Positions 1-40,606 of a stretch of 40,606 nucleotides of DNA are shown here, one piece after another. The stretch lies in IMG/VR virus record IMGVR_UViG_3300003691_000022, positions 1-40,606 of that record; one strand, given 5' to 3'. The notes beneath the pieces are model-generated. The model was not told the DNA's origin and made no database searches. It saw nothing but the letters and a program-made list of their open reading frames with translations. How positions within the stretch are numbered: position 1 is the first letter of the stretch; every line of letters begins with the position of its first letter. A program made the position numbers and the translations under genes. The stretch comes from a virus.

Positions 1-37
1 TTGCCGGTTGTCATGGTGGACAGGTTCCCGCTGCCCT
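1..37. repeat. Terminal direct repeat, left copy (circular join)
   Basis: Bases 1-37 are identical to the last 37 bases of the window. A large coding frame continues across the join without a break, so this is most simply the overlap left when a circular (or circularly permuted) genome was opened for display. The repeat lies inside the sbcC-like gene, so it is unlikely to be a biological terminal repeat. Confidence 0.95.
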
Positions 38-455
38 GTGCGCAAAATACCGAGTTGTAGAAAAGGATCTGTGAACCAAACTTTTCAATGATATATTTGT
101 CGTATTCGGTGTTTTTCCCGTTTACAACCGATTCACCATTGACAATGATAAAGGCTTCACTCTTGTCTGATCCACTGTCAATCTTCCAAATCAGGTGATA
201 TTCGTCACCATCATAAATGAATTTATGCTCAACCCTGGAATTCCTAAGAAAGAAATGATGCTTCAATGATCCTTTCCTTGAGGCTAATGTGCGGTATAAG
301 CTCATTAATTCAAGGAAGGTTGTCTTGCCTTTGCCATTTGGCCCGGCCAACGCGACAAGCCCGGTTTTGTCTTTTAGATCAAAAAAGATTTCATCACGGC
401 CAAGACCTTTTTTAATTCCGATTGCGCCCCTGATTAGCATTGATATGTTTTTCAT
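1..455 (-). CDS. sbcC: SbcC/Rad50-like ATPase, N-terminal part (gene spans the origin)
   Basis: This is the 5' part of an 834-residue SMC-type ATPase that continues at the right end of the window. Translation from ATG 455, behind a good AAAGGAG site at about 466-472, gives a Walker A loop GPNGKGKTT at residues 38-46 and a Q-loop FCAQG around Gln140. This is the usual N-terminal half of an SbcC/Rad50 nucleotide-binding domain. With SbcD it would form a nuclease that processes DNA ends, hairpins or recombination intermediates; phage homologues include T4 gp46. It has its own promoter-operator just upstream (476-519), in addition to read-through from sbcD. Confidence 0.93.
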   Translation of the reverse strand, partial: MKNISMLIRGAIGIKKGLGRDEIFFDLKDKTGLVALAGPNGKGKTTFLELMSLYRTLASRKGSLKHHFFLRNSRVEHKFIYDGDEYHLIWKIDSGSDKSEAFIIVNGESVVNGKNTEYDKYIIEKFGSQILFYNSVFCAQGSGNLSTMTTG

Positions 456-475
456 TTAAGCTGCTCTCCTTTTAA

Positions 476-519
476 TTAATCATGTGATGATTAATATTAT
501 AGCCTATCGTTTCTGTCAA
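476..519 (-). promoter_or_regulatory. Promoter-operator in front of sbcC
   Basis: On the minus strand there is TTGACA (519-514), a 17-bp spacer and TATTAA (496-491). Overlapping the -10 is a perfect dyad TTAATCA-N5-TGATTAA (476-494). The same promoter, spacing and dyad occur at 2879-2922 in front of the early operon, with identical geometry. The -35 lies inside the 3' end of sbcD. A repressor bound to the dyad would cover the -10 and start site. The regulator is unknown; the HTH protein at 3370 is a candidate by position only. Confidence 0.75.
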
Positions 520-1813
520 GCATTTGTTGAATAACCGGATGATGATCAATATTTTTTTTAATATTTCCGATTGTATCATGGAGAGTCTTTTTTATTTCCT
601 GAATCCATGGGCTTTGCTCCCCGGCTTCAATAGATTTAGCCTTATCAATGATGCCAGATGAAACCTTTTCACCTCTCAATTCTGCCATGGCTTTTATCTT
701 ATCCGGCAACGTTTCGGCCTCAAGAACTTTTTCTGCTCTGACCGTTTCCCTTGGAACACGAATCAAATTAACAATCACATGATCTGCGCCGGCATCATAA
801 AATTTTTTCTTGATTTGATCCTGGCTGATATTTGAAAGGTCATCTTGCCAGCCCTTCAATTCAAATTTTACATGGCATCCGTTATAAAGATCATCATCCA
901 TGGAATCCATTGAATCTATATACTTTTGCAATGGGATTGATTCTGAATCGTTTGTATAATCGGATTTGATTCCGATCATTTGCCTTGCCGGGGTTTTGAT
1001 GAATTCTGAATTACAATAATCTGGATGCTCACCATCGGTCACATCAACATTATGAACATAAAACCCCTTGTCTTCAGTTTCTCCATGGTTCATTCTGGTT
1101 GGTGAACCGGAATAAAAAATACCATCGCCCATGTCCTGGGATTTATGAATATGACCATAACAAATAAGATCCGCGTTCAATGTTTTCAGCTGTGCTTTTG
1201 AAACCTCAATATCAAGCCCTATCAATTGCTGTGTCTCGGAAATAAAAGCGCCGCCAACTTGACCGTGACCGTTTGCAATGTGTGGAACTTCAAACTTTGC
1301 AGCAATAATGCCAAACCCTGCAAACATGTTGCCCATTGCATTTCCAATTGCCTTTTCAGTATCTTCAATGGAAAGGTCATTGATAAAATATTGCTTTGTT
1401 GGTTGGGGAATTTGGGTGATGATAAATTCAGGGTCAGACTTTGGACCATCTGGATCATTGATTGATGTCCATTCTTTTTCTGAATAAATATATTGTCCTG
1501 GCATATCAGAAACCAGGATTGGGTATTTCCCTCTGCATTCTCTCAAGGCAAGTGCCGCGTGTCCATCATGAGAAGGTGTTCCAATCACAATGGCAACAGG
1601 AGCGATATCAAGCATGGATTGACCAATCCCAAGGATTGCCCGCGCTGAACGAGAATCAAGATTCAACAACCTGGAATCTGTCATATCACCAGATATGCAA
1701 ATCAAATCTGGTTTTTCTTCAATGGCTTTATCAGCTATAAACGAAACACATTTAAAAATTTCATCAAAATCTTTTTCCCGAAAATGCCAGTCTGCTGTGT
1801 GTAAGACTTTCAT
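497..1813 (-). CDS. sbcD: SbcD/Mre11-like nuclease subunit
   Basis: Calcineurin-like metallophosphoesterase of 438 residues, the nuclease partner of SbcC in DNA-end processing. Metal-binding motifs appear in the family order: D8-W-H10, G-D43, H82-D83, N-G-H183-G and G-H221-I-H223. The usual GNHD motif is replaced by GTPSHDG, which keeps the His-Asp pair but loses the Asn. The C-terminal third is a less conserved cap region. The gene starts one base after the stop of the upstream recombination gene and is followed 41 bp later by sbcC, so it belongs to the early recombination operon. T4 gp47 is the classical phage counterpart. The assignment is secure; the details of activity are not. Confidence 0.92.
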   Translation of the reverse strand: MKVLHTADWHFREKDFDEIFKCVSFIADKAIEEKPDLICISGDMTDSRLLNLDSRSARAILGIGQSMLDIAPVAIVIGTPSHDGHAALALRECRGKYPILVSDMPGQYIYSEKEWTSINDPDGPKSDPEFIITQIPQPTKQYFINDLSIEDTEKAIGNAMGNMFAGFGIIAAKFEVPHIANGHGQVGGAFISETQQLIGLDIEVSKAQLKTLNADLICYGHIHKSQDMGDGIFYSGSPTRMNHGETEDKGFYVHNVDVTDGEHPDYCNSEFIKTPARQMIGIKSDYTNDSESIPLQKYIDSMDSMDDDLYNGCHVKFELKGWQDDLSNISQDQIKKKFYDAGADHVIVNLIRVPRETVRAEKVLEAETLPDKIKAMAELRGEKVSSGIIDKAKSIEAGEQSPWIQEIKKTLHDTIGNIKKNIDHHPVIQQMLDRNDRL

Positions 1814-1814
1814 A

Positions 1815-2861
1815 TTATTTTTTCTCCTTTTCTTCTTTTAACCATATAAAGAAATCGTCACGCCATTGCTGTGTCGTGTTTGCGATACCGTTTGCCGCCT
1901 GGTTTTCATAATGGTCATAGTCCTGGCCGCAATCATCACACATTTTTCTCAATACTTTTGCCTGTTCTTCAGGTGTGATGTTCTGAAAGTCAACAAGGCT
2001 GGAATCTTGGTTGCTGTCATCTGGTTTGAATTTTGGATTTTCCTGGTTTAGTTCCGGCTCTTTTTCCGGCTCTGGATCATCCACAGGAATATCAATCACA
2101 TCGTTATCATGGTCCTGATTAACGTATGGGATTTGTCCGGTATCTTTAACACCGCCATATATCATATTCATTGATTCTGGCAAGTTATTTGATATAGCCT
2201 TCCTTACGTCTGGATGATTCACATTAGGGGTATAGCTTACCATGATAAAAGGCATACCAAGGACCTGGGCTTCATTTTTGTATTGGCCTTGGATACCAAG
2301 AACAAACCGAATGACGCGGGCTTTTGCCCCAGATTCAACAAGTTTTAGTTTGTTTTTTCTCTTCTGGATCATGTCACGCCTTACCATGGCGCTCACAAAT
2401 GAATCTTTAGTTTTATGGCCGTCTTTTTTCCAACTATCTTTTCCAGTGCAGCCCTTAACCTTTTCCCACTTGTTAGAATATTGGTCAAAAAATTCATCCT
2501 CAAGTACATCCATATCAATATCATCCTCAGCCTTGTGAAAATAGACCTTACCATCCGCCTTCCTGACTCCACCAACGGCACGAAAAGAGCAATATTTCCT
2601 ATCTGTACGGCCATCTGTCCGACACGTATCTATTGCAGACCATTCGAAGCCAGCCGCCGCCGCAAGCCTAAGCAGGCCATTGTAATGGATTCTATACTTG
2701 CCTGTTGCCTTGTAAACTTCATCAGGCCTTAGCTCTACCACTTCCACCATTGGCATGTAAAATGAATCATCTGTTGAAAGGATTGGTGATGGCATAAAAA
2801 TAAAAGCTCCCTTTGATCTCTCTTCATCCAAATAATCTTTAATCTTCTTAAAGTCTGTCAT
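1815..2861 (-). CDS. Early protein of 348 aa, possible recombination mediator
   Basis: First gene of the early operon, behind an excellent AAAAGGAGG site and the 2894-2922 promoter. A basic stretch around residues 160-190 (motif KARVIRFVLGI followed by a KN-rich turn) recalls phage proteins found next to exonucleases and thought to act as single-strand annealing or RecT-like mediators. The C-terminal third is acidic and low-complexity (Glu/Asp/Pro-rich) and then has a CDDCG pair. Its position directly upstream of sbcD and sbcC fits a role in recombination with the SbcCD nuclease. I do not recognise it with certainty; the function is inferred from context. Confidence 0.5.
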   Translation of the reverse strand: MTDFKKIKDYLDEERSKGAFIFMPSPILSTDDSFYMPMVEVVELRPDEVYKATGKYRIHYNGLLRLAAAAGFEWSAIDTCRTDGRTDRKYCSFRAVGGVRKADGKVYFHKAEDDIDMDVLEDEFFDQYSNKWEKVKGCTGKDSWKKDGHKTKDSFVSAMVRRDMIQKRKNKLKLVESGAKARVIRFVLGIQGQYKNEAQVLGMPFIMVSYTPNVNHPDVRKAISNNLPESMNMIYGGVKDTGQIPYVNQDHDNDVIDIPVDDPEPEKEPELNQENPKFKPDDSNQDSSLVDFQNITPEEQAKVLRKMCDDCGQDYDHYENQAANGIANTTQQWRDDFFIWLKEEKEKK

Positions 2862-2878
2862 GTTGCCTCCTTTTGGCG

Positions 2879-2922
2879 TTAATCATATAGTGATTAATAT
2901 ATGTATTGTTTCAAGGTGTCAA
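2879..2922 (-). promoter_or_regulatory. Early operon promoter with operator dyad
   Basis: The minus strand reads TTGACA (2922-2917), a 17-bp spacer and TATTAA (2899-2894). A perfect dyad TTAATCA-N5-TGATTAA (2879-2897) overlaps the -10 and the expected start near 2887. It matches the sbcC promoter at 476-519 in hexamers, spacing and dyad position. The region lies between divergent genes (2861 leftward, 3016 rightward), the layout of a phage regulatory switch. Confidence 0.8.
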
Positions 2923-3015
2923 TCTTTTTTATTGACTTTGTTTAATTTTTGTTTAAATATTGTCAAAAAGTATGGTGGAGTATATCACAAACATTTTTAT
3001 AAAGGAGCAACAATC

Positions 3016-3348
3016 ATGAAAATAGATTTGATGCAATTAGAGTTTATCGATATTTTATTGCGAACAATCGCTATAGAAACTGAACAACACTTTGGTGTAG
3101 AATTCACTTTAACAAGCCTTTACCGCATTGATGATGATGGAGTCCATGGTACGCTACCGCTAAGAGGCATTGACAAAAGATGCAAAGATAAAGGCTTAGG
3201 AAAATGCGTTGAAAGATGGGTAAATAATAGATGGGAATATGATCCAGTAAGGCCTAAAAAGAAATGCTGTAAATTCCACAAGACAAAGGATGGTGAATAC
3301 CATTTACATTTTCAGACTCATCCGAATACGGAAAGACGACATTATTAA
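3016..3348 (+). CDS. Small M15-peptidase-like protein
   Basis: A 110-residue protein starting at ATG 3016 behind AAAGGAGC. Its motifs follow the order of M15 (VanY / L-Ala-D-Glu endopeptidase) zinc peptidases: a TSLYR block at 33-37, H44 in GVHG, D53 in RGIDKRC, and an H-L-H-F-Q block at 96-100. In that family two His and one Asp bind zinc. The protein is shorter than a typical endolysin and has no cell-wall-binding domain or signal peptide. It could be the lysis enzyme, since no other peptidoglycan hydrolase is visible, or a divergent member with another role. It is on the plus strand beside a regulator, which is unusual for a lysis gene. Confidence 0.5.
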   Translation: MKIDLMQLEFIDILLRTIAIETEQHFGVEFTLTSLYRIDDDGVHGTLPLRGIDKRCKDKGLGKCVERWVNNRWEYDPVRPKKKCCKFHKTKDGEYHLHFQTHPNTERRHY

Positions 3349-3369
3349 TATAAAAGGGATATAAAAAAA

Positions 3370-3648
3370 ATGTGTGACTTTGATGAGTGGGGATACAAGG
3401 AAAGATTAAAAAGAGAATCAGAAATAAAAAAGGAAACAAAATTGGAAAAATCAAAAATTCATAAGGAAATAGCAACCAGGCTTTTTATGACATGCACCGA
3501 ATTTGCAAAGGCTCATAGTATCTCAAGGTCCACGGTATCTGGTTGGGGAAATGGAAAAAACATATCCCCAGACCATTGCAAATTGTTGCATGGATTGGGG
3601 ATATCTCAAGAAGCTATTGAAAATCCTTGTGAAAAAGTTAACCCTTAA
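3370..3648 (+). CDS. Small helix-turn-helix DNA-binding protein (possible repressor)
   Basis: Protein of 92 residues, weak AAAAGGG ribosome site upstream. The first 35 residues are highly charged (Lys/Glu, likely helical). Residues 40-80 look like a compact HTH: a segment with TEFAKAHSISRSTVSGWGNG, then PDHCKLL and GISQEAI, as in Cro/CI-type or YdaS-like regulators. It lies in a plus-strand pair divergent from the early operon, close to the TTAATCA dyad, so it is the best positional candidate for the protein that binds the two matching operators. It overlaps the convergent tail gene by 11 bp at the 3' ends. Confidence 0.6.
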   Translation: MCDFDEWGYKERLKRESEIKKETKLEKSKIHKEIATRLFMTCTEFAKAHSISRSTVSGWGNGKNISPDHCKLLHGLGISQEAIENPCEKVNP

Positions 3649-3940
3649 TATTTTTCATTGTCGCTATGTCATTAAAAAGTGACGACAAGATATTTTTATC
3701 TGACTGATCTATTGACATAGCGTCAATGCTTGTATCAATTTTATTTTTAATTGAGTCTGATAAATCCTTTTTTTCTTTTTCTTTTTTTATATCAACCTCT
3801 TCCAAATCCACAGCAAGTAATTCATCTTCAGTTGGCATTGTTCTTTCATCTGACCACTCGATTATTTTATTATCTCTGGTCCTACAGCTTGGTCCTGTAA
3901 CAAGACTGTCAATTCTTTTCCATAAATTATCTATTTTCAT
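3638..3940 (-). CDS. Probable tail-fibre assembly/chaperone-type protein
   Basis: A 100-residue acidic protein at the distal end of the tail module. ATG 3940 is preferred over an upstream TTG (3952) because a GAGG site sits 7 nt before it. The N-terminal part contains I-x-W-S-D and a PTEDELLAVDLEE segment; similar PTE-x-EL patterns are common in small proteins encoded just after tail fibres. The rest is a Lys/Glu-rich helix ending in a hydrophobic patch. It follows the fibre gene stop by one base, so the two are probably translationally coupled. The chaperone role is inferred from position and the short motif. Confidence 0.45.
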   Translation of the reverse strand: MKIDNLWKRIDSLVTGPSCRTRDNKIIEWSDERTMPTEDELLAVDLEEVDIKKEKEKKDLSDSIKNKIDTSIDAMSIDQSDKNILSSLFNDIATMKNIKG

Positions 3941-3941
3941 A

Positions 3942-4751
3942 TCATGCCTCAATCTCTGTAATCGTTATTGATGAAGACATTACACCGCCAAGGTTTCTGA
4001 CACCGGCTTCACCATTAAATGTCGTTGTGCCAGCAACCTTCCCCCCACACCTGACTTTGAATGTGGTGGCGCTCGTTGTCCCGGCTATCATTATAAATGT
4101 AAATTTAATATTAGTCACGACTGTAGCGGCATTTCTGGTTCCACATGCCGCAATAGCATCAGCTATTGAATCCTGAAACAATGCACAGGTCAATCTATTT
4201 TCCACAGAGAATGAAGCGTTAAAAACTACATCAATTTTTAATTTATTGGTTGATTTCGTAGGTGTTACGGCAAGGGTCATGTACTCATCACCTTCAGTAT
4301 TTTGAGGTATGGAATCATCTGCTGGCATGACCGTTGTCCCTGTGGAAACCTCGCCATCATCCATATAAACCTGTTGTACGACTCTACCTGAATTTATCAC
4401 CCATGTACCTGTGACATCACCAACAGGGTTAACAATCGTTGATCCTGGCCCATTGGCAATAAGGCAATTGTATATAGCCCCATCAGATCCGGTTACAACA
4501 GCACCAGGCTCATAGTCTGGACCCTCTGGGTCTGTCCCGTCCCAAGCCAAAAAAGGACCGGATGAATTTATTTCAACGCCAAGGGCTGATAAATATCTAA
4601 AAAGCTGATTAAATTGAATTCTTTGTGGGTGCTGTCCGCCTGGTGTTGAATATGACATTGGCCACAATTCATTAAGATCAAGACCACCCAGTCCAACATC
4701 ACCAGCATTGGCGTATTTTGTTTTTATAATACCATCAATATCTCTTGACAT
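3942..4751 (-). CDS. Tail fibre or distal tail protein
   Basis: Protein of 269 residues with strong AGGAG. The N-terminus is Gly/Asp-rich and probably attaches to the baseplate. Residues about 65-100 (FLAWDGTDPEGPDYEPGAVV, then GAIYNCLIANGP) resemble the small beta domains common in phage fibres and carbohydrate-binding modules. The remainder is Thr/Ser/Val-rich beta structure with few charged residues. It is the second-last gene of the tail block, where host-recognition proteins usually lie. No enzymatic motif was seen. Confidence 0.6.
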   Translation of the reverse strand: MSRDIDGIIKTKYANAGDVGLGGLDLNELWPMSYSTPGGQHPQRIQFNQLFRYLSALGVEINSSGPFLAWDGTDPEGPDYEPGAVVTGSDGAIYNCLIANGPGSTIVNPVGDVTGTWVINSGRVVQQVYMDDGEVSTGTTVMPADDSIPQNTEGDEYMTLAVTPTKSTNKLKIDVVFNASFSVENRLTCALFQDSIADAIAACGTRNAATVVTNIKFTFIMIAGTTSATTFKVRCGGKVAGTTTFNGEAGVRNLGGVMSSSITITEIEA

Positions 4752-4777
4752 TTTGGGGCTCCTTATTGTTTTTTAAA

Positions 4778-5761
4778 TTACGATGTAAGACTTATTGATT
4801 CAATATCATATGAAACGGAATCAATGGTAACACCACTAATCACAACGTCTGACTTTATTTGCATGACAATAATATCATCGGCAACAACTCTGAAAGGAAC
4901 CGCAAATGATCTGCTGACCTCTGTTGTGTCTCTTGGTATTGGGATAACATATGTCACCTCGTCCGCTGCAGCTGTATTATTCCTTGCATTTATGGTCACG
5001 CTTCTTGTGCCTGTTGATGTTGGAACGGTCATTGTGATATTGAATGTCAGACGATACAAACCATCGTTTGGCAATTCCATTGTCCCAAGCAATTCATCAA
5101 GAACCATGCTGATGCTATCGCTTGATTGATAATCAACAAGGTCTTGATAGGATGTTGTCAGATTATAGGCATCATTTATTATTTCCATAATACCAAATAA
5201 GGTAGGCAATGAAATCACGTTTGATATTTTAGCAAACAATATTCCTGTTGCTGCATCAGATCTTAATATCCCACCAACTTGAGTAACAATTGATGGAGGC
5301 GTTTCGACAAAATCACCTGGGTCAACATCGCTAAGATAAACAGGTAAACCCTGTGTCAATAAGCTGGTATCTAAGTCTCTCACTTTTCCGAAGGTTGCAA
5401 TAGTTCCCTCTTCACCGTCTAAAATTAATCCGGTAACTATTCCAAGTATTCTGGCATTTGTTAATGAGTCTGCCAGGGCCAATTGTATCTTTGGCAATTC
5501 GGTTGTTGGATCCACTCCGTCATGCCTTACCGCTTTGCCATTTGCTATGTCAACACCGGTCAAATTTATAACCCGTATGAATTGCTCTTTGCCTATATTC
5601 AGCGTGGTTTCTTCAATGTCATCCTGTGATATGTGGGTTTTCTCTGTCGCATCATATCCAATCCTCCCTTCAGCGTGGACATGTCCGGTTATCGTTGTAT
5701 CAAAAATAATTGATTTTATTTCACCGCTTTCGGCATAATCTGCAAAAGTTCTTAGTGCCAT
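4778..5761 (-). CDS. Tail/baseplate-associated structural protein, probable fibre
   Basis: Protein of 327 residues behind AAGGAG. The central part (residues about 60-180: FIRVINLTGVDIANGKAV, later GLPVYLSDVDPGDFV and VGGILRSDAATG) resembles repeated beta modules of phage fibre and virion-surface proteins. The C-terminal ~130 residues look like a beta-sandwich (alternating Thr/Val/Ser strands). It lies between the DUF2612 baseplate gene and the terminal fibre gene. The exact role is not resolved. Confidence 0.55.
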   Translation of the reverse strand: MALRTFADYAESGEIKSIIFDTTITGHVHAEGRIGYDATEKTHISQDDIEETTLNIGKEQFIRVINLTGVDIANGKAVRHDGVDPTTELPKIQLALADSLTNARILGIVTGLILDGEEGTIATFGKVRDLDTSLLTQGLPVYLSDVDPGDFVETPPSIVTQVGGILRSDAATGILFAKISNVISLPTLFGIMEIINDAYNLTTSYQDLVDYQSSDSISMVLDELLGTMELPNDGLYRLTFNITMTVPTSTGTRSVTINARNNTAAADEVTYVIPIPRDTTEVSRSFAVPFRVVADDIIVMQIKSDVVISGVTIDSVSYDIESISLTS

Positions 5762-5775
5762 TTTTTTTAAACTCC

Positions 5776-6504
5776 TTAAGCTATAAGCAAGGTTCCTGCA
5801 TCATCTGTTAAATTATTACCAAAATCATCAATCAAATAGGTTGGTATAATAGACTGTTCAAGCAACTCTTCAAAGGTTCTGATAAAAGGCGCCTGATCAA
5901 AACCAAAACCATTATCATCAAAACCAAAATTCCCTGAAGTCGCATGAATGTAAATATTTTCTATTCTCACGCCAGCTGGCTTTGTTATCAGTCCAGATTC
6001 AACGGTTGAAATGATAACGACATCAGGCTGAGAATCATCAAGGATAACATCCATTGTCATATCGCCATTGTCTATATAATGACCACCACCAAAAGCACCT
6101 TGAATGATTGCATCCAGGGAAGGCAATGAACAGTCTGTTAACAATTGACCACCACGAACGATCAAAAGCGCCCTGTATGATTCATCATCAATACCAACCT
6201 TTGTTTCTCCACCTGGCGTGAATGGCAATTGGTCAAATCCAACACCGGCATCATCAAAACCAAACCATATTAAATCACCTGGAGATATCAACGGGCGCGG
6301 ATAAATCAAACGCTCACCGATATAATCAAGCCAGATCCCGGTAGCTGTCAAGATTGATGATTGTTTTTCGATATCACATGCCGGATCAACAAGATTTGTT
6401 TGAATGATTGAATTTATCGAATTTATCAAGTTTCTTAATACTATGCTGCCCCTTGGTTTACCTTCAATCAAATCACTATTATTCGTTACATCAGGGCATG
6501 TCAT
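5776..6504 (-). CDS. DUF2612-type baseplate protein
   Basis: Protein of 242 residues, overlapping the baseplate J gene by 4 bp. Features match the DUF2612 family, the counterpart of Mu gp48-like proteins at the baseplate edge: a first segment ending in GIWLDYIGERL, then YPRP, an FGFDDAGVGFDQLPF block, and DESYRALLIVR. A near-copy of the block, FGFDDNGFGFDQAPF, recurs at about residues 195-209. The family usually links the baseplate wedge to fibres. Confidence 0.75.
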   Translation of the reverse strand: MTCPDVTNNSDLIEGKPRGSIVLRNLINSINSIIQTNLVDPACDIEKQSSILTATGIWLDYIGERLIYPRPLISPGDLIWFGFDDAGVGFDQLPFTPGGETKVGIDDESYRALLIVRGGQLLTDCSLPSLDAIIQGAFGGGHYIDNGDMTMDVILDDSQPDVVIISTVESGLITKPAGVRIENIYIHATSGNFGFDDNGFGFDQAPFIRTFEELLEQSIIPTYLIDDFGNNLTDDAGTLLIA

Positions 6505-7694
6505 GACAGCACCACGTTAATATCATCAATGGAAAGAAACCTTATCTTTTGATTAAGATCAGCAACTATTGATTCAACGTCACCAGGGCTCGACTTGTCT
6601 TCAAGGGTCAACGCTGTTACCACATGGCCAACGACTGAATTTATTGGTGTGAATAATCTTGTTTTTTGAAGGTCTTCAGATATCTTCATCCCATCGAGCT
6701 CAAAGAAATCAGGACCAACGCCGATGGAAACACCACCGTTTATATAATTAAAAGTACGGTCCTTTAATTGCTGCAAGCCATCTGCTGGAAAGTTTGGCCC
6801 TGCTGTGGTGGTGATGGTCACTTCAATATTTAAAAATCCTGGACGGAAAAAGTTTATATCAGTATTCGGCAAATCAGAAACTGAAGTTGTCCCGGTTGTC
6901 CCGGTCCCACCTGTTTTCTTTAATCTAATTGCGTCTGCAATATCTTGATCAAGTCCACCCTCAACCACCATTGCAATTGAATTTTGTTCTATCTCAACGC
7001 CCTGAACAATGATTGGCACCTTTGTATCGTTTTCATACCCAATGACCTCAATCACATTATCCTGTTCTGATATCACTGATGCCATGGCATCAAGGACCGA
7101 TAAGGCATTTCGGAAAAGTTCTGTGAAATATCTTTGACGATAAGCTGAATCAGATTCAATATCTCTTCCTGTTGCCCCATCAGCCTGATTCGTTACGGTT
7201 TCCCATCCTGGCACCACATCAACAACGCTTGTAAGCTGACCGGCCAACAATTCAATAGGACCCGTTTCAACTGCTGACATGGTTGCAGATACCACACCAA
7301 AAGCGTCAAGCTGTGCATCTTCATCAAGTGCGTACAAATCACCGGCATCACTCCTTGCCCTTGATCCTGCTATGATAGGCGCACCAGGTGAGCCGCCAAG
7401 TGTTACGGTTACAATAGTACTTTCAGCCTTATTCTTTGGAATACCCAACAAAGCCGCCTGGCCTTCAAGCTGAGAAGCAAAGGCCCTGAAGATATTGATA
7501 GCACCTGCAACGCTGATAATGGCATCATCAGACTGAGACATTGACAAAGCAAGGTTGTCAATAAATTGACCTTGTGGGGATTTTGCATCCACGACTATAT
7601 TTTCGCCAAATGCTGCCTTAAAAGCCGTTCTTAATAAGGTTTGATATTCTGATAATGTTGTGGGCATTACTCCCGTATCATCAATGATTGCCAT
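6501..7694 (-). CDS. Baseplate assembly protein J (wedge)
   Basis: Protein of 397 residues matching the baseplate J (P2 gpJ / Mu gp47) family. It has an N-terminal helical segment with GQFIDNLALSMSQ, a central region with PGWETVTNQADGATGRDIESD and SDSAYRQRY, and a C-terminal domain of mixed strands. In contractile-tail phages J forms the inner wedge of the baseplate with the gp25-like and DUF2612-like proteins encoded on either side here. The start overlaps the previous stop (TAATG). Confidence 0.88.
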   Translation of the reverse strand: MAIIDDTGVMPTTLSEYQTLLRTAFKAAFGENIVVDAKSPQGQFIDNLALSMSQSDDAIISVAGAINIFRAFASQLEGQAALLGIPKNKAESTIVTVTLGGSPGAPIIAGSRARSDAGDLYALDEDAQLDAFGVVSATMSAVETGPIELLAGQLTSVVDVVPGWETVTNQADGATGRDIESDSAYRQRYFTELFRNALSVLDAMASVISEQDNVIEVIGYENDTKVPIIVQGVEIEQNSIAMVVEGGLDQDIADAIRLKKTGGTGTTGTTSVSDLPNTDINFFRPGFLNIEVTITTTAGPNFPADGLQQLKDRTFNYINGGVSIGVGPDFFELDGMKISEDLQKTRLFTPINSVVGHVVTALTLEDKSSPGDVESIVADLNQKIRFLSIDDINVVLS

Positions 7695-8041
7695 TATGCG
7701 CTTACCTCCACAGGACCAAATATTGAATTGATAGTTGCATCATATTTAAAATTCCTGGTATTTCTTTCAAGGGTTGCCGATACCTGACCAATGCTTGTGA
7801 CTTCCGGTTCTTTCAATATTTCAGCGTTCAAGACAGATGCCGCCAAGCCAGGATCAACAGGTTTTGTGATGATCTCTTCAAAGTATGGAACCCCGGCCAC
7901 AGTATTCATAAAATATTTACCTTTGAATAATTGCAATCTTTGGTCAACATTTTCAACAAGAGATTCAACGCCTTCAATTATCTTTATATTGCCTTGAGAA
8001 TCAAGAATTGGCTCCCCATCTTTAAAAAACCATGTTCTCAT
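7694..8041 (-). CDS. gp25/GPW-like baseplate wedge protein
   Basis: Protein of 115 residues with the compact alpha/beta layout of T4 gp25 / P2 W proteins. Near the centre is ENVDQRLQLFKGKYFMNTVAG, followed by a helix and a final strand pair ending in INSIFGPVEV. It sits between the spike gene and J, the standard order in P2/Mu-like baseplates, and shares one base with each neighbour. Confidence 0.75.
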   Translation of the reverse strand: MRTWFFKDGEPILDSQGNIKIIEGVESLVENVDQRLQLFKGKYFMNTVAGVPYFEEIITKPVDPGLAASVLNAEILKEPEVTSIGQVSATLERNTRNFKYDATINSIFGPVEVSA

Positions 8042-8664
8042 TATTGCGGTACTCCTGTGTTTTCTTGGGCGTCACCGTTTGAATCTGGTCCCTGTGCATG
8101 TGTTATCAAATTACTATTAGGACCATTAAAAACAGCCGGTCCAGTGATAACACCGTCAATCATTTCAAGATCACCTTTTATTTTCACACCATCATTTTCA
8201 ACACAGACAAAAATTAAACCGTCTTCTTTCTGCAAGCACATACCGGTTAATGATCCAGGCGTGATTGACAAGGCTCCATATGATGGGATAACGTGTGCAT
8301 CCTCTTTATCAAAAATCCCGTTCCCTGGGTTTTCTTGGGAAAAGGTTTCTTTGAATTTTGTGATTCCACGCTGTGAAAATTTTATTTCAACCGGGGTTCC
8401 AGATGGCAAAGGAGCAATCAGGACGAAACCGCCGCCACCCGGCCATATTACCGGAACGTTCACGATTTCTGATTGTGGCTCAACTTCGCCATCTGTCAAA
8501 AGAATATTGATGGCAGGCTTGACCCGGCATCTTTTCGTTTCAGGATTATACGATTCAATAATTCCAGGGATTGAAATAAAAATAGTCTTAAGCAATTGAT
8601 TGAAAACGAATTGCAAAGCATCCGTCAAATTTGAATAATCCTTTTCAATATTAAGATTGCTCAA
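8041..8664 (-). CDS. Baseplate spike protein (Gp138/gpV-like)
   Basis: Protein of 207 residues. The N-terminal domain (GIIESYNPETKRCRVKPA through a Gly-rich PGGGG segment and LPSGTPVEI) is the OB-fold pattern of Gp138/gp45 spike proteins. The C-terminal part is short repeating beta structure typical of a membrane-piercing needle. A terminal His-containing segment (ITHAQGPDS) may be a metal-binding tip, but that is inference. It overlaps the hub gene by 14 bp. Confidence 0.78.
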   Translation of the reverse strand: MSNLNIEKDYSNLTDALQFVFNQLLKTIFISIPGIIESYNPETKRCRVKPAINILLTDGEVEPQSEIVNVPVIWPGGGGFVLIAPLPSGTPVEIKFSQRGITKFKETFSQENPGNGIFDKEDAHVIPSYGALSITPGSLTGMCLQKEDGLIFVCVENDGVKIKGDLEMIDGVITGPAVFNGPNSNLITHAQGPDSNGDAQENTGVPQ

Positions 8665-9454
8665 TCTCTGTCCCTATCCCTTCAGTTACAAATTCACCAT
8701 CCCTGTTATCGCCTTTATGCAATATCTGTATCACTTTATAGATACCATTGACAAGCCTTGATTCTATCTTGATTTTTTCATTCAGTATTATCCGACCATT
8801 CAAAACAGATCTAAATTTTGTCCCTTTATCTGTCACAGATGGCGAACCAATAAGCCCGGTATCCTGATTTAATAATACTACATTTTCAAAAGCCTGCTTT
8901 CCCTTTGAAAACTTTATCAAATTATCAGTTTCGAACCACTGGACTTTGATAGGGTTTAGGATCTTGTCAAGAAGATCACTGGTTTTTCCTGTAAAAGAAA
9001 AATCATATAAAAAGGCATCATCAGGAATCTGGTCAAGGTCAGTTGCATCAATATTGAATGATGGTATGGAGTCTTTCGCAATTTGTTTTACTGAGATTTG
9101 GCCGGAATAGCTTTTGTTAAAAAATGCCTGACTTAATTTTACAACATTGCCACCAAGGGTGATGATCGTCACCCTATCAACTTGAGTCCTATCACGTTCA
9201 ACCCTTCTGATATCGCCATCATGAATCATGACAGGCCTGTTATCATACCCGGCAAAAACTCTTATCCTAACACCCTTTTCTTTGATTTGGCTTTCTGTGG
9301 CATCGGATAAATTAAAGATACTGATTGTGCCTTCATTCGGCTTGGCGCTGATCAGCTTTTTTATTTCAAGTTGCATGTAAAGGCCATCAATAGATAACGC
9401 CGTGCTATCTTCCTGACCGATAATAACTTTTATGATTCTCTTATATATCCTCAA
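8651..9454 (-). CDS. Baseplate hub protein (gpD/gp44-like)
   Basis: Protein of 267 residues. It opens with strands IKVIIG and LYMQLEIKKL, then NEGTISIFNLSDAT and RVFAGYDNRPVMIHDGDIRRVE, the pattern of P2 gpD / Mu gp44 type hubs that cap the tail tube. It lies between the plug-like and spike genes, as in simple myoviruses such as cyanophage Pam3. It overlaps both neighbours by 14 bp. Confidence 0.8.
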   Translation of the reverse strand: MRIYKRIIKVIIGQEDSTALSIDGLYMQLEIKKLISAKPNEGTISIFNLSDATESQIKEKGVRIRVFAGYDNRPVMIHDGDIRRVERDRTQVDRVTIITLGGNVVKLSQAFFNKSYSGQISVKQIAKDSIPSFNIDATDLDQIPDDAFLYDFSFTGKTSDLLDKILNPIKVQWFETDNLIKFSKGKQAFENVVLLNQDTGLIGSPSVTDKGTKFRSVLNGRIILNEKIKIESRLVNGIYKVIQILHKGDNRDGEFVTEGIGTEIEQS

Positions 9455-9779
9455 TCCCGGCCTCTTGCGATTCTTCAGGAGTTAAATATATCATCAAATG
9501 GGTATTGTTCCACGGCTTATCTTTTTCCGGTTCTGCTGTTTTTTCTATGGAAGGAATGCAAATAATATCACCAATAAAATCAGATGAAATACTTTTTAAA
9601 ATTGGGGCACCATTATTTATCCTGTATCCTGATACAATTTTGACACCTGTTGAAAACTGCATGGAGAAGAACCAACCATCACCAATATCCTGATACCATA
9701 TCCTGATATCAACTTCTTGGTTGTTTAATATGGTTCTGAATACCTGGGCAAAATCATTTGTTAATGGAAGTATTTGCAT
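9441..9779 (-). CDS. Baseplate plug-like protein (Pam3 gp18 type)
   Basis: Protein of 112 residues. The beginning (QILPLTNDFAQVF, then VDIRIWYQDIGDGWFFSMQFS, and later GAPIL) follows the consensus of the small plug protein described for cyanophage Pam3, which closes the tube between Dit-like protein and hub. The gene order Dit-like, plug, hub, spike, gp25, J agrees. The end is Glu/Asp-rich. Confidence 0.7.
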   Translation of the reverse strand: MQILPLTNDFAQVFRTILNNQEVDIRIWYQDIGDGWFFSMQFSTGVKIVSGYRINNGAPILKSISSDFIGDIICIPSIEKTAEPEKDKPWNNTHLMIYLTPEESQEAGIEDI

Positions 9780-10394
9780 TTAGAAAATCCCCGATACGCC
9801 GGAAATTATGCTTTGCAGTACGGTTCCATTATCTTGTGATGGAATTTCAGATTGTTTTGTCCCTCCATTAATATCTGAACCTTTTGTTGATGCCGGGCCG
9901 GATAATTTAGATGGTGCAAGCTGGACAATTTCAGTTTCTGCGAATTGCTGTTGTTCCAAGGTAATGACAAAAAAAAGGGCCTGGCCGGTATCCGCGTTAA
10001 TATTTGCGTCGACGTTCGTAACCATCATGTTTTCATACATTCCGAGTAGTGTGACAACGGTCACGACTTCACCGCTATTTTTCAGGGCTCTAAGCCTCCC
10101 CCACGCCTCTTTGGATCTTGACTTGTCTTCAATGTTAACTAAACCAGCGAATTCAGGCCGTAAATTAGAAACAAGTCCCTTTAAAACCAGTTGTTCATCT
10201 TCAACAACAAAGTTATCAGATCTGGTTGAACCATCTTCAACAGGATATTTGGTTTTCGTGACTGGCAAATTGTGATTTTCTTCAGGATAAATATCAACCA
10301 CGCCTGACAAAGCGTCAATATCGGTTGATGAACTCCCGAACAATCCAAAATTTATATTCCCTAAAATATCTTTTATGCCTGGATCAATAACCAT
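9780..10394 (-). CDS. Dit-like tail/baseplate protein
   Basis: Protein of 204 residues just after the tape measure. It contains VDIYPEENHNLPVTKTKYPVEDG and then D-N-F-V-V, the pattern of Dit-like proteins in small myoviruses (an N-terminal beta domain that forms the ring connecting tube and hub). A middle helix (KEAWGRLRALKNSGEVVTVV) and ITLEQQQFAETEIVQL follow. The C-terminal 50 residues are low-complexity. The family call rests on motif and gene order. Confidence 0.68.
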   Translation of the reverse strand: MVIDPGIKDILGNINFGLFGSSSTDIDALSGVVDIYPEENHNLPVTKTKYPVEDGSTRSDNFVVEDEQLVLKGLVSNLRPEFAGLVNIEDKSRSKEAWGRLRALKNSGEVVTVVTLLGMYENMMVTNVDANINADTGQALFFVITLEQQQFAETEIVQLAPSKLSGPASTKGSDINGGTKQSEIPSQDNGTVLQSIISGVSGIF

Positions 10395-10401
10395 ATTAAG
10401 C

Positions 10402-11805
10402 CTATTTATCTATTGTTGAGTCGAAATCTTCAACCGTATTTTTTAATTGATCACTCAAAGCTGAATTTACATTCTGTGCAATTTCTTTTGAATCTCCTCC
10501 ACGGGCATCAACTTTTAATTCTTTTATACTAATTTGATTCGTTTGGACTCTTGAATTCTGTTCACTTGATCTAAAAAAACTTGCCTGTGGTTGGGCTCCA
10601 ACAGGTAAGGCCGGTTCCTGTCTGATTATCTTATCAAGTCCAAAAAACTTACCTATCTTATTTCCGATTGCTGGCAATTTGTTCATTGCGGAAATAACTG
10701 AATTGATAGGATCTAAAATAAAATCGATTATGCCTTGGCCTACTCTTGTCAACCACGCCCACATGTCTTTAAAACCGTTGATTGTACTGTTAAACATGAT
10801 AACCAAAGCATCACGAACAGCGAAGATGGCAAAGCCTAATTCCGGCCATTTTTTTACAAGATCACCAATGGCAGATTCTTGACCTTTGAAAAATGCAATG
10901 AAGTCTTCAATCAAAATAGCAAGGGCAATACCTATTGCACCTATAAGTATAGGTATCAAGGTAACAGGTCCGAACGCCAATATCCAAGCCGCCGCCGCTC
11001 TGATTCCCATTGCAACATATGCGGCACCAACAGCGGCGATAATTCCAATCATTGAAAGCATGATATCTTTGTGTTGTCTGAAAAAGGCAATTCCATTTGC
11101 AATGAGTTTGAAGAAATTTGCAAGAGGTTTGAAGACAAGGCCACCAACCTCAAATTTAATGGCATTTATAGCCTGGGAAATATTTGTCATACCGTCAACG
11201 AATTCGGCACCGGCTGCTGCATCTTGCCTTGACAAAACTCCAAGCCTTGCCGCCTCCATTCTTAACCTGGCTATTTCATCAGGTGCGGTTTGTAAAAGTA
11301 AAATTGTACCCTTATCAAGCCCCATCTTAGCCGCAAGGTCAAACTGTTTAGCCTTGGAAATTGTCAAGAATTTTTTATTTAAATCAAGAAGCAATTCATC
11401 TGCTGTTTTTACTTCTCCATTCGCATTTCTCAAATTCAGTCCATAATCTTCAAAGGCAAGCTTTCCGCGCCCGGTTCCCCTTTCCACTTCACCGATTGTT
11501 TTATTCAGATTTGATAATGATGATCTAAGGCCGTCAACGGTTCCACCTTGTCTCTGAACTGCAAATTCAAGTTCACCAAGGGATTCAACAACGATTCCAT
11601 TTGCATCAGCCCATTTTATAGTTTCATCTGCTGCCTCTGCAATAGCATTAAGAAAAAAACTACCACCAAGGATAGCACCCACACCAGCTGCAATTTTTAT
11701 GGCGCTTGCCTTGAAATCCTTCAATCCTTTTTCCGCTTTATTGAGCCCGGTTTTATCTGTCTCAAATCCAAAGCGGGTGATTAATGTATCAATGACTGTT
11801 GCCAT
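10402..11805 (-). CDS. Tail tape measure protein
   Basis: Protein of 467 residues. It shows the usual tape-measure signs: an N-terminal charged helix followed by a hydrophobic stretch (about 38-58), coiled helices, a very hydrophobic segment of about 60 residues (roughly 245-310) that could insert in the host membrane, and a charged C-terminus. It directly follows the frameshifted chaperone pair, the classical position. At roughly 0.15 nm per residue it predicts a tail of about 70 nm, short for a myovirus (inference). Start ATG overlaps the chaperone stop (TAATG) behind AGGAG. Confidence 0.88.
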   Translation of the reverse strand: MATVIDTLITRFGFETDKTGLNKAEKGLKDFKASAIKIAAGVGAILGGSFFLNAIAEAADETIKWADANGIVVESLGELEFAVQRQGGTVDGLRSSLSNLNKTIGEVERGTGRGKLAFEDYGLNLRNANGEVKTADELLLDLNKKFLTISKAKQFDLAAKMGLDKGTILLLQTAPDEIARLRMEAARLGVLSRQDAAAGAEFVDGMTNISQAINAIKFEVGGLVFKPLANFFKLIANGIAFFRQHKDIMLSMIGIIAAVGAAYVAMGIRAAAAWILAFGPVTLIPILIGAIGIALAILIEDFIAFFKGQESAIGDLVKKWPELGFAIFAVRDALVIMFNSTINGFKDMWAWLTRVGQGIIDFILDPINSVISAMNKLPAIGNKIGKFFGLDKIIRQEPALPVGAQPQASFFRSSEQNSRVQTNQISIKELKVDARGGDSKEIAQNVNSALSDQLKNTVEDFDSTIDK

Positions 11806-12068
11806 TATTTCTTTTTCTCCTGGGCATCCATTGCCCTGCGTTCATTCTCGTTTTTGACAGCAAGCAATTCGTTTAAATCAAGGATGTCATCAAATCCAAT
11901 TCCGGTCTTATGAAGCTGATCAATATTGATAAGGCCATTCAGCAAAGGACCTGCAAAAATTATATCTATGTTTCCTGGTTCAATCGCTGTGAAATTTTGT
12001 CCACGCCTGGGAATATTAACGCGATTTCGGAAAAAGACCCGTGAAAATTTACAAACAAGGCTCTCCAT
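11805..12068 (-). CDS. Tail assembly chaperone, frameshift extension (T-like)
   Basis: Open frame overlapping the end of the short chaperone gene in the -1 frame and ending at the tape measure start. A -1 shift at 12050-12044 gives a 217-residue fusion (138 zero-frame residues plus 79 from here). The added part has a short basic region and an acidic helical end (DLNELLAVKNENERRAMD), like the T-type extensions of other phages. A separate ATG exists at 12068 but has no good ribosome site, so expression as a fusion is more likely. Confidence 0.68.
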   Translation of the reverse strand: MESLVCKFSRVFFRNRVNIPRRGQNFTAIEPGNIDIIFAGPLLNGLINIDQLHKTGIGFDDILDLNELLAVKNENERRAMDAQEKKK

Positions 12069-12457
12069 AGAACCTCATAAATGTTTATCACTTCAAAATT
12101 AATGAAGGCCGCGTCTTCTGATCCACCTAATGCCTGCCATCCTTTTTCTTGGCCGGTATCCTTCCCGGTAAACTCGATGCATTCAAACATTTGTTCCATG
12201 AGAGAATCAATAAAATCAGGATCAAGGCCAAGCAATGCTTTAAAAAACAATGTGGCACTTTCGATTTCAGACCCTTCACTTACTTCAAACTTATCAGCCG
12301 ATTCAACAAGGTGAACCCTGATTTGCTCTGAAACTCTGAAACCTTTCATGGGAGGCAATTTTTCAATACTGAATTGCGTACCTTTGATTTTAAATTTAGT
12401 ATTGCCAAAATCTTTTACTTTTTTCATCAGTGATTCGAATTTATTTTTTTTAGTCAT
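11966..12457 (-). CDS. Tail assembly chaperone, short product (G-like)
   Basis: Protein of 163 residues between tail tube and tape measure genes, the location of lambda G or P2 E type chaperones. It is acidic in the middle with two predicted helices (residues 60-100). Translation is in the zero frame; a canonical slippery heptamer A AAT TTT at 12050-12044 would divert some ribosomes into the -1 frame after residue 138. It shows no conserved enzyme motif. It likely binds the tape measure before tube polymerisation. Confidence 0.72.
   Translation of the reverse strand: MTKKNKFESLMKKVKDFGNTKFKIKGTQFSIEKLPPMKGFRVSEQIRVHLVESADKFEVSEGSEIESATLFFKALLGLDPDFIDSLMEQMFECIEFTGKDTGQEKGWQALGGSEDAAFINFEVINIYEVLWRALFVNFHGSFSEIALIFPGVDKISQRLNQET
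12044..12050 (-). promoter_or_regulatory. Programmed -1 frameshift site
   Basis: In the zero frame the codons are GTA AAT TTT, giving the heptamer A AAT TTT (X XXY YYZ). Slipping back one base re-pairs as AAA TTT in the frame of the extension. Just downstream, CACGGG can pair with CCC and CGTG some 30 nt later, but it starts almost directly after the heptamer, so its role as a stimulator is doubtful. Confidence 0.65.
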
Positions 12458-12476
12458 TTATTCTCGCTTTATTATG

Positions 12477-12515
12477 GGCCGGGAACGATACCCTATAGAT
12501 ATCTGAATCCCGGCC
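12477..12515. other. Inverted repeat between tube and chaperone genes
   Basis: GGCCGGGA (12477-12484) and TCCCGGCC (12508-12515) form a perfect 8-bp GC-rich stem with a 23-base loop. It sits in the 78-bp gap after the highly expressed tube gene. No T-run follows on the minus strand, so it is more likely an mRNA-stabilising or attenuating hairpin than a full terminator. Confidence 0.55.
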
Positions 12516-12535
12516 ACACCCTGGCGGGGTATACA

Positions 12536-12961
12536 TTAAAGAGTGGATGCCAAATAATCAGGTATAATTCTTTCAAATTCAATCGTGAATTCACCATTTT
12601 TTGCACTGCCTTTTCCGATTGTCTGACCACTTGGAGCATTGGTCAAGGTCCCATTGAAAAGGGCAAAATTAATCTGATTTAAAGCATCCCTCACAATTCC
12701 ATTCCATTTCACAGAACCACCATTTAACTGTGCGGCTACTGCGTTCATCATGAATTTTATGGATGGGCTATTGGGCAACAGCTTCAAAATTATTGGCCCG
12801 CCCTTATCGCCTGTACTGACCGCAACCATTTTTCCATCGGCACCCCTGACAACCGTTGCCATTTCAATATTTGGAAAGCTGATTGCATCCGTATCATCAG
12901 AGAAGCCGGTAAATGTATGGCCGTTAATCACAACAACCGTTTGCTCAAGGGAAAAATCCAT
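12536..12961 (-). CDS. Tail tube protein (DUF3277-like)
   Basis: Protein of 141 residues directly downstream of the sheath gene. The size and sequence pattern (VVVINGHTFTGF, later GADGKMVAV, KLLPNSPSIKFM and GEFTIEFERII) match the DUF3277 tube proteins of Mu-like and KPP10-like myoviruses. It polymerises into the inner tail tube. A hairpin follows the gene. Confidence 0.85.
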   Translation of the reverse strand: MDFSLEQTVVVINGHTFTGFSDDTDAISFPNIEMATVVRGADGKMVAVSTGDKGGPIILKLLPNSPSIKFMMNAVAAQLNGGSVKWNGIVRDALNQINFALFNGTLTNAPSGQTIGKGSAKNGEFTIEFERIIPDYLASTL

Positions 12962-12982
12962 TGATATTCTCCTTTCTATATA

Positions 12983-14494
12983 TTAATTTTCAAAAATCAA
13001 AGCAATATCAACTTCCTGAAACGCTCCGCTGCCCTTCATCCATACTTTAAATGGTGGCGCTTTTCTTTCGTTCCGGTCGCTCTGGGATTGTGTAAAAATT
13101 CCAGGTGCATAAATCAGATAACCGTTTGTAAGGAATCCGTCAAAGTCTGCATTTCCGGTTGACTGCTGTACATCAAGAAGGGTTGCAGCTGATAGCTGAC
13201 CAGGAGCAATACCACCATTCCTGCGGGCCTGAATCATTACATTTTCAATAACGCCCTGTATTGCAGCAACACCGGCTTCTGTCTGCGGGACCTTGTTTGA
13301 GTTTAACAAAAGGTTAAAGACATCAACCCGAACAGCATTGACAGCCCAATCAAGAAAATATCTTACATCTGTCCACACATTTGGTTTCATGGTGGTCCCA
13401 TTATAAACGCCATTGGCAGGCGGGGAACCGGTACTGAAGAAAGGTGCAAAATAATTTGTAAATTTTTCTTCAAGTGCTGCCTGCTCTGTGGTTGTCAAAT
13501 CATCTGGTATTGTTCCCGGCAAATCTTTCAGGAAACCAGTGATTAAAGTATTGGCACCGGCAAAATTTACGGATGAATAACGCCCGGCAAAAGAAAGTGC
13601 TTTGTAATCCTTTGTTGCTGACCACATTGAAGTAACTCGTTCAGGCTGCGTAACAAAGAACTGTGCCAAAACACTTGTTAATTCACCTATATTAAGTGCT
13701 AATGGATCAAAGTTGTCATTAACAAACTCATAAGGCCTGGATGATACCCAGACCTTGACTTCATTAAGCGTATCAAATCCAAGATCAGTGATCCCAGAAT
13801 CCACACATATCCAATAAGGAGCATCGTCCAGGGCAATGATTGCTTCAATGGCCTGTGTGATAGTTTCTTCATCTGCTCCCTGGTTCAATTCTGCGTTTGC
13901 ATCAAGACCAAGAAGAATGGAAACATCAGTTCCAACAAGTGGATCGGTCGGAGAAAAAACGGTCAAGGTTGCACCGGCTCCGACTTCGGTTCCTGTTGTA
14001 ACTTCAAATCTGTTTTCAGTCACGTTAAAAACACAGGTTGCCGCTGCAAAATCTGGATCAGTTCCGGTTCTTAATGCAACCTGAATTGCAGCCGCAATAC
14101 CATCAAGATCAGAAGGAATCGTCAAATCAATTGCGGTGAAGTCTTCGCCTTTACACTCAAAGGATGCATCAGCTATTGCATTTAAAATTGCAAATGTTGA
14201 TGGAGCAACACCAAGGATATTGGCCGGTACATCTGCATCAATCCAGCGCCCAACGATTGTGTTTTTAGGAAAGGGAACCTGTTGATATAAAATATCCATT
14301 GCCGTTCTTGGCTCGGTTCCAAGGGCAAAAATGGCGGCATCATCTGTATCCGCAATTGCCCTGATCCTGTTTGATCCGGTTCCCAAAACTGAATCATCAG
14401 TTGTCACAAACATCATAATACCGAATTCACGCCGCAAAACGCCTCCCCCGGTTATCTGACTTGTAACTTTTACAACTTTGCTTATCTTAGGCAT
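12983..14494 (-). CDS. Tail sheath protein (DUF3383-like)
   Basis: Protein of 503 residues and the direct evidence for a contractile tail. The start (KISKVVKVTSQITGGGVLRR), a central PYWICVDSG, and the C-terminal pattern from GYLIYAP to PPFKVWMKGSGAFQEVDI match DUF3383-type sheaths. The C-terminal third usually carries the strands that link neighbouring sheath subunits. It lies directly upstream of the tube gene. Confidence 0.88.
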   Translation of the reverse strand: MPKISKVVKVTSQITGGGVLRREFGIMMFVTTDDSVLGTGSNRIRAIADTDDAAIFALGTEPRTAMDILYQQVPFPKNTIVGRWIDADVPANILGVAPSTFAILNAIADASFECKGEDFTAIDLTIPSDLDGIAAAIQVALRTGTDPDFAAATCVFNVTENRFEVTTGTEVGAGATLTVFSPTDPLVGTDVSILLGLDANAELNQGADEETITQAIEAIIALDDAPYWICVDSGITDLGFDTLNEVKVWVSSRPYEFVNDNFDPLALNIGELTSVLAQFFVTQPERVTSMWSATKDYKALSFAGRYSSVNFAGANTLITGFLKDLPGTIPDDLTTTEQAALEEKFTNYFAPFFSTGSPPANGVYNGTTMKPNVWTDVRYFLDWAVNAVRVDVFNLLLNSNKVPQTEAGVAAIQGVIENVMIQARRNGGIAPGQLSAATLLDVQQSTGNADFDGFLTNGYLIYAPGIFTQSQSDRNERKAPPFKVWMKGSGAFQEVDIALIFEN

Positions 14495-15035
14495 CTGTAA
14501 CCCCCACTGTTTCGTTTAAGTCTGATTCTGCCGACAAGGTTAACTCAATGCTGGCAGACCCTATAGTATTTATATCAACCTGTCGTTTAGACTGGTATCT
14601 TAATGTGATATTCACGGCCCTTCTTTGTTCAAATTTTGAACCCATGACCTTATCAAGATTTACAATATCCCCGGCGATTCCCCATGTCAAATCATTTTCG
14701 GCAAGCCAGATTTGACCTGGCGTTGTTGCGGCATATGAAAGCAAACCCTCTGCAAAGTCTGCTGCACCGTCTTTATAAAATTGTACTGAATATGTGATTG
14801 CTCTCCGGCCCTGGTGTTTCAATGTTTTTTGTAGCTCTGGGTCAGGTCCAGGTGTGGCAACTTCAGAATCAACGCCGGATCCAATCTTTGTCAATTCAAG
14901 GACAGATGCATATGGTTCAATTGGCGCAGGGTTTGAATCATTTCCAGGAATAACAAATTTACTTGCAAGGCCAGATGCCAAAGCAACAAATTTTCTGACT
15001 TTTTTATCAAGATCATTTTGCGAAGGATCAGCCAT
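14487..15035 (-). CDS. Neck/tail terminator protein (LIC_12616-like)
   Basis: Protein of 182 residues from ATG 15035; an upstream in-frame ATG at 15098 would overlap the previous gene by 71 bp and lacks a good site. It has an N-terminal helix, PIEPYASVLELTKIG, a strand with RRAITYSVQFYKDGA, and a Q/R-rich C-terminal sheet, as in small-myovirus terminator proteins that join tail to neck. Position before the sheath gene fits. Stop overlaps the sheath start. Confidence 0.6.
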   Translation of the reverse strand: MADPSQNDLDKKVRKFVALASGLASKFVIPGNDSNPAPIEPYASVLELTKIGSGVDSEVATPGPDPELQKTLKHQGRRAITYSVQFYKDGAADFAEGLLSYAATTPGQIWLAENDLTWGIAGDIVNLDKVMGSKFEQRRAVNITLRYQSKRQVDINTIGSASIELTLSAESDLNETVGVTDA

Positions 15036-15432
15036 CTTGATTCTCCAATCTCGTTGCAAAAATTTCAAGATGACCATATGGTGCCATATCATGAACAACC
15101 CGAACAGCCCAATTCAAACCATTATAAATAATAATATCTGATTCAGTTTGAACACTTCCGATTCTTAACGGGCTGATTGCATCATGATTAGTCGTTTCGA
15201 ATAGAATGCAAATGGCATCAAAAAGCCTTTCACCTTCCGGCAATTCTTCCCGGCTTTTTCCATCAAGTGGTTGGATACTTCCAAATGGATAAAAAGTTGA
15301 TTCAGCACCGGGGATATAGACACCATCATCATCACGGGAACCAGGAGCCTGTTTTATTAAAGTGAATGACTCAATGAATGCAGGATTGCGCAAAACTGAT
15401 TTTGCCGCATTCTGTCCTATCTTATAGGCCAT
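15028..15432 (-). CDS. Head-tail connector / head closure protein
   Basis: Protein of 134 residues between the gp10-like and terminator genes. It has a beta-rich layout with FYPFGSIQPLDGKSREELPE and ILFETTN, as in head-closure proteins of this phage type. It probably stacks on the DUF4054 adaptor. The start shares one base with the preceding stop. The exact neck position is inferred from gene order. Confidence 0.6.
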   Translation of the reverse strand: MAYKIGQNAAKSVLRNPAFIESFTLIKQAPGSRDDDGVYIPGAESTFYPFGSIQPLDGKSREELPEGERLFDAICILFETTNHDAISPLRIGSVQTESDIIIYNGLNWAVRVVHDMAPYGHLEIFATRLENQDG

Positions 15433-15875
15433 TATTGATTCACCTTGAATGTGATTGAACTCCGGTAAGTACCTTTATCAATCAAAGGATTGCTTGATTT
15501 CTTGGCTTTGATTGTGCTTGGAGCATTGGCCGGGCTTGACAACCTTGTGATTGATTGCTGTGTTGCCCCCTGGTGATTCGCTCCGATAAGACCGCCAATT
15601 CTCGGAGTGATAACCATCGTTTCAGGATCAACAGTTTTTTTAATCAGGTTTATTAAAGTTTTTTCATTCTCTTTATTGGCAATCCTAATGGCCGGGAGTT
15701 CTGGAATCGTGACCGTTCCGAATTCATTCCAGGCGGCAACGGCTGCGACCGGCGTTCCATCAGGATATTTTGCACTGGCAAAGACACCGATATCAACAGA
15801 AGAAATCCCGCCCTTTCCTGCTTTCGCAAAAATAGCATTTAATTTATCGCCGCCTTTGAATTCAACATCTGCCAT
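15432..15875 (-). CDS. HK97 gp10 / virion morphogenesis-like tail completion protein
   Basis: Protein of 147 residues. AAWNEFGT at about 47-54, PELPAIRIA and the C-terminal SSNPLIDKGTYRSSITFKV are the hallmark motifs of the HK97-gp10-like / Mu gpG-like completion proteins. It is a neck or tail-completion component. Start and stop share a base with the neighbouring genes. Confidence 0.75.
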   Translation of the reverse strand: MADVEFKGGDKLNAIFAKAGKGGISSVDIGVFASAKYPDGTPVAAVAAWNEFGTVTIPELPAIRIANKENEKTLINLIKKTVDPETMVITPRIGGLIGANHQGATQQSITRLSSPANAPSTIKAKKSSNPLIDKGTYRSSITFKVNQ

Positions 15876-16252
15876 TATGCAACCCTTACTGAAAATTTTT
15901 TACCAGGGCAACTATTCCTTAAGACAATATACATCCGGCCATATGGTGTGGTGGTATAAAATGCATCGTCTGTGCCATCCTTGGCAAGCTTTGCAAAGGA
16001 TGCTGATACACTCTTTGCTGTTTCACTGACCGTTTCACGCGCACCACCACCATCAACGCTGCCACCAGATCCACCAACGCCGCTTTCCGCATCAATCACG
16101 CACAGGTGGGCGGCAAGATAAACCGTTGCCATTCCACAGATTGCATGGATACGCAAAGCATTATTCAAATACAATAAAACGGTTGCATCTGATTTGGCGT
16201 TGAACTCAGGGAATTGCTCCCTGAAAACTGGTAAGAGTTCTTCAGCTGTCAT
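15875..16252 (-). CDS. DUF4054 head-tail adaptor
   Basis: Protein of 125 residues matching DUF4054: an initial FREQFPEF, a helix with a conserved AAHL segment, a Gly/Ser-rich turn (GVGGSGGSVDGGG), then FYTTTPYGRMYIVL. These adaptors bind the portal ring. It lies after the capsid genes and before the completion protein. Confidence 0.78.
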   Translation of the reverse strand: MTAEELLPVFREQFPEFNAKSDATVLLYLNNALRIHAICGMATVYLAAHLCVIDAESGVGGSGGSVDGGGARETVSETAKSVSASFAKLAKDGTDDAFYTTTPYGRMYIVLRNSCPGKKFSVRVA

Positions 16253-16254
16253 TA

Positions 16255-16818
16255 TTATTCAGCCTTTTGCATGGCTTCAAAATTTGTTTTTTCTTCTTTT
16301 GTGATAGCCCGGTCAAGAACCTTTTTATCTTCAAGATCAAAGATATAATATCGACCCTGGCCTTTATGCTCAATTGTGTGGTTTTCAGGATCAAAGACAA
16401 ATTCTTCTGGTTCATTTTCTTTATCATCATCAGAGACAAGGCTATCAACTGTTTTAAGTTTTTCTCTTAGCTCTGCAATGATGGCATCACTCGAATCAAT
16501 ATCGGCTTTTAGATCATCAATCTTTTTACCATATTTTTTGTCAAGCTTGGCTGTGATTTCTTTTGTAAGAACAGGTGTCAACTCCTGCCTGACAGTTGCT
16601 TCAGCCTGCTGTTTCATGGCAATTGCTGATGCAGTTTTCTGTTTTTGAAAATCTTCATCATAAATAAATAGTGAAGTGTCAATCAAGAACGCCCCACCAG
16701 GAGTCTTGCAAAATGCTTTTAAATCCTTTTCATCAACAGATGTAATCTTGCCGGTTGGACAAAGTATTCTTCCTATAAAAATCTGATTGCCTTTATTTTT
16801 AACCTTGATAGTTGCCAT
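16255..16818 (-). CDS. Head-module protein with coiled coil, function unknown
   Basis: Protein of 187 residues. A small N-terminal beta domain (IKVKNKGNQIFIGRILCPTG) is followed by a long charged helix (residues 60-125, Lys/Glu/Ala-rich, probable coiled coil) and a short C-terminal domain. It is the first gene after the capsid terminator, so it may have its own promoter or depend on read-through. Position suggests a head-neck role; I do not recognise the family. Confidence 0.55.
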   Translation of the reverse strand: MATIKVKNKGNQIFIGRILCPTGKITSVDEKDLKAFCKTPGGAFLIDTSLFIYDEDFQKQKTASAIAMKQQAEATVRQELTPVLTKEITAKLDKKYGKKIDDLKADIDSSDAIIAELREKLKTVDSLVSDDDKENEPEEFVFDPENHTIEHKGQGRYYIFDLEDKKVLDRAITKEEKTNFEAMQKAE

Positions 16819-16854
16819 TCACATTCTCCTTGATTGTTTTTTATTTACTTACCT

Positions 16855-16898
16855 AAAAAAATACCTGATCACCAGACCATTAATGATCAGGTATTTTA
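16855..16898 (-). terminator. Intrinsic terminator after the major capsid gene
   Basis: ATACCTGATCA (16861-16871) pairs perfectly with TGATCAGGTAT (16884-16894), extended by A-T pairs, with a 12-base loop. On the minus strand it is followed by a run of T. It lies 27 bp after the capsid stop; a second small hairpin GGGAAA-TAAT-TTTCCC is at 16902-16917. It would reduce transcription of the neck and tail genes relative to capsid. Confidence 0.88.
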
Positions 16899-16924
16899 AT
16901 CGGGAAATAATTTTCCCTAATCTT

Positions 16925-18016
16925 CTAAATAGAATCTGTGTATCTCATGGCTGAACCACGTTTAACATTCAAGCCGGAAATTTTATATTCCATCGGAGCA
17001 TCAACACCAAAATGAGTGTTGATTGTCTGTATAACTCTTGGCTGAATTGGCATGGCCATTTCCATAATTCTTTCATGATTAAAACCGAATAGACCACGAT
17101 CAGTAGAACCAACACCAGCACCGGCAAGCTCTGCAACTGTGGTCATTTTAAGTTCCTGACCCGTTCGCCTGGTCCACTGGTTATTCACTTTTACAAATTC
17201 CCACACGGTTTTGCTTGCATCGGTTGCCAATTTGGTATCACCAATCAAAGTTTCCTGAGCCAATGGCAAATACAAAGTCAATCCTGTTTTGATGGTTCTG
17301 GACATAACTTCAGCTGTCTGTGCAATGATCGCTGAAACATTTCTTTGGACATACTCAACCATTTCATCAGCTGACATGTTTGCAATGGTTTTGACTTCAT
17401 TTGCAGCCGGAATATCAGCGCTGTTTGTAAGGCCAACCAAACCACGGCTTTCGTCACCGACAAGACCAACGGTCTCGATATGATCAAGACAACCCTCAGT
17501 GCCTGCGGAAATGGTTTTGGTATCAAGCGGAATTCCTGTAAAAGACGCCGCCCTTAAATCCTCAAGGGTCCATGACGGAATTATACCGGCATAATTCAGA
17601 CCATAGGGAATGTTTTCAAGGGAAACGGACGCGCCGTTTGCATCCTTACCGGAATTATCGATAAACTTACCACGGCCATATGAATTGGTCCGTTTGAAGG
17701 AATATGTTGTTGCACCTTCAGGTATGTTTGTCAGAATTGGAAAATATTCATCCAACCTGAAATCGGTGAAGAGGATCTCTTCAACAAAAGACTGAACGGC
17801 TTGCAGGTTGTTTGTCAAAAAAGTCATTGCCTGGGCGTTGGCTTCATTATCTGCAAAAGGCATCTGAACAGGATTGTTCCGTGATGGAAGGGCATCAAAG
17901 TTGTGAGCTCTTCCATGGGTATTAAGTTGCTGCATATGGGCATCAAGCAGTTTTTTAGCTGCCATCGCTTTATACAGTTGATAATCGCTTTGATCTCGAC
18001 CCAAAATATCAGGCAT
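16925..18016 (-). CDS. Major capsid protein (DUF2184-like, HK97 fold)
   Basis: Protein of 363 residues behind AAGGAG. Features of the DUF2184 capsid family are an N-terminal helical arm, FVEEILFTDFRLDEYFPI, TYSFKRTNSYGRGKFI, a middle domain with ETVGLVGDESRGLVGLTN, and a long helix with VQRNVSAIIAQT. The gene is preceded by the cement protein and followed by a strong terminator, which fits a highly expressed capsid. No N-terminal scaffold domain is visible; scaffolding may come from the DUF2213 gene product. Confidence 0.85.
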   Translation of the reverse strand: MPDILGRDQSDYQLYKAMAAKKLLDAHMQQLNTHGRAHNFDALPSRNNPVQMPFADNEANAQAMTFLTNNLQAVQSFVEEILFTDFRLDEYFPILTNIPEGATTYSFKRTNSYGRGKFIDNSGKDANGASVSLENIPYGLNYAGIIPSWTLEDLRAASFTGIPLDTKTISAGTEGCLDHIETVGLVGDESRGLVGLTNSADIPAANEVKTIANMSADEMVEYVQRNVSAIIAQTAEVMSRTIKTGLTLYLPLAQETLIGDTKLATDASKTVWEFVKVNNQWTRRTGQELKMTTVAELAGAGVGSTDRGLFGFNHERIMEMAMPIQPRVIQTINTHFGVDAPMEYKISGLNVKRGSAMRYTDSI

Positions 18017-18072
18017 TTTATAACTCCTTATTATAAATTAATATTTTATTGTCTATCATTAAACATTAACGC

Positions 18073-19035
18073 CTATGATAAATCAAGTGTTCTGTAAGTG
18101 ATATAAACATCAAGCACGGCATCATCACTTGCATTTCCGGCAATTTCACCATCACCAGTATTCACGATGGCAAGATTTTTGTTTAGAACGTCCAGGCTGG
18201 CATCGATCACATCACCAATCGGAATGGCATTGGTCACGGTATCCGCTACCTGATCAATAAAGCCGGTCATTTCGATATCACCGGTAACGGGTGCCGCTGA
18301 ACCATCATCAAACTCAATAACAAGATTGTCGGCTGTTTCGGTCAACACTTCTGATCCGGCTGTTAATACAAGCATGACAGCAACCAATTGAATCAAAGTA
18401 TTCGCGCCCTGTGCTGCAACCAATTCCTTCGGTGTTGCCCTGAGTGTTTTAATCTCAGTTGCCGGAATGCTGACCTTGATCGTGTTGGCTCCGATCTGAC
18501 CAAGTGAAGCGAATGAATAATTTTCGCAATTGATTCTGACTTCTACCAGATCACCATCATCAGCTGTGAGGCCAGGCGGCAAATAAAAGGTAAAAGCTTT
18601 TTTTCTCAGGTCGCTGGCATCCGGCGCAGATGGATTGTATTTGATCCATTTGCCAGTTGACTCATTGTAAATTGCTGAATCCTGGGATTCAACAGTTTCA
18701 CCGGCAAGAACCCAGACTGAACCGAATTCATACAGTTTTGTGATAATATCGCCAATAGCATAAACAACTTCTGTATTATTGTTTGTTGTTGGGGCTGCAA
18801 TATTCACGTTAATTGAATTGGCGTTGAACCCTACAATATGGGTTACAAGCTTTCTCGTGGCATCATCAACCGGTTTGATCCAGTTAGAACCGGATACATA
18901 ATAAACACCATCGCCCGGTTTTAATTCAACCCCTGCAATTCCCTGATCAACGTTGCATGGTGCAATGGGCCTTGCATTCTGACCCACCTGGCCTGCCTGT
19001 TGGTGATATGCATAATCGCTTTGAATTTGTGTCAT
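18073..19035 (-). CDS. Capsid cement/decoration protein (structural cement-like)
   Basis: Protein of 320 residues behind TAGGAGG. The first ~150 residues (QQAGQVGQNARP, GVELKPGDGVYYV) follow the pattern of structural cement proteins encoded next to DUF2184 capsids, which trimerise on the shell. The C-terminal ~160 residues form an extra beta-rich domain (KVSIPATEIKTLRATPKELV onward), longer than the usual single-domain cement. It lies between scaffold/protease and capsid genes. Confidence 0.7.
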   Translation of the reverse strand: MTQIQSDYAYHQQAGQVGQNARPIAPCNVDQGIAGVELKPGDGVYYVSGSNWIKPVDDATRKLVTHIVGFNANSINVNIAAPTTNNNTEVVYAIGDIITKLYEFGSVWVLAGETVESQDSAIYNESTGKWIKYNPSAPDASDLRKKAFTFYLPPGLTADDGDLVEVRINCENYSFASLGQIGANTIKVSIPATEIKTLRATPKELVAAQGANTLIQLVAVMLVLTAGSEVLTETADNLVIEFDDGSAAPVTGDIEMTGFIDQVADTVTNAIPIGDVIDASLDVLNKNLAIVNTGDGEIAGNASDDAVLDVYITYRTLDLS

Positions 19036-19078
19036 GTTACATCCTCCTAAGAATTTTATATAAAATAATTAAGCTTTT

Positions 19079-19108
19079 TAGTTTTGTACGTCTTAACTAC
19101 TATTTTAA
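19079..19108. repeat. Dyad-containing element, copy 1
   Basis: The minus strand reads TTAAAATA, 7 bases, then AGACGTACAAAACTA. The same 8-mer and 15-mer occur at 35378-35406 on the plus strand with 6 bases between. Both copies have a TAGTT...AACTA dyad. This copy covers the stop of the DUF2213 gene and the gap before the cement gene. Confidence 0.5.
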
Positions 19109-20356
19109 AGACTTTCTTGCATCAATGCCAGTCATGGGTTTGGACAATCCCTGTGAGGACCCATTGTCATTGTTTGTGTTCATGAACTTGGCAGATTTTG
19201 CACGGTCCTCTGAAACTGAGTCAAGCAGGCCTGTCAGATAATCATCAGAACGATCTTTCATATCTTCAGCTTTAACACCAACGGCCAAAAGGGATTTTTC
19301 CAGAATGTCACGATTCTTGGCTTTATAGATATCAAATGTCTTGTCAGATCCGACAAAGGGCATTGCCTTATCAATCAGCTTGGATCTGATCATTGCCTTA
19401 TCATTGATAGCGGCATCCATCATTTCAGGTGTGAGTTCTTCGCCTTCTGGATCTGCATCACCAAGATCACCTTCACCAGCTGGTGCCGATCCTGACATGC
19501 TTGCAGCAATCTCTTTGGCAAGGGCTCCGGTAAATTCGGGAGTCTTGACCATTGCTTCAAGCTCAGGTTTAAGCTCTGCAACCAAGGCAGGGACCAGTGC
19601 TGTCATATCAATATCTTTGACTGTTTTAACCTCTTTAAGAGCCTCGGCTACAGTTCCCATATCAACTGCATCAGTCTCTTTCGCGTCTGCCATTAGCACT
19701 TTGATTCTTGCCTCTGAGACGTTAGCGTCCCGAAGGATCTTAAGAAATTTTTTCCAATTCACGGTTTCTTCTCCTTGATCTAAAATTTTCACGGAATCAC
19801 CACAACGGCCCTCCGGCACAATCGCTAAATGATTGTTTATCATCGGGCCATCCATCCTGTAAAGGTATTTCTGACCGTTAAAGTCTCCAGATTCAGACAC
19901 CACAAAAGTATCATATCCTAAACTCAATTCTTCAATTTCTCTTGAAAGTATATTTTTGACAACAGCTTCATCAGTAATTTGGATGGATGCACCAAGGCGA
20001 CCAGAATCGATAGGGCTCACATTTTCACCAACGGACCCAACGGCCAGCCGTGAATGATTTGTTGAATCAACATCCTGTTCAGGATGCATCAAAACAATAG
20101 GTTTCATTTTTAGGCTTGAAATGGTTTCAGGATGAAAGACAGTTTCAGGAGGTCGAAAAACCCCAATAGCTTCATCAGAATTAAGCCCGAATTGACTTGC
20201 TGGATACATTTGAACGCCAACCTTGGTAACTGCTGCAACTGCTTTTAAATACCCTTCATCGGTCAATGTGCGCGTTGACACGGTTGGAAGTTCAACATCA
20301 TCAATGATTCGTAATTTGATATTGTTGAAATCTCTTATCTTAAAGCGTTTCTTCAT
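19100..20356 (-). CDS. Prohead protease/scaffold (DUF2213-like)
   Basis: Protein of 418 residues. The N-terminal ~180 residues match DUF2213, a capsid-maturation protease domain: GVFRPPETVFHPET, KPIVLMHPEQDV (His) and EELSLGYDT (candidate catalytic Ser), then NNHLAIVPEGRCGD. The C-terminal half is acidic and helical with low complexity, as expected for a scaffold tail that is degraded. The gene precedes cement and capsid, the usual order. Confidence 0.8.
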   Translation of the reverse strand: MKKRFKIRDFNNIKLRIIDDVELPTVSTRTLTDEGYLKAVAAVTKVGVQMYPASQFGLNSDEAIGVFRPPETVFHPETISSLKMKPIVLMHPEQDVDSTNHSRLAVGSVGENVSPIDSGRLGASIQITDEAVVKNILSREIEELSLGYDTFVVSESGDFNGQKYLYRMDGPMINNHLAIVPEGRCGDSVKILDQGEETVNWKKFLKILRDANVSEARIKVLMADAKETDAVDMGTVAEALKEVKTVKDIDMTALVPALVAELKPELEAMVKTPEFTGALAKEIAASMSGSAPAGEGDLGDADPEGEELTPEMMDAAINDKAMIRSKLIDKAMPFVGSDKTFDIYKAKNRDILEKSLLAVGVKAEDMKDRSDDYLTGLLDSVSEDRAKSAKFMNTNNDNGSSQGLSKPMTGIDARKSLK

Positions 20357-20361
20357 TTCGG

Positions 20362-20493
20362 CTAATCCCTTATAACGGCTGCAAGAGCAATGCTAAGGCC
20401 GGTCACGATCTCACTTGCATAAGTCGTTTTAAATAAAATACACATTCCAGCTATTAAAGTCATGCAAACCATTCCGAGATATTTATCTTTCAT
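20362..20493 (-). CDS. Small membrane protein of 43 aa, holin candidate
   Basis: Short frame with AAGGA before its ATG, whose ATGA overlaps the stop of the preceding membrane-protein gene, suggesting coupled translation. Residues 6-21 (LGMVCMTLIAGMCILF) and 27-42 (EIVTGLSIALAAVI) are hydrophobic and separated by a short KTTYAS turn, so two membrane segments are likely. It ends 5 bp before the DUF2213 gene. Paired with the neighbouring one-TM protein it could form a holin system. No homologue is recognised. Confidence 0.6.
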   Translation of the reverse strand: MKDKYLGMVCMTLIAGMCILFKTTYASEIVTGLSIALAAVIRD

Positions 20494-20810
20494 TTTTTCG
20501 CTTCCTTGATAGCTGATGCCATAGCTTTGACCATCATTGTCATTTCGGCTTGACTGCTATACTGATCTTTTGGGCTCCTGCTATTGACATATATCCCAAC
20601 AACACCAGTGATAAAAATCAGTAACAGGCTAATCAATATAGCTATGGTTCCTTTAAAGGAAGATGTGACATGATCATTAAAATCAGTCCTTAATTCTTCA
20701 AAGCCCTTTTCAAGCCTCCCCATGACACCTCTCCCCGCTTCAAGTTCAGCTGTAACTCCGCTATGCTCTGGACAATCTGTACATCTGCGCTGTTGTTCAC
20801 CATCCTTCAT
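20490..20810 (-). CDS. Single-TM protein, XhlA-like (possible lysis accessory)
   Basis: Protein of 106 residues. A Cys pair (CTDCPEH) near residue 10 is followed by a helix (LEKGFEELRTDFNDHV) and one membrane segment at about 54-76 (GTIAILISLLLIFITG), then a soluble tail. A coiled helix running into one TM is the arrangement of XhlA-type haemolysins and some phage holin accessory proteins. It lies in the head module between KTSC and the small two-TM gene, not beside a recognised endolysin, so the lysis role is tentative. Confidence 0.5.
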   Translation of the reverse strand: MKDGEQQRRCTDCPEHSGVTAELEAGRGVMGRLEKGFEELRTDFNDHVTSSFKGTIAILISLLLIFITGVVGIYVNSRSPKDQYSSQAEMTMMVKAMASAIKEAKK

Positions 20811-21013
20811 ATTTTTGTGGCCTTATGAATTTTGATAGTATCATGAAATTTTTTACCAACGCTATCAGCAAATAATAAATTGCATACAATGGCTGGATTC
20901 ATATTTGGATATGAATAGGATGTGTCATTTTTAAACGTGACAATCAATTCCTTGGTTGTCGGATCATATCCAATTGATTTGATATTTGAACTTTCTACAG
21001 CAAAAGTTTTCAT
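20807..21013 (-). CDS. KTSC-domain protein
   Basis: Protein of 68 residues that is essentially one KTSC domain: an initial segment with VESSNIKSIGYDPTTKELIV, then FKNDTSYSYPNM, and a C-terminal helix with FADSVGKKFHD. The family is common in phages and prophages; its function is unsettled. Stops and starts overlap by 4 bp on both sides. Confidence 0.82.
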   Translation of the reverse strand: MKTFAVESSNIKSIGYDPTTKELIVTFKNDTSYSYPNMNPAIVCNLLFADSVGKKFHDTIKIHKATKI

Positions 21014-21354
21014 GGGGAATCCTTTGAAACGTTTGGATCATTAGTAAGGCTATATTTGATAGGCTGGAAAGCGTCTTCACCGTTTTTAATAGAATGGATT
21101 GTCACAACCCTATCACACATTCCACGGGCTTCAATACGGTTATAAACTCCATCAACAATGACTGATCCTGGTGAATCTGCCGGGCTTATTTCCGTCCAGT
21201 CTTTTAAAATATTAACACCATCTGATACTTTAAATTCTGCAAAATCAGCTGATGATATCGGTTCGCCGGTATCTTTATCCTTGAAGACATAATCAACCGT
21301 GACTGATACGCCCTCATTAAAACAACCGGCATTCTGTATGCTACATTGTGACAT
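21010..21354 (-). CDS. Conserved head-module protein, function unknown
   Basis: Protein of 114 residues. It has an Ig-like beta layout (VSVTVDYVFKDKDTGEPI, EFKVSDG, PGSVIVDGVYNRI). Three Cys in the first 11 residues and one at about residue 80 may be structural. The position among small virion genes suggests a capsid-associated or decoration role. I do not recognise it. Confidence 0.5.
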   Translation of the reverse strand: MSQCSIQNAGCFNEGVSVTVDYVFKDKDTGEPISSADFAEFKVSDGVNILKDWTEISPADSPGSVIVDGVYNRIEARGMCDRVVTIHSIKNGEDAFQPIKYSLTNDPNVSKDSP

Positions 21355-21375
21355 AAAAGAATCTCATAATAAAGA

Positions 21376-21741
21376 TTAGGCTGCTTGCAAAACTTCATGG
21401 TCCCATGCTGGAAAATCAACGGTCCCACCGGATGTCAAACCCTGTGAAGTGCATGTTGTGATATCTTTGATAACTGATGCCAATGATAAAACTATATGCA
21501 AAGCCGTACCGGTTCCAGTTATAGAAACGGCTAATTTTTCGGCCATGGTCACTTTTCGGCCTGACACGTCACCGGCTGCGATTGTATAATCATTACCATC
21601 ACCTGGTGTCATGGCAACATTTCCCAAGGTTCCAGTTAAATCTGTTGGCGTTGATACATCGTCAACCACATCCATTCTATCTGCGGTTGCAACCCCTGCC
21701 AAAAGCAAATCAATTATTGCATCAGGTACTTTTTTACTCAT
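21376..21741 (-). CDS. Small structural protein of the head module
   Basis: Protein of 121 residues. It begins with a helix (PDAIIDLLLAGVATADRMDVV) and continues as beta structure (NDYTIAAGDVSGRKVTMAEK, then VDFPAWDHEVL). Similar small proteins occur near capsid genes of tailed phages, but the role is not known. It shares an operon with the 58-residue gene that ends one base upstream. Confidence 0.55.
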   Translation of the reverse strand: MSKKVPDAIIDLLLAGVATADRMDVVDDVSTPTDLTGTLGNVAMTPGDGNDYTIAAGDVSGRKVTMAEKLAVSITGTGTALHIVLSLASVIKDITTCTSQGLTSGGTVDFPAWDHEVLQAA

Positions 21742-21918
21742 TTAATCCACCTGTATTTTTGGGTCTATTTCAATTATTATCTGTGTATTGCCATTCTTCA
21801 AAGTTGTTTGAGACGTTTTAACAATTTTTTTTCTCAACTTTTTAGCAAAGGCAATTTCATCAACTCCAATTTCTTGAGTTGAATTCTGAATTTCAAGCTT
21901 TACATGTTCAGGCTTCAT
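21742..21918 (-). CDS. Small hypothetical protein of 58 aa
   Basis: Short frame starting at an ATGA overlap with the preceding gene and ending directly before the next start. It contains a beta strand, a basic helix (AFAKKLRKKIVKTSQ), and a strongly beta-forming end (TQIIIEIDPKIQV). Tight packing on both sides and an otherwise unexplained 177-bp gap support it as a real gene. Function unknown. Confidence 0.6.
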   Translation of the reverse strand: MKPEHVKLEIQNSTQEIGVDEIAFAKKLRKKIVKTSQTTLKNGNTQIIIEIDPKIQVD

Positions 21919-22124
21919 TTACCAAGCCTGTTCAAGCGCCCGCCCTTCGGATTAGAAAGAAGGTCATCAGAAACCATAAAATCAAGTGTATCGCCATCAT
22001 GACCATCAGGATGGACAATAAACAAAACCCCACGATCAAAAGTTTTTTGAACAGATATTTTAAATTCTGTTATAGGCTCACCATCTTTCGTTTTTGATTT
22101 GAGAAGTTGTTCAAGTGTAATCAT
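21915..22124 (-). CDS. Small conserved phage protein of 69 aa
   Basis: Protein with a good AAGGAG site. It starts with a helix (ITLEQLLKS), then KISVQKTFDRGVLFIVHPDGHDGDTLDFMV. The central HPDGHDGDTLDF pattern looks conserved but is not assignable. It lies downstream of the beta-helix gene, whose TAA is within its ribosome site. Confidence 0.5.
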   Translation of the reverse strand: MITLEQLLKSKTKDGEPITEFKISVQKTFDRGVLFIVHPDGHDGDTLDFMVSDDLLSNPKGGRLNRLGK

Positions 22125-22133
22125 AAAAACTCC

Positions 22134-24536
22134 TTAATTTATTGATAGGTCTATGCCCGGCGCTTTTGCTGTCAAATCGATTCCATATGATTTAACCGTC
22201 AATGTTATAACTATCTTATCACCGACCACAGACAATATAATATTTTCTATTGACTGATTTTGCAATAATTTATCTATCTCAAGAATGTGCGCCTGTGTCA
22301 AGTCAAGGTTGTCAATTGATTGATTTTGTACGATCTTCGATATCTGCAAAAGGATACCAGAAGTCAATATCAAATTATCAGTTGCCTGGTGCTGATCGAT
22401 ACCGGATATGTTTAAGAAACCGTGTTCAATAAGATCCAGGATATCAACGTTTTGGTCTTGAATCATATCAGCAATTGCAAGGACACCGGCAATGGCCAAT
22501 TGGACATTATCTATTGATTGGGGTTGGTCTATGCTGTCAACGCCTAATATATTGTGTTCAATTAAATCCAAGCTATCTGTTGTTTGGGGCTGATCAATTC
22601 CGTTAACACCTAAGACATTATGTTCAATCAAATCCAAATTGCTCATTGACTGCGGCTGGTCAGAATCGTTAATATTCAATAAGCTTGATATCGTTAAGAT
22701 TATATTATCGATGGCCTGCGGTTGGGTTATTGGATCTATTGATAAAACGTTATGCTGAATTAGATTTATGTTATCAATTGCCTGGGGTTGATTAATCTTA
22801 TTCGGCAATAAAGTTGATCCGGCTTGAACAGGTACAGCACCCCTATCGCTTCCGTCATATCCAGACCCTTGTAAATCTACATTAGTCGGTGCCTTGCCTT
22901 CTTTGACATATGATATAAGATTTGAAGGTAATGCAAGAACGTTAAAGTTTGGATCACTTGGTTCATTCATAGCCTTAAGAGCATTTAGACCATCTGTTCT
23001 CTGAAGGTCTTCAGTGACTTCTAATGATCCAAGCACATCGACTGCCCATTTTGCTAAATTTCTACCTTCATCTATAAAGCCAGGGTCAATGTCATTTAGA
23101 TCATTTGCCCCTGGGGTAGCCGCAAAGGCTGCTGCGGTCACATTGTCATAATCCTCTTCTGACAAATTAGAATATGCATTGAAATCACATACCGTTATAT
23201 AGTCATTAACTGCAACATTCGTGCTAAACTCATTAATTTGTTTACCACCTTTTGAAATGTCACTATACCCTAAATTATTTCTACAAGACTGAAGAATTGA
23301 TGCATGACCAAGATACGATTCAGCTATGGCAGGGCAACCATTGTCACCAGAAACATAATAAGTATTATTATCACAAATAACAGTAATGTTAGAATTTCCC
23401 AACAATGAAACAATGTTCCCGGCTGAATCATTGTTAGAATTTCGTAATACAATGTTTCGTTTTGCGGTCACAGTTATTGGAATGGAAGGTGTACCAGGCA
23501 ATATACAATCACCAGTATTGTCAGTTTTGCTATATTCAAAAAGATTACCATCATATTCGCTATCAGCCTCTACGGGTGTGCTTATAAAATGAGGATTGCT
23601 GTTTTGTGTGTTATATAGATAATTATCTTTAACTATTGGCGACCTACTCACCCATACAAGCGCAAGACTCAAAAAATTATTCTCAAAAGATCCCATCCAT
23701 TTTGCAGCATCACTTGACGGTGTATCAACCCTATCAAAGTAATTTTCACTAAATTCAAAACCACCAGGCCAAACCTGTCTATAATCTTGATCAAAAACGT
23801 TGTGAAAAACTTCCTTTGTGCCTGTATTAATTCCACCTAAGAATTCAGTATTCCGTGAACTTGGTGTGTTCTTGAATGTGGTATTTTTTAATGAAAAATT
23901 AGACGCTGAAGGTAACGCATTTGGATGATATAGCCTACCGCAATTATCAAAAATGCAATTTTCAATTTTGTAATTCACACCTACATTTTGAAGTCTGGTC
24001 CCTATAGATTCTAAGGATGAGTTACCAATATTTGTAAAAGTGCAATAATCTATATCAGGCACACCAGAATCCCATAAGCCTTGATTTGGGAAATGCATAT
24101 CACCTAAACCTAATTTTGTGACAGAACATCTATTATTTAATGTGCCATTAAAAACAAGTCTGCATAAATCAGCATGAGCTTTATTTGTACGCCATTCGTA
24201 TGTCAACCCGATCGCAACTTCAAATAACACATGCGCATTCGCACTTAATACATGGTCACCGTCTTCACCCTGTATAGATCCTCTAACAGTTAGCGTGGCT
24301 GCTGGCAATACGATAAATCCACCAGTAGTGTTGCACGATATTACGTCTTCTTCAGGAGTCGGTGAATCGCCAATAATGTGACTGACCAAAAAAGAAACAA
24401 GGTGGCTGGTATCACAGACTATTCTATCACCACCAAGTAAATCAGGGAAATCTACACCAGATACACCGGGTGAGGAATTCCCGAAAGTACCGCCGTCTGT
24501 TGCTGCACCGGATTGGGTTGATATAAATAGTGTCAT
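22134..24536 (-). CDS. Large beta-helix-type protein with 22-residue C-terminal repeats
   Basis: Protein of 800 residues. The first ~550 residues have repeated short Asn-containing turns and strands (NYKIENCIFDN, FSLKNTTFKN, TVICDNNTYYVSG), the look of a right-handed parallel beta-helix as in tailspikes. Residues about 579-775 are nine imperfect 22-residue repeats around QPQ-x-x-DN-x-x-L. The last 25 residues are beta-rich. The gene lies inside the head module after MuF, not beside tail fibres, so it may be a head fibre or capsid decoration that binds polysaccharide. No signal peptide was seen. Confidence 0.6.
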   Translation of the reverse strand: MTLFISTQSGAATDGGTFGNSSPGVSGVDFPDLLGGDRIVCDTSHLVSFLVSHIIGDSPTPEEDVISCNTTGGFIVLPAATLTVRGSIQGEDGDHVLSANAHVLFEVAIGLTYEWRTNKAHADLCRLVFNGTLNNRCSVTKLGLGDMHFPNQGLWDSGVPDIDYCTFTNIGNSSLESIGTRLQNVGVNYKIENCIFDNCGRLYHPNALPSASNFSLKNTTFKNTPSSRNTEFLGGINTGTKEVFHNVFDQDYRQVWPGGFEFSENYFDRVDTPSSDAAKWMGSFENNFLSLALVWVSRSPIVKDNYLYNTQNSNPHFISTPVEADSEYDGNLFEYSKTDNTGDCILPGTPSIPITVTAKRNIVLRNSNNDSAGNIVSLLGNSNITVICDNNTYYVSGDNGCPAIAESYLGHASILQSCRNNLGYSDISKGGKQINEFSTNVAVNDYITVCDFNAYSNLSEEDYDNVTAAAFAATPGANDLNDIDPGFIDEGRNLAKWAVDVLGSLEVTEDLQRTDGLNALKAMNEPSDPNFNVLALPSNLISYVKEGKAPTNVDLQGSGYDGSDRGAVPVQAGSTLLPNKINQPQAIDNINLIQHNVLSIDPITQPQAIDNIILTISSLLNINDSDQPQSMSNLDLIEHNVLGVNGIDQPQTTDSLDLIEHNILGVDSIDQPQSIDNVQLAIAGVLAIADMIQDQNVDILDLIEHGFLNISGIDQHQATDNLILTSGILLQISKIVQNQSIDNLDLTQAHILEIDKLLQNQSIENIILSVVGDKIVITLTVKSYGIDLTAKAPGIDLSIN
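22235..22800 (-). repeat. Nine tandem 66-bp (22-aa) coding repeats
   Basis: The units align as D/T-Q-P/N-Q-x-x-D-N/S-L/I-x-L followed by 11 residues with IEHN and a hydrophobic end; the best pair reads DQPQTTDSLDLIEHNILG and DQPQSMSNLDLIEHNVLG. The period is 22 residues in the units checked. The DNA is diverged between units, so the array is not very recent. Confidence 0.75.
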
Positions 24537-24565
24537 TAATACTCTTTATTCCTCATTAACGTTAA

Positions 24566-25360
24566 TCAATTCTCTTGCCCCTGCAACTCAGGAATCACCG
24601 GAATGGAAACTCACCGTCAATTGAATGCTTCGCCTGGATGACCATCAGGAGGCGGCGCAATCCACATAAATTCAACCCCATTTCTAATAAAATGATCCAT
24701 GTGGCCTGGATTCCCATCAGGATATTCACCCCCAGGAGTTCCAACAACCCTTTCATCCTCTGATGTTTGCCAGATGTAAGACTTAATACCCAAATCTGTT
24801 TGCCTGGCCTTGTTAAGCTGTCCGACTATTTTTTCTGTCTGATCCCGTGCAATAAAATTGGCACGACTTTTTGCCACCTTGAATCTCGTTTCAAGTGACT
24901 GAATCATGGCCTGTTGATCAAAACCCTTTTCAGTAAAGATCTTTTCAAACTGATCAACAATTTGTAAATTCATTTTCTGCGGTATGCTTTTGATGAGAGC
25001 AATATTGTCAAATAAAGCCTGATTCATTAACGGCCTTATATTGAGATCTGACATGAAAGGATTGATATCAACACCAAGGGCAGATTGAAAAGACTTTATC
25101 ATCTGGGCCTTATGGACACGCCGCACATTATCAAGAGCGTTTTGAACCGTTGAGATTCCGAATGATTCACCAGATGTCATGAAAAGGAATTCTTCATTGA
25201 CAGCCCGTTGATATGCTGATTTTATTTTAGGTACTGATGCAAGCCGGGCCTTGGTCCTTGCTAAAAGAGGATCAAGGATATCTCTTTTTATAGCTTTGGA
25301 ATAGGCTTTCTCGTCCTTGACTCTGGCCCTTATTCCTTTTGGGCTCCTTGGCTTTGCGAT
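24566..25360 (-). CDS. MuF/SPP1 gp7-like head morphogenesis protein with two in-frame UGA (probable selenoprotein)
   Basis: The minor head protein lies just after the portal gene. The C-terminal domain has YIWQTSEDERVVG, GHMDHF, then PPPDGHPGEAFN; MuF proteins continue with Cys-Arg-Cys, but here codons 248-250 are TGA CGG TGA. The frame then reads VSIPVIPELQGQEN to a TGA at 24568-24566, giving 264 residues. A small hairpin follows the UGAs. Upstream the frame is open past the first ATG (25180), with a basic 60-residue region and no ATG/GTG/TTG; ATC 25360 sits 7 nt after a perfect AAGGAGG. Without recoding the protein ends at 24617. The MuF call is firm; selenocysteine and the ATC start are inferences. 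Confidence 0.7.
24578..24594 (-). promoter_or_regulatory. Candidate bacterial SECIS hairpin
   Basis: The minus-strand RNA reads CCUG-AGUUG-CAGG (24592-24580), extendable to six pairs by two U-G wobbles. The apical loop begins 28 nt after the first UGA and 22 nt after the second. As I recall, bacterial SECIS models ask for a loop 16-37 nt from the UGA with a G in the first two loop bases; both hold (loop AGUUG). The stem is short, so support is moderate. Confidence 0.45.
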
Positions 25361-26778
25361 GGCCCACCCTCCTTTTTGCTTCTTTCAATCTGGATGTTTG
25401 CAAGCCTGTTGCTAAATTCATCAGCCTTATCAATCAATCCATCAAGATCATCCAGTTTGCCAATGATCGGATCACCATCAAGGATATTCCTTCCCTCGTC
25501 TTCATCAAGAATCCTGGCCGTTACAGCTGGAACAACGATTTGAACTTTCTTCAATGCGATTTCAACAAGGTCCTTTTCAGACAGATCAAGGATTGATGGG
25601 AATTTATAGCAGATCTTTTCTTTTAATCCGGCGTGTTTCTGGATGACAGCATCAATTTTTTGAAGCGGTTCAGGTAAGAGGTTGTTTTGATCGGTCGCAA
25701 CCTTCAGGGCATAATTTCTTTCTTCACCCTTCCCGGTTGAATTGAGCCCTGACATTGATTTTGACATAAAACGTGTGTCTGGTATGTCCGCTGCTGCTGC
25801 AAGCCTTCCAGCGTTTCTATCCATGATTTCAGGCAGATTGCTAAACGATATTTCACGCCGGTCAAAATCGTCTTCAGCATCCATAAAAACAGTTCTATAA
25901 ATAGACCTTAATGCTGTTGTCTGCTCCATGCGCTTCTGAAGGCTTAAGGTATCAGGGTCACTCCCTGAAAGTGCATCCTCAAAGTCTGTGACCTTTTGGA
26001 TTGCAATGCTTGCTTCATTCACCAGATGGGCAACTCCCTTTGATACATTTGAGTCTTGAAATATTTCAACCATCACGGGAACGATAGAAGGAATCCCCCA
26101 ATCAGGATCATATGATTGCCATGAGTTTTCAGTCATGGGCTCAATGCCATCAAACCGGATAACACGGGAATGATGCACAACAAATGAACCGCCTTGTTTC
26201 ATGGTGATATTATAGAATATCGGTTTTCCAAAATTTATGGAATATGGGTTTCTCTCTTTGCTTACAATATTGGCATCAAATCTATCAACGGATAAAATAT
26301 TTGCAAGATCGCCTGGTAACATCCGGTTAATATTCAATGGCATTTCTGGGCTGGAATCTTTTGTCAAAATAATCAAAAGACCGGTCCCATATAATCTGCC
26401 ATTCTTCATTGACTTTGCAAGCTTTGATTTTATCTTGAATGTGGTTTCAACTTCCTGGACAATCTCCATGGATCTGTTTTCCATGTCGCAAAACTCACGC
26501 CATTTCAAAAACATGTCATCAACAGGAATGTTCACAAACTTTGCAGCCGCCCACGATTCAACATAAAGGATTTCATTGATATTTTTTGATTGCAGTCTGG
26601 TAGGTGCGAAAAAGGAAGAATGATTTTTATCAAGGCTTGTTCCGGCTCCGGCCATTGGATTTACCAGGCCACCACGATAACCACCCTGACTGTATGCGGC
26701 ACTTGTATTGTCAGTGGTTCTTTTCTTTTTTCCGCGCCTTTTTCGTTTCATACCAGGGCTTTGAAATCGCTTTGTCAT
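25330..26778 (-). CDS. Portal protein (DUF1073-like)
   Basis: Protein of 482 residues. It starts with a very basic tail (KRKRRGKKKR), then ESWAAAKFVNIPVDDMFLKWREF, GRLYGTGLLIIL, and the C-terminal SGLNSTGKGEERNYALKV, which is diagnostic of DUF1073 portals. It forms the dodecameric DNA gate at one capsid vertex. The 3' end overlaps the proposed start of the MuF gene by 31 bp and contains its ribosome-binding site. It is the first gene of the virion operon after the divergent promoter region. Confidence 0.86.
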   Translation of the reverse strand: MTKRFQSPGMKRKRRGKKKRTTDNTSAAYSQGGYRGGLVNPMAGAGTSLDKNHSSFFAPTRLQSKNINEILYVESWAAAKFVNIPVDDMFLKWREFCDMENRSMEIVQEVETTFKIKSKLAKSMKNGRLYGTGLLIILTKDSSPEMPLNINRMLPGDLANILSVDRFDANIVSKERNPYSINFGKPIFYNITMKQGGSFVVHHSRVIRFDGIEPMTENSWQSYDPDWGIPSIVPVMVEIFQDSNVSKGVAHLVNEASIAIQKVTDFEDALSGSDPDTLSLQKRMEQTTALRSIYRTVFMDAEDDFDRREISFSNLPEIMDRNAGRLAAAADIPDTRFMSKSMSGLNSTGKGEERNYALKVATDQNNLLPEPLQKIDAVIQKHAGLKEKICYKFPSILDLSEKDLVEIALKKVQIVVPAVTARILDEDEGRNILDGDPIIGKLDDLDGLIDKADEFSNRLANIQIERSKKEGGPSQSQGAQKE

Positions 26779-26816
26779 AGTTTAATATCCTTAATTTATT
26801 GAAATATAGATTAGAA

Positions 26817-26845
26817 AGTATATAAAAAAAAGCTTTTTTTGAAAA
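26817..26845 (-). promoter_or_regulatory. Candidate leftward promoter for the virion operon
   Basis: The minus strand has TTTTCA (26845-26840), 17 bp and TATACT (26822-26817), 4/6 and 5/6 matches to sigma70 hexamers. The spacer includes the A-tract palindrome AAAAAAAGCTTTTTTT (26825-26840 region), likely bent. The predicted start is about 26810, giving a short leader before the portal ATG at 26778. Confidence 0.4.
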
Positions 26846-26861
26846 TAGTTTCTTTTTGCGA

Positions 26862-26890
26862 TTGACAAACACAGTATATTACTGTATTAT
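26862..26890 (+). promoter_or_regulatory. Rightward promoter of the accessory island with palindrome in spacer
   Basis: TTGACA (26862-26867), exactly 17 bp, TATTAT (26885-26890). The spacer is almost entirely a perfect dyad ACAGTA-TAT-TACTGT (26871-26885) that would place a repressor between -35 and -10. The XRE-type protein encoded later in the same operon (28308) is a natural autoregulator candidate. A start near 26897 gives a 39-base leader. Confidence 0.75.
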
Positions 26891-26935
26891 TTTTACATGA
26901 TTAAAATAAACACACATAAAACAGGAGCAAACTAC

Positions 26936-27241
26936 ATGATTAAAAAATTAGAAAAACTTATCCAAGATGCTAAAAACGTAAACGATGACCATGACAACTC
27001 TATAGAATTTGAAAGCATGGCATACACTGTGAAACTTAGGCGAAGTTTTGACTCTGCATTTAGGCCCTATATGGAAATATCTTTAGATGGAATTCAATAT
27101 GATAGGATAATGATAGATGACAAAAATAGAGAAAGCGTTGTTAAAATATGGGAGTCATTGAGAACTCTCAGGTTTAGAGAAAAATCAGCCAGAGTTAACG
27201 TGCTTAGAGAAAATGTATGCGATTTCATGAAAAGCTTATAA
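26936..27241 (+). CDS. Accessory-island protein 1, hypothetical
   Basis: Protein of 101 residues from ATG 26936, which has AGGAG upstream; an in-frame ATG at 26897 coincides with the predicted transcription start and is less likely. It shows an N-terminal Lys-rich helix, a beta region (YTVKLRRSFDSAFRPYMEIS), and a basic C-terminal helix (RTLRFREKSARVNVL). No family is recognised. It is the first gene of a promoter-driven island inserted between portal and terminase genes, a place where phages often carry accessory or anti-defence genes. Confidence 0.55.
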   Translation: MIKKLEKLIQDAKNVNDDHDNSIEFESMAYTVKLRRSFDSAFRPYMEISLDGIQYDRIMIDDKNRESVVKIWESLRTLRFREKSARVNVLRENVCDFMKSL

Positions 27242-27248
27242 ACCAAAC

Positions 27249-27262
27249 GCCCCGAAAGGGGC
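27249..27262 (+). other. GC-rich tetraloop hairpin after island gene 1
   Basis: GCCCC-GAAA-GGGGC forms a very stable 5-bp stem with a GNRA loop. No T-run follows, and the next gene's ribosome site is about 10 bases away, so it is probably an mRNA-stability or processing element. Confidence 0.6.
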
Positions 27263-27281
27263 ATAACAAAGGAAAAGTGAT

Positions 27282-27500
27282 ATGGAAAAGCGCCAAAAAA
27301 GTTTCAAGTTCAATGAGATTAACTTTAGATACAACCTTAACAAATCAATGTTTATGAAAATAACAGAGCTTGGAGAAGAACTGCATATTAGAATATTAAA
27401 GTGCACCGGGTGTGACCAGGTAAGTGAAAAAGTGATCATAAAAAAGAATTATACTGGCCTGGTCTATGTGAATAATAATGGCGAAATAGATCTTGTTTAA
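27282..27500 (+). CDS. Accessory-island protein 2, hypothetical
   Basis: Protein of 72 residues with AAAGGA upstream. It is basic at the N-terminus, then has mostly beta structure, with a Cys pair in CTGCDQ at about residues 41-44 that could bind metal with other ligands or be a lone rubredoxin-like knuckle. It ends in short strands (LVYVNNNGEIDLV). No family is recognised. Confidence 0.5.
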   Translation: MEKRQKSFKFNEINFRYNLNKSMFMKITELGEELHIRILKCTGCDQVSEKVIIKKNYTGLVYVNNNGEIDLV

Positions 27501-27544
27501 TCAAAAATTCCTAAGTAAGACAATAAACCTCCCGAAAGGAAACC

Positions 27545-27778
27545 ATGACAGAAGATATCATTTGCACCGTTTGCGGCCATGAAGTGAAAGGCTCCAGCAA
27601 TCAGAAGACCGGTAGACCAAAGCAATATCATGAAGAATGCAGACAGTTAATCAACGCAATTTCTCTTTTGCAAAGCAGGCTTGAAGCATTCAGGGTATTG
27701 AACCCTAAACAAGAACAAAAGAAAATGGTCCGGTCTTCACTTTGGAGCCTGGCAAATTCTATGAATGGAAAGGATTGA
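27545..27778 (+). CDS. Small zinc-finger protein, island paralogue
   Basis: Protein of 77 residues. It starts with C-T-V-C-G-H, then NQKTGRPKQYHEECR: the pattern CxxC...HxxC predicts one zinc site. A helix (ISLLQSRLEAF) and a basic C-terminal helix (SSLWSLANSMN) follow. The protein at 35135 on the opposite strand is about 72% identical over 72 aligned residues. Such fingers often bind nucleic acid; the role is unknown. It is preceded by a good AAAGGA. Confidence 0.6.
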   Translation: MTEDIICTVCGHEVKGSSNQKTGRPKQYHEECRQLINAISLLQSRLEAFRVLNPKQEQKKMVRSSLWSLANSMNGKD

Positions 27779-27783
27779 TAATT

Positions 27784-28092
27784 ATGAATGATTTAATGAA
27801 ACAAGAAACAGGTGTATTTTCTGCTCCAAATAATGTCATAGTAATAAGATGTCCATATAATATCGAAGAATTAGAAGACTATCTTAAAAAATCAATGAAG
27901 CAAGATAGAATATTAAGAATGAGTGTAGGTGGAGATACTGCACCGGATTGGCATCAAACTTTTTTAAAGCATATTACAGACTTAGCATTGAAATACAGAC
28001 CTTGGCAATTCAAGTGGTTAAGTCAAGAATATGGATCAATTGAAATTGTTTGGGTAGAGGTTGAAGAGTGGTTATATAAATATAAAGAATAG
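27784..28092 (+). CDS. Accessory-island protein 4, hypothetical
   Basis: Protein of 102 residues from ATG 27784 (AAAGGA upstream; an upstream in-frame ATG overlaps the previous gene). A middle segment, NNVIVIRCPYNIEELEDYLKK, and a Trp-rich end (WHQTF, RPWQFKWLSQEYGSIEIVWVEVEEW) stand out. A mixed alpha/beta fold is likely. No known family is recognised. Confidence 0.5.
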   Translation: MNDLMKQETGVFSAPNNVIVIRCPYNIEELEDYLKKSMKQDRILRMSVGGDTAPDWHQTFLKHITDLALKYRPWQFKWLSQEYGSIEIVWVEVEEWLYKYKE

Positions 28093-28102
28093 GAGAAGGA
28101 AG

Positions 28103-28303
28103 ATGATTAGAATTGTAAAATTAAGTGGCAAATATTATGGAAAAGTACTTGACGGTTATGATTTTGAAGACAAACTAAATGAGGATGCATCTAATATTGA
28201 AACTTTTATTAATGAGGGCAACCCGGTCATACTTGCAGAAGACCGAGAAGATGCAGCCGAATTATTAAACATTAATACTTCTGATATTGTTCTGGTAGAT
28301 TAA
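28103..28303 (+). CDS. Accessory-island protein 5, small acidic protein
   Basis: Protein of 66 residues, start chosen for GAAGGA upstream. It is acidic, with a short beta hairpin (MIRIVKLSGKYYGKVL) followed by alternating helix and strand and ending in DIVLVD. Small acidic phage proteins are sometimes inhibitors of DNA-binding proteins, but nothing here proves that. No family is recognised. Confidence 0.5.
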   Translation: MIRIVKLSGKYYGKVLDGYDFEDKLNEDASNIETFINEGNPVILAEDREDAAELLNINTSDIVLVD

Positions 28304-28307
28304 AATC

Positions 28308-28529
28308 ATGACACCAAAACATTTAAAAGACATTAGGCAATCATTCGATTTCACACAAAAACAAATGGCTGAAATCCTGGGGATTAAATACGTTCAAAAT
28401 TATCAAGCTTTTGAATCTGGAAAGAATCCAATCCCTAAGTATATCAGCAACTATGCAAATTCATTGACCATGCTGAACATAAACGGATTGCTAAAAAAGC
28501 ATATTGAAATAATAGGCGTTGAACTTTAA
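28308..28529 (+). CDS. XRE-type helix-turn-helix regulator
   Basis: Protein of 73 residues, mostly one HTH_3/XRE domain: DIRQSFDFTQKQMAEILGI with the recognition segment following (YQAFESGKNPIP). It is smaller than a typical CI repressor and has no dimerisation or protease domain, more like Cro. It lies fifth or sixth in the operon driven by the promoter with the ACAGTA dyad, so autoregulation is plausible. The ribosome site is weak. Confidence 0.72.
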   Translation: MTPKHLKDIRQSFDFTQKQMAEILGIKYVQNYQAFESGKNPIPKYISNYANSLTMLNINGLLKKHIEIIGVEL

Positions 28530-28576
28530 TAAACCGTTACTACGGACGAACATAGAACTTAACATTGAGAGGGTTT

Positions 28577-28843
28577 ATGGAAAATTTTACACGAGAACAA
28601 ATAACAAAAGTGATTGAAGACTGTGAGAAAATAGCTGACGATAATCTAAAGCATTGTGCAGCTACAGCAACGTCAGAGGCTCTTGAAAGAATAAGAGAAT
28701 ACTTCAAGCCTCTCAATAATAAGATTGAAACGAGTCAAGATCCGTGCAAGTGTCACAAGTTTTACAAAAATCAGAACAGCTATATTTTCTGCCCAAATTG
28801 TGGGCGCAATCTTTGCCTGCAATCACATGACATTAATACTTAG
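28577..28843 (+). CDS. Zinc-ribbon-containing small protein
   Basis: Protein of 88 residues from ATG 28577 behind GAGAGGG. It has an N-terminal helical domain (TREQITKVIEDCEKIADDN, later ERIREYF), then a Cys/His cluster: CKCHKF and CPNCGRNLC, a probable zinc ribbon. The layout, helical half plus C-terminal zinc cluster, resembles the small Cys-rich proteins at 31286-32396. Its 3' end overlaps the convergent terminase gene by 11 bp. Confidence 0.55.
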   Translation: MENFTREQITKVIEDCEKIADDNLKHCAATATSEALERIREYFKPLNNKIETSQDPCKCHKFYKNQNSYIFCPNCGRNLCLQSHDINT

Positions 28844-30221
28844 CCTTAAGCCCCTTCTTGATATCGTTCGCATAAGCTAAAATTATACCATCTGCCAAGT
28901 TTGGTGACGGGGCTCCATCAGGAGCCTTGTCAACCCTAATCTTTCCTGTTGAATCATCATATTCACATTGACACAATTCCGAAAGGATCTTATCCAGGTT
29001 ATCTATTTTTGAATCAATGAAAAAGCATTTGGATAAATCAATTTTTTCACCGTCCAAAGCCTTCAAGGTGTTTTCAACTCTTAGCTTTATATTCCACCAC
29101 AATTGAGAGTTTGCCCTATGAAAGAAATCTTTATTTTTAACCTTAAGCTTTTTATGCTTGATATAATATTTTTCGGGACCCTTCACCTTTCCACCAAAAA
29201 GGAAAGGAACAAATCTTTTTATTCCTGGACCGGTTCCGGTATGCGGATTGCTCTTGATCCTGGACAGATCTGATTTAATCCCGGCTCCAAGGCCACCCGC
29301 GTCATAGTGCATCTGTGAAACGTTATGTGTATTATTCAGGAAGTCGGCTTTTTTGGCTGTCATGTGAAGGTACTTGACTTTCCATTCTCTAACTATTGAG
29401 AGCAATGGACCTTGCCTGAAGGCCCATGCATTTGTATCGTTGCCTTCGTCTGCAACGTCAAGGCCAGATTGACCCATTCCCGAAGGTTTATATTTCAACT
29501 TGATATGAGCATCAACGCACTTCAAAAGCTTTTCGTATGTCAATACTTTATTGCCGCCTGTGCTGTCATCTGGCTCACCTTCCCAAAGATGCGGATATCT
29601 TTCAGGCATTGAGGCCAGACAAGCCTTTCTTTCTATCTCAAGTTCTTTTGGATGGTGTGCATTTTCCCACCACCAAGTCTGGATCAGCACAGTTGATGTA
29701 AGATCCACACCTTGATCAAGGAAGCGTTTATAGATTGGATCCGACCTCTTCCCGGTATTCATGGAAATGAGAATTTTTGAACCAGGTTTGCGAATTGAAG
29801 GGAAGAGAATTTCAATTGTTCTTTGCTTTAAGGTTTCACCCTCTTCAATCCACAGGATGTCAACTTCATCCCAACCCTTTGATGATTCAATATTCCTTTC
29901 CAGGCCCTTAAATTTGAATGTGGTCCCGGTTATTTTATGAATGATTTTCTTTTCGGTAACTTGGTATTCATCCTGCAAACCAAGCTTAATGATCTGCGCC
30001 TCAAGCTTTGATTTGACAGAATCTTCAATTGAATTTTGGAATTGACGACCGCATATGATATTTAGTTTTTCTTTGGCTCCACGCAAGACAAGGGCTTGTG
30101 AAAACTCAAAGGTCTTCATCCCGCCCCTGCCGCCATAGGCTACAAAAAACCTATAGTATTCTTCATCAGGAAAATATAGCCGCCTGAATTTAAAATAAAA
30201 TTCTACTTCACTTATTTCAAT
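28833..30221 (-). CDS. terL: Terminase large subunit (PBSX-like Terminase_3), apparent ATT start
   Basis: DNA-packaging motor of 462 residues if read from ATT 30221. Residues 30-37 are Walker A GGRGGMKT; WIEE at 124-127 is Walker B with catalytic Glu; SMN... follows. The C-terminal nuclease has Asp in GLDVADEG (255), YDAGGLGAG (307) and NLADG (444). The first ATG (30119) would cut through Walker A, and no ATG/GTG/TTG lies between the last in-frame stop and Walker A. ATT 30221 follows AAGGA by 10 nt. The gene overlaps terS by 10 bp. The assignment is firm; the start is inferred. Confidence 0.88.
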   Translation of the reverse strand: MEISEVEFYFKFRRLYFPDEEYYRFFVAYGGRGGMKTFEFSQALVLRGAKEKLNIICGRQFQNSIEDSVKSKLEAQIIKLGLQDEYQVTEKKIIHKITGTTFKFKGLERNIESSKGWDEVDILWIEEGETLKQRTIEILFPSIRKPGSKILISMNTGKRSDPIYKRFLDQGVDLTSTVLIQTWWWENAHHPKELEIERKACLASMPERYPHLWEGEPDDSTGGNKVLTYEKLLKCVDAHIKLKYKPSGMGQSGLDVADEGNDTNAWAFRQGPLLSIVREWKVKYLHMTAKKADFLNNTHNVSQMHYDAGGLGAGIKSDLSRIKSNPHTGTGPGIKRFVPFLFGGKVKGPEKYYIKHKKLKVKNKDFFHRANSQLWWNIKLRVENTLKALDGEKIDLSKCFFIDSKIDNLDKILSELCQCEYDDSTGKIRVDKAPDGAPSPNLADGIILAYANDIKKGLKAKY

Positions 30222-30706
30222 CTTTCTTTTTTCCTTATATCGACTTGGCTTCTTTCAACAAATTCAAATTTTCTATCATTTGGCAAAATGATTTCCTGAA
30301 CATCCTTGACCTTACCTTCAACCCTATCAAGGAACGTGTCAGCTGCCCCTTTGTTTGGTGGATACCTTTTGATCATTGGCGTGATTGTGACTTCACCTTC
30401 ATACACAGAGATATGATTTTCGGCATGATGATATCCAATAGCACTTTCATACATGGCTTTCAGGACATTAGCCCTTTGCTTAACACAAGCTTTTTTTCTA
30501 TTTTCGTATGCTTCGTTTTCAAGTTCCAGCAATTCATCTGGGGAAAAATGATCATAGACTACCTTTCTAACTTTCCCTAATATATCCCCATACTTAGAGC
30601 GAATTGGGAAAGGGTTTTCGGGGTTTGAGAGATACAATAGCAAATTGGCCCTGTAACTTTTTTTTATTATTGATTTGTCACGTTTTTGTAACTTGTCTTT
30701 AGGCAT
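30212..30706 (-). CDS. terS: Terminase small subunit (probable)
   Basis: Protein of 164 residues from ATG 30706 (an upstream ATG at 30748 would overlap the preceding gene by 50 bp). It is directly upstream of terL and overlapping it, the usual place of terS. The sequence is basic at the start and helical, with KKACVKQRANVLKAMYESAIGYHH in the middle. A beta-like C-terminus ends in a charged tail. The DNA-binding fold is not obvious, so the call depends mostly on context. Confidence 0.7.
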   Translation of the reverse strand: MPKDKLQKRDKSIIKKSYRANLLLYLSNPENPFPIRSKYGDILGKVRKVVYDHFSPDELLELENEAYENRKKACVKQRANVLKAMYESAIGYHHAENHISVYEGEVTITPMIKRYPPNKGAADTFLDRVEGKVKDVQEIILPNDRKFEFVERSQVDIRKKERLK

Positions 30707-31016
30707 CGATAAACCCCCAAAATTCAACCGGTATAATAAATAATTCAATTAATATTATCACGATTAATGCCAGTATCAAATAGCAATCATTAATTCCTAT
30801 ATCTTGATACAAAATTCTTGGTGGTGGTGGATCTGGTGGTTGTGGCGGATGTTCCATTTCTTCTGGTTCATATCTGCCATGAAATATATCATCCTCAATA
30901 ATCTCAATTAGATCTTGACATTCAGATATTTCATTTTTGCTTAACTCTGAAAAAGTGTCTTCGCCTTGCCATTCCCAAAGCTCACGAATCTTTTTTATCA
31001 TTTCAATATTTTCCAT
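30699..31016 (-). CDS. Membrane protein with proline tract and C-terminal TM
   Basis: Protein of 105 residues from ATG 31016 (GGGG site). An acidic soluble domain (about 1-55) is followed by a Pro-rich linker (57-66: PPQPPDPPPP) and one strongly hydrophobic segment at 78-97, so it is probably C-tail anchored. It could be a lysis-related protein or an inner-membrane exclusion factor, but neither is shown. It lies just upstream of terS. Confidence 0.5.
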   Translation of the reverse strand: MENIEMIKKIRELWEWQGEDTFSELSKNEISECQDLIEIIEDDIFHGRYEPEEMEHPPQPPDPPPPRILYQDIGINDCYLILALIVIILIELFIIPVEFWGFIDA

Positions 31017-31040
31017 AATCACCCCTATTCAAAAACCATT

Positions 31041-31247
31041 TCAATATCTTCCCACCACTGCCCCTTTGCGTCCAGCTACAAAGCCTCTAAAAAAAATCAT
31101 ACTTATATTGTGTTGCGTTTTAGTTTCCAGATTGCAGACTTTTGAAAAGGCAAGTTCCTCTGCATCGCTTTTAGATGTATCTTTAGAATTATAAAACTCC
31201 TGAAATGCATATTTTATTTCTAATAATTCATTCTCTGTTAATTCCAT
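31041..31247 (-). CDS. Hypothetical protein of 68 aa
   Basis: Good GGAGAAG site. The protein begins with an acidic helical segment (ELTENELLEIKYAFQEFY) and ends in a Gly/Arg-rich stretch with FFRGFVAGRKGAVVGRY. One Cys is present. It lies in the block of small genes between resolvase and terminase. No family is recognised. Confidence 0.45.
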   Translation of the reverse strand: MELTENELLEIKYAFQEFYNSKDTSKSDAEELAFSKVCNLETKTQHNISMIFFRGFVAGRKGAVVGRY

Positions 31248-31285
31248 AATGCTTCTCCTTGTTTTTAAAAAAAATAATATCTCAG

Positions 31286-31543
31286 TTAACCGACAGGCGG
31301 TTTATGCCTACACTGGTCGTTACAATCAGGCAATTCACGATAACGACACCGCTTAAATACAGAGCATTTCTTAGCCTGATCGTGTTCAACCGTGTTATTA
31401 GGAGGCCGGTTGATTGTGTTGAAAAGTTCAACCACATCATTCCTGCTTACAAAATACCGTTTATCATCCATCTTTTTTTCATTATTATATTTCCGTGAAA
31501 CCGTGTGTTGTTGTAGCCAGTAAGAAAAATCTTCAATTTCCAT
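31286..31543 (-). CDS. Small Cys-rich protein, array member 1
   Basis: Protein of 85 residues behind AGGAGGAC. It has an N-terminal soluble half with SRKYN and a YFVSRNDVVELFN segment, a linker RPPNN, and a C-terminal half with four Cys (KKCSVFKRCRYRELPDCNDQC). It is one of four consecutive genes with the same plan (N-half, P-rich linker, Cys half). The N-half differs from its neighbours. Metal binding is likely; the target is unknown. Confidence 0.5.
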   Translation of the reverse strand: MEIEDFSYWLQQHTVSRKYNNEKKMDDKRYFVSRNDVVELFNTINRPPNNTVEHDQAKKCSVFKRCRYRELPDCNDQCRHKPPVG

Positions 31544-31546
31544 GTT

Positions 31547-31572
31547 GTCCTCCTAATGCCGGGAATCAGCGG
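31547..31572. repeat. Shared boundary patch A, copy 1
   Basis: A 26-bp patch holding the stop of array member 2 and the AGGAGGAC of the next gene. It matches 32114-32139 at 25 of 26 positions. Confidence 0.85.
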
Positions 31573-31829
31573 TGAGCGTAATTCCGGCCACATTTATAGC
31601 AAAAATTAAAGCCTTCAACTCTGTCAATCTTGCAGTTAGGGCAAGACATAAGCTCATCCGTTTGCATTTGAGTATTGGACGGCTTATTATTGATTTTCAT
31701 GGCTGCGTCAAGCGCATAAACTCTCTGGTAATAACGTTCTGCTTCATAGTATTTATCAACTTCAGCAGCAGCATTTTCAGCAGCCTTCCAATGCTCTCGT
31801 AATTCTTCAAAACTTTCAAAATCTTTCAT
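31566..31829 (-). CDS. Small Cys-rich protein, array member 2
   Basis: Protein of 87 residues from ATG 31829 (TTGGAGCGG site; a TTG 12 bases upstream is less likely). The N-half is helical (EELREHWKAAENAAAEVDKY), the linker NKPSNTQMQTDE is shared with array member 4, and the C-half is a zinc ribbon CPNC...CYKCG. Three patches of its DNA (start site, linker, stop with next gene's ribosome site) are nearly identical in the gene at 32133, while the sequence between differs. Confidence 0.55.
   Translation of the reverse strand: MKDFESFEELREHWKAAENAAAEVDKYYEAERYYQRVYALDAAMKINNKPSNTQMQTDELMSCPNCKIDRVEGFNFCYKCGRNYAHR
31658..31683. repeat. Shared linker patch B, copy 1
   Basis: Encodes the PSNTQMQT linker of array member 2. 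It is 25/26 identical to 32225-32250. Confidence 0.85.
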
Positions 31830-31843
31830 AGTCCGCTCCAATA
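31826..31843. repeat. Shared start patch C, copy 1
   Basis: An exact 18-bp patch spanning ribosome site and start codon of array member 2; the other copy is at 32393-32410. Confidence 0.85.
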
Positions 31844-32107
31844 CTAAAGTTCAGCGTTGTGCGGGTATTTGACACCGCAGTAAAAATTTATACACTGTTC
31901 GAATTCTTTAAAACTGTGTAACCTGAAACCGCATTTAGCACATACGTTTGCAACTTCTTTATTAGGAGGCGGCATACCTATACCTGTTTCCTCTCGGAAA
32001 TGCTTACACAGCCTGAGATACCGACGCTCTAAGCTAAGATAACAGACTACGGCTTGGCGTTCATTTTCAAAAAGTTCGTCAAATTCGATTTGGTATAATT
32101 TACTCAT
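31844..32107 (-). CDS. Small Cys-rich protein, array member 3
   Basis: Protein of 87 residues behind AGGAGGAC. It has a helical N-half (ELFENERQAVVCYLSLERRY), linker MPPPNKEV, and C-half CAKCGFRLHSFKEFEQCINFYCG. It probably binds one zinc. It follows the same two-part plan as its neighbours with a different N-half. Confidence 0.5.
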   Translation of the reverse strand: MSKLYQIEFDELFENERQAVVCYLSLERRYLRLCKHFREETGIGMPPPNKEVANVCAKCGFRLHSFKEFEQCINFYCGVKYPHNAEL

Positions 32108-32113
32108 ACTTAA

Positions 32114-32139
32114 GTCCTCCTAATGACGGGAATCAGCGG
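32114..32139. repeat. Shared boundary patch A, copy 2
   Basis: Copy of 31547-31572 with one mismatch. It holds the stop of array member 4 and the ribosome site of member 3. Confidence 0.85.
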
Positions 32140-32396
32140 GGCCGACCGGTGCATAAAGTAGGCACCCCGGCACAACCAATACCGTCGTAAAAATCACATT
32201 CTTTCGGGTTACGTTTACAGGCCTCCGTCTGCATTTGAGTATTGGACGGCCTTTTGAAACTATTCAGGGCCGATTCTAAAGCACCAAGACCGCTTGAGTA
32301 ATGCCTAATCATTGGACTGTCTCCATTAACTTCAGCAATTGCTAAAAAGGCCTTCCAATCAATTATTGTTTTCTCTAATCTTTCAAAATTTGTCAT
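32133..32396 (-). CDS. Small Cys-rich protein, array member 4
   Basis: Protein of 87 residues, the same length as member 2, from ATG 32396 after the identical TTGGAGCGGACT leader. It has a helical N-half (ERLEKTIIDWKAFLAIAE), linker FKRPSNTQMQTEA, and C-half with four Cys in an unusual spacing (CKRNPKECDFYDGIGCAGVPTLC). The linker and both ends match member 2 at DNA level. Confidence 0.5.
   Translation of the reverse strand: MTNFERLEKTIIDWKAFLAIAEVNGDSPMIRHYSSGLGALESALNSFKRPSNTQMQTEACKRNPKECDFYDGIGCAGVPTLCTGRPR
32225..32250. repeat. Shared linker patch B, copy 2
   Basis: Encodes the PSNTQMQT linker of array member 4. It matches 31658-31683 except at one base. Confidence 0.85.
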
Positions 32397-32410
32397 AGTC
32401 CGCTCCAATA
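32393..32410. repeat. Shared start patch C, copy 2
   Basis: An exact 18-bp copy of 31826-31843 at the start of array member 4. Confidence 0.85.
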
Positions 32411-32459
32411 AGTAGATATGCGGTTCACGCACGTTATATATTGCATTATTGATGCCATA

Positions 32460-32861
32460 CTATAAAACATCATCCAGAAAAATTTTTATCCATTCAGTCT
32501 CAATCCCAGTAATCAAAACAATTCTCCCAGCATCCCCCCAGACTTTAGAAACCCGGCCATCCCAAATATGGGAATCCTGTGTAAAAATCGAATCAAGCAA
32601 AGCCTTTTCAAGATTATCCTTATCTGGTGTTTTAGGGCAAGCACTATGCCGGATTATTTTTTTTCCTTTATACTTCCCAGACAAGGGCATTTTTAACACA
32701 AATAAGACATGATAGCCTGATTCTGGTATAGCCACCTTAAAACGTTTTATTTCATCCTTAAAGTGATAATAGCGCTCATCTGCTGGTGTTTTTTTCCACT
32801 GTGCCGCCTGCGTTTGTCTTGGCTTTGGGACCGGATCAATGTCAAATACTTCAAATTTCAT
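32460..32861 (-). CDS. rusA: RusA-like Holliday junction resolvase
   Basis: Protein of about 133 residues (ATG 32861 or the adjacent ATG 32864; AGAGG precedes both). RusA hallmarks are PVPKPRQTQ near the start and CPKTPDKDNLEKALLDSI with the conserved Asp residues in DKDNL, then DSHIWDGRVSKVWGD. RusA homodimers cut Holliday junctions, which would resolve branched DNA from replication or SbcCD-driven recombination before packaging. Confidence 0.88.
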   Translation of the reverse strand: MKFEVFDIDPVPKPRQTQAAQWKKTPADERYYHFKDEIKRFKVAIPESGYHVLFVLKMPLSGKYKGKKIIRHSACPKTPDKDNLEKALLDSIFTQDSHIWDGRVSKVWGDAGRIVLITGIETEWIKIFLDDVL

Positions 32862-33021
32862 CATCTCGCCTCTCTATTTCATCTGTTATTTTAAAAAAAT
32901 CACATGGTAATGAAACCTTTACTTTCAAAAGCCTTTCTTTCTTCTGTAACTCACTAGGCGGTATATGTTCAATTTTTAATTCTTTTGAGCTAATATTTTC
33001 AATAAGACTTATTGATTTCAT
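32851..33021 (-). CDS. Small hypothetical protein of 56 aa
   Basis: Short frame between the zinc-ribbon gene and rusA. It starts at an ATGA overlap with the preceding stop and overlaps the rusA start by 11-14 bp, a tight operon fit. The protein is charged (IEHIPPSELQKKERLLKVKV, then ITDEIERRDDEI). The 154-bp gap would otherwise be empty. Function unknown. Confidence 0.6.
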   Translation of the reverse strand: MKSISLIENISSKELKIEHIPPSELQKKERLLKVKVSLPCDFFKITDEIERRDDEI

Positions 33022-33329
33022 TTATTTTTTCCAATTTTCATAAGCCAATATTTAGAACCGCAATCAACGCAAATGCCACGCATAGAACCGGATTTCGTTT
33101 GTTTTAATATCCCTGAGCATTTAAGACATTTAGCATCAATAACCCTTTTTTTCATAAACTTATTGATCTGAACGCTACGGTTTTTTCTCTTTGGACCGAT
33201 ACCAAGTGCATTTAAAACCCTTGCATATTCTTTATTAACCCATGGTTCTTGATCGCCATCGCCTATCATATCACCAAGTTTCACCAGCTGGCTATAAAGC
33301 CTGTCTTTTGCTTCTTTCGTCAAATTCAT
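33018..33329 (-). CDS. Zinc-ribbon protein of the replication block
   Basis: Protein of 103 residues. A helical N-half (TKEAKDRLYSQLVKLGDMIG, then EYARVLNALGI) is followed by a basic region (KRKNRSVQINKFMKKR) and a zinc ribbon CLKC...CVDCG. The mixture of basic patch and ribbon suggests nucleic-acid binding. It overlaps neighbours by 4 bp on both sides. The family is not recognised. Confidence 0.55.
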   Translation of the reverse strand: MNLTKEAKDRLYSQLVKLGDMIGDGDQEPWVNKEYARVLNALGIGPKRKNRSVQINKFMKKRVIDAKCLKCSGILKQTKSGSMRGICVDCGSKYWLMKIGKNK

Positions 33330-33508
33330 GATCGTTTTTTCTTGATACTTTCATTAATAGTGCCAGCCAACACAAGAAAAACAATACCAACAAAAGCATA
33401 TGGCAAAGAATGAATAAATCCAAACTCAATAAAATTCCTAAGACTCGAAAGCATAGCCAAACCAAAACACAAAGAAAAAGTTATCATAAGTATTTTTTTA
33501 ATATTCAT
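33326..33508 (-). CDS. Two-TM small membrane protein
   Basis: Protein of 60 residues with hydrophobic segments at about 5-24 (KILMITFSLCFGLAML) and 36-51 (LPYAFVGIVFLVLAG), and a very basic end (KKKRS). It could be a holin or membrane anchor. It lies directly after the replication initiator gene, separated by one base. Confidence 0.55.
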   Translation of the reverse strand: MNIKKILMITFSLCFGLAMLSSLRNFIEFGFIHSLPYAFVGIVFLVLAGTINESIKKKRS

Positions 33509-33509
33509 T

Positions 33510-34559
33510 TTAAAGCTCCTTAATTAATCCAGCTGTCAATTTAGCAAGCTGGTCATTGTTATAATTATTTTTTAAATCTTCATGAATTGCAATCGATTCC
33601 TGTTCGTTAAAATTTCCATTATACTTTTTTAAATTCTCAGTACAATACCCCCATGGATCGCCTGTGGTATCCCAATACATAATCAAACCATCAAGGCATT
33701 TTAAAATTGCACCAGGATGTTTTTTATTATTCACCATTTTTTGAGCCCATGCCTCTGGATTAAATGATGCTTTTCTTGATTGTTTTTTTGCAGGGAGAGA
33801 AAAGAGTTTTTTACAGGAATTATTTATATTCAAAAACACATCTGATAAATTAATACTATAATCTGAATTTTTTACATTTTTGTTTTTATGTGTAAAAGTC
33901 CCGGCGCTTTTTGCCGGGGTGTTTTTCTTTTTTATCGGCTTGAATGTTTGTTTTTCTTCTGGCTTTGTCTCTGGGGTTTTTTTATTAATAGGTTTAGGAT
34001 AACGGGTAACGGATAACGGATAACGGAGCAGGGCATTGGGCTTCGGATCGCTTCCATTTTTCGAAGCATCGCTTATTGCATTGCTTAAGCGATGCTTAAA
34101 ATCTGCTAAGCGTTGCTTAAGCGATACTTGATTGTCGGTAAGCAACGCATAATCTGCTTGATTTACCGATTTTATACCCAGGGCCTGTAATTCTTTAAAA
34201 ACACGATTATGTTTCTTTGACATGATGTTTAATCTTGAGATATTCGACCGTTCTTCTGATTTGGAAACCCAGACCTGGTGCTTATGCCAATTATGCAAAC
34301 AGAACCCATTTTTTGATTCATCCAGGAATCCAATATCAATAATTGCTGAGAAGAATTCACCCGGTTCCCCATCCCATCCGGCATCAATTTCAATGTCTTC
34401 TTTGGTGTAATTTTTAAAGCATCCATCAGAGTATTGTTCTGCTGCCGTACACCATAAATCTATAAGGGAAATAACACCTTTGGACCCTAACCGATGGAAT
34501 AACCGTTTCCTTTTCCTATGATGTCTAAATGTTAATGACAATCTTATATCATTATTCAT
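33510..34559 (-). CDS. Phage replication initiator (replisome-organiser type)
   Basis: Protein of 349 residues from ATG 34559 (GTG 34568 is an alternative; no strong ribosome site, so coupling to the preceding gene is likely). Residues about 5-110 (FRHHRKRKRLFHRLGSKGVI, DLWCTAAE, DAGWDGEPGEFF, FCLHNWHKHQVW) match the N-terminal winged-helix domain of phage replication proteins. The middle is a low-complexity basic linker whose DNA holds the iteron-like repeats. The C-terminal ~90 residues recall DnaD-like helicase-loader contact domains. It probably melts the origin and recruits the host replisome, since no phage polymerase is encoded. Confidence 0.75.
   Translation of the reverse strand: MNNDIRLSLTFRHHRKRKRLFHRLGSKGVISLIDLWCTAAEQYSDGCFKNYTKEDIEIDAGWDGEPGEFFSAIIDIGFLDESKNGFCLHNWHKHQVWVSKSEERSNISRLNIMSKKHNRVFKELQALGIKSVNQADYALLTDNQVSLKQRLADFKHRLSNAISDASKNGSDPKPNALLRYPLSVTRYPKPINKKTPETKPEEKQTFKPIKKKNTPAKSAGTFTHKNKNVKNSDYSINLSDVFLNINNSCKKLFSLPAKKQSRKASFNPEAWAQKMVNNKKHPGAILKCLDGLIMYWDTTGDPWGYCTENLKKYNGNFNEQESIAIHEDLKNNYNNDQLAKLTAGLIKEL
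34000..34148. other. Probable replication origin (iteron-like repeats within the initiator gene)
   Basis: Four tandem TAACGG units with exact 7-bp period lie at 34000-34026. Two copies of TTGCTTAAGCGAT are at 34081-34093 and 34113-34125, an inverted ATCGCTTA at 34069-34076, and a 10-bp inverted pair GCGTTGCTTA (34110-34119) / TAAGCAACGC (34139-34148). This clustering inside an initiator gene parallels lambda O/ori. Confidence 0.65.
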
Positions 34560-34737
34560 AGAGTTCACTTTGACATGTATCTATATGTTTTCTAACAGTC
34601 TTATATGTCATTCCAACGGCATGGCAACACTGGCTTATCGTTGAATTCGGGTTTTTCCTAAACCATTCGCTTACAATAATCTGGTTTTTTTTTGCAATTT
34701 CTTTTTTATTCTGGCCTCTCCCATCAATGACTTTCAT
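34552..34737 (-). CDS. Small HTH protein upstream of the initiator
   Basis: Protein of 61 residues from ATG 34737 behind a good AGGAG. Residues about 15-55 (VSEWFRKNPNSTISQCCHAV then GMTYKTVRKHI) are a MarR/winged-type HTH often encoded just before phage replication proteins. It may regulate the replication operon or assist at the origin. Its end overlaps the initiator start. Confidence 0.6.
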   Translation of the reverse strand: MKVIDGRGQNKKEIAKKNQIIVSEWFRKNPNSTISQCCHAVGMTYKTVRKHIDTCQSELYE

Positions 34738-34808
34738 GTTTTCTCCTAAATTATATGATACTATTCCTATTCCATATACAATTGAATTTAGATAGTCAAT
34801 ATAATAAT

Positions 34809-34839
34809 TTGACATAATGAAATTAAAACGGTAGATAAT
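34809..34839 (+). promoter_or_regulatory. Candidate rightward promoter for a short RNA
   Basis: A perfect TTGACA (34809-34814) is followed by GATAAT (34834-34839, 5/6) at a 19-bp spacing, or by the weaker TAGATA at 17 bp. It points away from the replication genes towards the terminator 30 bases on. The spacing is suboptimal. Confidence 0.4.
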
Positions 34840-34844
34840 ACATT

Positions 34845-34908
34845 CTTTTGGTTGGATGATAAGTTGTAAAAAGGGCGGCTCTGAATGGTTCAGAAACCGC
34901 CCTTTTTT
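34845..34908 (+). ncRNA. Candidate short RNA ending at the intrinsic terminator (OOP-like position)
   Basis: Transcription from the promoter at 34809-34839 would run about 65 nt and end in a stem-loop plus T6. No frame fits inside. It lies upstream of and opposite to the replication operon, as OOP RNA does near lambda ori. It may pair with the leader of the leftward transcript if that starts upstream. This is a positional inference. Confidence 0.35.
34868..34908. terminator. Bidirectional intrinsic terminator
   Basis: GGGCGG (34873-34878) pairs with CCGCCC (34897-34902), with an inner CTGAA/TTCAG stem and a TGG loop. A5 precedes and T6 follows, so it works on both strands: for the early operon (leftward, ending at 34910) and for a possible rightward short RNA. 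Confidence 0.88.
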
Positions 34909-34909
34909 A

Positions 34910-35089
34910 TTATTCAGTATATTCTTGAATAATATTTTTCAACTCTGGTTTGACTGAATCAGGTGTATTTATCATCCTGATGAAATAATTATATTTAAAA
35001 GTTTTTCCAATATATTCACCATGCCACCATTTCAAAGTGCGCCTTTCAACTGCAAGCTTTTCCCTAAGTTTTTTGATCAATTCTTCCAT
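34910..35089 (-). CDS. Last gene of the early operon, hypothetical
   Basis: Protein of 59 residues from ATG 35089, preferred because AAGGA lies 7 nt before it; an ATG at 35131 is possible. It has a charged helix (EELIKKLREKLAVERRTLKW) and an aromatic stretch (FKYNYFIRMI). It ends two bases before the terminator. Function unknown. Confidence 0.5.
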   Translation of the reverse strand: MEELIKKLREKLAVERRTLKWWHGEYIGKTFKYNYFIRMINTPDSVKPELKNIIQEYTE

Positions 35090-35134
35090 TTTCGTATCCT
35101 TCCATTCATAATCGATTGCATCAAATATCATTAA

Positions 35135-35356
35135 TTAATTCATTCCATTTGCCAAACTCCACAATGAACTGCGGATTGCTTTTTTCTGAGCCTTCAAAGG
35201 ATTTAAAGCCCTGTATGCCTCAAGCCTGTTTTGCAATAAAGAAAATGCGTTGTTCAATTCCCGGCAAGTTTGATGAAACTGCTTTGGTCTTCCGGTCTTC
35301 TGATTACCGGAACCCTCTATTTTATGGCCGCAAACTGTGCAAATGACATCTTCCAT
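35135..35356 (-). CDS. Small zinc-finger protein, early-operon paralogue
   Basis: Protein of 73 residues, CTVCGH...GRPKQFHQTCR then SLLQNRLEAY and SSLWSLANGMN. It aligns over its full length with the island protein at 27545 (about 72% identical). All four predicted zinc ligands are kept in both. AAGGGG precedes the start. Two paralogues under different promoters suggest dosage or timing control of one function, or a helper-inhibitor pair. Confidence 0.6.
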   Translation of the reverse strand: MEDVICTVCGHKIEGSGNQKTGRPKQFHQTCRELNNAFSLLQNRLEAYRALNPLKAQKKAIRSSLWSLANGMN

Positions 35357-35377
35357 GTGTAAACCCCTTGATTAAGG

Positions 35378-35409
35378 TTAAAATATAGTTTAGACGTACA
35401 AAACTATAT
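35378..35409. repeat. Dyad-containing element, copy 2
   Basis: ATATAGTTT (35383-35391) and AAACTATAT (35401-35409) form a perfect 9-bp dyad. It shares TTAAAATA and AGACGTACAAAACTA with 19079-19108 on the opposite strand. It lies between the hydrolase gene and the zinc-finger gene and overlaps the hydrolase stop. Confidence 0.55.
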
Positions 35410-36024
35410 ATTTGACATATAGTCAAGATCTTTCTTCATCTTGGCACAATATCTAACCCAGTGATCAATATCATGATCATCAACCTTAAACCCAAAATTA
35501 TTATTTTCTGCTTTAAAATGTTTGCACTTTGGATGGCCAAAACTAATTCTACCAAAGAAAGATACTGGATCATCAGGATCAGTAAAAACAAAAGTATTAT
35601 TCATTTTTCTATTTGCCCAATATCTCAAGGCCCTGGCCGGGGCAAACACAACGCACCATTTAGACGCGAAAGCCGGATAATATTTTTTAATTAACCTGTG
35701 ATATGCTATGGCCGTTGGGCCTGCCTTTGAATGACCAGTGACCAGGATAGGCATTCGCGAGTTTATAAGCTTGTTCGCCTTACAGTAACCTAAAATCTTA
35801 AATGCAGAATTGTAAGCATCAATTTTTATCCCACATTTAGAACGCAAATCAAGATTTTTAATCCAATCTTTTTTTTCATTTGTTCCGGCTATCGCTATCA
35901 TCTGGATATGTTCGCCATCAATCTCAATAATGGACACCGTGAATTCCGTTGTACCTAAATCAAAATATGACTTGTAAACCGCCTTACATGCCAACGCCGA
36001 TTCTAAAAATAATTCTTTTTTCAT
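35404..36024 (-). CDS. Class-3-lipase-like alpha/beta hydrolase
   Basis: Protein of 206 residues behind AGGAG. It has the class 3 lipase pattern: AIAGTNEKKDWIKNLDLR (44-61), nucleophile elbow GHSKAG with Ser99, a likely catalytic Asp in FTDPDD (149-152) and His in DDHDIDH (184 or 188). It has no signal peptide or membrane segment, so it would act in the cytosol. A phage enzyme expressed early could act on membrane lipids, quorum or signalling esters, or a host defence product; the substrate is unknown. The fold call is good, the role open. Confidence 0.72.
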   Translation of the reverse strand: MKKELFLESALACKAVYKSYFDLGTTEFTVSIIEIDGEHIQMIAIAGTNEKKDWIKNLDLRSKCGIKIDAYNSAFKILGYCKANKLINSRMPILVTGHSKAGPTAIAYHRLIKKYYPAFASKWCVVFAPARALRYWANRKMNNTFVFTDPDDPVSFFGRISFGHPKCKHFKAENNNFGFKVDDHDIDHWVRYCAKMKKDLDYMSNI

Positions 36025-36032
36025 GACTTCTC

Positions 36033-36344
36033 CTATAAATTATTATAAAAATATTCGTAGTCTTCATCTGTCCAAGTTTCATCAAAAGGTTCCTTAAGTT
36101 CACTATGATCCAAACTCCTTTTAAGCTGCTGCTCAGATGACAATATATCCCACAAACTTTCATTTTCTCCAATCCATCCTTCAGATCTTAATTCTATTTC
36201 AAGGGTATCCCATGGCAAACCCTTATTCGAAAAAAGACATTGACCACTAACACAAAGCAAATTGATTTCACCACGGTATTGTTTCCATGGCTGGCACGAT
36301 ATTTTAACGTACCTGATCCTTTGCCTAAGTGATAATGATTTCAT
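36033..36344 (-). CDS. Hypothetical early protein of 103 aa
   Basis: Basic N-terminus (SLRQRIRYVKISCQPWKQYR), then an acidic Trp-rich C-half (GWIGENESLWDIL, DETWTDEDYEYFYNNL). Two Cys are present. It overlaps the previous gene by 4 bp. No family is recognised. Charge separation suggests it binds another protein. Confidence 0.45.
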   Translation of the reverse strand: MKSLSLRQRIRYVKISCQPWKQYRGEINLLCVSGQCLFSNKGLPWDTLEIELRSEGWIGENESLWDILSSEQQLKRSLDHSELKEPFDETWTDEDYEYFYNNL

Positions 36345-36562
36345 TTTATTTCAAGCCTCCCTTTTCTGTCTTTTCCATAATCACTGAACATCCTGTCACG
36401 ATCTTCAAGCCTTAAGGCGCACATTCCAGAAGGTATATTCCTATAATTCAAAGAAGGATGTGCATGATAATTACAGGGTTTTTGCTCTTTGTTTTTTCTT
36501 CCGGCAAAATTGCATTTGACACAAAGGCGCAGATTGTTTGCATCTGAAATAGTTATTAGCAT
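36341..36562 (-). CDS. Small Cys/His-rich early protein
   Basis: Protein of 73 residues. CVKC at 14-17, then CNYHAHPS and C49 give a possible zinc site. The C-terminus is basic (DYGKDRKGRLEIK). It overlaps the helicase stop by 7 bp. No family is recognised. Confidence 0.45.
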   Translation of the reverse strand: MLITISDANNLRLCVKCNFAGRKNKEQKPCNYHAHPSLNYRNIPSGMCALRLEDRDRMFSDYGKDRKGRLEIK

Positions 36563-38316
36563 TTTTTACCCATCAATTGATCAAAGATATCATAGTTTGA
36601 TTGCCTGATTACATCACTATTGCCAATAAAAGGCTTGACTTTATTCGTTACCCTTACACTTCTACCTCTTGGAACGCTTATCCCTTTGATATCTCTTATC
36701 GTTTCCAATCTTTCAGAAGGATAATTCTTTATAAGATATTCCATAAGGGCTTTTAATTCTGATAAATCCATTATCTTCCTGGCCTTACCAAATTTTAACT
36801 TAATTTCATGGTTTATGCGTTGCGGTTTATACCGGTTATCAAAACAATATTTATTCACATGAGAAGATATTGTCTTTCTGATAAAAAGCTCCTGTTCTTT
36901 GACTGTCATCACAGGAATATTACTTACCGGATCAGGCCCAACAACTTCACCATCAGAGAGCCCCATGAGAAAACTATCTTTTCCAGTGAGAGCCCCAGAT
37001 ATTGGAGTTATATCACCTTTTTTCACTTTATCTTCATCATCGTCCTGATCCGGTTCAACTTCCGGTTTCGGAATCATAACTTTTGCAAACTGGTCAATTG
37101 CTGAAACCTGTTGCTTTCTGATCATGTCAACAACTTTCTTAAATTGCCGGTCCATGGGTGCGAAAACATAACATTTTTGATCTTCATACCTTCCAGCTGC
37201 CTGGTGCTTGTCAATTCTAACGCCTCTTGCAAGCATCTGTTCTATCCATTCCCTTGATCTGATGTTGGTCAATACACAGATATGAGTTATGCCAGGAACG
37301 TCAAGTCCTTCATATGCCATGGCAATTGTACTAAGACAAATACAGGACCCATCTTTAAATCTCTTAATTGATTTAATAGCCTTCTTTGATTCGTGGGACG
37401 TTGCTATTTCAGCCTTAACGCTACCACCACGATTCAACATATAAAGGGCATCTTCAGCCTGCTTCTTTCCAGCTGTCACAATCAACAGCTTTGCATTGCT
37501 ATTTTTCTTTCTAAGGGCTTGCCATGACATAACACACGATCTCAGCAAATCAGCCGCAAACTCTGAATTAATTGCAGTGAACAAAGCCTCTGACTTTTGT
37601 TGTGGAGTGAATGCCTGTTTAAAAGAGCTCACACTTGCATGCTGGCCATTCCTTTTGGCCCACTCAAATTCACCATCAGACAGATGAAATTCAATTGGAA
37701 GGATGGCCCTTTCTTTTAAAGCGTCGATCCGAGAATAAACAATCAAAGCCTCTTCGCCACAATTTTTGAAAAACGGTCTTTTGTTTTTATAATTAATATA
37801 GGCAATTTCTTTCTTGTCACCACGTCCAAGTGTGCCGGTCATTAATATAAGAAAATGACCGGCCATGACTATTTCATTGATTGCCTCATGCCATACGCCA
37901 TTCTTTTCAAGGTGATGGAATTCATCCAGGATGATTATATATCGTTTAGACTTAACCTCTCTTAAAACAGTCTTCTTGGTATCCACACCAATGGCCTGAT
38001 ATGTTGTCACGAAACCATTGGTTCCACGGCACGGGTTAAATTCGTTCGTTGATTCCCGTATCTGGAAATTATGGTTAAAAAGACTCATGAAGAAAGGGTC
38101 AATGAATCCGTGCTCCCCTTGGTTTTGCAATGCAGATCTTGGAACAAACCAGGCCATTGCATCAGCAAGCCCGGCCTTGATCAATTCACATGCCTGGATC
38201 GGAATGGCGCTTTTTCCTGCGCCTGGGGTGCCAAGGATATCAATTTTCTTGACTCCTGATCCTTCCTTGATTCCATCAATGACATATTTAAAATCTGATT
38301 GCATTTTTCTTAACAT
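36556..38316 (-). CDS. Superfamily II DEAD/DEAH-type helicase
   Basis: Protein of 586 residues with AGGGA upstream. Motif I GTPGAGKS (29-36), motif II DEFH (131-134), motif III TGT (160-162) and motif VI QMLARGVRID (360-369), separated by an RecA-like second domain with LSTIAMAYEGLDVPG. The C-terminal ~180 residues, with an acidic DQDDDEDK stretch, are specific to this protein. It resembles UvsW/RadD-type phage helicases that remodel replication forks and recombination intermediates, which would fit the SbcCD and RusA functions nearby. It overlaps a small upstream gene closely. Confidence 0.85.
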   Translation of the reverse strand: MLRKMQSDFKYVIDGIKEGSGVKKIDILGTPGAGKSAIPIQACELIKAGLADAMAWFVPRSALQNQGEHGFIDPFFMSLFNHNFQIRESTNEFNPCRGTNGFVTTYQAIGVDTKKTVLREVKSKRYIIILDEFHHLEKNGVWHEAINEIVMAGHFLILMTGTLGRGDKKEIAYINYKNKRPFFKNCGEEALIVYSRIDALKERAILPIEFHLSDGEFEWAKRNGQHASVSSFKQAFTPQQKSEALFTAINSEFAADLLRSCVMSWQALRKKNSNAKLLIVTAGKKQAEDALYMLNRGGSVKAEIATSHESKKAIKSIKRFKDGSCICLSTIAMAYEGLDVPGITHICVLTNIRSREWIEQMLARGVRIDKHQAAGRYEDQKCYVFAPMDRQFKKVVDMIRKQQVSAIDQFAKVMIPKPEVEPDQDDDEDKVKKGDITPISGALTGKDSFLMGLSDGEVVGPDPVSNIPVMTVKEQELFIRKTISSHVNKYCFDNRYKPQRINHEIKLKFGKARKIMDLSELKALMEYLIKNYPSERLETIRDIKGISVPRGRSVRVTNKVKPFIGNSDVIRQSNYDIFDQLMGKKC

Positions 38317-38319
38317 TTT

Positions 38320-38523
38320 TTAATCCCTATCAAAATCAAAGTTAAACTTGATATCAATCTTTTTAATAGCAACCGGCAAAACAAAATTATAGGTTACGAT
38401 CCTGTGTTTTTTTTCATAATCCGTAGGCTGCCTCATTGAAAGTTGACAACCATTATCAATCGCTGTCTTTAAGGGATTGTCAGATTCATTAATTTCTTTT
38501 GCTATCTGCTCAGAGATCTTCAT
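38320..38523 (-). CDS. Small early protein downstream of sbcC
   Basis: Protein of 67 residues starting at an ATGA overlap with the sbcC stop. It has a helix (SEQIAKEINESDNPLKTAID) and beta structure (RIVTYNFVLPVAI, KIDIKFNFDFD). It is probably co-translated with sbcC and may be a small partner of the nuclease or helicase; unrecognised. Confidence 0.5.
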   Translation of the reverse strand: MKISEQIAKEINESDNPLKTAIDNGCQLSMRQPTDYEKKHRIVTYNFVLPVAIKKIDIKFNFDFDRD

Positions 38524-40606
38524 AAAGCACCAAAATCAATAACATGATCAGCCATGCCAACAACTTCAGGATTATGAGAAATAAAGAAGCAGGTTTCAAA
38601 ATCCCCGGTCAACATCATGGATCTGTAAAGCTTGATAAATTCAAGCGCCTTTTCACCGTCAAGGGCTCCGTCCTCTTCATCTGCATACAACGTCATGAAA
38701 TTGCGGCCTGACTTGCGTTTTGATACAAGGGTCATGCCAAGGCTTAAAGCTTTTGAAATCCATACTTTTTGACCGCCTGACAGGTTTGAAAAGTCATCCT
38801 CTGATCCATCTTCACGAATTACCTTTATCCAGAAAACTTCTTTCCCTGTCTCTGGGTCCTGGGTGATAATCTTAATTTGTGAGTCAAGGCCAAATGCTTT
38901 TTCAAGAAGAGTATTCGCCTCTGATGTAATCAATGGCGCAGCACCATCAATTTCAAGTGCCTGCAAACCTGTCTTTGAACATGCCAGCCGCAAATATTCC
39001 CATTCAGACAACTCTTTTTTAATGGCCTTTTCTTCAGATTTTCTTAATTCAAGATCTATGGAAATATCTTTTTTCCTGGAAAGGTTGTTTTTCAAAACTG
39101 CTGCGCTTTCTTTCAATTCATCAAGGGTTTTTACAATACCGGCCTTTTTTGTTACGGAATCGGCCTTATTTGTTTCAGCTTCATTGATTTTATCAGCAAT
39201 ATCAGAATCAATATCATCATCAATTTTTGATATCGATTCTTTTTTTGTCTTAATATCGCCTGCATTTGAAAGTGCATTGGTGGCATGGTCTGCCATCCTG
39301 GTTGTATTATCGTCAACAAGCTGTTTGGTCTGTTTTTCAATGGAAATCTTTTTTTCTTCAGCGATTTCAATCTGTGGTTTCTGAGAAGAGAGGTCCTTTA
39401 GATCAGAAATTAATTGCCGTTTCTCATTCCGTTTGGATTTGTAAAATCCTTTGAATTCATCGACAATAAGGTATTTTGAATATAATTCATTTTTTGCTGT
39501 GTCTAATTCTGAAACCTTTTTATTTAAACCAGATGATTTCATCATGATAGCATCATAACGATTTTTGTAATCTTTTGAACAACGGTCAATTCTATGAGCA
39601 ATATCAACAAGGTTGGCATTGCAAAGCGTGATTGCTGTCCCTATCACTTTGATACTTGAATCAAGCTTTGCTTTGATATCAGATTCAATCTTTTCAAGTC
39701 CTGGCAATGCTTCCCTTGCCTCTGATACCATGTCAGAAGCCGGACACATTAGGCTTTTACAATCAGGATCAATTGATATTGCAATTTTTTCTTGACAGGC
39801 TTTCACGTTCTGTGATGCCTGCATCAAAGAAAAATCATTCTCAGCTGACTTGAGTTTGTTTTTGAAGATTGTGTCTTCTGTATCAAAATGAACTCTTCTA
39901 TTTTCCAGATATTGCAGAGTGGTTTTTAATCCGTCCAGGACAATATCATTTTCAAGATCTGTGAGCTTTTCAACCAGGCCCTGTTTTTTGTTCTCGACAT
40001 CCTTAATCTCTCTATTGAATCTGGTCTGTTCTTCAATGGAGCATTCAAAGCAGTCTGAAAAATATTGTTCCCATCTTTCAAGGTTGTTGATCCTGGTAGC
40101 GGCTTTTAATATTTTCTCTTTATTTGCCAGGATAGTATCAATTGATACCATTTCTTTATCAAGCAGGGCTTTTTTATCAAGGAAGACACCGGAATCAAAA
40201 TTGATTTTTATCTGGTGCTGGTCCCGGTCACGATTCAGTTTCTTCAATTCAGTTTCAAGTTCTTCTTTTCTGACAATATCGGTTATCTGCTTTTTGGCCT
40301 TGGAATTCAGATCATTGATAGTGATATCAAAAGAATTGATTTCTTTGTTTTTGTCATCAAGGGACAATTCAGTGTTTGAAATAATAATATTGCTCCCCTT
40401 GATTTCTTCATCAATATTTTGGAGCCCCATCAATTCAAAATCACACGTTTCAATTTTACCCGAAAGAACATCAATCTTTTTTTGACAGTAACTTACTGCT
40501 ATCTTGCATTGCTTTTCGTATTCTGCAAGGCGTTCAATCCTGAGAAATTCAACAAACAATTCTTTTATCTTGCCGGTTGTCATGGTGGACAGGTTCCCGC
40601 TGCCCT
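38520..40606 (-). CDS. sbcC: SbcC/Rad50-like ATPase, central and C-terminal part
   Basis: Continues the gene that starts at 455; the 37 duplicated bases are to be counted once. Residues about 148-740 are two long Lys/Glu-rich coiled coils, with the midpoint near residue 417. There is no classic CPxC hook: the central site is CKSLMC (422-427, CX4C), and another CFEC lies at 325-328. The C-terminal ATPase half has LSGGQ (748-752), Walker B with D782-E783, and a switch His in ISH (817). Total 834 residues. Confidence 0.93.
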   Translation of the reverse strand, partial: GSGNLSTMTTGKIKELFVEFLRIERLAEYEKQCKIAVSYCQKKIDVLSGKIETCDFELMGLQNIDEEIKGSNIIISNTELSLDDKNKEINSFDITINDLNSKAKKQITDIVRKEELETELKKLNRDRDQHQIKINFDSGVFLDKKALLDKEMVSIDTILANKEKILKAATRINNLERWEQYFSDCFECSIEEQTRFNREIKDVENKKQGLVEKLTDLENDIVLDGLKTTLQYLENRRVHFDTEDTIFKNKLKSAENDFSLMQASQNVKACQEKIAISIDPDCKSLMCPASDMVSEAREALPGLEKIESDIKAKLDSSIKVIGTAITLCNANLVDIAHRIDRCSKDYKNRYDAIMMKSSGLNKKVSELDTAKNELYSKYLIVDEFKGFYKSKRNEKRQLISDLKDLSSQKPQIEIAEEKKISIEKQTKQLVDDNTTRMADHATNALSNAGDIKTKKESISKIDDDIDSDIADKINEAETNKADSVTKKAGIVKTLDELKESAAVLKNNLSRKKDISIDLELRKSEEKAIKKELSEWEYLRLACSKTGLQALEIDGAAPLITSEANTLLEKAFGLDSQIKIITQDPETGKEVFWIKVIREDGSEDDFSNLSGGQKVWISKALSLGMTLVSKRKSGRNFMTLYADEEDGALDGEKALEFIKLYRSMMLTGDFETCFFISHNPEVVGMADHVIDFGAL
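40570..40606. repeat. Terminal direct repeat, right copy (circular join)
   Basis: Exact copy of bases 1-37. Counting it once gives a genome of 40,569 bp. Coding phase is kept when the right end is joined to position 1. Confidence 0.95.

Follow-up and report, generated by a model that had tools for sequence, protein, structure and literature searches.

According to the sequence comparisons presented here, a bacterial virus appears to encode a minor head protein of the MuF type in which both cysteines of an invariant Cys-Arg-Cys (CRC) site are replaced by selenocysteine (Sec, U), the two in-frame UGA codons being recoded by host machinery via a hairpin (probability roughly 0.86). The head protein would very probably be made with selenocysteine both in this phage, whose 40,606-nucleotide IMG/VR record (the whole stretch analysed) is referred to as the window, and in its close relatives. 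At both positions UGA is exchanged with Cys codons among related phages, the coding tail behind the UGAs is conserved, and a hairpin is conserved together with the UGAs. A phage selenoprotein had been proposed in a sequence-only reading of the window, and the comparisons with related phages supported this interpretation.

The gene lies on the minus strand and its frame reads ...PPPDGHPGEAFN UGA CGG UGA VSIPVIPELQGQEN UGA, i.e., the protein continues as ...GHPGEAFN-UGA-CGG-UGA-VSIPVIPELQGQEN-stop (Table 1). The sequence-only reading had described both TGAs in this frame, the open tail behind them with its stop, and a read-through product of 264 residues, and all of this was found again. The start codon is ATC at 25360-25358, preceded by AGGAGG, and the terminal stop is TGA at 24568-24566. 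Membership in the MuF family was indicated by the curated profile TIGR01641 (44.6 bits, cut-off 39.65) in the profile search, by a match to phrog_324 (5e-48) and by gene order, as the gene adjoins the portal gene within the head module and is followed downstream by the genes for head protease, cement and major capsid protein; the match to PF04233 (1.3e-7, 27.6 bits) lay below the cut-off of 29.6 bits. The C-terminal CRC of MuF proteins is present in the Cys-form relatives and reads URU by codon in the window, which is the variant itself and does not speak against MuF homology. The virus is of the contractile-tailed type, its structural proteins being E217/Pam3-like. As a separate observation, the MuF gene starts with ATG or GTG in the relatives, and the terminase large subunit gene of the window (about 30222, minus strand) also has no ATG, GTG or TTG start and probably starts with ATT behind AAGGA, which makes two head genes of the window without a start of these three kinds.

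Table 1. Features of the MuF gene and its surroundings in the window.
Feature	Position	Strand	Remarks
MuF/SPP1-gp7-type minor head protein gene	24566..25360	-	264 aa with both UGAs read through
UGA codon 1, residue 248, predicted selenocysteine	24617..24619	-	corresponds to first Cys of the homologues' CRC
UGA codon 2, residue 250, predicted selenocysteine	24611..24613	-	corresponds to second Cys of the homologues' CRC
SECIS-like hairpin UUCCUG-AGUUG-CAGGGG	24578..24594	-	6-bp stem, 5-nt loop
Coding tail VSIPVIPELQGQEN and terminal TGA, 3' of second UGA	24566..24610	-	kept in relatives
Portal protein gene, overlaps MuF start, directly upstream	25330..26778	-	PF06381 8e-65, phrog_146 1e-79

For the identification of close relatives the IMG/VR database was searched with the read-through MuF protein, and the matches aligned past the UGAs. 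The relatives, which stem from separate metagenomes and are 85-60% identical along the whole length of MuF, showed UGA and Cys swapped at the same two codons. The three codons of the site were UGA-CGU-UGA in L002 (85% identical; URU, as in the window), UGA-CGU-UGC in L003 and L004 (80%; URC), UGU-CGC-UGA in L005 (79%; CRU), UGU-AGA-UGU in L006 (77%; CRC), UGU-CGA-UGC in L007 (69%; CRC) and UGC-CGA-UGC in L155 (61%; CRC). At either site, some phages thus have UGA where others have Cys, and the two sites have changed separately. The sequence-only reading had placed the TGAs on the conserved Cys positions, and alignment with the homologues put both exactly on the CRC columns. A sequencing or assembly error at TGC or TGT codons, for which nothing speaks but the rarity of the event, has a practically negligible probability: the same TGAs are carried by independent metagenome assemblies, namely those of the independent phage L002 (85%) and of L003 and L004 (two assemblies that are identical over 10.8 kb), and an error would not pick just these two codons in four lineages. 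In practice this explanation is refuted by L002-L005.

Among the more distant MuF homologues that were read through the site, all had CRC except three with a probable intein, and none of the homologues was seen to end at FN, the last two residues before the first UGA. In the three exceptions (L028 near 3480, L080 near 393 and L082 near 3369) the sequence continues as INCLIGETKVF or INCLPGDSYL from the first CRC cysteine, which resembles an intein inserted precisely at this residue. An alignment of 27 MuF proteins, in which UGA was scored as Cys, contained eight invariant columns (G191, W197, D202, H223, G240, C248, R249 and C250), and in 23 of these proteins the CRC cysteines were the sole cysteines. 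The number of distinct UGA-form sequences was only four, which was counted against the selenocysteine reading. Pattern searches of IMG/VR for N-UGA-R and N-Cys-R-UGA returned, beyond the known relatives, chance matches outside MuF genes only.

In a phylogenetic tree built from five structural proteins the UGA forms were interspersed with Cys forms; CRC is carried by L155, L006 and the L007 record, and URC by L003. The clade of L005 (CRU), L002 and the window (both URU) was fully supported, and several other nodes were weak (54-61%). To explain this tree, site 1 must have changed twice or more and site 2 at least once, which gives a minimum of three changes between Cys and UGA. In the four UGA-form genes (approximately 1050 codons) six of six in-frame stops were TGA and all were located in the two Cys columns. 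The chance that three tree-required changes would hit the Cys columns was calculated as (2/263)^3, or approximately 4e-7, in line with the earlier judgement that a chance origin is unlikely.

If the UGAs were real stops, the protein would end at FN (247 aa); if they were leaky, near-cognate tRNAs would produce the tail at a low level in the manner of Q-beta. This explanation, which we consider quite improbable, agrees with the result of the conventional gene caller, which ended the gene at 24617, i.e., at the first internal UGA, and with the intact upstream part of the gene. Against it, the residues that the family conserves most would be lost, two UGAs at a distance of 6 nt would be passed very inefficiently by chance decoding, and a truncated gene predicts no sister phages with Cys at one site and UGA at the other. 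The tail is moreover in frame, and its variable columns were distributed over the three codon positions as 2/2/8 of 12 each (p = 0.005), with 26 synonymous vs. 9 non-synonymous codon differences. Because of this codon-position pattern and the excess of synonymous differences, the tail was considered to evolve as coding sequence, which speaks against real stops.

The use of TGA elsewhere in the genomes was analyzed by comparing all non-overlapping ORFs of the window with the records of L002, L003, L005, L006, L007, and L155. In the window and these six related records TGA faced Cys in no other sense gene, and TGA terminated approximately 30% of the ORFs; in a separate count it ended 2 of the 20 main genes. 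General reassignment of UGA is excluded by these results, and the earlier description of TGA as a normal stop elsewhere in this genome held. A more specific alternative is that a host tRNA, e.g., a tRNA-Cys with UCA anticodon, decodes UGA as cysteine or another amino acid without any selenium. Such UGA-reading tRNAs of the tRNA-Cys type have been described in some bacteria and would lead to the same UGA/Cys exchange. We nevertheless regard this alternative as highly improbable, since a position-independent suppressor would scatter UGA over other Cys codons and is at odds with UGA as a frequent stop that occurs inside no other sense gene; the phage is also without tRNA, and the hairpin is kept solely in the UGA forms.

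This hairpin (5' arm 24594-24589, loop 24588-24584, 3' arm 24583-24578) was present as the sequence-only reading had stated, with an AGUUG loop that begins 22 nt behind UGA 2 and 28 nt behind UGA 1, and the same distances apply to all four UGA forms. A 6-bp stem with the 5-nt loop AGUU(G/A) was found in 4/4 UGA forms, and a hairpin of at least 5 bp was absent in 3/3 Cys forms (L007 had no hairpin, L006 none in the same register and L155 a 4-bp remnant or precursor). When codons were resampled synonymously, a hairpin of 6 bp with a 5-nt loop arose in approximately 1% of draws per sequence. The two outer pairs vary with pairing kept (U-G,U-G in the window; U-A,U-A in L002; C-G,U-A in L003 and L005), and part of this covariation could be protein-driven, as a Gly/Glu change is involved.

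Bacterial SECIS elements are characterized by a loop of 3-9 nt with G in the first two positions (mostly G[G/U]), an upper stem of 4-16 bp, a UGA-to-loop distance of 16-37 nt and a minimum free energy of at most -7.5 kcal/mol (PMC13188914, a 2026 review). The window hairpin, the loop of which has G at position 2 followed by U, agreed with three of the four constraints of this model (loop, stem/G and spacing), so that the fit to bacterial SECIS elements suggested earlier stood in these respects and was borderline in energy. Including the flanks, the minimum free energy was -7.9 kcal/mol in the window, -8.7 in L003 and -11.9 in L005, and L002 missed the limit with -6.3; the window hairpin by itself had -5.1 kcal/mol and was on its own the weakest of the four. 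Its pairing probability was approximately 0.2 when the UGA region was free, with upstream pairing competing. The fold of the whole 70-nt stretch was no better than that of shuffled sequences (z = -0.06), and for this reason the weight of the hairpin lies in the comparison with relatives and not in its energy. When the site and three phage records were scanned against Rfam, no known RNA was returned and nothing reached the gathering threshold, Rfam not being expected to contain bacterial SECIS as one family.

We infer that the UGAs are recoded, that selenium is present in the protein and that the machinery of the host is used. The infected host would provide SelA, SelB, SelD and tRNA-Sec, and SelB with Sec-tRNA would bind the hairpin and recode both UGAs. 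The full-length product would contain Sec-Arg-Sec within its C-terminal domain, and failed recoding would result in a 247-residue product without the C/U-x-C/U site. Under this mechanism two UGAs 6 nt apart depend on one hairpin, which was counted against the selenocysteine reading. MuF proteins (SPP1 gp7) are required in few copies per virion, and slow or inefficient insertion of selenocysteine would therefore be tolerable. In the predicted structure of the protein (mean pLDDT 92.8) the N-terminal part consists of long helices, and D202, H223 and the C/U pair are located in a small strand domain that follows it. Because Asp, His and two Cys are invariant, a metal site is suggested, and the C/U-x-C/U pair together with Asp202 and His223 resembles a metal (Zn-like) or redox site within the C-terminal domain. 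Selenocysteine as a ligand would lead to tighter binding of soft metals and to easier oxidation. The PDB was searched by sequence and by fold and gave no relative.

Neither tRNA nor Rfam RNA was found in the phage or in two relatives with near-complete genomes, and hence no phage tRNA-Sec; the machinery of the host would therefore be needed. A search of GTDB contigs with the MuF alignment gave no match, and a peptide pattern search of GTDB genomes gave no prophage of the UGA clade. A search of GTDB with the major capsid protein returned three MAG contigs, all of the CRC form. The nearest relative in a cellular bin was L155, a 38-kb phage contig of the CRC form with 72% identity in the capsid protein. 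Its bin is a Candidatus Sabulitectum MAG, in which both SelB (309 bits) and tRNA-Sec (71.5 bits) were found. In the phylum of this MAG, SelB was above the cut-off in 35 of 42 genomes and tRNA-Sec matches of more than 68 bits were present in 36 of 42. The MAG is weak evidence and a proxy only, as a binned phage contig says little about the host, and the hosts of the UGA-form phages may be other than this MAG group. A spacer-like search with the DNA of the window and L155 in the same phylum gave weak short matches only, none of them convincing. A related head module of the CRC form (L156; 53% in the major capsid protein) was observed in a 176-kb contig of an alphaproteobacterial MAG without SelB or tRNA-Sec match above the cut-off, and is probably a prophage.

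Compared with bacterial selenoproteins (SelB and bSECIS, E. coli FdhF type), the phage gene shares the in-frame UGA, Cys homologues at the same position and a hairpin just downstream within the coding sequence, with loop G at position 2 followed by U and a spacing of 16-37 nt (PMC13188914). Known families are, however, mostly redox, hydrogenase, formate dehydrogenase, and metal-handling cellular proteins, none of those found being a virion protein, whereas here two predicted selenocysteines in U-x-U share a single hairpin and the decoding genes are not phage-borne. With MuF/SPP1 gp7 (PF04233, TIGR01641, phrog_324) it shares the family, the position adjoining the portal gene and the D202/H223/CRC site; the other members found have Cys-Arg-Cys, and the predicted forms here are Sec-Arg-Sec, Sec-Arg-Cys or Cys-Arg-Sec. 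The 2026 review of prokaryotic selenoproteins names no phage, virus or capsid protein in its text (PMC13188914). In the open-access literature viral selenoproteins were found in animal viruses only, no virus of bacteria with a reported selenoprotein was found, and one report of a phage tRNA-Sec was the only earlier link between phages and selenocysteine.

The viral selenoproteins are the glutathione peroxidases of molluscum contagiosum and fowlpox viruses (PMC8310308), which likewise depend on the Sec machinery of the host. Those are host-derived enzymes of eukaryotic viruses, whereas here selenocysteine would have arisen from Cys within the viral lineage, in a structural gene of a bacterial virus. 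The tRNA-Sec gene was reported in Basilisk-like Bacillus phages (PMC6145125), i.e., a tRNA gene without reported phage selenoprotein, in contrast to the candidate selenoprotein without phage tRNA described here. The decoding mechanism would be the known bacterial one. As far as the open-access literature shows, what is new is the protein family, the setting in a virus and the U-x-U site.

The MuF protein is likely to be a first in two respects, as a selenoprotein encoded by a bacterial virus and as a structural virion protein with selenocysteine, both cysteines of an otherwise invariant metal- or redox-like site being swapped and virion assembly tied to the selenium status and Sec machinery of the host; two forms of MuF, truncated and full length, may occur in a selenium-dependent ratio. 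If so, the host range of these phages would be limited to Sec-decoding bacteria, a new place to seek selenoproteins would be available, since gene callers cut them, and the role of the invariant MuF cysteine pair would be testable by natural Sec/Cys swaps, made in both orders.

Two further regions of the window were recorded. An ORF of 800 residues directly downstream of MuF (22134-24536, minus strand) had no Pfam or PHROGs match, and the C-terminal third alone of its protein was conserved in L002 and L003. Between the minus-strand portal and terminase genes, a 2-kb group of small ORFs was located on the plus strand (26897-28843), one of which is HTH-like (28308-28529) and another contains two Cys pairs (28565-28843).
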